A stretch of DNA of 44,539 nt, taken from Planctomycetota bacterium. GTDB taxonomy: Bacteria; Planctomycetota; MHYJ01; WSZJ01. Shown piece after piece: positions 1 to 44,539 of this stretch. A program made the translations under genes and the position numbers. The DNA is taken from contig WSZJ01000033.1 in the NCBI GenBank assembly GCA_009773755.1, forward strand, positions 1-44,539, written 5' to 3'. The notes below the pieces were generated by a model that ran no database searches, was not told the DNA's origin, and saw nothing but the letters and a program-made list of their open reading frames with translations. The first letter of the stretch is position 1. Each line of letters opens with the position of its first letter.

Positions 1-347
1 CTGGGACCACCCAGACCACCCCAGCCACCCGTCGCGAAGTTCGGGAACGCGACTACGTTCGCACCAACACGTACCTCGCGGGAATTCGATACGACGCCGT
101 CAACGTCGGCCCGCTCACGGTCTTCGCCGCGGCAAACGCGGGCATGTCCCATCGGCGTTTCGAACGCAGCGACACCGAGTACGACCCGGTAGCGGAGGCT
201 CGCGTGGGCGTGGAGTTCCGCTTCTCCGAGGCTGCCCGCCTGTCGGTGAGTATTCGCGGAAGAGAATCCCGGTCGCTCGACTCGCACAGAAACCATGAGT
301 GGCAGGGCTCGGTTTCTCCTTCGATCGGGATCGAGATCGGTTTCTGA
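1..347 (+). CDS. C-terminal end of an outer-membrane beta-barrel-like protein (partial)
   Basis: The reading frame is open from base 3 to the TGA at 345-347, so only the last ~114 residues are present and the start lies before the window. The segment shows alternating polar and aromatic or aliphatic residues typical of barrel strands (LAGIRYDAVNVGPLTVFAAA, then VEFRFSEAARLSVSI), and it ends in GIEIGF. A terminal Phe after alternating hydrophobic positions is the usual C-terminal signature of proteins handled by the BAM complex, which supports an outer-membrane location. The next gene starts 25 bp downstream on the same strand. The family within the barrel proteins cannot be named from this fragment. 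Confidence 0.6.
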   Translation, partial: GTTQTTPATRREVRERDYVRTNTYLAGIRYDAVNVGPLTVFAAANAGMSHRRFERSDTEYDPVAEARVGVEFRFSEAARLSVSIRGRESRSLDSHRNHEWQGSVSPSIGIEIGF

Positions 348-372
348 AGTGGACCACTACGGAGTTGCGTCG

Positions 373-1215
373 ATGATGAGAGTCTTCCTTACCTTGTTTC
401 TGGCCGCTTCCGCTTCCGCCGAACCGGCGCGCGCCACTCTTCGCGTCTACCCGTCGGACCGTGCGATCGCCGTCCGCGCCTCCTCGGCCACGGCGACGCT
501 CGAGGTCCTGCCGCGGGGCGTCGCGACCGCGATGCTCAAGGTGCTGCCGGACGATAAGGGGTACTGGCGTCTTGAAGCGATACCGCTGGCCGCTGGGGCG
601 ACGCTGCTGGTCGCCGGAAAGCCGCTGCTTGAGCTTGTGCCGGGAGAAGGCGCGTCTTCCGACAATCCGCCCGCGCTGATCGAGGCCGGGAATACCGCGA
701 TCGAGGCTCCCGCGCCGGCGAACGCCGCCGCATCACCGGGGGCGTGCTCGCTGCGGCTCTCGAACGAGGCCGCTTCCATCCGGCAGGACTTCGATGGCGC
801 CGATGTTTTTATTTCTGGAGAGGGGGCCGCAGCCCGCGCCGTTTTCCTCGGCTTCGTCGCTTCCGACCAGGCCGGCGCCAACGCCGTGACGCTCTCGACG
901 CCGGATTCCGCACGCACCTGGCCCGCGCGCGTCTACTCGTGGAGCTGGACCGCCGAACGCCCGCAGGTCGCTCGCGGCGAGACCGCGAAGTTCCGCCTCG
1001 ACATCGACGGCCTGCCGGAGGGAACCGAGTGCGACCTCACCCTCGCCGCTTCCAACGGCCTCCAGCTCGTCGAGGCGCCAGGGACTTTCGTGCCCGCCGG
1101 CGCGGGATGCTGGACGGCGCGCGTCCGGGCGGGGACATTCGTGTTCGAAGCGCCGGCGGACGGCGACGCCGTCGTGACCGCAGACCTCGCGCCGCGCTGC
1201 GAATCGGGGAAATGA
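373..1215 (+). CDS. secreted protein of unknown function
   Basis: 280 residues from an ATG at 373, preceded by GGAG at 361-364; a second ATG follows at 376. A longer open frame reaches back to 295 but overlaps the upstream gene and lacks a signal sequence, whereas this start gives a short clean signal peptide (MMRVFLTLFLAASASA, cleavage after ASA). The mature protein starts with about 90 residues of beta-rich sequence holding the similar phrases TLEVLP and MLKVLP, then an Ala/Pro linker near residue 115. The C-terminal half (from about residue 125) looks like an immunoglobulin-type beta-sandwich and contains four cysteines that could form disulfides. I do not recognise a family. It lies 1 bp before the next lipoprotein gene, so the two are probably co-transcribed. 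Confidence 0.6.
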   Translation: MMRVFLTLFLAASASAEPARATLRVYPSDRAIAVRASSATATLEVLPRGVATAMLKVLPDDKGYWRLEAIPLAAGATLLVAGKPLLELVPGEGASSDNPPALIEAGNTAIEAPAPANAAASPGACSLRLSNEAASIRQDFDGADVFISGEGAAARAVFLGFVASDQAGANAVTLSTPDSARTWPARVYSWSWTAERPQVARGETAKFRLDIDGLPEGTECDLTLAASNGLQLVEAPGTFVPAGAGCWTARVRAGTFVFEAPADGDAVVTADLAPRCESGK

Positions 1216-1216
1216 G

Positions 1217-1804
1217 ATGAAGCGGATTCCGTGGATTCTTGTCGCCGCATGGGTGGCCGGCTGCGGAGGAGACGCGCCGCCGAAATCCAGGGAGGAGGAA
1301 GCCGCCTTCGAGATCTACCGGAGCGACTGCGCGGCGGCCCGGCTGGCCTGCGAGCGCGCCGCCGATTCCGCAGGTATGGAAAAGGGGACCCGCGGTCTCG
1401 GCGCCTTCCTCGAGCAGTGGGCGGCGAATCCGAAACTGAAACCGCCCGCCGACGCCGCCGAACGCGGAGCAGCGCTCAGCGAACGCTTTGCCGAACTCGA
1501 CGCCACCCTCCGTTCCGTCCGCGCCATCGCCGACGGCTCCGGTGAGGACGAAAACACCCTCCAGGCGATCGACCATACGCAGAAAGCCGTCAAGAACATG
1601 GCGGCGCTCGTGCGCGACCTCGCTTCCGGCGCCGAAAAGGACATCGTTGAGTTCGCGACGCGCGACCGGCAGAACGAGCTCGCCCAGCGCCTGCTCGCCT
1701 CCGCACAGGACGTCCGCGAGACGACGATCCCGACCTGTGAAAACGCGGCCCGGGCGCTCGTGAGCGCGCGGGAGTCGTTGAAGCGGGCCCGGGCCACGAA
1801 GTGA
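1217..1804 (+). CDS. small helical lipoprotein, unknown function
   Basis: 195 residues starting MKRIPWILVAAWVAGC, a type II signal peptide with lipobox VAGC (Cys16). The mature part is almost entirely predicted helix, rich in Ala, Glu and Arg, with stretches such as ERAADSAG and LAQRLLASAQDV, and few aromatic residues. This is typical of periplasmic coiled-coil or four-helix-bundle lipoproteins, but no family is recognisable. The start follows the stop of the previous gene by one base, and the next gene overlaps this stop by 4 bp (GTGA), so 373-2211 reads as one operon. The partner of this protein cannot be deduced. Confidence 0.65.
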   Translation: MKRIPWILVAAWVAGCGGDAPPKSREEEAAFEIYRSDCAAARLACERAADSAGMEKGTRGLGAFLEQWAANPKLKPPADAAERGAALSERFAELDATLRSVRAIADGSGEDENTLQAIDHTQKAVKNMAALVRDLASGAEKDIVEFATRDRQNELAQRLLASAQDVRETTIPTCENAARALVSARESLKRARATK

Positions 1805-2211
1805 TCGTTCGAGTGAGTCCCCGTTTCTGCGCTCTCCTCCTGCTGCTCGCCGGCTGCGCTTCCGATCCCTCGACTCCGCCCTCGCCCGCTCCCGACCGCG
1901 TCGCGGATTTCACGCCTCTTCGCCTCGGCCAGCCCTACCTCGGCGGCGCGCTCGAGGTGACGCGATTCAGCCAGGAGCGTATTGCCGGCTCGCTTCACCT
2001 CCGAACCGCCGTGACCAACCGAACAGGGAGCCTCCTGCGACTGCGCTGGCGCTTCCGCTACGTCGACCTCGATGGCTGGGAGCGGCGCACGAGGGACAGC
2101 GCGATGTGGCGCGAAGCGGCGCTCGGGGCGGGGGAGGAGTGGAGGTGGGAGGGGGAAGCGGAAGTCGGGGACGCAGCGGCCGCGGGGATGGACTGGCGGT
2201 ACGAGAGGTAG
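1801..2211 (+). CDS. YcfL-like small lipoprotein
   Basis: 136 residues from a GTG that overlaps the preceding TGA by 4 bp; an in-frame GTG at 1813 is an alternative start. The N-terminus is hydrophobic with lipobox LAGC (Cys19 from the first GTG). After a Pro/Ser linker, residues 45-135 form a beta-rich domain containing HLRTAVTNRTGSLLRLRWRF and later LDGWE. The pattern of a tract that compares an intact phrase (V-T-N-R-T, then R-W-R-F-x-Y-x-D-x-D-G) resembles the YcfL/DUF1425 lipoproteins, which have an immunoglobulin-like fold and in gammaproteobacteria sit next to lpoB. I infer the family from this pattern only. Its job here is unknown. Confidence 0.55.
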   Translation: MIVRVSPRFCALLLLLAGCASDPSTPPSPAPDRVADFTPLRLGQPYLGGALEVTRFSQERIAGSLHLRTAVTNRTGSLLRLRWRFRYVDLDGWERRTRDSAMWREAALGAGEEWRWEGEAEVGDAAAAGMDWRYER

Positions 2212-2215
2212 GCCC

Positions 2216-3682
2216 TTAGGACCCTTCTTCTTTCTTCAGCGGCGCTTCGATGGCCTTCAGCGTCTTTTCCGCCAGCGCGGCGGCCATGGCGTTGACGTCG
2301 CGCCGCGTTCCCGACGCGGTGAATTCGTTGCGAAGGACTTTGCCCGATCGCAGGCGCAGCAGGACGATGCGCACCTGGGCGCGCTCACCATTGATGCGCA
2401 GGTCGCCGAAAACGACGGCGTCGGCGCCGTGAGTGCGGCCCGCGGCTTCGGCCGCTGCCTCGACGTCGGCGGCGACAGCGATGTCGATGCAGGCGCGCGA
2501 TTTCGGAAACACGACCACGCGCCCGCCCGCGGCGAGGTCGCGAGAAAGCAGGTCGGGGATCGCAGTCCGGAGCCACTCGCCCTCGGGGCCTGAAAGCTCG
2601 GCGACGAGCAGCCTCGGCTGCGCGGTCCAGGGAACGCCCTGCGTCGGCGGGCGGTCGGGGGTCGCGTCGGCAGGAATGACCGGCGTACTTCCGGAGGCGG
2701 CAACTCCGTGCACCACAGAAGGCGATCCCGGCGCCGGGTCCGCGGGGCGCCAGGCGCGAATCTTATGGGAGGCGACCGCTCCGCCGGCGAGCAGGAGAAG
2801 CGCCGCCGCTGCGACCGCGGGCCACTTCAGAGTCGCGCGCCTCAATGCGGCATCCATCGCGCGGATCGCTTCGCGCGCCGTTGCGGGCCGGTCTTCGGGC
2901 CGCTTCGACATGAGCCGCGCGACGAGCGTTGCGACGGGGAGTGGGACGGAGGGTTCGAGATCGCGCACGGCGATCGGTTCGTCTTCGGAGATTCTGCGGC
3001 GCAGTTCGGCGGCGTCTTCGGCGACGAAGGGGATGCGGCCGGTGAGGGCGTGGTAGAGCGTGACGCCGAGCGACCAGAGGTCGGTGCGCCCATCGACGGC
3101 GCCGGTACCGTGCTGTTCGGGGCTTGCGTACTCGGGCGTCCCCGCGAACTGGCGCGCGTCCATGACTTCGCCTGCGAGCGGTTTCGCGACGCCGAAATCC
3201 ATGACCGTCACGTGGCCGTCCGGGCCCACCATGATGTTGGCCGGTTTCACGTCGCGATGCGCCAGGCCCGCCGCGTGCGCGGCTTCCAGCGCCCGTGCCA
3301 CCTTGCGCCCGACATCGAGCGCGTTGCGCCAGGGCATGCGGCCGTCGTTTCGGAGGAGTTTCTCGAGGGTTCGGCCGTTGACGTACTGCATCGCCATGTA
3401 CATGACGCCTGCGGTTTCGCCGGCGCGGTACGTCTCGATGATATTCGGGTGGTGGACGCGTGCGGCGGCGCGGGCTTCGTCGAGGAATCGTTCGCGGGTG
3501 GCCGAGTCGCGGACGGCCTGGGAGCGGAGGACTTTGAGGGCGACCGGGCGATTCAACGCGAGATCGCGGGCGCGGAAAACCGCGGCCATGCCTCCCCGGC
3601 CAAGGGGCGTCTCGATCAGGAAGCCATCGAGGGATTTGCCGGGGAAGCGATCGAGAGGTGTGGTTTCGGTTACGGGTTCCAC
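2216..3682 (-). CDS. transmembrane Ser/Thr protein kinase with TolB-like periplasmic domain
   Basis: 488 residues. A complete Hanks-type kinase domain occupies about residues 20-280: glycine loop GRGGMAAVF (28-36), ATP-binding Lys50, catalytic HRDVKPAN with Asp144, DFG in VMDFGVAKPL, and a GTPEYASPEQ activation segment. A hydrophobic segment at about 288-306 is a single membrane span, placing the kinase in the cytoplasm. After a Pro-rich linker, residues about 355-485 resemble the TolB-N/FlgO-like alpha/beta domain found behind membrane kinases and adenylate cyclases (LLVAELSG..., then DAVVFGDLRINGERAQVRI). Activating-loop and catalytic residues are intact, so it should be active. It converges with the lipoprotein operon (4 bp between stop codons). 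The ligand of the outer domain is unknown. Confidence 0.9.
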   Translation of the reverse strand: MEPVTETTPLDRFPGKSLDGFLIETPLGRGGMAAVFRARDLALNRPVALKVLRSQAVRDSATRERFLDEARAAARVHHPNIIETYRAGETAGVMYMAMQYVNGRTLEKLLRNDGRMPWRNALDVGRKVARALEAAHAAGLAHRDVKPANIMVGPDGHVTVMDFGVAKPLAGEVMDARQFAGTPEYASPEQHGTGAVDGRTDLWSLGVTLYHALTGRIPFVAEDAAELRRRISEDEPIAVRDLEPSVPLPVATLVARLMSKRPEDRPATAREAIRAMDAALRRATLKWPAVAAAALLLLAGGAVASHKIRAWRPADPAPGSPSVVHGVAASGSTPVIPADATPDRPPTQGVPWTAQPRLLVAELSGPEGEWLRTAIPDLLSRDLAAGGRVVVFPKSRACIDIAVAADVEAAAEAAGRTHGADAVVFGDLRINGERAQVRIVLLRLRSGKVLRNEFTASGTRRDVNAMAAALAEKTLKAIEAPLKKEEGS

Positions 3683-3987
3683 GATGTGAGGGGGTATGGG
3701 TGTGTCTCTAAGGTGTTAGACGGCGAAAACCCGTGGAGCGCTGAAGTCAATTCTAGAAAAAAAGCACGCGCTGGAGGGCTGCAAACCGCAAGCCGGGAGG
3801 AGGTTGCGTCGCGAGAGACGTAAGACTATGGCTTGGAAAGGGTTGTGGTTCAGGGTTTTCTGAAGAGATGTTCCAATTTGTAAGGAAATTGAGCGGGGTG
3901 TACCATTTTGCACCAGGGAAAAATCGACGATGCTAGCGTTTTCGCGGGGGCAGTGCCACCCCCTCAGACCCCGGAACCTCGACTCTG
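3683..3987. other. intergenic stretch, no gene supported
   Basis: About 305 bp between the kinase start and the stop of the arrestin-like gene, both on the minus strand. Base composition drops to a more AT-rich pattern around 3830-3930, unlike the coding regions, consistent with a control region for the kinase. I see a short GGTG...CACC inverted repeat near 3896-3913. A GGGGG/CCCCC stem around 3946-3963 has no T tract on either strand, so a terminator is not convincing. An open frame through part of this stretch overlaps the arrestin gene in another frame and has no coding character. Confidence 0.4.
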
Positions 3988-5361
3988 CTAAGGAACGCCA
4001 AGGCGTACGTTCACGTCGAAGGCCCACGCCACATCCAGCGCCACTTCGACCAAGTAGCTCAGGCGGCTGAATCTTCCGGTCCACGGACAAAACGACGGAG
4101 GCAGCCTGATTTCGAACGGGACGTCCATGTCCCTCACCTGAGACCCCGCAAAGCGAATGGCAGACTCGACCGTCTCGGCCTGCCGCGTGTGCCCCTTCGC
4201 CGCCGCGTTTTCCAGTCGCAGGACCCGCACGTTGACCCACCGGATCGTCTTCCCGGACGGATTGCCCACCCGGAAGCTGCCCGTTACCGTCGCGCCCGGC
4301 CCGACGTTGCCGCCGTTCAGCCACGCGCGCACGAAAACGCTTCCGTCGCTCCTGCCTTCGCGTGCGGGCATGGTCGCGGGTCCCTGCGGAATGACTCGAA
4401 TCGGATATCGCGCCGTCAAATCGAACGCTCTCGGGATGTCCACCAGGGCTTCCAGCGCCCAAGTCACCGTTGCGTGCGTCCCCTGGTACTCCGCAGGAGC
4501 GCCGGCGGGGACCTGGAATTCGAAGGGGTACTCCCAGGTTCCCGCCTTCAACACGGGGTGTTTTGCCGAGCTCATCGCGTCGCCGACGGAGCCGATGAAC
4601 CCGAGCGGGTCCGGCGCGCCGAAGAACCCGATGCGATAGGAGGCCCAGGCGTGGTCTTCCCGGTAAGTGCGCTGGTGCTTGCCGCTCCCCACCGTGATCC
4701 GCGTCTGTTCTCGCCCCGTCCAGTAGAGCCGCACGCCGCGAACGGGCTTCTCCTTCGGCCAGTGCAGGCGCAGCACGCCGGTCAGATTCGAGCCCGGAAA
4801 GGCCGCAGGTTGATCGAGGAAGAGGTCAAAAGCGCCGGAAGCGGGGACGCGTCCGGGGCGCGGGGGAAGCGGTTTGCGGCGGGATGGCGCGTCGACAGGC
4901 AGCGCCATCGGAAGCGCTGCGACGGGAACGGCCTCGATGTTTTTATTTCGGCGGGAGGTCCTTGTCTCCCCCATGACCTTCGCTTCCGCCACCGGCAATT
5001 CCGCGGCGCCGCTCCGGATCCGGTCCCCGAGCCGCGAAAAATCGTCCCGCTCGAGCGACGAAAAGCAGACGTGATCGAGCGCCCCCGCCTTCCCGACGAT
5101 GACGACTCGCCCGGCGCCGAAGGAGCCGCCCTCCAGCTCGCAACCCTTCACTTCGCTCAGCCTGACTTCGCCGATCGTCACCGGCCCCCCGAACCCGCGG
5201 TCGCCGACAAGCAGACGCGTTTTCGTCGCCACGACCCACGTTTCGCCGGGATCGCCCGCGCGGTTGCGCGAAGACGACACGGCCCACGACTCGCTTTCGC
5301 GGCCGAGGGCGTCTTCGAATTGCCGGCGGATGTCGATGGGAACTGTCGTCTTGAGAGCCAT
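3988..5361 (-). CDS. PH-like domain plus arrestin-fold protein
   Basis: 457 residues from the ATG at 5361. The open frame extends to 5490, but that extension would reach the nrnA start region and has no coding character. Residues about 8-118 look like a PH-type domain (TWVVATKTRLLVG, then RLSEVKGCEL, RVVIVGKAG and a closing helix). Residues about 175-325 match the arrestin N-domain pattern: FDLFLDQPAAFPGSNLTGVL, then LKAGTWEYPFEFQVP, then TWALEALVDIPRAFDL. Residues 343-457 form a second beta-sandwich (SVFVRAWLN..., VPFEIRLPP, LVEVALDV) as in the arrestin C-domain. There is no signal peptide or membrane span, so it is probably cytoplasmic. Arrestin-fold proteins in bacteria include Spo0M-type proteins; this one is longer and carries the extra PH-like part. 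The function is unknown. A clear Shine-Dalgarno is missing. Confidence 0.6.
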   Translation of the reverse strand: MALKTTVPIDIRRQFEDALGRESESWAVSSSRNRAGDPGETWVVATKTRLLVGDRGFGGPVTIGEVRLSEVKGCELEGGSFGAGRVVIVGKAGALDHVCFSSLERDDFSRLGDRIRSGAAELPVAEAKVMGETRTSRRNKNIEAVPVAALPMALPVDAPSRRKPLPPRPGRVPASGAFDLFLDQPAAFPGSNLTGVLRLHWPKEKPVRGVRLYWTGREQTRITVGSGKHQRTYREDHAWASYRIGFFGAPDPLGFIGSVGDAMSSAKHPVLKAGTWEYPFEFQVPAGAPAEYQGTHATVTWALEALVDIPRAFDLTARYPIRVIPQGPATMPAREGRSDGSVFVRAWLNGGNVGPGATVTGSFRVGNPSGKTIRWVNVRVLRLENAAAKGHTRQAETVESAIRFAGSQVRDMDVPFEIRLPPSFCPWTGRFSRLSYLVEVALDVAWAFDVNVRLGVP

Positions 5362-5412
5362 GGGAGCGAAGTGTGCCAGAGCGCGCGGAAAACGGAATAC
5401 TTCAGCTTGCCT

Positions 5413-5437
5413 GGAAGTTGAAAGTTGAAGTTCCCGG
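5413..5437. repeat. heptamer-type short tandem repeat
   Basis: About three and a half units of a 7-base word (GGAAGTT, GAAAGTT, GAAGTTC, then CCGGTTT) lie between the divergent arrestin-like and nrnA genes. The phase of 7 and the one-base changes between units match the style of the other intergenic heptamer arrays in this window (27946, 37225, 40201), although the word itself differs. It is not part of either coding frame as annotated here. Confidence 0.5.
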
Positions 5438-5492
5438 TTTCCGGGCCACCCGGTGTCTCGCCCGGCCGGAATCCTTCGCTTACACTTCACCG

Positions 5493-6479
5493 ATGCCCGA
5501 TGCCCTCTCCGACCCGAACGGTCTGCGCGCCTCGATCGACGAACTCCGCCGCGGCCGCCGCTTCCTTGTCATCTCCCACGCCCGCCCCGACGGCGACGCG
5601 CTGGGGAGCCAGCTCGCGCTCGGGGGGCTGCTGGCGATGCAGGGAAAGGAAGTCGATCTGCTCGTCGACGGAGGATCGCCGCCGGACCTGCGCTTTCTCC
5701 CGGGGTCCGCGCGCGTCGGCGGAAAGCCGGCCGAAGCGCGGCCGCCGTACGACGCGGTCGTGGTGCTCGACAGCGCGGGGCTGGATCGAATCGAGGGAAT
5801 GCGCGCGGCAATTCCTGCGGGCGCGCGGGTCCTGAACATCGATCATCACGCGTCGAACCCTCGCTTCGGCGCGGTGAACTGGGTCGAGCCGGAGTCGGGC
5901 TCGGTCGGGGAGATGATTTACGCGCTGGCGAAAGAAGCGGGCTGGGCGCTTGACCGCGACGCGGCCACCTGCCTCTACGTCGCCGTCGTCACCGACACCG
6001 GGCGCTTCATGTTTCCCTCGACGCGCCCTTCGACTCACCTCCTCGCCGCAGACCTGCTGCGCCTCGGCGTCGAGCCCGGCCCGATCAACCGCGAGATCTG
6101 GGGATCGAAATCGTTCGCGGAGCTGAAGCTGCACGGCGAAGCGATCCGCGCGGTGAAGACGGCAGAGGGCGGGAAAATCGCCTGGACGAAACTGACGCCG
6201 GAAATGTTCGAGCTCGCAGGCATCGTCCCGACCGAGAGCCAGGAATTCGTCTCGATGGTGAAGTCGATCAAGGGAGTCGAGGTCGCGATGCTCCTGCGCC
6301 CGTCCGAGAACGGGCACACCAAGCTTTCCGTCCGGACCGAGTCCACCTGCGACGCCGCCGCGCTCTGCGCGCACTTCGGCGGCGGCGGACACAAACGAGC
6401 GGCCGGCGCGACCCTGAAAATGTCGCTCGATGAAGCGGAGAAGGCGGCGGTGGAAGCGGCGCGGGCTTCATTGAAATGA
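5493..6479 (+). CDS. nrnA: DHH/DHHA1 phosphoesterase, NrnA type
   Basis: 328 residues from the ATG at 5493; an upstream in-frame extension to 5373 is not conserved-looking. The DHH metal centre is complete: [13 protein letters not shown] (His29, Asp33, Asp35), [16 protein letters not shown] (Asp117-His118-His119) and VTDTGRF. The DHHA1 substrate domain ends with [13 protein letters not shown] (from about residue 296). Length and motifs match NrnA, the bifunctional oligoribonuclease and pAp phosphatase that removes 2-5 nt RNA ends and 3'-phosphoadenosine phosphate in the cytoplasm. No Shine-Dalgarno is visible. A TACACT hexamer at 5481-5486 lies only 6 nt before the ATG, so the transcript may be leaderless. 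The stop overlaps the start of the uracil-DNA glycosylase gene (ATGA). Confidence 0.9.
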
Positions 6480-7228
6480 CCACGGATCCGCGCAAGGCGC
6501 TGAAAGACCACCTCGCCGACTGGAAATCCTGGGGCGTCGATGCCGTGCCTCGCGCCTCCGAACCGGCCTCCGCCGCAACGACAGATTTCGCACCGGCAGC
6601 CCCCGTCCCGGCGCCGACCGCCGTGGCGACCCCGAATGCCTCCGCACCCTCAGGCGCCGCTTCATGCACGGACCTTGAATCACTCCGCGCCCTCGTCGCC
6701 ACGTGCACCGCCTGCACCCTGTGCAAGACGCGCACGCAGACCGTTTTCTGCTCGGGAAATCCTTCGCCGATCCTGTTCGTGGGCGAGGCTCCGGGCGCCG
6801 ACGAGGATGCGAAAGGGGAGGTGTTCGTCGGGCGGGCGGGGAAGCTGCTGACGGAATTGCTCAAGGGTGTGGGAATTTCGCGCGACAGGATCTACATCGC
6901 GAACGTCCTGAAATGCCGTCCCCCCGACAATCGCCCGCCGGAGCCGGCAGAGGTGGCGGCGTGCGCGCCCTTCCTTAAGAGACAAATCGAGCTGATCAAT
7001 CCGAAAGTGATCTGCGCGCTCGGGAAACACGCGGCCTTTTCGCTGATCGGTTGGGAAGGATCGATGAAGGCCCTTCGAGGCTCCTGGCGCCTGCTGGACA
7101 ACCGCTGGGTCACGGCGACTTACCACCCGTCCTATCTCCTTCGAAGCCCGGGCGATACGGAAACCGTCAAGACCGACCTGCGCGGTCTCCTCGAAAAGGC
7201 CGCATCACTCGGCGCCCGCCTGCCCTGA
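6476..7228 (+). CDS. family 4 (4Fe-4S) uracil-DNA glycosylase
   Basis: 250 residues, starting in a 4-bp ATGA overlap with nrnA, so the two are translationally coupled. It removes uracil from DNA to start base-excision repair. The catalytic motif GEAPGADED (Glu104), [20 protein letters not shown] and the C-terminal HPSYLLR are all present. The iron-sulfur cluster ligands read as Cys77-x2-Cys80, Cys147 and Cys163, with the spacing known from thermophile family 4 enzymes. Residues 25-65 form an Ala/Pro-rich linker absent from the shortest family members. Some of these proteins are annotated as phage-type SPO1 DNA polymerase-related; the catalytic motifs favour the glycosylase. Its stop codon lies inside a dispersed-looking 19-bp repeat. 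Confidence 0.9.
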
Positions 7229-7241
7229 GCTTGCCGAAGGG
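7223..7241. repeat. 19-bp imperfect palindrome resembling a dispersed repeat
   Basis: CCCTGAGCTTGCCGAAGGG overlaps the last codons of the uracil-DNA glycosylase and supplies its TGA stop (7226-7228). From memory, very similar words (TGAGCTTGCCGAAGG and its complement) occur many times in environmental bacterial genomes as short mobile or palindromic intergenic units. Only one copy is visible in this window, so repetition here cannot be shown. Confidence 0.4.
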
Positions 7242-7424
7242 TTTGTAAAAAAGCTGCAGGGATCGTGCGGTCCCGTCCGTCTCCCTTGCAGAGCGCTTGA
7301 GAGTCGGGTCGAGCAGGGAAAGACGAAGGCCCTACGATGGAAGCGGCCACCGCCTGACCCCTGCCAACCCAAGCCGGAGCCGATTCCTGCCCGGCCCGAT
7401 TCCCAGGCGCTCGTTTCGTTTTCC

Positions 7425-7453
7425 TTGACTCGCATTTTCCGCGAGCCTACAAC
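7425..7453 (+). promoter_or_regulatory. sigma-70-type promoter for the pilM operon
   Basis: TTGACT (7425-7430), a 17-bp spacer and TACAAC (7448-7453) lie about 57 bp before the pilM-like start. Five of six -35 bases match the consensus, and the -10 has the key T-A-x-A pattern. The same arrangement precedes the second secretin gene at 16915. Confidence 0.65.
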
Positions 7454-7510
7454 AGCGCCCTTAAAGTCCCACGCAGTCCCGATTTAAGTCCGCCCATTCG
7501 GGGGAGTCTC

Positions 7511-9328
7511 ATGGCTAAGGCGGTCTGGGGCGTTGACGTCTCCAAGTTCAGCGTGAAAGCCGTCCGGCTCGTGCCGTTGCGCGAGGGAGCGGCCGAGATC
7601 ACGAACCTGGATGTGATCGAGTACCCGATCGGGCAGGAAGGCGCCGATGAGGGAACTCAGATCCGGGAGGCGCTGACCTCCCTCATGAAACGGAACAGAC
7701 TGGGGGGCGAGAAGGTCATCGTTTCGCTGCCCGGGCACACGACGTTCAACCGCTTCATCAAGATTCCCCCCACCGAGCCGAAGAAGGTCGCTCAGCTCGT
7801 GAAGTTCGAGGCGCAGCAGCACATTCCTTTCCCGATGGACCAGGTCGTCTGGGGTTACCAGCTGGTCGAGAAGGAATACGGGCCGGGGGACGAGCTCGAG
7901 CTGGTGCTGTTCGCGGTCAAGAAGGACATCATTTACCAGTTCCTGTCGCACCTTACGGCGGTGAACTTCCCGTGCGACGTGCTGCAGTTCTCGCCGGTCG
8001 CGCTCTACAATTTTCTCGTGCACGACCAGGACGTAGGGACCAACTGCTTCGTGCTCGACATCGGCGCGGAGAACAGCGACCTCGTCGTGATCGACGGCGA
8101 GAAGTTCTGGATCCGCAACATCCCGATCACGGGCAACACGATCACGAAGGCGTTGCAGCAGAAGTTCCAGATTCCGCTGGGCGAAGCGGAAAAGTTGAAA
8201 GTCAACGCGAGCTCTTCGCAGCAGGCGCAGAAGATCTTCGGCGTCGTCCAGCCCGTGCTGCGCGACCTCGTCGGCGAAATCCACCGGTCGATCGGCTACT
8301 ACAAGTCGCTGTCGAAGACGGTGCGCTTCGAGAAGATGATGCTCGTCGGCAACGCGTCCAAGACGATCAACCTGCAGCGCTTCCTCAGCCAGAATCTGCA
8401 GATCGAAGCGCTGAAGCTGGCGAAGCTGAACAAGTTCTCCGTCGCCAACAGCGTCCCGGAGGCGCAGTTCCAGGATTACCTGCCGACGCTGGGCGTCGCG
8501 TGCGGTCTGGGTCTGCAGGGGATCGGGTTCGCGCGGAACAAGATCAACCTGCTGCCGGAAGAAGAGCTGAAGAAGCGGGAATTTGCGAAGAAGAAGCCGA
8601 TCTTTGCGGCGGCGGTGGGGCTTGCGATCGCCACGACCGGGCTCATGTATTTCAAGGCGGACGCCGACGGCGGCAAGTGGGCCGCGCTTGCGGACTCGGC
8701 GCAGGCGGTGACGCAGCAGTTCACGGCGCTTTCGGGGAAGTACAAGAGCACCGAGAAAGCGATGCAGGCGGCCGCGGTCGAGCCGGAGAAGCTGAAGGTG
8801 CTCGCGCTGCGGCGTGACGCGACGACGGTGGTGATGAACGCGCTCTCCGAGGTTTTGCCGGACAACGAGAATGGGGATGTGGTGAAGGCGAACGGCCAGA
8901 TCTGGATCCTGCGCGTTGATACCGAAGACCTTCTGGAACCGGTGGCGGACCCTGCGGCGCCGAAGGGCGTCGTGACGGAAATGAACCGGGTCACCGTCGA
9001 GATTGAAGGCGGGTTGCCAGCGCAACCGTCGTCCATGGAAGCGCAGAACCAGGTGAAGTCGAGGCTCGCCGACAAGCTCGTCGAGCTTCTCACGAGCAAG
9101 TACAAGATGACCGTCGAGGGCGAGCCCGCCATCGAGACTGCGACGAAAGCGTCGACGAGGCTCATCACCCTGAGGGACGAGGAGGGGGGCGGCTTCCTCG
9201 CGACCCAGTTCGGCAACCGGTCTTTCCACCGCTTCAAGATCATCATCAAGATCCTTCCGTCCAAGGCACCCGCCGCGCCTGCCGCCGCTGGGGATGGTGG
9301 AACGCCCCCCGGCGGAAACAACAAGTAG
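7511..9328 (+). CDS. PilM-PilN fusion, type IV pilus-like inner-membrane assembly protein
   Basis: 605 residues, start ATG after GGGGGAG. Residues 1-340 are a PilM-type actin-like ATPase: WGVDVSKFSVKAVRLV, FNRFIKIPPTEPKKVAQLVK, QQHIPFPMDQVVWGYQ, NCFVLDIGAENSDLVVIDG and the late MMLVGNASKTINL. Directly after comes INLLPEE (345-351), which in separate PilN proteins is the very N-terminus that binds PilM, then a membrane span (about 364-382) and a ~220-residue periplasmic part with a helical stretch and a beta domain (NRVTVEIEGG...). PilM is normally about 350 residues and PilN a separate gene of about 190, so this is read as a fusion that locks the cytoplasmic ring to the inner-membrane platform. 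It is followed at 13 bp by a PilO-position gene. Confidence 0.8.
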   Translation: MAKAVWGVDVSKFSVKAVRLVPLREGAAEITNLDVIEYPIGQEGADEGTQIREALTSLMKRNRLGGEKVIVSLPGHTTFNRFIKIPPTEPKKVAQLVKFEAQQHIPFPMDQVVWGYQLVEKEYGPGDELELVLFAVKKDIIYQFLSHLTAVNFPCDVLQFSPVALYNFLVHDQDVGTNCFVLDIGAENSDLVVIDGEKFWIRNIPITGNTITKALQQKFQIPLGEAEKLKVNASSSQQAQKIFGVVQPVLRDLVGEIHRSIGYYKSLSKTVRFEKMMLVGNASKTINLQRFLSQNLQIEALKLAKLNKFSVANSVPEAQFQDYLPTLGVACGLGLQGIGFARNKINLLPEEELKKREFAKKKPIFAAAVGLAIATTGLMYFKADADGGKWAALADSAQAVTQQFTALSGKYKSTEKAMQAAAVEPEKLKVLALRRDATTVVMNALSEVLPDNENGDVVKANGQIWILRVDTEDLLEPVADPAAPKGVVTEMNRVTVEIEGGLPAQPSSMEAQNQVKSRLADKLVELLTSKYKMTVEGEPAIETATKASTRLITLRDEEGGGFLATQFGNRSFHRFKIIIKILPSKAPAAPAAAGDGGTPPGGNNK

Positions 9329-9341
9329 AGGAGGCTGAATC

Positions 9342-10292
9342 GTGGATCTCAAGAAGAACGGCTTCCTGATCGGGATCTGCGCCGGGCTCGTCGTCGCCCT
9401 GGGCGTCTTCGGGGCGCTCGTGTTCCCCGCGTGGACCGCGGCGTCGGAGAAGAAGGACACGGTCACGACCCAGTACGGGACGACCCTCCAGCAGATTTCG
9501 ACGGGCCGTGACGTCCCGACGGCGCAGTGGAACAAGGGACTCGAGGACCATTCAGCCGCCGTCGACAAGGCGTCCAAGGACGTTTTCGGGTTCTTCAATG
9601 AATCGGACAAGGCGCTGGAGAAGTGGTTCGACGACAAGGAACCGATGAAGGGCGTGCTGATGTCGCGGGCGACGGACGGCATCCTTCAGATGTTGAGAGA
9701 CCTGCGCACGGCGATGGGGCCCGAGAATGTTCCCAAGGACGGAACGGCGCTCTTCAACGAGGCGAAGATCCTCGGTTTCGAGTTCGAGGTGTCGGCGAAT
9801 GTGAAGGAGGATACGGAGGAGAAGCGGAAATGGATGCGCTACTACAACATCCACGCGAAGGTCAAGGACGCGTTGATCGAGGCGGCTGCGAAGCGCTTCT
9901 ATAAGGTGCAGTTCTCGAAAGTCTCAGGCCCGCCGGAGATCACCCAGAAGCACAACGAGCGGGAAATCACGAACCAGCTGGGGACGACGATTCCGTTCGT
10001 GGTGGAGGCCTCGTTCCTCTGGAAGGACATCCCGACGTTCACGAACGCGATCGTGAAGTACGATCCTGCGAAGCCCGGCCCGATGTTCCGGATCGTGGTC
10101 ATGCATGTCGAGCGCGACCTGTTCGCGGCGTACATGCCGAAGGCCGAGATCCCGGAGGACGTGGACAAGGAACTGTTCGACAGCGGCAAATGGAAGCCGG
10201 ACGAATCCAAGATCATCGAGCCGGCTCTTAAGGTGACCCTGCTGGTCGAGGCGTACAACTTCAACATCCCCGCCGAACGCCTGGCTAAGTAA
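9342..10292 (+). CDS. PilO/Amuc_1100-like inner-membrane pilus protein
   Basis: 316 residues from a GTG preceded by GAGGAGG. It has a short cytoplasmic start (MDLKKNG), one membrane span (about 7-29) and a periplasmic remainder with a helical coiled stretch followed by two alpha/beta domains. This is the PilO topology, and it is the gene order expected after PilM-PilN. The length and the closing strand with ALKVTLLVEAYNFN resemble Akkermansia Amuc_1100, a 317-residue protein from a similar locus; this comparison is from memory. Sequence similarity to classical PilO is too low to read by eye, so the assignment rests on position and topology. Confidence 0.55.
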   Translation: MDLKKNGFLIGICAGLVVALGVFGALVFPAWTAASEKKDTVTTQYGTTLQQISTGRDVPTAQWNKGLEDHSAAVDKASKDVFGFFNESDKALEKWFDDKEPMKGVLMSRATDGILQMLRDLRTAMGPENVPKDGTALFNEAKILGFEFEVSANVKEDTEEKRKWMRYYNIHAKVKDALIEAAAKRFYKVQFSKVSGPPEITQKHNEREITNQLGTTIPFVVEASFLWKDIPTFTNAIVKYDPAKPGPMFRIVVMHVERDLFAAYMPKAEIPEDVDKELFDSGKWKPDESKIIEPALKVTLLVEAYNFNIPAERLAK

Positions 10293-10304
10293 GGAGAGAC
10301 GGCG

Positions 10305-11366
10305 ATGGCCATGGACATGAAAGAGCTGATGATGGAGAAGGGCGACCAGATCGCCCTCGGGGCCGCGGTGCTGCTGCTGGTCGGCTACGCGGCCTACGCC
10401 TTCGGGATCTCGAGCGACGCGGACCTCACGGCCCTCGACGCCCAGGTCAAGCAGGCGGACCAGAAGATCAAGACGAACCCGGCGCCGGCGCGCGAGAAAG
10501 TCGATTACTCCGCGACCTCGAAGCCCTGGGGCGCCGAATCGGCTGAAAAGCCCTCCGGGCAGCGCTCCTACGTTTCGATGTTCAAGGCGAAGATCGTCCC
10601 GAACGTCAAGGGAAGCGTCGGCCCGATCAAACCGGTTCTCCGGGACAAATATCTGACAACCCCCGCGATGGGCGCGCCTGAAACGGAGCTCGGGCAAGTC
10701 AAGGTAAAGTGGACGGACAGCAAGGTTCCGCCGGGCGAGGAGGCCGCGACGATTACGGAATACGAGCTCTTCCGGCAGGAAGCCGGCAAAGGGTGGACGA
10801 GCCTGACGAAGGTGAAGGCGCGCGATTTCACGGACAGCACGGTCGAGCCGAAGAAGAAGTACGCGTACAAGGTGAAGTGCAGGACCAAAGACAAACTGAA
10901 GGACGGCATGAAGCAGGAGTCGGAGTTCAGCCAGGTGGTCGAGGCGACGGTTCCGTCCGGCGTCGCCATCATCTACATCGGCGGCAGTCCGCAGGCCGCG
11001 GCGATCACGGTCCGCAAGTTCATCGGCGGTCAGTGGAAGGAGCACAAGTACGCGGCGGTGATGCCGAAGAACGAAGAACGGAACCAGACCGGCGACATCG
11101 GAAAGATCGAGCGCGAGAAGGATCCGGATACGGGGAAAAACGTGGAAGTGGACTACAAGACGGGGTTCGTGCTGAACGAGATCAAGAAGGACCGGTTCAA
11201 ATTCAAGAGGATGGAGCGGCGATCCAAGATCGTGAACGGCCAGCTCGAAACGGAGGACGTCGAGATAGAGGCCGAGCGGGACCGGATGAAGCTCCTGTAT
11301 ACAAACGACGACGGGAAGCCGGCGGAGTTGTGGATGGCGGACGAGAAGGAAGAAGAGAACAAATAG
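10305..11366 (+). CDS. membrane-anchored FN3-like protein of the pilus locus (copy 1)
   Basis: 353 residues from the ATG at 10305 after AAGGAGAG. An N-terminal membrane span (about 18-35, GAAVLLLVGYAAYAFG) is followed by a linker and a fibronectin type III-like domain at roughly 130-220 (VKVKWTD, ITEYELFR, YAYKVKC). The C-terminal domain contains AAITVRKFIGGQWKEHKYA, a P-K-N-E-E-R motif and a TGFVLNEI strand, and ends in a Glu/Lys tail. It is a paralogue of the gene at 11502: the same order of elements and several shared phrases. It probably acts in the periplasm next to PilN/PilO, perhaps in the PilP position linking to the secretin, but that is inference. A strong terminator follows. Confidence 0.6.
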   Translation: MAMDMKELMMEKGDQIALGAAVLLLVGYAAYAFGISSDADLTALDAQVKQADQKIKTNPAPAREKVDYSATSKPWGAESAEKPSGQRSYVSMFKAKIVPNVKGSVGPIKPVLRDKYLTTPAMGAPETELGQVKVKWTDSKVPPGEEAATITEYELFRQEAGKGWTSLTKVKARDFTDSTVEPKKKYAYKVKCRTKDKLKDGMKQESEFSQVVEATVPSGVAIIYIGGSPQAAAITVRKFIGGQWKEHKYAAVMPKNEERNQTGDIGKIEREKDPDTGKNVEVDYKTGFVLNEIKKDRFKFKRMERRSKIVNGQLETEDVEIEAERDRMKLLYTNDDGKPAELWMADEKEEENK

Positions 11367-11383
11367 TCTGAGCAGGCGCTTCG

Positions 11384-11416
11384 AACACCCGGCCCCGCGG
11401 CCGGGTGTTTTTTTTT
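11384..11416 (+). terminator. intrinsic terminator after the pilM-FN3 unit
   Basis: A perfect 11-bp stem, AACACCCGGCC paired with GGCCGGGTGTT (11384-11394 and 11399-11409), with loop CCGC, is followed by an uninterrupted T run to 11416. It closes the 7511-11366 transcription unit. Confidence 0.9.
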
Positions 11417-11501
11417 CGGGATGGCGCAGTGTTCTGCCCCGTCCGTTCCGTCTCCTTTGCGGGGTCAGGCGGGCCCGCTTCCACATTTCAGGAGAACTCT
11501 C

Positions 11502-12551
11502 ATGGACGCCCGAAACTTCTTCGAATCACGCGGCCACGCCGCGGCGCTCGGCGCTTCCGCCGTCCTGTTCGCCGCCGTCGCCGCCCACGCGGCGCTCGGA
11601 GGCGACGCGGAACGCGATGCGGCCTCCGTGCGCGCTTCCGCCGCAGGGGCCGCGGTCGTTTCGAATCCTGCGCCGAAGTTCGCGACCCCGGACTATTCGT
11701 CGATCTCCGTGGCCTGGTCGACGTCGGCGGTTACGGAGCCGGATGGAAAGCGCGCCTTCGTCAGCGCCCCGAAGCCGCGGGTTATCGCCAACGTGCGCGG
11801 CAGGAAGCCTGCCGACGCGCCGCCGGACCGAATCCTGCCGGCGCCGCCGGTCCCCGAGGCGACTGCAGCGCCGGGCCGCGTGTCGCTTCGATGGACAGCG
11901 GTCGCCACGGGCTCGACGGTTGCGGCGGTGTCGGAGATCCGGATGCTTCGTCGCGGTCCCGGAGACAATTCGGCGGTTCTGGTGGCCACGCTCAAGGGAG
12001 ACGCGACGGCCTGGGAAGACGCCGACGTCAAGCCCCGAGCCGTCTACGAGTACCGGCTGGTGGTGGCGACCGCGCAGCTGACGAAGGACGGCCGAAAGGA
12101 ATCAGGAATGTCCGCAGCGGCGCAGGCGACCTGCCCCGCGGGCGCAGACATCCGCTTCACGGCCGGATCCGAAGGCAACGCCGCGATCGTGATCGTCCGC
12201 AAGTGGCTGGACGGAGAATGGCTGGAACAGTCCTTCACGGCGTTTCCCCGGAACGAAGAACGGGCGCACGATGGCGCGATCGGTGGATTTGCCGTTCGCG
12301 AAGGGAAGCGCGTCGACTTCGCCTGCGGCTTCACCCTCCTGTCGATCCGGCGGGAGATCCGCCGCTTCACGGTGCCGTTCCAGGAGCGCGAGATCGTCAA
12401 GGGCGTGCTGCAGGTCCGCGAGGTCCGCAGGGAGATGAGCCGGGAGCTCCTGCGCATCGAGTTCATCGACGACACCGGAGCGACGCGAAAGCTCTGGAAG
12501 GAAGGCGATCTTCCGGAAAACGCAGAACCGCTGACCGAAAATGACAGGTAG
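11502..12551 (+). CDS. membrane-anchored FN3-like protein of the pilus locus (copy 2)
   Basis: 349 residues from the ATG at 11502, with AGGAG eight bases upstream. The frame is open back to 11421, across the terminator region, but the RBS and the following membrane segment (about 15-33) choose this start. It is a diverged tandem duplicate of the gene at 10305. Both share a span near the N-terminus, a short block (V-I-A-N-V-R-G here, I-V-P-N-V-K-G in copy 1), an FN3-like domain, and a C-terminal domain with VIVRKWLDGEWLEQSFTAFP, a R-N-E-E-R motif and a GFTLLSIRREI strand. It is more Arg/Ala-rich than copy 1. Because it lies behind the terminator at 11416, it is either read through or has its own promoter, which I could not find. 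Confidence 0.6.
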   Translation: MDARNFFESRGHAAALGASAVLFAAVAAHAALGGDAERDAASVRASAAGAAVVSNPAPKFATPDYSSISVAWSTSAVTEPDGKRAFVSAPKPRVIANVRGRKPADAPPDRILPAPPVPEATAAPGRVSLRWTAVATGSTVAAVSEIRMLRRGPGDNSAVLVATLKGDATAWEDADVKPRAVYEYRLVVATAQLTKDGRKESGMSAAAQATCPAGADIRFTAGSEGNAAIVIVRKWLDGEWLEQSFTAFPRNEERAHDGAIGGFAVREGKRVDFACGFTLLSIRREIRRFTVPFQEREIVKGVLQVREVRREMSRELLRIEFIDDTGATRKLWKEGDLPENAEPLTENDR

Positions 12552-12635
12552 GCGGGGGACGGGTCTCCCGGCCGCCGCTCAATTCCCCCCCCGCGGCGCC
12601 GGGAACCCGTTCGGTTAATGATGAGGGAGGAACCG

Positions 12636-12671
12636 ATGCTCCGGGTCTGGATGGCGGACGAGAAGCGGTGA
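12636..12671 (+). pseudogene. remnant of an FN3-like gene 3' end
   Basis: A mini-frame MLRVWMADEKR then stop, preceded by GGGAGG. The 18 bases at 12648-12665 (TGGATGGCGGACGAGAAG) are identical to 11331-11348 inside the last codons of FN3-like copy 1 (its W-M-A-D-E-K end). Copy 2 has lost this ending: its equivalent is KLWKEGDLPEN. The piece is therefore best read as a left-over end from the duplication or from recombination between copies. It may or may not be translated. Confidence 0.5.
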
Positions 12672-12731
12672 CTCGCGCCGATCCCGCCCAGCCGGTGAAC
12701 CCGGAACCCCAAACTTTTCACTCAAACTTCC

Positions 12732-12760
12732 TTGCATCGCCCTACCCCCCTTCCTATACT
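12732..12760 (+). promoter_or_regulatory. sigma-70-type promoter for the first secretin gene
   Basis: TTGCAT (12732-12737), a 17-bp spacer and TATACT (12755-12760) form a good promoter about 90 bp before the ATG at 12851. No other function is apparent for the non-coding stretch 12552-12850, apart from the gene remnant at 12636. Confidence 0.65.
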
Positions 12761-12850
12761 TCCGCGATCCAGAACTGCACAGCAGCCCTGGAACCGGCGC
12801 CGAGACCCGACGCTCGGGGGGATGTACCTAAAACATTGAGGGTTAGCCGC

Positions 12851-15489
12851 ATGAGATGGACCGGATTGGCCCTGTTGTCGGCACTCCTCACCAGCTCTGC
12901 CCTCGTCGGTTGCAGTTCTTCCGAACCCGCCCGTGAGTCCAAGGCTCCCGCTAGAGAGAAGCGCGCCGAGGCTCCGGTCGCTCCGGCCCCGCGCAATGCG
13001 GGTGGCCCGGACGATCCCGGCGGCGGCGGCGGCGGCGCGGCAGGCGGATACGAGGAGATCATGCGCCGGCTCGAAGAAGAGTTGAAACTCTCCGAGCAGG
13101 AGCGCAAGTCCCTCGCCGAAGGCTACGCACGCTCGGGCGACAAGTCGTTCCAGGAATTGAATTTCGAAAAGGCGCGCGACGAGTTCCAGCGCGCGGTCGA
13201 TCTCGCTCCCGGAAACACGGAGTACCGCCAGAAGCTCGATCGCACGCGCCAGCAGCTTTCCGAGCACGTCCCCGGTTACGACAGGGCCGTAATGGAAGCG
13301 CTGACGGACCGTCTGCTCGCCCGCAAGGAACAGGCCCGCATTGAGATCCAGGACCACCTCGCGCGCGGCAATCGCGCGGTGAACGACAGGGAGTACCAGC
13401 TCGCGATCGACGAGTACACGGCGGTCATCGAGCAGATCCAGTGGTTCCCCTACCACCTCGATCTCGAGGCGGTGAAGGGCGAGGCCGAAGTCGGCCTGCG
13501 TCGCGCGCGCGAACTGAAGAAGGAAGCCGACCGCGCCCGCTCACTGGAGACGGTCAAGAACGCCAAGGCCGAGTCCGAAGTGAAGCGCACCGAGGACCGT
13601 GCCCGTCGCGCCGAAGCCATCGGGAAGCTCTTCAATGAGGCGCAGGAGGAATTCGAGCGCGAGCGTTTCGGCATCAGCGAAGCCCTCTGCGACAAGGTCC
13701 TCCAGCTCGACCCGAACAACGACGACGCCGCGGATCTGAAGGAAATCGCCGTCATGGCCCGCCACAAGCAGGCGGACAAGCGGATCCTGGAGTCGCTGAA
13801 GAAGGAATGGAAGTGGCAGTTCATCAAGATGGACGAGAAGTCGATCGCGCAGTCGCGGGTGGTGGAGTTCCCGGACGCGGAGATCTGGGTCGAAGACGTT
13901 CAGAAGCGCATTCCGCGAGGGATCGCGAAGGCGGAGCGAAGGATCAGCGAATCGGAGCGGAAGACGTACGCCGCGATGAGCTCCATCAAGATCTCGCTCA
14001 ACTTCACGGATACGCCGCTTCCGGAAGTCGTGAGCTTCATGCAGGAAGTCACGCAGCTGAACATCATGATCGACCGTGACGTTCAAGGTCGACGAGCTGG
14101 CGTTCGACCAGGCGCTGGACCTGATCCTGAAGATGGCGGACCTGGCGTATCGCGTCGACGAAGGCGTCGTCGTGATCACGTCGAAGGAAGCCATGCAGAA
14201 GGAAACGGTGCTGGAGCTGTACGACGTGCAGGACCTGACGATCAAGATCACGAACTTCAAGGCGCCTGAAATCAGCCTCGAGACGGCCGGCGCGGCGGAT
14301 TCCGGCGGCATCGGCGTCGGGACGACCGGCGGCGAAGAGGAAGGGACCGCGATCCCGGGCGAAGACCTGAAGCTGCTGATCAGCCAGAACATCGCTCCCG
14401 GCACGTGGGACACGCCTCCGAATTCGATCGAATACCAGAACGGCATCCTGATCGTCCGTCACACGCCGCAGACGCAGGGGCAGATCAACAGCTTCCTGGA
14501 GCGCGTGCGCGAGGACCGTCCAGGAGCACTTCCTTGAAGACGTCGGCGTCGACTATCGAGGCCTTGAATCGACGGCGGCGGCGGTTCTGGAAGGGCGTAC
14601 GATTCCCGTGCTCGACGACTTCACGATTCCCCCGACGCCCGGTCCTGGCGGCTACTTCGAAGGGTCCAGCGGTCCGACGGCGGGCTCTCCGATCGGCCCT
14701 GAGTCGGGCTTCTACGGCCTGTACGGTCCCGACAACAGCCGCGAGCTGCGCGGGATCGTCGAGCACCTTGTCGGCGGCAACGAGCTGGTGAACTTCTTCT
14801 ACAACAACATCTTCTCGAACACGGGCGGTCTGGGCCTGGTCTTCACGCTCGTGGACGACACGTCGCTGGAAGCGATTCTTCGCGCGACGCGGAAGGACGA
14901 AAAGAGCCGGCTGCTGACGGCGCCGAAGCTGACGGTATACAACACCCAGCGGGCGAACGTGTTCGTGGCCTCGCAGATCGCGTACATCCGCGATTACGAC
15001 ATCGAAATCGCGCAGGATGCGGCCATTGCCGACCCGATCGTGGGCACGTTCCAGGACGGCATCGCGCTCGACGTACGGCCGACGATTTCCGCCGACCGCA
15101 AGTACATCACGCTGGAAATGCGGCCGACGGTCGCGACCCAGGTTCAGGACATCACCGATTCGTTTGTCGACATCTTCCCGGATCCGACCCGTCGCGCGAT
15201 CCCGGTGCCCGTCCGGATCGAGACGCCGATCCTGAAGATCCAGAGGGTGAAGACGACCGTGACGGTGCCGGACGGCGGGACGCTGCTCGTAGGCGGCCTG
15301 ACGGACATCTTTGACAGCCAGTTCAACAGTGATCTGCCGATCGCCAGCGACATCCCGATCGTGTCGTTCTTCACGAGTCGCAAGGCGGATGTGTCTCAGC
15401 GCAAGAGCCTGCTGATCCTCATCCGGGCGAAGATCACGATCATGGAAGAAGAGGAAGACGACCGGTTCGGACGTCGCGTCAACCGGTAG
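12851..15489 (+). pseudogene. TPR-secretin lipoprotein, broken by two small deletions with frame changes
   Basis: The protein is readable in three consecutive frames: 12851 to about 14083, about 14076 to 14519, and 14518 to the TAG at 15487-15489. It starts with a lipoprotein signal (ALVGC, Cys21), then a Gly-rich linker, TPR and long coiled-coil helices (to about residue 370), an N1-like domain (LNFTDTPLPEVVSFMQEV), and the secretin core with DRKYITLEMRPTVA, TVTVPDGGTLLVGGL and the final LLILIRAKI. Compared with the intact paralogue at 16995, about 9-11 residues are missing at the first break and about 12-13 at the second. At each break a 7-8 base word fits both sides (GTGACGTT; GACCGTC). 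As given it cannot make a full secretin; a sequencing or assembly error is possible. Secretins form the outer-membrane pore of type IV pili and type II secretion. Confidence 0.8.
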
Positions 15490-15507
15490 TCGAGATTGAG
15501 ACCACAG

Positions 15508-15537
15508 CCCCCGGGAGAACGCCTCCCGGGGGTTTTT
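15508..15537 (+). terminator. intrinsic terminator after the first secretin
   Basis: A perfect 10-bp stem, CCCCCGGGAG with CTCCCGGGGG (15508-15517 and 15523-15532), loop AACGC, is followed by TTTTT. Confidence 0.9.
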
Positions 15538-15575
15538 CATTTTCTTGAAGGGCAATCGCGGCCAATCCCCCTTCG

Positions 15576-15603
15576 TTGACGTCCCGGGCGTCGTGGCTAT
15601 CAT
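15576..15603 (+). promoter_or_regulatory. sigma-70-type promoter for the periplasmic TPR gene
   Basis: TTGACG (15576-15581), 16-bp spacer, TATCAT (15598-15603). It lies about 65 bp before the ATG at 15668 and directly behind the preceding terminator. Confidence 0.55.
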
Positions 15604-15667
15604 GAACCGCCCGCCGTCTGCTCCGTTCATATCCTTCGCAGGGGACTCTCAAGGAGATTCCGCCGTC

Positions 15668-16822
15668 ATGAAATACCTCTTCATTCCCGTGGTCGTGTTG
15701 GTCCTTGCCATACCCGTCTCGGCGAAGGATCGCCTCAGCTTCAAGCGCGTCGACAAGGACAAGCCGGCTCAGAAGCCGGTCGAAGGAACGATTGAGAAAG
15801 AGGACTGGAAGGAAGTCGTCATCAAGCTCGAAGGCTCCGCTTCCGGAACCTACTCGTGGGACAAGATCGACTCGATCGAGTACGGGGACGAGCCCGCCGG
15901 CATCAAGGAGGCGCGGGGGGAGTACGTCAAAGGCAACAAGGAGGGCGCGGCCGCGGCTTTTCTGAAGGCGGCCGAGGGATTGAAGGACAAGCCCATCTTT
16001 CTCGCTCACGCGCTTTTCAATGCCGGGAAGTGCCTCGCAGAAGTGAAGAAGTATGACGACGCGATCAAGGCTTACGACGACCTTGCCAAGGCGTTTTCCG
16101 GGAACCGGTTCTTCAAGGAAATGCACTACAACAAGGTGTCGTGCTACCTGGCCAAGGGTGACCGCGAAGGCGCGCGGACGGCGATCAAGGATGCGAATGA
16201 AGCCGCGAAAAAGGAGAGCGTCGAACAGCCCTTCCAGATCCTGATGAGCCTGCTGGACGCGGAGGTGCTGGAGGCGGACAGCAAGCTCCCGGAGGCGACG
16301 GGGAAATTCCAGGCGGTGGCGGCCCAGGCAGGGTCCAAGTACCCGGCGATCGCGGGGAAGGCGAAGCTTGGCGTCGCGCGGGTGCAGATGCAGTCGAACC
16401 GTACGACCGCGCAGGGAACGTACGAGTCGATCACGCGCGAGTTCAAGTCGCAGCGCGCCGTCATGGGCGAGGCGTTCACGGGGCTCGGCGACTGCCTGCT
16501 TGCACAGGGCGAGGAGAAGAACGACCTCGACATGATCAAGCGGGCGGCGCTTCAGTACGAGCAGACCGTGGTCCTCTACTTCCCGGCGGAGGGGCAGTCC
16601 AGCGCGGCGTACGAAAAGGCGCTGACCGCGGGCGCGGGAGCGTACGTGACGCTGGCGCAGAAGGCGACGAGCGACCGGGCGCGCGAGTTGTACGCGACCC
16701 AGGCTCGCTCGATGGCCCTGACGCTTCTGGACCAGTACCCGTCGTCCTCCTACAAGCAGCAGGCGACCGACGTGCGCACGAAAGCGGACGACGAGCTCGC
16801 GAAAGTACCGAAGAACAAATAG
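15668..16822 (+). CDS. periplasmic TPR protein
   Basis: 384 residues from the ATG at 15668 (AAGGAG at 15651-15656, somewhat far at 11 bases). The open frame reaches back to 15545, but only this start gives a signal peptide: MKYLFIPVVVLVLAIPVSA, cleaved after VSA. An N-terminal beta domain of about 60 residues (LSFKRVDKDKP, VVIKLEGSASGTYSWDKID) is followed by at least five TPR-like helical pairs from residue 80 on (AAAFLKAAEGLKDKPIFLAH, ALFNAGKCLAEVKKYDDAIK, AYDDLAKAFSGNRFFKEM). Such proteins scaffold envelope complexes. Because it sits alone between the two secretin genes, with its own promoter and terminator, a role with the secretin is likely but not shown. Confidence 0.7.
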   Translation: MKYLFIPVVVLVLAIPVSAKDRLSFKRVDKDKPAQKPVEGTIEKEDWKEVVIKLEGSASGTYSWDKIDSIEYGDEPAGIKEARGEYVKGNKEGAAAAFLKAAEGLKDKPIFLAHALFNAGKCLAEVKKYDDAIKAYDDLAKAFSGNRFFKEMHYNKVSCYLAKGDREGARTAIKDANEAAKKESVEQPFQILMSLLDAEVLEADSKLPEATGKFQAVAAQAGSKYPAIAGKAKLGVARVQMQSNRTTAQGTYESITREFKSQRAVMGEAFTGLGDCLLAQGEEKNDLDMIKRAALQYEQTVVLYFPAEGQSSAAYEKALTAGAGAYVTLAQKATSDRARELYATQARSMALTLLDQYPSSSYKQQATDVRTKADDELAKVPKNK

Positions 16823-16845
16823 TCCTCTCAAGATAGATGAGCGCT

Positions 16846-16879
16846 GGCCCGCGGCGCTTGCCGCGGGCCGCTTCGTTTT
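16846..16879 (+). terminator. intrinsic terminator after the TPR gene
   Basis: A perfect 10-bp stem, GGCCCGCGGC with GCCGCGGGCC (16846-16855 and 16860-16869), loop GCTT, is followed by a weaker T-rich tract (GCTTCGTTTT). Confidence 0.75.
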
Positions 16880-16914
16880 CCCGGCCTGATTCCTCGTTAA
16901 CTGCTTCGTTATCC

Positions 16915-16943
16915 TTGACTTGCTCTCCTCAATCGCCTAAAAC
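16915..16943 (+). promoter_or_regulatory. sigma-70-type promoter for the second secretin
   Basis: TTGACT (16915-16920), 17-bp spacer, TAAAAC (16938-16943), about 50 bp before the ATG at 16995. The -35 and the spacer length equal those before the pilM-like gene, so both units may be expressed together. Confidence 0.65.
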
Positions 16944-16994
16944 TTACCCCTTACGGCTGGGGGGTCTTACCCGCGTCATCATTGGAGGGGTCCC

Positions 16995-19676
16995 ATGACA
17001 GTCTCGTCTAGCTCCCGGATCCTGTCTTTTGCCCTCCTCTCGGCATCCGTCAGCGTCATCGGCTGCGCTTCCGGCTCCAGTGAGCCCGGAAACGGCACGC
17101 CCCGCGACGCCGGACGGCAACACGAAGTCGCCCCGCCCGGCGATGAAAACGGCGGCGGCGGCGGCGGCTTGGCCGGCGAGGAAGGACGTCTGGGCATTCA
17201 GCGCCAGGAAGACGAGTTCATCGCGGAAAAGCTCTACGAAACCGCGAGGACCAAGATGCACGCGAACGAGTTCCAGGCCGCCCTCGACGACCTGGAACAG
17301 GCCGCCCGCCTCAACCCGTCGAGCGTCAAGATCCGCGACCTGAAAAACGAAGTGTCGCGCATCATGAATCGCCGGCCGGGCGAGTGGGGCGACACCCTCC
17401 GCTGGGCGCAGGACCAGCTCTCGATCAAGATCGCCCAGACCCGCATCGAGGTGGAAAACCACTTCGAGCAGGGCAACCGCTTCATGGCGGGGACCGAGTA
17501 CGAAGCCGCCGAGCGTGAGTACAACGCGGTCATCCAGAAGCTCAAATGGGTTCCCTACGACATCGGGATGAACGACCAGCTGGACAGCGCGAAGAAGCGC
17601 GCGGCTGATGCGCGCGAGAAGCAGAAGCAGCACGCGACGGAGCTCGACAAGCTGCGGCACGAAATGGCGCTGAAGGAGGCGGAGCAGCGCGAGAACCAGG
17701 AGCGGCAGCGGCTGAAGGAGCGCGTGAAGGAGCTGATGGAGATCGCGCTCGAGCATTTTGACAACAAGCGCTTCGAGAAGTCGGAGTGGGTCTGCGACGA
17801 GATCCTGAACCTGGTGCCGAAGTTCCGGCCGGCTCGGGAACTGAAAGAGGACGCAGGCCGCGCCGCGATCAACAAGGCCTACGAGAATTTCCTCGAACTG
17901 CGCCGCGAGCGGTTCAAGTCGATGCGCGAGGAAATGCTCGAAAGCGAAATCCCCTACAGCGAACGCCAGAAGGTGCGCTTCCCGAGCGAAGACGAATGGC
18001 GTCGGATCGTCGAGCGTTCCGGAAACCTGTCGCTGAACAAGGGGCCGTCGCTGAAGGAGGACGACGAAGTCCTCGCGATCAAGTCGAAGCTGGAAACGAC
18101 GAAGATCGACCTCGATTTCACGGATTCAACGCTCTACGACATCGTCGATTTCATCCAGGAATTCGCGAAGATCAACATCGTGATCTCGGCCGAGGTGCGC
18201 AAGGAAGGCATCCCGGACAAGAAGATCAGCTTCGCGGTGAAGGACCTGGTCCTGAAGCACGTGCTGCGGCTGCTGCTGCAGCAGTACGACCTGGGATACA
18301 CGTTTGAGAATCGCGTGCTGCTGATCACGCAGCCGCAGCTGGCGGAAGGCAAGCCGGTGCTGGAAGTTCACGACGTGCGCGACCTCCTGGGCAAGATCCC
18401 CGACTTCCCGGGGCCGAGCATGGAACTGACGGCGGGAGAAGGCGACGCCGGCCCGTCGACGACGTTTGTTCCGCCGGAGTCGGAAGAATCGGTGGTGTCG
18501 GCTGAGCAGCTGGAAACGCTCATCAAGCAGAACATTTCGCCGCAGAGCTGGACGGAACGCGAAGGCGAAGTGTCGATTGCCCTGACCGGAAACCAGCAGC
18601 TGCTCGTCGTGCACACGCCGAAGGTGCAGGAGGAGATCCGCGGGTTCCTTTCGAACCTCCGCTCGTTCACGGGCGCGATGGTCGCGATCGAGACCCGCTT
18701 CCTGGCGGTGACCGACGACTTCCTCGAGGACCTGGGCCACGAATTCCGCGGACTTGAAGGGCGTTCGATGGAGTCGAACTCGAACGGCCTCGGGAGCTCT
18801 GACTTCTCCGACGGGACGCTCTCCGGCGGCATCGTGGACCCGGCTACCGGCCTTCCCGGCAGCACGCCGGACGTCATCGGCGAATCGGGCGCCTTTACCC
18901 GCGAGCACTACGGCGGGCCGAGCGATTTCTACGACGCGAGGGTGCGGTCGGTTTATCCGCTGACTTCGCCCCTGGTCACGAACATCCCGGACTTCCCGCT
19001 CGGAACGCGCCTCCTGAACCGGGGCGGCATCGGCCTTCAGTATCGAATTCTTCGCGAAGTTGAGTTGAACAGCGTGATCCGCGCCCTGCGCAAGACCCAG
19101 AAGGCGTCGCAGGTAACGGCCCCGCGCGTCACGGCGTTCAACGGGCAGCGGGCCCACATCCTGATCGCACAGCAGCAGGCGTACATCCAGGACTACGACG
19201 TCGAAATCGCCCAGAACAGCCGTGCGTACGACCCGGTCATGGGAATCGTCCAGGACGGCCTCGTCCTCGACGTCCGCCCGATCATCTCCAACGACCGCAA
19301 GTACATCACGCTGGAAATGCGCCCGACGGTCGCGAAGCTGCGCGTCCTGCGCCTCTTCGATATCACCCCGGACGCCGTGGCCGACATCATCACCAATCCT
19401 GACCAGTACATTCAGCTGCCGACGATCGACCTGCAGCGCGCCCAGACGACCGTGCGTATGCCCGACCAGGGATCGCTGATCCTCGCCGGCCTCAAGAACT
19501 CGATCGACCGCGACCTGTCCTCGTCCACGCCCTTCCTGTCGAAGATCCCGCTCATCGGGTGGCTCTTCGCGCGCAAGGGCAAGTCGATCGAACGCAGGAA
19601 CCTCATGATCCTCCTGAGCGCCGAAATCCTCGACCTCGCCGATATCGAGCGGGGCCAGCAGTTCGGTCGCCGCTAG
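16995..19676 (+). CDS. TPR-secretin lipoprotein (PilQ/GspD-like), intact copy
   Basis: 893 residues, ATG after GGAGGGG. Lipoprotein signal with lipobox VIGC (Cys24), a Gly-rich linker (about 50-58), TPR-type helices (about 70-130: AARTKMHANEFQ-type pattern then LNPSSVKIRDLKNE), a long charged coiled coil (about 190-300), N-domain repeats (KIDLDFTDSTLYDIVDFIQE; VSIALTGNQQLLVVHTP), and the secretin core from about residue 690 (SQVTAPRVTAFNGQRAHIL; DRKYITLEMRPTVA; TVRMPDQGSLILAGL). It ends in FGRR, as the broken copy does (FGRRVNR). It should form the outer-membrane gate for a pilus or secretion machine. The N-terminal TPR part resembles the Amuc_1098-type secretins of PVC bacteria (recalled, unverified). 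It has its own promoter and terminator. Confidence 0.88.
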   Translation: MTVSSSSRILSFALLSASVSVIGCASGSSEPGNGTPRDAGRQHEVAPPGDENGGGGGGLAGEEGRLGIQRQEDEFIAEKLYETARTKMHANEFQAALDDLEQAARLNPSSVKIRDLKNEVSRIMNRRPGEWGDTLRWAQDQLSIKIAQTRIEVENHFEQGNRFMAGTEYEAAEREYNAVIQKLKWVPYDIGMNDQLDSAKKRAADAREKQKQHATELDKLRHEMALKEAEQRENQERQRLKERVKELMEIALEHFDNKRFEKSEWVCDEILNLVPKFRPARELKEDAGRAAINKAYENFLELRRERFKSMREEMLESEIPYSERQKVRFPSEDEWRRIVERSGNLSLNKGPSLKEDDEVLAIKSKLETTKIDLDFTDSTLYDIVDFIQEFAKINIVISAEVRKEGIPDKKISFAVKDLVLKHVLRLLLQQYDLGYTFENRVLLITQPQLAEGKPVLEVHDVRDLLGKIPDFPGPSMELTAGEGDAGPSTTFVPPESEESVVSAEQLETLIKQNISPQSWTEREGEVSIALTGNQQLLVVHTPKVQEEIRGFLSNLRSFTGAMVAIETRFLAVTDDFLEDLGHEFRGLEGRSMESNSNGLGSSDFSDGTLSGGIVDPATGLPGSTPDVIGESGAFTREHYGGPSDFYDARVRSVYPLTSPLVTNIPDFPLGTRLLNRGGIGLQYRILREVELNSVIRALRKTQKASQVTAPRVTAFNGQRAHILIAQQQAYIQDYDVEIAQNSRAYDPVMGIVQDGLVLDVRPIISNDRKYITLEMRPTVAKLRVLRLFDITPDAVADIITNPDQYIQLPTIDLQRAQTTVRMPDQGSLILAGLKNSIDRDLSSSTPFLSKIPLIGWLFARKGKSIERRNLMILLSAEILDLADIERGQQFGRR

Positions 19677-19695
19677 TCCAGCCTGATTCCTTCGA

Positions 19696-19729
19696 CGGGC
19701 CCCGCCGAAACGCGGGGCCCGTTTTTTTT
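19696..19729 (+). terminator. intrinsic terminator after the second secretin
   Basis: A perfect 10-bp stem, CGGGCCCCGC with GCGGGGCCCG (19696-19705 and 19712-19721), loop CGAAAC, is followed by eight T. Confidence 0.92.
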
Positions 19730-19756
19730 GCGGGGGAGTGAAAGGGGGACATCGCT

Positions 19757-20329
19757 GTGATCCGGCTCGTCGCAGGCTTCGTCCTGGCGCAGGCGATCTT
19801 CATCGCCGGCGTCCTCGCCCTTCGTGCCCCCTCGGGCGCACTCGTCCCGGATCCGGACCCCTCGGCCTCCTGGGAGCCGCGGGTTCCCGTCCGCAACGCC
19901 TGGACGCACGTCATCATCCACCACTCCGCGTCGGGGACCGGAAGCGCCGCGCAGTTCGACCGGGAGCACCGGGCGAAGGGCTGGGACAGCCTCGGCTACC
20001 ACTTCGTCATCGGCAACGGCAGCCTCACCGAGGACGGCCGGGTAGAGGCGGGCTCCCGCTGGCTGGACCAGGCCGACGGCGCGCACGCGAAGCCGGAATG
20101 GAATGCAAGGGCAGTCGGCGTTTGTCTCGTCGGCAATTTCGAGACGGCCGACCCGACGCCCGCCCAGTTGCGCTCGCTCGAGCACCTGTGCCGGTGGCTC
20201 GGCAGCCGTTGCGGCATCCCCCCGGCTAACTTCGTCGGCCACGGTGGCACCCACGGAAACGCCACGCTCTGCCCGGGGAAGCGCCTCGACCTGGAGCTCC
20301 TTCGCCGGAATCTCGCCTCGCCCCGCTGA
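19757..20329 (+). CDS. N-acetylmuramoyl-L-alanine amidase, Amidase_2/PGRP type
   Basis: 190 residues from a GTG, 80 bases behind the secretin stop and 27 behind the terminator. The N-terminal hydrophobic stretch (MIRLVAGFVLAQAIFIAGVLAL) is a signal peptide or membrane anchor, so the enzyme faces the periplasm. The T7-lysozyme-like fold is visible: HVIIHHS (His55/His56), LGYHFVIGNGSL, VGVCLVGNF and GHGGTHGNATLCPGK (His162, Cys172). A first His, the GH His and the Cys of LCPG are the zinc ligands of the family. It cleaves the bond between muramic acid and the stem peptide. GHGG replaces the common GHRD. A role in opening the cell wall for the neighbouring secretin is an attractive but unproven reading. 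Confidence 0.85.
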   Translation: MIRLVAGFVLAQAIFIAGVLALRAPSGALVPDPDPSASWEPRVPVRNAWTHVIIHHSASGTGSAAQFDREHRAKGWDSLGYHFVIGNGSLTEDGRVEAGSRWLDQADGAHAKPEWNARAVGVCLVGNFETADPTPAQLRSLEHLCRWLGSRCGIPPANFVGHGGTHGNATLCPGKRLDLELLRRNLASPR

Positions 20330-20353
20330 GACAGGATGTAACATCGCCCTTCG

Positions 20354-21079
20354 ATGACGCCCCTTCAGGCCATCTTCTTCGACATCGACGACACCCTCTA
20401 CTCCACGAGCGAATTCGCAGCGCGGGCGCGGCGGGCGTCGATGGAGGCAATGGTCGCGCTCGGCCTGAAGATGCCTGCGGAAGATCTTGTGCGGGAGCTG
20501 GAAGAAGTCATCGCGGAGTTCACGAGCAACTACGAGCACCACTTCGACAAACTCCTCCTGCGAATTCCGCGCAAGTCCTGGGAGGGGGTGAATCGCGCGG
20601 TTTTGATCGCGGGCGCGATTGTGGCCTACCATGAGACGAAGTCGCGCGACCTGGCGCCGTACCCCGATGCCGTGGACCTGCTGAAGAAGCTCTCCCGCGT
20701 GCCGCTCGTTCGCGGCGTGATCACGAGCGGGCTCGAGATCAAGCAGGCGGAGAAACTCGTGCGGCTGAAGGTGCTGGACTACCTGTCTCCGGGCGCAATC
20801 TTCATCAGCGACCAGATCGGCATCTCAAAGCCGAATCGCAAACTCTACATGCGCGCCTGCGACTCCCTCGGCGTTTCACCGAAGTCGGCGATGTACGTGG
20901 GCGACCACCCGGCCCACGACATCGACCCGGCGAACGCGATCGGCATGGCGACGGTCCTGGTCAAGCGCGGAGGAAAGCACTCGGCGGACGCGGGGAAGAC
21001 GAAGGCGACGCACGAGGTGCGCGACCTGGCCGAATTGGGTGAAGTCCTGAAGCGCGACTACGGCGTTTCGCTCATCTGA
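20354..21079 (+). CDS. HAD-superfamily hydrolase (subfamily IA)
   Basis: 241 residues. The nucleophile motif IFFDIDDTLYS (Asp10, Asp12), motif II VITSG, motif III lysine in ISKPNRKLYMRA and the motif IV acidic pair in YVGDHPAHDIDPANAIGM are all intact, so it should be an active phosphatase of small phosphorylated compounds. The helical cap is inserted after motif I (residues 20-90), as in subfamily IA. The length and the SKPN/VGD spacing recall the TIGR02253-type archaeal and bacterial group. The substrate cannot be read from sequence. There is no Shine-Dalgarno; TAACAT (20339-20344) lies 9 nt before the ATG, suggesting a leaderless transcript. It converges with the gene on the other strand, with 5 bases between stops. 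Confidence 0.85.
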   Translation: MTPLQAIFFDIDDTLYSTSEFAARARRASMEAMVALGLKMPAEDLVRELEEVIAEFTSNYEHHFDKLLLRIPRKSWEGVNRAVLIAGAIVAYHETKSRDLAPYPDAVDLLKKLSRVPLVRGVITSGLEIKQAEKLVRLKVLDYLSPGAIFISDQIGISKPNRKLYMRACDSLGVSPKSAMYVGDHPAHDIDPANAIGMATVLVKRGGKHSADAGKTKATHEVRDLAELGEVLKRDYGVSLI

Positions 21080-21084
21080 CCCCG

Positions 21085-21456
21085 TCAGAATCGTGGGTCG
21101 CAGCAATCCGGCATGGGGGGCGCTTCGCCGGTTGCCTCGGCGCCTTCCGGGGCGGGAGCCGGCGCTTCCTGGACCGGTACTTCGCCGGCGCCGGGAGCCA
21201 CCGGGGGAGCGGTGTGCGGCGCCCGCGGTGAGAGTCCCTTTTCCAGCGCCTCGCGGGCGCCTGCGGCCATTTCGCTCCAGGGGACGAAAACGGTGATGCC
21301 GCCGGTCTTCAGGCGGATGCCCTTCCCGGATACCGCCGGGTCTTCGACGCGCTCGCCGTGAAGGACGTTTCCATCGGCCATGGGGATGGAAACGTCATCG
21401 GCGGAGGCGCCGGCGGCGAGGGCGAGGGAGAGGGCGAGGGAGCGGAGGTCTCTCAT
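21085..21456 (-). CDS. small secreted protein, unknown function
   Basis: 123 residues from the ATG at 21456; the frame stays open to 21534, but only this start gives the signal peptide MRDLRSLALSLALAAGASA. The mature part begins with a small beta domain (VSIPMADGNVLHGERVED, GIRLKTGGITVFVPWSEM), a pattern seen in short planctomycetal proteins that sense or bind a ligand through an SH3-like barrel. It ends in a Pro/Ala/Glu-rich tail with a C-C-D-P-R-F terminus. I do not recognise a family. The two adjacent Cys near the end could bind metal or form a disulfide. It diverges from the aminotransferase gene. Confidence 0.55.
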   Translation of the reverse strand: MRDLRSLALSLALAAGASADDVSIPMADGNVLHGERVEDPAVSGKGIRLKTGGITVFVPWSEMAAGAREALEKGLSPRAPHTAPPVAPGAGEVPVQEAPAPAPEGAEATGEAPPMPDCCDPRF

Positions 21457-21572
21457 GTGGGGGTTATCGGCGCGGGGGGTGTCCCGGCCTGAGTGACATT
21501 CTACAGGGGGAGTGATAGACTTCGCGCCCCGCATTCGTCCCTACCGATGTTTTTTTTGCGCCCGGAGACCCC

Positions 21573-22928
21573 ATGACCACACGCAAACTCAAGCTCCCCG
21601 GCCCACGCGGCAAGGCCATTCTCGCCAAAGACCAGCGCTTCATGAGCCCGTCCTACACGCGCTGCTATCCGCTCGTCGTCTCTCATGCGAGCGGAATGCG
21701 CGTCTGGGACGTGGACGGGAACGAGTTCCTCGACTTCACGGCGGGCGTGGCGGTCTGCTCGACCGGCCATTGTCACCCGGAGGTCGTCGCCGCGATCCAG
21801 GACCAGTCGCGAAAATTCCTGCACATGGCGGGCACGGATTTCTACTACGCGCCCCAGAGCGACCTCGCCGCGCGCCTCGCAGGCATCGCGCCCATGAGCG
21901 GACCCAAGCGGGTGTTTTTCACAAACAGCGGGACGGAGACGGTGGAAGCGGCATTCAAGCTGGCGCGGTGGAACAAGCGCAAGCCGAGGATGCTGGCATT
22001 CCTGGGCGGATTTCACGGGCGGACTATGGGGGCGCTGTCCCTGAGCGCTTCCAAGCCGATCCAGCGCAACGGCTTCGCCCCGCTGGTCCCTGAGGTGACG
22101 CACGTGCCGTACCCGAATCCGTACCATCCGCCGCTCGGGAATTCGCGGACGTGCGGGACGGAGTGCGTGAAGTTCATCGAGGACGTTATTTTCCACCGGA
22201 GCGTGCCGCCGGAGGAAGTGGCGGCGTGCATCGTGGAGCCGATCCAGGGCGAGGGCGGGTATGTGGTGCCGCCGGACGACTTCTGGCCGGCGCTGAAGAA
22301 GCTGCTCGACAGGCACGGGATCCTGCTGATCGTGGACGAGATCCAGAGCGGCATGGGTCGGACGGGGAGGATGTTCGCGATCGAGCACACCGGGATCGAG
22401 CCGGACATCGTGTGCGTGGCGAAGGGGATCGCGAGCGGGCTGCCGATGGGCGCGATGATCGCGCGGGAGAAGCTCCACACCTGGAAGGCCGGCGCCCACG
22501 CCAACACGTTCGGAGGCAACCCGGTCGCCTGCGCCGCCGCGCTGAAGACGCTCGATCTGATCGAGGGCGGGATGATGCAGAACGCCGGCAAGGTCGGTGC
22601 CTACCTGAAAAACCGGCTGCACCAGTTCGCGCTGCAGTTCGACATCGTCGGCGACGTCCGCGGCCGCGGCCTCATGGTCGGCATGGAAATCGTCAAGAAC
22701 CACGAGACGCGCGAGCCATTTCCCCAGGCCCGCGACGCCATCGTCGACAGCGCCTTCTACCACGGCCTGCTGATCATCGGCTGCGGCGAAAGCACGATCC
22801 GCTTCTGCCCGCCCTTGACCTGCACGACAAAGGACGTCGATCAGGCGCTTCCAATCCTCGCCGACGCAATCCGGCATGCGGCGAAGGGAAAGTGGACGTC
22901 GCCGAAGGTGAGCCGGGCGAGGATCTAG
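21573..22928 (+). CDS. class III PLP-dependent aminotransferase
   Basis: 451 residues. The fold-type I hallmarks are all present: TNSGTETVEAAFKLAR, FLGGFHGRTMGALSLS, EPIQGEGGY, LIVDEIQSGMGRTG, and the Schiff-base lysine in CVAKGIASGLPMGA (Lys284). The N-terminal GVAVCSTGHCHPEVV and the C-terminal GDVRGRGLMVGMEI match the acetylornithine/4-aminobutyrate aminotransferase group. The length and the middle insertion around PNPYHPPLGNSRTCGTECV resemble the longer archaeal-type members, some of which are ornithine aminotransferases or amino-acid racemases, so the exact substrate stays open. It is not next to arginine or GABA genes. Its stop is followed within 6 bases by the tandem-repeat element at 22934. 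Confidence 0.88.
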   Translation: MTTRKLKLPGPRGKAILAKDQRFMSPSYTRCYPLVVSHASGMRVWDVDGNEFLDFTAGVAVCSTGHCHPEVVAAIQDQSRKFLHMAGTDFYYAPQSDLAARLAGIAPMSGPKRVFFTNSGTETVEAAFKLARWNKRKPRMLAFLGGFHGRTMGALSLSASKPIQRNGFAPLVPEVTHVPYPNPYHPPLGNSRTCGTECVKFIEDVIFHRSVPPEEVAACIVEPIQGEGGYVVPPDDFWPALKKLLDRHGILLIVDEIQSGMGRTGRMFAIEHTGIEPDIVCVAKGIASGLPMGAMIAREKLHTWKAGAHANTFGGNPVACAAALKTLDLIEGGMMQNAGKVGAYLKNRLHQFALQFDIVGDVRGRGLMVGMEIVKNHETREPFPQARDAIVDSAFYHGLLIIGCGESTIRFCPPLTCTTKDVDQALPILADAIRHAAKGKWTSPKVSRARI

Positions 22929-22933
22929 CATAC

Positions 22934-23114
22934 GCTGGCGGAGGCTGGCGGAAGCTGCGGAGGCTGGCGGAAGCTGCGGAGGCTGGCGGAAGCTGCGGAG
23001 GATGAGACATTACTGGTGCTACCGTTCCGCGCGGTGGTCGCCGCGCTTCTCGGTGAAATAGTTAGCTTTCGCCCGCCTCCGCCAGCCTCCGCCCGCCTCC
23101 GCCAGCCTCCGCCC
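22934..23114. repeat. paired inverted tandem arrays (9-10-mer units) around a 74-bp spacer
   Basis: The left array (22934-23000) has seven units alternating GCTGGCGGAA/G (10 bp) and GCTGCGGAG (9 bp), giving a 19-bp higher-order period. The right array (23075-23114) has four units alternating GCCTCCGCCA and GCCTCCGCCC, the reverse complement of the same word. The spacer (23001-23074) contains a GCGCGG/CCGCGC hairpin (23029-23034 and 23041-23046) that may act as a weak terminator for the aminotransferase. The whole element lies between the aminotransferase stop and the prkA promoter. Open frames crossing it are low-complexity and not genes. A second element of identical design is at 39239. Confidence 0.85.
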
Positions 23115-23126
23115 GCCCGCCTTCAA

Positions 23127-23156
23127 TTCGCGCCACCGGCCCCGCCAAGCTACAAT
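23127..23156 (+). promoter_or_regulatory. possible promoter of the prkA operon
   Basis: TACAAT at 23151-23156 is a good -10, 40 bases before the prkA ATG. The best -35 is TTCGCG at 23127-23132 with an 18-bp spacer, which is weak. It lies just downstream of the inverted repeat element, so that element could influence this operon. Confidence 0.4.
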
Positions 23157-23196
23157 AGACTCCTCAGCAGATTCCGCCCCTTCCCCAGGAGCAAAA

Positions 23197-25290
<2,094 letters not shown>

Positions 25291-25296
25291 CGACCG

Positions 25297-26403
25297 ATGG
25301 TCAAGAAAATCGAAAAAGACTTCTCCCGCTTCCGCTCGATCGTCCGCGGCAGGATCAAGAAGGAGCTGCGGAAGTACATCACGCGGGGCGAGCTTGTCGG
25401 GAAAGTGGGGAAGAATCTTGTTTCGATCCCGATCCCGCAGATCCAGATTCCTCATTTCCGGTACGGCAAGAACGACGGCGGGGGAGTGGGGATGGGGCCG
25501 GGGGAGCCGGGGACGCCGCTGGAGCAGGGCGAGCCGGGCGAAGGGACGGGCGCGGGGGACCAGCCCGGCGACCACCTGCTCGAGGTCGACGTTCCGCTGA
25601 GCGAGCTGGCGAAGATCCTGGGCGAAGAGCTGGAACTGCCGAACATCAAGCCTAAGGGCTCGCGGACAATCGTCGCGGACAAGGAGAAGTACACCGGGAT
25701 CTCGCGCTCCGGCCCCGAATCGCTGCGGCACTTCAAGCGCACTTATCGCGAAGCCCTCAAGCGCTCCATCGCGCTCGGGATCTACGACGAGAAGAACCCG
25801 ATCGTCGTCCCGTGGCGCGAGGACAAGCGTTACCGGTCGTGGAAGGTCCGGGAGATTCCACAGAACAACGCCGTGATCATCTACATGATGGACGTGTCGG
25901 GCTCGATGGGAGACGAGCAGAAGGAGATCGTCCGCATCGAGGCGTTCTGGATCGACACGTGGCTGCGCTCCCAGTACAAGAAAATCGAGACGCGGTACAT
26001 CGTCCACGACGCGGTCGCGCGCGAGGTCGACCACCACACGTTCTTCCACGTGAAGGAATCGGGAGGCACGAAGATCTCAAGCGCGCTTCAACTCTGCAAC
26101 GAGATCGTCGAGCGCGACTTCAACGTCCAGGAGTGGAACATCTACCCGTTCCATTTCTCCGATGGCGACAACTGGGGAAGCGAAGACACGCGTCGCTGTA
26201 TCGAACTGCTGGAGCAGCGGCTCTTCCCCGTGTCGAACGTCTTCTGCTATGGCCAGGTGAAATCCGCGTACGGCTCCGGTCAGTTCAAGAAGGATCTCGA
26301 CGAGCGCTTCGGCAAGGAAGACGTCCGCATCATCACGAGCGAAATCAAGGACCGCGAGGGGATCTACGACTCGATCAAGGACTTTCTGGGGAAGGGCAAA
26401 TGA
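25297..26403 (+). CDS. yhbH: YhbH/YeaH (DUF444) protein with VWA-type domain
   Basis: 368 residues, 6 bases behind prkA. The N-terminal part holds the YeaH pattern ([17 protein letters not shown], then [11 protein letters not shown]-like [17 protein letters not shown]) and a Gly-rich linker at about 60-88. The C-terminal half is a von Willebrand A-like domain with the MIDAS-type motif MDVSGSMGD (Asp199), the threonine step [11 protein letters not shown] and the acidic SDGDNW. Length and arrangement match the family. It works with PrkA and SpoVR in stress survival; the molecular role is not settled in any organism I know. It overlaps the spoVR start by 4 bases. Confidence 0.93.
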
Positions 26404-27932
26404 GCGGGAGCACGCGCGGGATCAAGGGCGGGATGTCGCGTTCGGGCGGGCTGCGCGAGGAGATCGCGAAGCACGCCTCGAGGATCCGCGAGTACGCCCT
26501 TGGCTACGGCCTGGACCCGTTCGACACCTCGTTCGAGCTGATCGACCACGACGAGCTGAACGAGGTCGCGGCCTACGGCGGATTTCCCACGCGGTACCCG
26601 CACTGGCGGTTCGGGATGCACTACGAGGAGCTGGAGAAGGGGTATTCGTTCGGTCTGCAGAAGATATACGAACTGGTGATCAACAACGATCCGTGCACGG
26701 CCTATCTGATGAAGTCGAATTCGATGGTCGACCAGAAGCTGGTGATCTCTCACGTCTACGGTCACAGCGACTTCTTCAAGCACAACTACTGGTTCTCGCA
26801 GACGAACCGCAAGATGCTCGACCAGATGGCGAACCACGGGACGCGCCTCCGGCGCTACGTGGAGAAATTCGGCGAGACGGTTGTAGAGGACTTCCTCGAC
26901 GCCTGCATGTCGATCGAGAACCTGATCGACACGCACTCGGTTTATTCGCCGAAGAAGCGGAAGCCGTCGGAGCGCGTCGAGGATCTCGAGCGAGAAGTCA
27001 CGCCGCGCAAGATCAGGTCCAAGGAATACATGGACCGCTTCATGAATCCCCGGGAATTCGTCGATCGACAGAAGAAGGCGATTGAGGACGAGATTGCGAA
27101 GAAGCGGAAACTTCCGGAGCACCCTGAGAAGGACGTGCTGCTGTTCCTGCTCGACCATGCGCCGCTCGACAACTGGCAGCGGGACGTGCTGGCGATCGTG
27201 CGCGACGAGGCGTACTACTTCGCGCCGCAGGGTATGACGAAGATCATGAACGAAGGGTGGGCTTCGTACTGGCACTCGCGGATCATGACGGAGAAGGTGC
27301 TGTGCGACGCGGAGGTCATCGACTACGCCGAGCACCACGCCGGGACGCTCGGGACCCGCCCCGGAGTCCTCAATCCGTACAAGGTCGGCATCGAGCTCTA
27401 CCGCGACATCGAGGAACGCTGGGACAAGGGGCGCTTCGGAAGCGACTGGGAGCGCTGCGACAACATGCAGCAGCGGCGGGAGTGGGATCTCAAGCTCGGG
27501 CTCGGGAAGAAGAAGATCTTCGAAGTCCGGATGATCCACAACGACCTGACGTTCATCGACGAGTTCCTCACGAAGGAGTTCTGCGAGCGGCACGAGCTGT
27601 TCGTGTTCCGTCACAACCCGCAGACGAACCGGATGGAGATCGCGGATCGCGAATTTGCGAAGGTGAAGGAGCAGCTCCTGTTCCGCCTGACAAACAGCGG
27701 GTACCCGATCATCCGCGTCGAGGACGGCAATTTCCGGAACAGGGGAGAACTGAAGCTGACGCATCAGCACGCGGGGCTCGACCTCGACGGCAAGGAAGGG
27801 CGCGACACGCTGAAGAACCTGTTCAAGGTGTGGAAGCGGCCGGTTCACATCGAGACGCAGGTAGAGGGGGAGAAGAAGCTGCTGAGTTTCGACGGGGAGA
27901 AAGTGGCGGAGGAGGCGGTGGAGGGGGAGTAG
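26400..27932 (+). CDS. spoVR: SpoVR family protein (YcgB)
   Basis: 510 residues from the ATG inside the 4-bp ATGA overlap with yhbH; a long upstream extension to 25812 in the same frame is only shadow of yhbH. The SpoVR signatures are clear: [75 protein letters not shown] and [15 protein letters not shown]. The His and Glu residues in these blocks suggest a metal-binding fold. The protein was first found as needed for spore cortex formation in Bacillus, but it occurs in many non-sporulating bacteria with PrkA and YhbH. The end of the gene is Glu/Val-rich. A heptamer-type repeat follows the stop. Confidence 0.95.
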
Positions 27933-27945
27933 GGTAGGGCAAAGA

Positions 27946-27983
27946 CAAATCCCAAGGACCAACTCCAACCCCAAATCCCAAGG
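27946..27983. repeat. heptamer-type short repeat with a 12-bp direct repeat
   Basis: CAAATCCCAAGG occurs at 27946-27957 and again at 27972-27983, and the bases between fit the same 7-base rhythm (CAAGGAC, CAACTCC, AACCCCA). It lies in the 64-bp gap between the convergent spoVR and nitrilase genes. No inverted partner array is visible here. Confidence 0.55.
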
Positions 27984-27996
27984 GGCCTCGCTGGAA

Positions 27997-28764
27997 TCAG
28001 CGGGCGTAGTGCTCGGGCCGCCGATCTTCGAACCGGTCGTTCCTCGTCGCGATCGTTTTTTTCTTCGCCCTCGCCGGATCGATGTCCACGGTCTTTGCCT
28101 CGTCCGCAGCGTCCGCCGCCCGCACGAGGATTTTCCCGTCGGGCGCCGTCACTTGCGACCTCCCGATGAACTTCAGGCCGCGCTCCTCGCCGTGCCGGTT
28201 GCACGTGATCGCGTACACGGCGTTCTCCAGCGACCGGACGGGCATTGAATCCGGGCACCACGGGAGCACGAGGTTTGAAGGATGCGCGATGATCTCGGCG
28301 CCGCGCATCGCGAGGGTGCGGGCAGCTTCGGGGAAGAACCAGTCGAAGCACACCATGAGGCCCACCTTCGCCCCTGCGACGTCCCACACCTTGAATCCGG
28401 TGTCGCCCGGGAGGAAGAAGTCCTTCTCATTTTCGAACAAGTGGGTTTTCCGATACACGCCGAGTAGCCCCCTCGAGTCCGCGAGCAGCGCGCTGTTGTA
28501 ATTCCCGCCGAGCCCCTTCTCGGAGAACCCCGCAACGACCGCCGCGCCCGTCTTGCGCGCGATCCGCTTCGCCGCCTCCAGCGTCGGTCCTTCGGCCGGC
28601 TCGGCGAGCTCGTCGGCCTGCGCCTTCGACTCGAAGTTATAGCCGGAAGCGCAGAGCTCGGGCAGGACCAGAAGCTCCGCCTGCGGCGCAAGCGCTTCCG
28701 CCCTCTCGAGATTCCGTTCGGGGCGGCCGAGGACTGGCGCGAACTGGACGAAGCCGACGCGCAT
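27997..28764 (-). CDS. nitrilase-superfamily carbon-nitrogen hydrolase
   Basis: 255 residues. The catalytic triad is complete: Glu36 (LPELCASGY), Lys106 (YRKTHLFENE) and Cys139 (VCFDWFFPE), followed by AHPSNLVLPWC and the typical tail ending in EHY plus two residues. Proteins of this size and motif set hydrolyse small amides such as omega-amido acids, carbamoyl compounds or N-carbamyl-polyamines. WFFPE after the Cys is the common form of several amidase branches, so the substrate is not decided. It starts in a TAATG overlap with the stop of the kinase gene at 28764, so both proteins come from one mRNA with translational coupling. That pairing is unusual for a metabolic enzyme. Confidence 0.85.
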   Translation of the reverse strand: MRVGFVQFAPVLGRPERNLERAEALAPQAELLVLPELCASGYNFESKAQADELAEPAEGPTLEAAKRIARKTGAAVVAGFSEKGLGGNYNSALLADSRGLLGVYRKTHLFENEKDFFLPGDTGFKVWDVAGAKVGLMVCFDWFFPEAARTLAMRGAEIIAHPSNLVLPWCPDSMPVRSLENAVYAITCNRHGEERGLKFIGRSQVTAPDGKILVRAADAADEAKTVDIDPARAKKKTIATRNDRFEDRRPEHYAR

Positions 28765-30875
28765 TATTTCGACCTCTCGAAGACGAGGCGGTCGACTTTC
28801 ACGCCGGTGCCGCGAGCGTGGAACACGACCGTGCCCGGCTGTGGCACCCAGGAATCGTCGACGGCGGCTACCTCCTTGTCGTTCACGCTCAGCGCCACGT
28901 GGTTCCCCTTGACGGTCACGGCGAGCTCAAAAAACGCGTCCCCCGAGAGAACAACTTCCGCCGCCTTGACTTCCTCGGTCTTCGGAGTCGGCTTGGACTG
29001 AGTCAGGTGCTGGATGACGGCGCGGACGCGGTCGCCGTCCTGATCCTCCACCCCCGCGACCCAGCCGATTCCGGATTCCTGGAGGCGGAAGCCGAACAAA
29101 GCCTCGGGCCGAAGAGCGTCCTCCAGCCGGCCTTTAGGGCCGACCGGCTTGTCCTTGATGCGTTTTGCGCGCTCGATGAAGCGCAGCCGGGCCCTGAGCA
29201 CGCCGTCCTGGGCTGCCACGCCGTTCCTGGGGGCGACGTAGCCGTTCCCGACGAGGAACCCGTTCTCGGCCCGGTTCATGCCCCGGCTCCAGAGGCGCAG
29301 TTCGAGGCAGTCCGTCTCAGCCTCGCGCGAATCGAATTCAAAGGTCAACCTTTCTCCGCCGCCGGGGAGGTCGCTGAGGACGCCGGAGGCGACGCGCGCG
29401 TCGTGCGTGCGGATCAGCACCGCCTGCTGAGCGACGTCGGCTTCGATCGCCTTGTAGGAAGCGGTCGAGGCGAGGGCCTGAAGCGATTTGAGGGCGTTCG
29501 AGGCATCGGCCCATCGGTGGGCGGAGACCGACTCGGTGAGCGTGCGATAGAATTCGAGGACCTGCTTCTCGCTTCCAGCCTGCGCCGCCGGTTCCCCGCT
29601 TCCAGCGATCTTCTCCGGATTTCCCTCCGGTTTCGGAGCGGAGACTTCGTGCCGGCTCTTCACCATCGCCACCACGATTGCCGCGAAGAGGAGAACTCCG
29701 GCGATCCCTGCGCCTGCGAACAGGAGTCCGCGGGCCGACGACTCGGGCTGGAGGATGACCTGCGAGGCCCCGCCCGGCGACGGCACGGACGGCAGGCTTC
29801 CGGACGAGACCGGCGTGCCCCCGCGTTCGAGTTCGTCCAGTGCGGCGACGACGGCGATGCAATCGGGGAAGCGGTCCTCGGGCCTCTTGGCCATCATTTT
29901 GCTGATGACGTTTTCAACGGCGAGAGGGATGTCCGCGTTGATCTCGCGGAGCGGCCGCGGAGCCTCGCTCACGTGTTTCATGATGATTGCAAGCGGCGTG
30001 TCGGCGTGAAATGGCTTCTTCCCGGAGAGCAGGAAATAAAACGTCGCTCCGAGCGAGTAAACGTCGCTGCGCCCGTCGATTTTCAGCGCCTGGGCCTGCT
30101 CGGGAGACATGTAATCCGGCGTGCCCATGATCTGGCCGGTCGTCGAAAGCGACACGCTTGAGTCGAGCGTGCGGGCGAGCCCGAAGTCCGCGACTTTCGC
30201 GACGCCGTCCTTCGCGATGAGAATGTTGTCGGGCTTGATGTCCCGGTGGACGACGCCGGCCGCGTGGGCCGACGCCAGACCGCGCGCCGCGTCGCGCACG
30301 AATTTCAACGCCTCCTGCCAGGGAACCGACTTGCGACGCGACACGAGCTTCCCGAGCGATTCCCCCTCGACGTATTGCATGACGATGAAGTTGTAGCCGC
30401 TCTCGTTTCCGACGTTCAGCACCTGCACGATGTTGGCGTGCTCGAGCTTCGCGGCGGCGCGGGCTTCGCGCTGGAAGCGCTCGAGAGCGGTTGCGTGCGT
30501 GGTGAATTCGGGCGGGAGAATCTTGATGGCGACTTTCTTGTCGAGCCCGATGTGGAGCCCCTCGTAGACGGCGCCCATGCCGCCGCTTCCGATTTTGCGC
30601 GAGATCTTGCAGCCGCCGAGGGAGCGGCCGATCAGCGGGTCAGGCGTCTCGGGTCGGAGAGTGTTGGCGGTGGCTTCCGTCACGCTGATCGTCGGCGCGT
30701 TGCTGGCAGGGTGCATCGCCTTGCCGCACTTCTTGCAGTGCGCCGGCATTCCAGGCCGCCAGCCGACCGCGCGGACTTCGACGCCGCATCCTTCGCAGCG
30801 CAGGCGCGTCGCGGGGGCGCGTGGAGGAGCGGCAGCTGAAGCGTGGTTGTTCAACGGTGCGTTATCGGCCGGCAT
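28764..30875 (-). CDS. zinc-ribbon Ser/Thr protein kinase with a periplasmic sandwich domain
   Basis: 703 residues. Residues 25-52 form a zinc ribbon (Cys27-x2-Cys30 and Cys47-x2-Cys50). The kinase domain covers about 88-350, with IGSGGMGAVYEG, Lys118, HRDIKPDN (Asp212), DFGLAR and GTPDYMSPEQ, all intact. A membrane span lies at about 384-404. The periplasmic half has a helical piece (LTESVSAHRWADASNALKSL) and a C-terminal domain resembling the concanavalin/LamG or DUF1080 fold (AFFELAVTVKGNHVALSVND; GTVVFHARGTGVKVDRLVF), a fold that often binds sugars. This suggests a kinase that senses a ligand outside the membrane. AAAGGA upstream serves as RBS. The stop overlaps the start of the nitrilase gene by one base. 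Confidence 0.9.
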   Translation of the reverse strand: MPADNAPLNNHASAAAPPRAPATRLRCEGCGVEVRAVGWRPGMPAHCKKCGKAMHPASNAPTISVTEATANTLRPETPDPLIGRSLGGCKISRKIGSGGMGAVYEGLHIGLDKKVAIKILPPEFTTHATALERFQREARAAAKLEHANIVQVLNVGNESGYNFIVMQYVEGESLGKLVSRRKSVPWQEALKFVRDAARGLASAHAAGVVHRDIKPDNILIAKDGVAKVADFGLARTLDSSVSLSTTGQIMGTPDYMSPEQAQALKIDGRSDVYSLGATFYFLLSGKKPFHADTPLAIIMKHVSEAPRPLREINADIPLAVENVISKMMAKRPEDRFPDCIAVVAALDELERGGTPVSSGSLPSVPSPGGASQVILQPESSARGLLFAGAGIAGVLLFAAIVVAMVKSRHEVSAPKPEGNPEKIAGSGEPAAQAGSEKQVLEFYRTLTESVSAHRWADASNALKSLQALASTASYKAIEADVAQQAVLIRTHDARVASGVLSDLPGGGERLTFEFDSREAETDCLELRLWSRGMNRAENGFLVGNGYVAPRNGVAAQDGVLRARLRFIERAKRIKDKPVGPKGRLEDALRPEALFGFRLQESGIGWVAGVEDQDGDRVRAVIQHLTQSKPTPKTEEVKAAEVVLSGDAFFELAVTVKGNHVALSVNDKEVAAVDDSWVPQPGTVVFHARGTGVKVDRLVFERSK

Positions 30876-30913
30876 GAATTCCTTTCCCTTATAAACACCC
30901 GAAACCCCGCGAG

Positions 30914-30944
30914 TTGCGCTTCACAACTCTTTTGGAATTATAGA
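30914..30944 (+). promoter_or_regulatory. weak promoter candidate for der
   Basis: TTGCGC (30914-30919), a 19-bp spacer and TATAGA (30939-30944), inside the 141-bp gap between the divergent kinase and der genes. The spacing is long and the -35 imperfect. The gap is visibly more AT-rich than its surroundings. Confidence 0.3.
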
Positions 30945-31016
30945 GATACGGAAATTCCCTTGCAAGCGGCTCCCGCGTCGGGAAGATACACCCCCTCCCG
31001 CCCCCGGGATTCGACC

Positions 31017-32342
31017 ATGCGGTTACCCCTCGTCGCCATCGTAGGCCGCCCCAACGTCGGCAAATCGACGCTTCTCAACGCCCTCACCCGGCGCCGGGTC
31101 TCCATTGAGGCGCCGAAGCCGGGGACGACGGTGGATCGCGTCACGGCCGTGGTGGAGCGCGGCGACATCGTGTTCGAAGCTATGGACACGGCGGGAATCG
31201 TGGACGAGCCGGACAGCGAGGTCATGGCGCAGGCGCAGGCGCAGGTGAGCATCGCGCTCGAGCACGCGGACGCCGTGCTGTTCGTCGTCGATCTTCGCGA
31301 CGGCCTCACGCCTGCCGATTCGAAAATCGCCGAGCGGCTGCGGCGCGGTAAGGTCCCTGTCGTCGTTGTCGCGAACAAGTGCGACTCCGAAAAAACCGTG
31401 GGGCAGGAAGCGGATTTCTTCCGGTTCGGTTTCGGGCAGCCGGTGATCACGAGCGCGCTGACGAGGCGCGGGCTGGACGACCTTGCCCAGGTCGTTCAGG
31501 AGAAGATTCCGCCGGACAGGCGCGCCGGGGCGGTCCCGGACCCGGGCCTCAAAATCGCGATCATCGGGCGGCGCAACACCGGCAAATCGACCATGCTGAA
31601 CAAGTTCGCGGGCGAGACTCGCGTCGTCGTTTCCCCGATCGCCGGGACGACGCGCGACTCCATCGACGTGCGCATGGAAATCGACGGAAAGAAATTCACG
31701 ATCATCGACACGGCGGGTCTTCGGCGGAAACGCAACCAGGATGCGATGGACCACTTTGGCCGCGTCCGCACGGAACGCGCGCTTCGCCGCTGCGAAGTCG
31801 TTTTCTTCCTCGTCGACGCTTCCGAATCCGTCTCGGTCGTCGACAAGAAGATTGCGCAGGTGATCGTCGATGCCGGCAAGCCCGTCGTGCTGGTGCTCAA
31901 CAAGTGGGATCTCGCGCAGAAGGCCGGGCGCCAGCCGGACGAGTACCAGGAATACTACGACGAAGTTCTCCCCGGCCTCGCGTTCGCGCCGATCGTCTGC
32001 GCGAGCGGGAAGTCAGGATTCAATCTCCGCGAGCTGCTGAAGCTGGCCGCCGATCTCAACGAACAGTCGGGCTTCCGCGTCCCCACTTCGTTCCTCAATC
32101 GCCTCGTCGAGGACGCCCAGACCTGGCACACCCCGGCCCGGCGCGGCAAACTTCCGAAGATCTACTTCGCCAAGCAGACGAAGGTCCACCCCCCCGAGTT
32201 CGTCCTGGTCGTCAACAACGTCGACGGCTTCACCGGCGAGTACATGCGGTACATTGAGAACCGGCTGCGCGAGAATCTCCCCCTGGCGGAAGTTCCGATC
32301 CGGGTGCTGTTCGAGGCGAAGAGGAGGAAGGGAAACTCATGA
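31017..32342 (+). CDS. der: ribosome-assembly GTPase Der (EngA)
   Basis: 441 residues from the ATG at 31017, where the protein begins directly with the first G domain (MRLPLVAIVGRPNVGKST); an upstream extension to 30843 would cross the promoter gap. Two tandem GTPase domains are the hallmark of Der: G1 motifs GRPNVGKST (10-18) and GRRNTGKST (from about 184), G3 DTAGIV and DTAGLR, G4 NKCD and NKWD. The C-terminal KH-like domain follows (FLNRLVEDAQTWHTPARRG; PIRVLFEAKRRK). The first G2 carries KPGTTVDRV and the second IAGTTRDSI. It is essential for 50S subunit maturation. It overlaps the ABC-transporter lipoprotein gene by 4 bases, an odd pairing. Confidence 0.96.
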   Translation: MRLPLVAIVGRPNVGKSTLLNALTRRRVSIEAPKPGTTVDRVTAVVERGDIVFEAMDTAGIVDEPDSEVMAQAQAQVSIALEHADAVLFVVDLRDGLTPADSKIAERLRRGKVPVVVVANKCDSEKTVGQEADFFRFGFGQPVITSALTRRGLDDLAQVVQEKIPPDRRAGAVPDPGLKIAIIGRRNTGKSTMLNKFAGETRVVVSPIAGTTRDSIDVRMEIDGKKFTIIDTAGLRRKRNQDAMDHFGRVRTERALRRCEVVFFLVDASESVSVVDKKIAQVIVDAGKPVVLVLNKWDLAQKAGRQPDEYQEYYDEVLPGLAFAPIVCASGKSGFNLRELLKLAADLNEQSGFRVPTSFLNRLVEDAQTWHTPARRGKLPKIYFAKQTKVHPPEFVLVVNNVDGFTGEYMRYIENRLRENLPLAEVPIRVLFEAKRRKGNS

Positions 32343-33889
32343 AGCAAATCCTGTGGTGCGCGGTGGCGGCGCTGGCGGTGGCGGGGTGCGGGAAGAACGA
32401 GTCCAAGGTGGAAGACGGCATCTTGATTTATGCGCGAGGCGCGGACGCCAAGTCGCTCGATCCTCAGTCGATCGACGACGGAGAGAGCGTGGTCGTCGTG
32501 TCGCAGATGTTCGACACGCTGGTGCAGTTTGAGGCGAAGGGGACGAAAGTCGAACCTGCCCTTGCAACCTCGTGGAGCGCATCCGCCGACGGCAAGACAT
32601 GGACGTTCAAACTGCGAGGCGGCGTGAAGTTCCACGACGGCTCGGCGCTTGACGGTCCCGTGGTCGCGGCCAATTTCGACCGCTACCTGAACGCCTCTTC
32701 GCCCCTCCGGGCCGGCGTTTCGAAGCGCCCGTACGATTTTCTCTACACCAACATCGCGAAAGTGGAGGCGACGGGGACGGACACGGTCCAGTTCACGCTG
32801 CTGGAGGCCAACGCGACGTTCCTGACGAACCTGGCAATGTTTCCGGCGTCGATCTCGAGCACTGCGGCGATGGGGAAGTGGAAGGAGTCTTACGGCGAGC
32901 ACCCGGTCGGGACAGGCGCGTTCAGGTTCGTGTCCTGGGAGGCGAAACAGAAGATCGTGCTCGAAGCGAACGCGGAGTACTGGGGCGGGGCGCCGAAGTC
33001 GAAGAAGCTGATCATCGCGGTGATTCCCGACAATCCGGTGCGGGTGCAGCGGCTGCGCGCCGGCGAAGTTCACATCGTGGACGGAGTATCTCCCGAAGAC
33101 CACACGGCGATCCGCGGGGACGCGAACTGCCGCCTCCTCATCGAGCCGGGGATGAATTTCGGTTACCTCGCAATCAACACGGAGAAGCCGCCGTTCGACC
33201 GCGCCGAGGTCCGGCAGGCGATCGCCATGGCGCTGGACAAGGGGGAGATCAACAAGCTTGCTTATCTCGGCACGGCGCAAACGGGCCCGAACGCACTTCC
33301 TCCCACGATGTGGGGCTACAACGACAAGGTCGAGGAGTACCCCTACGATCCCGGTAAGGCCAAGGCCGTGATCGCGGCAGCTGGGATTGCAGGCAAGGAG
33401 ATCGACCTCTACGTCATGTCGAATCCGCGTCCCTACGTCCCGAATCCGAAAAACGTCGGCGCCATCCTCGTGCAGCGCCTCGAAGCGATCGGACTCAAGC
33501 CCCGCATTCTGAGCCCGGAATGGAAGGTCTACCTCGACGATCTGAAGGCCGGAAAGCACGACATCGCCCTGGTCGGCTGGAGCACCGATAACGGCGACCC
33601 GGATAACTTCCTCTTCACGCTCTTCCATTCGAGCGCGATCCCCGAGCAGAACTCCGCGCGCTACCGCTCGAAGGAATTCGACGCTCTCGTCGAACAGGCG
33701 CAGCGGGAGCCGGAACAGTCGAAGCGCGCCGAGTTGTACCGCAAGGCGCAGGAGGTCATGCACCGCGATTCGCCGGTCATCCCGATTGCTTACATGCCGA
33801 ACGTCGCGGCGATGCGCGCAAACGTCGAGGGGTACTCGCTTCACCCGATGGGACTTGTGCGGTTGAAGGACACCTTCGTGAAGAAATGA
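32339..33889 (+). CDS. substrate-binding lipoprotein of a peptide/nickel-type ABC importer
   Basis: 516 residues, beginning in the ATGA overlap with der. Lipobox VAGC (Cys17) anchors it to a membrane facing the periplasm. The solute-binding family 5 pattern is plain: LDPQSIDDGESVVVVSQMFD, LVQFEAKGTKVEPALATSW, GKTWTFKLRGGVKFHDGS, VGTGAFRFVSWE, KPPFDRAEVRQAIAMALDK and the C-terminal AELYRKAQEVMHRDSPVIPI. Ligands of this family include oligopeptides, dipeptides, nickel and sugars; the pocket cannot be read here. It is followed by two permease genes, also in overlapping arrangement. Confidence 0.93.
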   Translation: MKQILWCAVAALAVAGCGKNESKVEDGILIYARGADAKSLDPQSIDDGESVVVVSQMFDTLVQFEAKGTKVEPALATSWSASADGKTWTFKLRGGVKFHDGSALDGPVVAANFDRYLNASSPLRAGVSKRPYDFLYTNIAKVEATGTDTVQFTLLEANATFLTNLAMFPASISSTAAMGKWKESYGEHPVGTGAFRFVSWEAKQKIVLEANAEYWGGAPKSKKLIIAVIPDNPVRVQRLRAGEVHIVDGVSPEDHTAIRGDANCRLLIEPGMNFGYLAINTEKPPFDRAEVRQAIAMALDKGEINKLAYLGTAQTGPNALPPTMWGYNDKVEEYPYDPGKAKAVIAAAGIAGKEIDLYVMSNPRPYVPNPKNVGAILVQRLEAIGLKPRILSPEWKVYLDDLKAGKHDIALVGWSTDNGDPDNFLFTLFHSSAIPEQNSARYRSKEFDALVEQAQREPEQSKRAELYRKAQEVMHRDSPVIPIAYMPNVAAMRANVEGYSLHPMGLVRLKDTFVKK

Positions 33890-34881
33890 GGGCGTTTCTT
33901 CTTCGCCGCCTCGCCCTCGCCGTGCCGACGCTTCTCGGCGTCTCGTTCCTCGTTTTCGCGCTGGCGCACGTCGGGGGCGACCCGGCGCGGGCGATTGCGG
34001 GGGAAAAGGCGTCGGCGGCGGAAGTCGAGTCGGTGAGGCGGGAGTACGGGCTGGACCGGCCGCTGGTCGTGCAGTATTTCGCGTATCTTGGCGGGCTGGC
34101 GCGGGGCGATTTCGGGCGTTCGGCGCGGTCGCAGAAGCCGGTCGCCGCGGAACTGCGCGAACATTTCCCGGCTACCGTCGAGCTCGCGACCGCCGCGCTT
34201 CTGCTCGCAGCCCTCTTCGGAATCGGCGCGGGCATCATCGCCGCCCTTCGACCCGGATCGCTAGCCGACCTCGCCGTCATGAGCGGATCCCTTATAGGCG
34301 TCTCCGTCCCCGTGTTCTTCCTCGGCATGCTCGCACTCTTCGCGTTCCAGGGCCGCCTTCCCGGGGGGAACCGGCTCGAATTCGCCACGGTGTTCACGGC
34401 GTCCCGCACCGGATTCCTCGTCATCGACGCTCTCCTCGCCGGACGCGCCGACGTCGCCCGCGAGGCCCTCCTCCATCTCCTCCTCCCGGCCTGCGCCCTC
34501 GCCACCATCCCCCTGTCCGTCATTGCCCGCCTCACCCGGGCTTCCATGCTCGAAACCCTCTCGAGCGATTACGTCCGGACGGCGCGTGCGAAGGGCCTGT
34601 CGACCAGCGTGGTCGCGCTTCGGCACGCGCTCCGCAATGCGCTGGTCCCGATCGTTACGGCCGTCGGGCTGCAGTACGGGACCCTGCTCTCCGGCGCCGT
34701 CCTCACCGAGACCGTCTTCTCCTGGCCCGGCATCGGCAGCTACGTCGTCGACACCATCCGCGGCAAGGACTTCATCGCCATGCAGGGCGCCATCCTCGTC
34801 ATCGCCGCCTGCTTCGTTTTCGCAAACGTCGCGGTCGATGCGGCCTATGGCTGGCTCGATCCGAGGATCTCCCGTGGGTGA
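33886..34881 (+). CDS. DppB-type ABC permease
   Basis: 331 residues, starting in an ATGA overlap with the binding-protein gene. Six membrane spans are visible. The N-terminal signature FLLRRLALAVPTLLGVSFLV and the EAA loop YVRTARAKGLSTSVVALRHA (contact site for the ATPase) match DppB/OppB, as do GDFGRSARSQKPV near residue 80 and the late VFSWPGIGSYVVDTI. It forms one half of the channel; the next gene gives the other half. DPRISRG ends the protein. No ATPase genes follow in this window, so the pumps must be encoded elsewhere. Confidence 0.92.
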   Translation: MRAFLLRRLALAVPTLLGVSFLVFALAHVGGDPARAIAGEKASAAEVESVRREYGLDRPLVVQYFAYLGGLARGDFGRSARSQKPVAAELREHFPATVELATAALLLAALFGIGAGIIAALRPGSLADLAVMSGSLIGVSVPVFFLGMLALFAFQGRLPGGNRLEFATVFTASRTGFLVIDALLAGRADVAREALLHLLLPACALATIPLSVIARLTRASMLETLSSDYVRTARAKGLSTSVVALRHALRNALVPIVTAVGLQYGTLLSGAVLTETVFSWPGIGSYVVDTIRGKDFIAMQGAILVIAACFVFANVAVDAAYGWLDPRISRG

Positions 34882-35713
34882 AAAGGGAAGAGCGTGGGCG
34901 AAGCTGAAGCGCAGCCGTGTCGCGGCCGTGGGGACGCTTCTGGTCGCGCTGTACGTGGGCGCGGCGGCGCTGGCGGATCTGGCGCCCCGCGACCCGCGCG
35001 GAATAGACCAGGAGCAGCAGCTCAAGGCGCCGTCGTCCTCCGCCATTCTCGGCACCGACGCGCTCGGGCGCGACCTCTTTTCCCGCGTCCTCCACGGCGC
35101 GCGCTGGTCGCTCTTCATTGGCGTCGTCTCCGTCGCGCTGGCCGTGCTGATCGGCGTACCGCTCGGGCTCGCGGCAGGGGAGGCTGGCGGCGCCGTCGAC
35201 GTCGTGGTGATGCGCCTTGCCGACGTCATGCTCGCGTTCCCCGGAATCCTCCTGGCCATCGCCATCGTCGCGACGCTCGGCCCTTCCTTGTTTCACCTCA
35301 TGCTTGCCGTCGGCATCGTCAACATTCCCGTCTACATCCGGCAGGTCCGCGCCTCCGTTCTCCAGGTGCGCGAGCTCGACTACATAGTCGCAGCCCGCGC
35401 TCTCGGCGCAGGACGGCTGCGCGTAATCCTCTTCCAGATCCTCCCCAACGTCCTGGCCCCCGTCCTCGTCCTGTCCACCCTCGGGCTGGGGACCGCGATT
35501 CTCGAAGCGGCCGGGCTGGGATTCGTCGGACTCGGGGTTTCGCCCGATACCCCGGAGTGGGGGAACATGCTGGAGCAGTCCCGGGCGCATTTCGCTCAGC
35601 ATCCCTGGACGGTCCTCGTCCCCGGGGTAGCCATTTCGGTCGCCATCCTCGGATTCAACCTGCTGGGTGACGCTCTTCGCGACGCGCTCGACCCGCGCTC
35701 TTCGAAAATCTGA
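34874..35713 (+). CDS. DppC-type ABC permease
   Basis: 279 residues from the GTG at 34874, 8 bases inside the end of dppB; the frame is open further upstream but there it is only a shadow of dppB. The N-terminal extension, one span, then LGTDALGRDLFSRVLHGARW, a hallmark of DppC/OppC, and VYIRQVRASVLQVRELDYI plus ARALGAGRLRVILFQILPN (EAA loop) identify it. GLGVSPDTPEWGNML follows, as in the family. It pairs with the preceding permease. After its stop there is a 148-bp gap with a promoter for the next gene, but no dppD or dppF ATPase. Confidence 0.92.
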   Translation: MGEKGRAWAKLKRSRVAAVGTLLVALYVGAAALADLAPRDPRGIDQEQQLKAPSSSAILGTDALGRDLFSRVLHGARWSLFIGVVSVALAVLIGVPLGLAAGEAGGAVDVVVMRLADVMLAFPGILLAIAIVATLGPSLFHLMLAVGIVNIPVYIRQVRASVLQVRELDYIVAARALGAGRLRVILFQILPNVLAPVLVLSTLGLGTAILEAAGLGFVGLGVSPDTPEWGNMLEQSRAHFAQHPWTVLVPGVAISVAILGFNLLGDALRDALDPRSSKI

Positions 35714-35772
35714 AGGCCATGCAGGGAAAGGGGTTGAAGCGGAACTGGGCAATTCAAGTCTTCGAGATTTGC

Positions 35773-35801
35773 TTGACACCTTTGGCACACGCAAATACCC
35801 T
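35773..35801 (+). promoter_or_regulatory. sigma-70-type promoter for the TPR/alpha-CTD gene
   Basis: A perfect TTGACA (35773-35778), 17-bp spacer and TACCCT (35796-35801), about 60 bp before the ATG at 35862. The -35 is the best in the window. Confidence 0.65.
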
Positions 35802-35861
35802 ACCGGGCTCTTCCCCGCGCCCTATTTCCGCCTGGACCATCCCTGGGAGGCATACGCAACG

Positions 35862-37214
35862 ATGGCTGACGCTGCCACCGTCTCGAAGCTCCGTGACATC
35901 ATCGAGAAAGACGAAGTTTCCCTCGCGCAGATCCTTGAAGCCCGGCGCGAGACTTACGGCTCCATCGAGCGCCGCCACGAGCTGGCCCGCATCGTCGACG
36001 GCAAGGACGTCGACCTGGAGAAAAAGCTCGGCGACAACAAGGGCCTCGCCCGCAAGGCCGCCGGCCAGTGGATCCTCGGGCGCACCAAGGAAGCCCTCGA
36101 AACCTTTTCGCACGTGCGCCCTTCGAAGGAGTCACTCTTCGTCTCCGCACTCGCGGCGATCGAGGCGAACGACCCGGAGAAAGCGCTCGAGTCGCTCGAC
36201 AAGCTGAAAGGTCAGGACCTCGCAGAAGGCGACGGCGTGCTCGTCACGGGCGCGCGCTTCGAGGCGATGGAAAAGCAGGGGAAGCACGAGGAAGTGCTCG
36301 CGGCGATCCCGAAAGCGGTCAAGGCGCACGGCGAGCATCCCGATCTCCTGTACCACGCCGGCATGTGCTGCGATCTCACAGGGGCGTACGCGGAAGCCGA
36401 GAAGCACTACGCGCGCTCCCTGGAACTCGACCCGAACCACGAGCCGACGCTTTTCCGCCTCGCGTACAACCACGACTTGCGCGGTGAAGACAAGGAAGCG
36501 CTGGAGGTTTACGAGCGCCTTCGCCTGATCCGCCCGCCGCGCGTCGCGACGCTTCTCAATCTCGGTGTTCTCTACGAGGACCGCGGCGACTACATGAAGG
36601 CCTCGGACTGCTACGAGCAGGTTCTGGACGTCTACCCGAACCACCAGCGCGCCCAGCTCTACTACAAGGACGCGCGCGCTTCGCTCGGCATGTACTACGA
36701 CGAAGAAGCGAAGCGGAAAGAGATGAAGTGGGGAAAGCTGCTCTCGACGCCGATCGCGGAGTTCCAGCTGTCGGTGCGGAGCCGCAACTGCCTGGCGCAG
36801 ATCAACGTGATGACGCTGGGGGACATGGTGCGGAAGACGGAGGAGGAGCTTCTGACGGTGCGGAATTTCGGCGACACTTCGCTGAAGGAGATCCGCGAGC
36901 TGCTGCAGTCGAAGGGGCTGCGCCTGGCGAGGCCGGGCGAGGCGGGGACGGAACCCGCGCTTCCGGCGGACGTGCCGGCGCCGATGCCGGTCACGGCGCG
37001 TCCGAAGGAGGACGTGCTGCAGAAGCAGATTGCGGAATTCGAGTGGAGCGCGCGCGCGAAGAAAGCGCTGGAGGGGCTTGGCGTCAGCGTGCTGGCGGAT
37101 CTGACGATGAAGACGGAGAAGGAGCTGCTTGCGGTGAAGAATTTCGGGACGACGAGCCTGAACGAAGTGAAGCAGAAGCTGGCGCAGTACGGGCTATCGC
37201 TGAAGGAAGGCTAG
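35862..37214 (+). CDS. TPR protein with two RNA polymerase alpha-CTD-like domains
   Basis: 450 residues from the ATG at 35862 (GGGAGG 11 bases upstream); the frame is open back to 35667 but crosses the promoter. The N-terminal part is a run of TPR repeats, clearest at about 150-285 (LLYHAGMCCDLTGAYAEAEK, HYARSLELDPNHEPTLFRLA, LLNLGVLYEDRGDYMKASDC). Two copies of the helix-hairpin-helix fold of the RNA polymerase alpha C-terminal domain follow at about 293-355 and 388-448, each with L-x-x-L...T-E-E-E-L-L-x-V-R-N-F-G then S-L-x-E-(I/V). From memory, TPR proteins ending in this domain are common in Planctomycetota and often mis-annotated as RNA polymerase alpha. It lacks the alpha N-terminal domain, so it is not the polymerase subunit. 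A link to DNA or UP elements is possible but unproven. Confidence 0.85.
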   Translation: MADAATVSKLRDIIEKDEVSLAQILEARRETYGSIERRHELARIVDGKDVDLEKKLGDNKGLARKAAGQWILGRTKEALETFSHVRPSKESLFVSALAAIEANDPEKALESLDKLKGQDLAEGDGVLVTGARFEAMEKQGKHEEVLAAIPKAVKAHGEHPDLLYHAGMCCDLTGAYAEAEKHYARSLELDPNHEPTLFRLAYNHDLRGEDKEALEVYERLRLIRPPRVATLLNLGVLYEDRGDYMKASDCYEQVLDVYPNHQRAQLYYKDARASLGMYYDEEAKRKEMKWGKLLSTPIAEFQLSVRSRNCLAQINVMTLGDMVRKTEEELLTVRNFGDTSLKEIRELLQSKGLRLARPGEAGTEPALPADVPAPMPVTARPKEDVLQKQIAEFEWSARAKKALEGLGVSVLADLTMKTEKELLAVKNFGTTSLNEVKQKLAQYGLSLKEG

Positions 37215-37224
37215 CCGCACGACA

Positions 37225-37324
37225 GTCGGGAGACGGGAGTTCGGAGCAACGGCCACACAAGCACGGGGCGCCCCAAAGGCGCCCCGTTTTCATTTGAAGG
37301 GGTTCCCGACTCCCGTCTCCCGAC
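37225..37324. repeat. paired inverted heptamer arrays flanking a terminator
   Basis: GTCGGGAGACGGGAGT (37225-37240) and ACTCCCGTCTCCCGAC (37309-37324) are perfect 16-bp inverted copies. Each side is built from 7-base units (GTCGGGA, GACGGGA, GTTCGGA; TTCCCGA, CTCCCGT, CTCCCGA). The spacer holds the intrinsic terminator at 37263. Just behind the right arm is a small hairpin with CAGTTC/GAACTG arms (37327-37332 and 37337-37342). It lies between the TPR/alpha-CTD gene and pilD. Confidence 0.8.
37263..37290 (+). terminator. intrinsic terminator after the TPR/alpha-CTD gene
   Basis: A 10-bp stem, ACGGGGCGCC with GGCGCCCCGT (37263-37272 and 37278-37287), loop CCAAA, is followed by a TTT run. It sits in the centre of the inverted heptamer element. 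Confidence 0.85.
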
Positions 37325-37376
37325 GGCAGTTCCTCCGAACTGGCGCTGACCCCTCCCGGTAGCCGACAATCTGGCC

Positions 37377-38450
37377 ATGCCCGCCCCGCCCGTCATGCCC
37401 GAAGTTCCCGACTGGTTCTGGATTGTCAGCGCTGCAGTGATGGGCGGCACGATCGGGTCGTTCCTGAACGTCTGCATCTACCGCATGCCCCGCCGTTGCA
37501 TGTCGGTTTCCCATCCGCGGCACTCGCACTGCCCGCGCTGCGGCCACAGCATCCGCTGGTACGAGAACATCCCGGTGATTTCATGGGTGATCCTGCTTCG
37601 CGGCCGCTGTTCGTCCTGCCGCAATCCGATTTCGCCGATGTATCCGTTCATCGAAGCGCTGACGGCCGCGTTTTTTGCGCTGGCGGCGATGATCGCGCTG
37701 GAACCGAACGCCGTCCGTCCGGGGGACCCCGGGCCGTCCTGGCTGATCGGCGCCAGTCCGATCTGGGATTTCCACGTCTTCGCGACGCCGGGGATGCGCC
37801 TCGCCTGGTTTCTGGTGGCCGCGTGGTTCGCCGCAGGGCTGATCGTCTCGACCTTCGTCGATTTCGAGTTCCGCATCATTCCCGACCAGGTCTCCATCTC
37901 CGGCATGTGGCTCGCCCCTGCCATCTCTTTCGTCCTGCCCTGGCTTCACCGCCCGATTCTTCGCATCACTCCCGGTCCCGGCGCCGTCGGCGACGTCGCA
38001 GCCTTTCTTGACTCATGGCCCCACCTCCACGGCCTCGTCGCTTCGCTGCTCGGCGCCGCCGTCGCCGCCGGCGCGATCTGGATGGTCGGATTCTTCGGAA
38101 AGGTCGCCTTCCGAAAGGAAGCGATGGGCTTCGGCGACGTCAAGCTCATGGCCTGGATCGGCGGACTCATCGGCTGGAAGGCCTCCATCATCACCTTCCT
38201 CATCGCTTCCTGCCTCGGCGCCGGCGTCGGCGTCCCCATCATGGCCGCGAACCGGCTTACCAACGCCTGGCGGGCCGCGAGGGGCAAACAGCCGATCCCC
38301 TTCGACTCCTATCTGGCATTCGGCCCCTACCTCGCCGCAGCCGGCCTCGCCATGTTCCTCTGGTACTCCACGATCGACGACTTCGCGTTCAACAAGTACC
38401 CCAAAATGTTCACCGGAGTGGTCGAACGGTTGGTTGGTGAGGGGAACTAG
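37377..38450 (+). CDS. pilD: prepilin peptidase (type IV leader peptidase, A24 family)
   Basis: 357 residues. An N-terminal GTIGSFLNVCIYRMPRR motif is followed by the zinc-binding four-Cys domain (Cys52-x2-Cys55 and Cys78-x2-Cys81), then at least seven hydrophobic spans. The two catalytic aspartates are in VDFEFRIIPD (Asp162) and GFGDVKLMAWIGG (Asp254). It cleaves the leader of pilins and pseudopilins and methylates the new N-terminus at the inner membrane, so it should serve the secretin/PilM locus upstream in this window. It is longer than the usual 250-290 because of inserts at about 105-140 and 200-220. No Shine-Dalgarno is visible; GACAAT (37365-37370) lies 6 nt before the ATG. Confidence 0.94.
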   Translation: MPAPPVMPEVPDWFWIVSAAVMGGTIGSFLNVCIYRMPRRCMSVSHPRHSHCPRCGHSIRWYENIPVISWVILLRGRCSSCRNPISPMYPFIEALTAAFFALAAMIALEPNAVRPGDPGPSWLIGASPIWDFHVFATPGMRLAWFLVAAWFAAGLIVSTFVDFEFRIIPDQVSISGMWLAPAISFVLPWLHRPILRITPGPGAVGDVAAFLDSWPHLHGLVASLLGAAVAAGAIWMVGFFGKVAFRKEAMGFGDVKLMAWIGGLIGWKASIITFLIASCLGAGVGVPIMAANRLTNAWRAARGKQPIPFDSYLAFGPYLAAAGLAMFLWYSTIDDFAFNKYPKMFTGVVERLVGEGN

Positions 38451-38561
38451 CGGATTCATCCGCCCGAGAATTCTGGATTCCCTCTTCAGCCGCCTCGATG
38501 CCGGCGCCGATCTTCTCACGGAGACATCACAGTCCGTTTGCAACTTCTCAGGAGAGGGATC

Positions 38562-39221
38562 ATGCGCGCCATCGCCAAAGCACTAGCCGCCGGCGCCCTC
38601 GGCCTCGCCGCCGCGGGTTGTTCCACGACCGAGCTCGAAGAACAGGTCCGCGACCGCGACCAGGAAATCGCCGTTCTTCAGCAGGAGAATCAGGACCTCA
38701 GGAACCGGATCGCCTCGAAGGAAGGCTCCCTCCAGGACCTTCGCACCCGGCTCGCGGAGAAACCGAAGGAAGTCATCGTCGAAAGGACCGTGACGGTTCC
38801 GGCCAAGCCTGCGACGGCGCTGACGGAAGCGGGGTTCAAGGTCGACGAGCGCGCCGACGGGACCGCCGTCGTTCTCGAGAGCGGCATTCTCTTCGACAGC
38901 GGCCAGGCAACCCTGACACCGGCGGGGAAGGAAGCGATCGCGAAGCTGGTCAAGGTGCTGAAAAAGGACTACGCGAATCGCAAGATCCGCGTCGAGGGTC
39001 ACACGGACAACCAGCCGATCCGGATCATGACGACGCGCGGATACAAGTCGAACTGGGACCTGTCCTACGGCCGGTCAAAGTCGGTCTTCGACGAGCTGAA
39101 CGGCGCCGGCGTCGCAAAGATGTCGATCGGGTGCTACGCCGACACGAGACCGCGGGCCGACAACAAGTCGGAGCCCGGAAGGAAGGAGAACCGGCGGGTG
39201 GAGGTTCTTCTGGAGAAGTAA
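38562..39221 (+). CDS. OmpA-like lipoprotein with coiled coil
   Basis: 219 residues from the ATG at 38562 (AGGAGAGG upstream); a TTG at 38538 would extend it by 8 residues. Lipobox AAGC (Cys20). Residues about 24-75 are a heptad-rich coiled coil (LEEQVRDRDQEIAVLQQENQ). After a short linker, residues about 105-219 form the OmpA C-terminal peptidoglycan-binding fold: GILFDSGQATLTPAGKEAI, KIRVEGHTDNQP and KENRRVEVLLEK. It anchors the outer membrane to the cell wall, like Pal but with an added coiled coil. An insert of about 10 residues (IRIMTTRGYKSNWDLS) follows GHTD, as in MotB-like and lipoprotein members. Two Cys-free arms suggest no disulfides. The stop is followed by the repeat element at 39239. 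Confidence 0.88.
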   Translation: MRAIAKALAAGALGLAAAGCSTTELEEQVRDRDQEIAVLQQENQDLRNRIASKEGSLQDLRTRLAEKPKEVIVERTVTVPAKPATALTEAGFKVDERADGTAVVLESGILFDSGQATLTPAGKEAIAKLVKVLKKDYANRKIRVEGHTDNQPIRIMTTRGYKSNWDLSYGRSKSVFDELNGAGVAKMSIGCYADTRPRADNKSEPGRKENRRVEVLLEK

Positions 39222-39238
39222 GCGCCGCTTTGTGGGGG

Positions 39239-39406
39239 GCTGGCGGAGGCTGGCGGAGGCTGGCGGAAGCTGGCGGAAGCTAAATGCCCTTCATCCGCGG
39301 ACGATCTTGATCGATGCGGTCGTTAGCCTCCGCAGCCTCCGCAGCCTCCGCAGCCTCCGCTCGCCTCCGCAGCCTCCGCAGCCTCCGCTCGCCTCCGCAG
39401 CCTCCG
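39239..39406. repeat. paired inverted tandem arrays (9-10-mer units) around a 44-bp spacer
   Basis: The left array (39239-39278) has four 10-bp units, GCTGGCGGAG twice then GCTGGCGGAA twice. The right array (39325-39406) has nine units, mostly AGCCTCCGC (9 bp) with two TCGCCTCCGC (10 bp). The words are the same as in the element at 22934 on the left and complementary on the right, and both elements have a GTTAGC beside the right array. It fills the gap between the OmpA-like gene and the metallophosphoesterase. Confidence 0.85.
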
Positions 39407-39456
39407 TTGTGCCAAAATGCGCGCCCCAACCGTCCCTCATGTAGACTTGGCCGTAC

Positions 39457-40191
39457 ATGCGCTTCGGCATCATCTCCGACGTTCACGCCAACTGGGAAGC
39501 GATGCAGGCGGCGCTGGCGCGTCTCGACAAGGAAGGCGTCGACGAGATCGTCTGCCTTGGCGACGTGGTCGGGTACGGCGGCGACCCGAAGAAGTGCGTC
39601 AACGAGATCATGCGCCGGAAGATCGTGACGATCCGGGGCAATCACGAGCGCTACGTGGTCGGCGAAATCGACGAGGCGCTCAAGCCCGATACGGCGAAGT
39701 CGATCGAATGGACGCGGGGCCAGCTCAAGAACGAGGAATACGTCGCCATCGAAGAGTGGCAGAACCGGCTCCGACATCCGGGCGGCTTCCTGATGTGCCA
39801 CGGCTCGCCTCGTCACAAGGACGAGTACGTCCTCACGATCGACGCGGTCGTCGGCTCGCTCCGAGTGCTCCAGACCGAATTCCCGGATACGAAAGTAGCG
39901 CTCCACGGCCACACGCACATGACGTCCCTCTTCGCCCCGGGCCAGGTCGTGAAGCCGATTCACAAGACCCAGGAAATCGCGCTCGACTTCTCGAAGGTCT
40001 ACCTGCTCAACCCGGGAAGCGTCGGCCAGCCGCGCGACCGCTGCCCGCTCTCGTCGTACATGATTCTCGACATGGACAAGCCGTGCGCGACCTACTTCCG
40101 CGAGGAGTACGACATCAAAGGCGCGCAGGCGAGGATTCGCGAGGTCGGACTTGCGGAGAAGTTTGCGAATCGGTTGGCGGAAGGCAACTGA
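39457..40191 (+). CDS. calcineurin-like metallophosphoesterase
   Basis: 244 residues. All metal-site motifs are present in order: ISDVHANWEA (D-x-H), LGDVVGYGGDP (GDxxGYG), RGNHERYV (GNH), FLMCHGSPRH, and HGHTHMTSLF (GHxH), with LNPGSVGQPRDR near the end. This set is the YfcE/small-phosphodiesterase type, which hydrolyses phosphodiesters with two divalent metals in the cytoplasm; the GYGxxP form resembles bacterial homologues annotated as phosphatase or cyclic-nucleotide phosphodiesterase. The substrate is not known. There is no signal peptide and no Shine-Dalgarno; TAGACT (39442-39447) is 9 nt before the ATG. It lies beside a kinase with a cyclic-nucleotide-binding domain, so a link to second messengers can be considered. 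Confidence 0.85.
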   Translation: MRFGIISDVHANWEAMQAALARLDKEGVDEIVCLGDVVGYGGDPKKCVNEIMRRKIVTIRGNHERYVVGEIDEALKPDTAKSIEWTRGQLKNEEYVAIEEWQNRLRHPGGFLMCHGSPRHKDEYVLTIDAVVGSLRVLQTEFPDTKVALHGHTHMTSLFAPGQVVKPIHKTQEIALDFSKVYLLNPGSVGQPRDRCPLSSYMILDMDKPCATYFREEYDIKGAQARIREVGLAEKFANRLAEGN

Positions 40192-40200
40192 AAGCAGTTT

Positions 40201-40283
40201 CGAGTTCCGGGTTGCGTGTTGTGAGGAAAAGCCTCGTCGACGGAAGCCGAGCAGCTCCCTCGCAACTCGCAACCCGGAACTCG
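40201..40283. repeat. 26-bp heptamer-based inverted repeat between convergent genes
   Basis: CGAGTTCCGGGTTGCG (40201-40216) and CGCAACCCGGAACTCG (40268-40283) are perfect inverses. The pairing continues to 26 bp (to 40226 and from 40258) with two mismatched positions, and encloses a 31-nt loop. The arms run in 7-base units (GAGTTCC, GGGTTGC; CGCAACT, CGCAACC, CGGAACT, CGCAACT). The element fills the 95-bp gap between the stops of the metallophosphoesterase (+) and the kinase (-), and could fold as a hairpin in either transcript. Confidence 0.8.
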
Positions 40284-40286
40284 CAA

Positions 40287-41663
<1,377 letters not shown>

Positions 41664-41700
41664 GGGGGCGGATTGTAGCCACGCACCTTCGCGGAAGAGA

Positions 41701-42060
41701 CTACTTCTGTCCGACTTTTTTGGTCGAAAGCTCCCGAGAGAGTCCCTCCCCGAGCCCTCTGACCGTTTCCATCTCCGCTTCCCGCTCCAGTTCGAGGAGC
41801 GGGCGTTCGCTGGACGACGCCGTGATGATGTGGCAATCAAGCCGCTTGTCGGCTTGGGTGACGGCGCGAACACGCGAAGAGAGGACGTCGATCAAGGTTC
41901 CCTCCGCGGCCGCGTAGACCTCTACTGTCCGGCCGGGCACCGCGAAGATCGGGATAATGAGCCAGTTCAGGTTGGACCAGCCGTTGAAATACGTATCGTT
42001 GCTCGACCCGCGGCCGAAAACGAACAGCGAATCCGCGCCAATGCGCGTGGGTTCACGGAA
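41701..42060 (-). pseudogene. orphan C-terminal fragment of a lipoprotein-like gene
   Basis: Reading on from just behind the stop of the cohesin-like gene, in the same frame, about 119 codons stay open to 41701. The peptide looks real: ADSLFVFGRG..., then NWLIIPIFAVPGRTVEVYAA, EGTLIDVLSSRVRAVTQADK and a charged helical end. The phrase pattern (A-D-S-L, P-G-R-T-V-E-V, L-I-D-V-x-S-x-R-V) recalls the C-terminal half of lipoproteins common in Planctomycetota, a comparison from memory. There is no credible start or signal peptide: the first possible start is a GTG at 41940, in the middle of a strand. It is best read as the remains of a gene that lost its 5' end. Confidence 0.55.
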
Positions 42061-42540
42061 TTATGGAACGCGGTCCCTCGACGCTTCCGCGCGACCCTTC
42101 ACCGGCCGCCCTTCCGAGTCAACCAGAGTCACCAGCCGCACGACGAGGCGGGAAGGGTCGCCGCCGAGGGACTCGAACGCGACGCGTGCGACGACGAAGC
42201 GTCCTCGCGTGTAGCGTTCGACTTTCAGGGAGGAGAGGATGAGCTCTCCTGAAGTAAACCCGCGGCGCGTGAAAAAAGGCGCGGGAAAATCGGCGGTCGG
42301 CTCCACGGCGACGACATGGACGAGCATCCGGTCGTAGACGAGCGTGAGCGTGTAGGCCCCGAGGTCCCGGTCGCCGGTGTCCACGCTGATTTCCACCGGT
42401 TCCGGCCGCGTCAGGCCCCGCTCTGAACCGGAAGAGCGTCCGGTCGACCGTGCCTCGCCTTCCGGCGACGAGTCTTCGCGGGGGCTCGAAGCGCACCCGG
42501 CGAGCACGGCCGCGAACGCGAGGATGGCGAACCGCTTCAC
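42061..42540 (-). CDS. cohesin-like lipoprotein coupled to the anti-sigma factor
   Basis: 159 residues from a GTG that overlaps the anti-sigma stop by 4 bases (GTGA), with AAGGAG in front. Lipobox LAGC (Cys16). After a Ser/Glu/Arg-rich linker (17-47), residues about 48-155 follow the cohesin pattern: VEISVDTGDRDLGAYTLTLV then YDRMLVHVVAVEP, F-T-S-G-E-L and a late RFVVARVAFESLGG strand with LVTLVDSEGRPV. Cohesins bind dockerins, and the neighbouring anti-sigma factor ends in a dockerin-like module. The pairing is therefore inferred, but the fold call rests on a short pattern. Being a lipoprotein, it would sit on the periplasmic side, where the anti-sigma tail also lies. Confidence 0.6.
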   Translation of the reverse strand: MKRFAILAFAAVLAGCASSPREDSSPEGEARSTGRSSGSERGLTRPEPVEISVDTGDRDLGAYTLTLVYDRMLVHVVAVEPTADFPAPFFTRRGFTSGELILSSLKVERYTRGRFVVARVAFESLGGDPSRLVVRLVTLVDSEGRPVKGRAEASRDRVP

Positions 42541-43304
42541 TTGAGCTTCTCCTTCTCCGCGATGCGCTTCGCCACGATCAGGGCATCGGCGACGTCCGTG
42601 AGGCCGTCTCCATTGATATCTCGCGACACGGGTTCTCCTTCGCGGATCACGGTTCGCATGATCTCCATGCAGTCGGCGACACTCAGGTCGCCGGGCACGC
42701 CGGCCGGCTGGGGAAGGTGCGGGGGAGGGCCCGGGTCGACGGGGGGTTTGGGAAGCGGCGGAAGGTCGCCGCCGGCGAGGTAGCCGCGGCCGCCCGGAGG
42801 AGGCGGCGGTTCGAGATCAGGGGGCGTTTTGACGCCCGGGCCTGGATCGAGTGGGGGAATCGGCGTCGGGTCAATGGGGGGCGTTGGCGCGGTTCCACCG
42901 GGGTCCTTGACAGTACCTGGATCAGGGGAAGGTCTCTCCGTTCCTCGTGCCGGTTGGTCGTCGGTGTTTCCTGCCACGGTGCCGGTGGAAGGCGCATCGC
43001 GGACCGCCGCATACTTGAGACCGCCGATGACGGCTGCGAGCAGCACGGCTGCCGCTGCCGCGACCTGCCACCATCCGGCCGGCCGCCGGCGAGCCGCATC
43101 GGCGGCGAGCTGAGGAATCGCCGCTCGAATGACCTGGTCGTTCGCTTCCGGCACGGGCCGCTCGTCGGCAAGGGCGCGAAGAGCCCGCGTCGCGAGGATG
43201 ACCGCCTGCTGCCGTTCGCGGCATTCCTCGCATTCGGAAAGGTGCGAAGACCCGGCCGCCGTGGGAGCGAGCATCTGGTCGTTCGTCAGTTCGTTACAGG
43301 TCAT
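42537..43304 (-). CDS. anti-sigma factor with ZAS zinc motif, one span and a dockerin-like C-terminus
   Basis: 255 residues, 45 bases behind the sigma gene on the same strand. The N-terminal zinc anti-sigma motif is present: Cys3, then His21-x3-Cys25-x2-Cys28. A membrane span lies at about 79-98. A long Pro-rich periplasmic linker follows (about 105-205). The last 50 residues read as a type I dockerin with two repeats: the first degenerate (LSVADCMEIMRTVI), the second with a complete calcium loop D229-x-N231-x-D233-G-x-x-D237-x-x-D240, then ALIVAKRIAE. So the cytoplasmic end should hold the ECF sigma factor, and the outer end can bind a cohesin. The cohesin-like lipoprotein gene follows with overlap. 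I know of no standard annotation for this architecture. Confidence 0.75.
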   Translation of the reverse strand: MTCNELTNDQMLAPTAAGSSHLSECEECRERQQAVILATRALRALADERPVPEANDQVIRAAIPQLAADAARRRPAGWWQVAAAAAVLLAAVIGGLKYAAVRDAPSTGTVAGNTDDQPARGTERPSPDPGTVKDPGGTAPTPPIDPTPIPPLDPGPGVKTPPDLEPPPPPGGRGYLAGGDLPPLPKPPVDPGPPPHLPQPAGVPGDLSVADCMEIMRTVIREGEPVSRDINGDGLTDVADALIVAKRIAEKEKLK

Positions 43305-43349
43305 CCGTTGTGATCAACCTCTCTGGTACAGCGATCGCGACTCACTCAT

Positions 43350-43907
43350 TCAGCGTTCGCCAGCCTCTTCTGTTCGCAATTTTCTCTGAAAAAGCCCCTT
43401 CAAGAGCTCCAATCCGTTGTGAATCCTCGACTTCACCGTCCCCACCGGAATGTCGAGCATCTCCCCGATCTCCTCGTACGGCAAGTCCTCGAAAAACCGG
43501 AGCGCCAGGGCTTCACGATACACCTCCGGCATTTCCGCCAGCGCTTCACGCACCTTCACGGCGAGCTCCGTCCCGGAGGCCTGCGATTCCGGGCCTTCTC
43601 CAGGGTCCGCCGCCGACTCCTCCGTGATCGGCGCCGCAGAGCGTTTTTTTCTCCGGCGCAACTCCGTCACCGACAGGCTGGACACCACTTTGTAGAGAAG
43701 CGTCGTGAATTTCGCGCGCGGCTCCCACTCCGGCGCCTTGCGGAATATGTACAGAAACGCCTCCTGCGCCACGTCCCCCGCCGCATCGGCGTCCCCCAGC
43801 ATCCCCGTCGCGTGCCGCATCGCGCGATCCCGATGCCGCTCGTACAACTCCCGGAACGCCGCCTCGTCGCCGCGCCGGCAGCACGCCATCAGCTCTTCGT
43901 CCGTCAT
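43350..43907 (-). CDS. ECF RNA polymerase sigma factor
   Basis: 185 residues. Region 2 is clear (ELYERHRDRAMRHATGML then DVAQEAFLYIFRKA, with the DxAQEAF motif binding the -10), a linker follows at about 85-115, and region 4 ends the protein (MPEVYREALALRFFEDLPYE, then IGEMLDIPVGTVKSRIHNGL). It directs RNA polymerase to stress or envelope genes and is held inactive by the anti-sigma factor encoded next. It starts in an ATGA overlap with the end of the TPR gene at 43904. The acidic and Ser-rich insert after RRKKRSAAP is longer than in the typical RpoE group. Confidence 0.93.
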   Translation of the reverse strand: MTDEELMACCRRGDEAAFRELYERHRDRAMRHATGMLGDADAAGDVAQEAFLYIFRKAPEWEPRAKFTTLLYKVVSSLSVTELRRRKKRSAAPITEESAADPGEGPESQASGTELAVKVREALAEMPEVYREALALRFFEDLPYEEIGEMLDIPVGTVKSRIHNGLELLKGLFQRKLRTEEAGER

Positions 43908-44539
43908 TCCGCAATCGCGCGGAGTTTCAAAGCGACATCCCGCGCACGAGCCTCCGCGGCACGGGCGCCGGCAGACTGCAGCGTGGAAGCGGCTTCCGTC
44001 GCGATTTCCGCCGCTTCGCGCGCTTCATCGCGTGTCCCGGGAAACGAGGCGAGCAGCGCGGCCCAGGAAGCGCGAACCATGGCGAAGGGGAGGGCGAGTT
44101 CGGAGTCGCGGAGGGTCTTGACGGCGCGGGCGTAGTTACGAAGCGCGCCCTCGCGGTCGCCGTTGGCGGCACGGCAGTCGGCGAGGCCGGCGTAGACGCG
44201 GCCGATGAGGCCGGTGTCCGGCCATTTGTGGCCCAGGTGTTCAAGGGCGGTGTGGAAGAATGCGCGGGCTTCGGACGTGCGGCCGGCTCGAAGGGAGTTC
44301 TCGGCGCGGACCGCCGGGAGGAGACCGACGAGTTCCGGGGTCGTGGCGGAAGCGGCGGCGAGGTCGAAGTACTGTGTCGCGCGAACCGGGTCGCCGAGCG
44401 CGGAATGCGCTTCGCCCAGCGCGATCGCAGCGCGCGCGAGGCCGGTGCGGGACCCGCAGCGGTCGAAAGCGGCCTGCGCGGCCGCCGCGTGTTCGCGGGC
44501 GGCCTCGTAATCTTCGGCGGCGAAGTCGGCTCCGGCGGC
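43904..44539 (-). CDS. TPR-type helical protein, partial
   Basis: The minus-strand frame is open from the window edge (44539) to the TGA at 43904-43906, 211 residues plus stop; the start lies outside. The sequence is repeated helix pairs of the TPR kind: AREHAAAAQAAFDR, ARAAIALGEAHSALGDPVRA, TQYFDLAAASATTPELVGLL, ALEHLGHKWPDTGLIGRVYA, then DREGALRNYARAVKTLRDS. It ends VALKLRAIAE. It overlaps the ECF sigma gene by 4 bases, so it is translationally coupled with the sigma/anti-sigma pair. Such TPR proteins, sometimes behind a kinase domain, are common next to ECF genes. What lies N-terminal is not visible. Confidence 0.75.
   Translation of the reverse strand, partial: AAGADFAAEDYEAAREHAAAAQAAFDRCGSRTGLARAAIALGEAHSALGDPVRATQYFDLAAASATTPELVGLLPAVRAENSLRAGRTSEARAFFHTALEHLGHKWPDTGLIGRVYAGLADCRAANGDREGALRNYARAVKTLRDSELALPFAMVRASWAALLASFPGTRDEAREAAEIATEAASTLQSAGARAAEARARDVALKLRAIAE

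Follow-up and report, generated by a model that had tools for sequence, protein, structure and literature searches.

The three genes between positions 42,061 and 43,907 of the window, that is, the whole 44,539-nucleotide stretch of planctomycetal DNA analysed here, appear to encode a module in which an ECF sigma factor and its anti-sigma factor have a cohesin-dockerin pair as their outer contact. Cohesin-dockerin pairs are known for clamping together the parts of cellulosomes and similar complexes, and, judging from the sequences, a clamp of these cellulose-digesting assemblies seems to have been taken over for signalling, the binding itself being predicted. We consider it probable that the pair forms the extracytoplasmic interface of a sigma/anti-sigma/partner module resembling RseA-RseB, in which loss or change of the hold would free the sigma factor. 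Such a module would supply this class of sigma systems with an outer partner, and hence with a testable input, and its pairs of two defined proteins lend themselves to studies of binding and structure.

The three genes and their products

The genes for the ECF sigma factor, the anti-sigma factor and the lipoprotein lie on the minus strand in that order, and the gene set given in a preliminary description of this DNA was recovered with all parts at their coordinates. The sigma factor (43350..43907, 185 amino acids) has Pfam matches to Sigma70_r4_2 (1.6e-17) and Sigma70_r2 (2.1e-11) and an NCBIfam sigma70-ECF match above the cut-off. The end portion of a TPR protein gene (44539-43904, minus strand) lies upstream of it. 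The lipoprotein gene (42061..42540, 159 amino acids, lipobox LAGC at residues 13-16) starts with a GTG within the stop of the anti-sigma gene (GTGA), confirming the 4-base overlap described before, and the same overlap is present in genus mates. Beyond the lipoprotein gene lies a gene for a cNMP-binding/Ser-Thr kinase (41663-40287, minus strand). An open frame directly after the lipoprotein stop (41701-42060, minus strand) resembles the C-terminal part of a 263-residue lipoprotein (E 1.9e-25), which is intact in a genus mate (L003:616-1404:-), and from its sequence looks like a 5'-truncated remnant of such a gene. A short tandem repeat with the unit AGCCTCCGC in about 9 copies occupies positions 39325-39406.

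The anti-sigma factor (42537..43304, minus strand, 255 amino acids) has a ZAS-type N-terminal domain, one membrane span, a Pro-rich arm and a dockerin-like C-terminus. The zinc-binding HxxxCxxC motif, HLSECEEC at residues 21-28 (43221..43244, H21-x3-C25-x2-C28), is nearly invariant among the relatives of the ZAS group. The single hydrophobic stretch at residues about 79-98 (43011..43070, hydropathy maximum 1.99 at residue 79) has basic residues on its N-terminal side, in agreement with the earlier reading of one span with the ZAS motif inside the cell. The arm (residues about 99-205, 42690..43010) contains 31% Pro by automatic segmentation and is the least or nearly the least conserved part of the protein within the genus. 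The match of the protein to the NCBIfam anti-sigma model was weak (2.3e-7, below the cut-off); its relatives match Pfam zf-HC2 and Dockerin_1. The motif in the N-terminal domain, the adjoining ECF sigma gene and the membrane span are those by which class I zinc-binding anti-sigma factors are recognized, and the domain is a putative binder and inhibitor of the sigma factor.

The dockerin-like module (residues about 206-255, 42540..42689) ends in DINGDGLTDVADALIVAKRIAEKEKLK and was delimited by alignment with two-loop relatives and by a match to Pfam Dockerin_1 of 14.2 bits, below the cut-off of 22.9. The second calcium loop, DINGDGLTDVAD (residues 229-240, 42585..42620, by pattern match), is canonical; the first is deleted and its helix, VADCMEIMRTVI, is kept. 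The module is thus dockerin-derived with one canonical loop, as had been claimed, but it is an incomplete dockerin, having one loop where type I dockerins have two calcium-binding loop-helix repeats. All five species of the genus examined have this one-loop form. Since calcium site 1 is gone, a simple calcium-switch reading is weakened in the genus of the window, and calcium switching as the main mechanism is disfavoured, as about 13 of 61 pairs, those of this genus included, have one loop by pattern. The contact between the anti-sigma dockerin and the lipoprotein cohesin may be calcium dependent.

Residues 47-159 of the lipoprotein (42064..42402, minus strand) are predicted to have the cohesin fold. 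An AlphaFold2 model built with 23 aligned sequences reached a pLDDT of 95.3 and a pTM of 0.87, and among the PDB structure matches listed for it 50 of 50 were cohesins (best E 2.7e-5). Pfam Cohesin found no match in the window lipoprotein and matched 5 of 17 family members (best 1.4e-5). A phmmer search of the lipoprotein against PDB sequences gave no match, and a profile search of PDB sequences gave weak matches to the NagJ cohesin only (E about 0.4). The cohesin-like character proposed earlier is supported by the model and by the Pfam matches of relatives to a family that Pfam does not see in the window protein, and a non-cohesin fold, named beforehand as refuting the idea, was not what the prediction gave. 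Taken alone, the window proteins give a weak reading because Pfam is below its cut-off for the dockerin and blank for the lipoprotein; dismissing the two domains from Pfam and NCBIfam alone would be wrong. The lipoprotein is the sole cohesin-like protein found in its genome, which is 88% complete, so that another may be missed. One contig of this genome (L160, G000:C78) encodes four large proteins whose dockerins are of another sequence type, and three of these proteins have in common a C-terminal tail that ends near DPTPD.

Pairing of cohesin and dockerin genes in relatives

Homologues of the lipoprotein were found by sequence search in 20 of 199 relatives, and with a profile of its domain 39 of 392 Planctomycetota genomes gave a match. 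When a named collection was scanned, further matches came from Fuerstiella, Phycisphaerae, Planctomycetaceae and Verrucomicrobia, together with single matches in records labelled Acidobacteria and Fermentibacteria. After removal of duplicates, 67 distinct strong loci were obtained, and in 61 of them a gene with the dockerin pattern lies directly upstream on the same strand. When we count L074, where reading the translation revealed the upstream dockerin, and L066, where the dockerin is in the same chain as the cohesin, the pairing holds in 63 of the 67 loci; no dockerin was seen beside the cohesin in L103, L123 and L129. A C-terminal dockerin pattern occurred in just 6 of 696 other open frames of the same loci, indicating that the recurrence of the gene pair is not due to chance. 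Many families of Planctomycetota have kept this gene order, and it is conserved in Verrucomicrobiota as well, so that the search for the same order in other genomes, suggested in the preliminary description, found it to be recurrent, and the refuting case of two genes that never co-occur did not arise.

The anti-sigma side gave a similar picture. Profile A7 of the anti-sigma factors had 23 matches of 37 bits or more, every one of them beside a cohesin or fused to one; the profile was built from cohesin-paired anti-sigma factors, which makes this test not fully independent, but homologues without a cohesin should still have surfaced. Four weaker matches without a cohesin (L153, L155, L156 and L158) were rejected on inspection as dockerin proteins of the ordinary secreted kind or an unrelated anti-sigma factor. 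Pfam Dockerin_1 matches 15 of 16 anti-sigma factors of the sister clade described below (best 1.9e-10) and 9 of 13 in the ZAS group (best E 5.9e-12). Two calcium loops are present by pattern in 48 of 61 relatives; where loop 1 is lost, helix 1 is usually retained (sister-clade consensus DILDAFALAR), and selection may therefore act on the face of the helix more than on calcium site 1. Distances between the cohesins and between the dockerins correlate beyond those between the sigma factors (partial r 0.51, 38 pairs, 0 of 2000 permutations), a signal to which shared operon history may contribute in part. The relatives thus strongly support the pairing of the anti-sigma dockerin with the co-encoded cohesin; binding between the two as a cognate pair is probable, with indirect support from the pairing, from natural fusions and from the correlated distances. 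Just upstream of position 5007 in L081 lies a short dockerin that is anchored in the membrane, in which no anti-sigma domain is visible, and it adjoins a cohesin lipoprotein.

A possible switch and its alternatives

In the order of events that we propose, the N-terminal domain of the anti-sigma factor would hold the ECF sigma factor inside the cell, and the protein would cross the membrane once to present its dockerin on the arm. The co-encoded cohesin, which is a lipoprotein in the clade of the window and is secreted in the sister clade, would bind this dockerin and, by analogy with the action of RseB on RseA, would most likely shield or hold the anti-sigma factor against cleavage. When the hold is lost or altered, the anti-sigma factor would be cut by a site-1 protease and then by a site-2 protease of the RseP type, and the sigma factor would be freed. 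An RseP homologue is encoded in the genome of the window. A switch of sigma activity through the cohesin-dockerin hold, as first suggested, is plausible.

Its main rival is a tether without release. The lipoprotein, perhaps on the far side of the periplasm, would then be a permanent anchor for the anti-sigma factor, and force, spacing or a further partner, such as the protein with VIT and vWA domains encoded next in the sister clade, would be the signal acting on this assembly. We regard this as unlikely, and the coevolution of cohesin and dockerin is compatible with a switch and with a tether alike. Natural fusions speak for a tether, as they make the link to the cohesin covalent. The anti-sigma domain, span, dockerin and cohesin form one chain in L066 (genome G023), a span and half a dockerin run into the cohesin in L083, and in L092, where a VIT-vWA gene follows, the dockerin is missing and the anti-sigma domain and span lead straight into a cohesin domain that matches weakly. 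As such fusions exist, release cannot be required in every species. In a model of the extracytoplasmic part of the L066 fusion (pLDDT 88.8, pTM 0.81) the dockerin is helical and the cohesin is formed as well; the high pTM suggests that the two domains hold a defined relative placement and no more, the modelling giving no inter-domain error. In the fusion alignment, rows with a dockerin only were left out because MAFFT had misplaced them onto the cohesin, and three rows of alignment A2, which served as alignment rows only, were made by translating through the stop codon between two neighbouring genes in the same frame.

The tree of the cohesin domain, which has few columns and several long branches and on which the lipid state was assigned by eye, splits the lipoprotein members, including that of the window, from a group of 50 that are mostly secreted. 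The arms of the anti-sigma factors paired with lipoprotein members tend to be long (about 100-200 residues in nine pairs) and those paired with secreted members are mostly short, as a tether might lead one to expect. The long arms are Pro-rich in the genus of the window and have a high content of helix-forming, coiled-coil-like residues in L054, L057, L060 and L067. On the other hand, there are short-armed and long-armed exceptions (L081, L082 and L107), and the link between arm length and lipid state counts as one event because the lipid state changes once on the tree. Automatic calling of the lipobox proved unreliable, with errors both ways, and we therefore gave no weight to the p values for arm length. 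A geometry in which a long arm and a lipoprotein cohesin bridge the periplasm is, from these sequences, only a lead. In the secreted clade a VIT-vWA gene usually comes next after the cohesin gene, often with a 4-base overlap (for example L112:4842-6953 and L071:5329-7911); its position directly downstream in most loci of this clade agrees with a tether, and its product may be part of the sensing end. Genome G009 contains one member of each clade (L083 and L086), which are paralogous there.

It is improbable that the dockerin is decaying in the genus of the window, with binding lost and a working pair left in the relatives only. The loss of the first loop throughout the genus and the fall of module identity between genus members to 41-44% in two of three comparisons would fit such decay, but loop 2 persists together with the helices and the 4-base overlap, the module is conserved at least as well as the adjoining arm (70, 41 and 44% against 49, 40 and 37%), and loss of loop 1 with helix 1 kept is also seen elsewhere in the family (L085, L112 and L127). 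Still less probable is a competition in which the anti-sigma dockerin and secreted dockerin proteins vie for the lipoprotein cohesin so that the supply of dockerin proteins is read, since the five further places with Pfam dockerins in large proteins of the genome (four on one contig), which would provide such competitors, differ in sequence type, and the fusions, the strict adjacency and the coevolution of the genes favour a cognate pair.

Returning to the cohesin-dockerin hold as a switch, a wider claim is possible, and we put it at a little under even: cohesin-dockerin binding may be a signal-transduction interface in a widespread class of ECF sigma factors of Planctomycetota and Verrucomicrobiota, with the co-encoded cohesin controlling the anti-sigma factor through its dockerin, and in the long-armed clade the arm could span the periplasm as far as a lipoprotein of the outer membrane.

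Comparison with known systems

In the openly accessible portion of the literature we found no prior description of a dockerin-ended anti-sigma factor with a co-encoded cohesin, and an earlier mention may exist. The nearest reports there on dockerins, anti-sigma factors, ECF sigma factors and Planctomycetes concerned only the Clostridial RsgI systems and the proposed planctosome. A cellulosome was ruled out, as Pfam Cohesin had no match in the 88% complete genome and the lipoprotein has a single domain. The planctosome of freshwater Planctomycetes, proposed as a complex in which large secreted proteins anchor peptidases, likewise places cohesins and dockerins outside cellulose digestion in the same phylum; in contrast to the present module, the accessible part of its description includes no sigma or anti-sigma factor (PMC6461901). 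Class I (ASDI) membrane anti-sigma factors share the HxxxCxxC motif, the helical N-terminal domain, the single span and the adjacent ECF sigma gene, whereas a C-terminal dockerin and a co-encoded cohesin go unmentioned for them in the accessible text (PMC7406223).

The Clostridial SigI-RsgI systems, with which the preliminary description had drawn a comparison, also have a membrane anti-sigma factor whose outer module contacts something outside the cell (PMC3413522). That likeness stands, but the comparison is loose. RsgI serves SigI and not an ECF sigma factor, and its modules in the literature examined are CBM, PA14, GH or peptidase domains and not a dockerin with a co-encoded cohesin. Identity with RsgI was ruled out, the window anti-sigma factor being of the ZAS type with an ECF sigma partner and having no match to an RsgI-type domain in Pfam or NCBIfam.

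The nearer working analogy is RseA-RseB. RseB binds the outer part of RseA and inhibits its cleavage by DegS (PMC4598750). The lipoprotein has no Pfam match indicating homology to RseB/MucB, which leaves the likeness in working unaffected. The present module differs from rpoE-rseA-rseB in that its partner has a predicted cohesin fold and its anti-sigma factor ends in a dockerin, and agrees with it in the order of roles, namely ECF sigma factor, one-span anti-sigma factor and extracytoplasmic partner, and in the presence of an RseP-type protease in the same genome.
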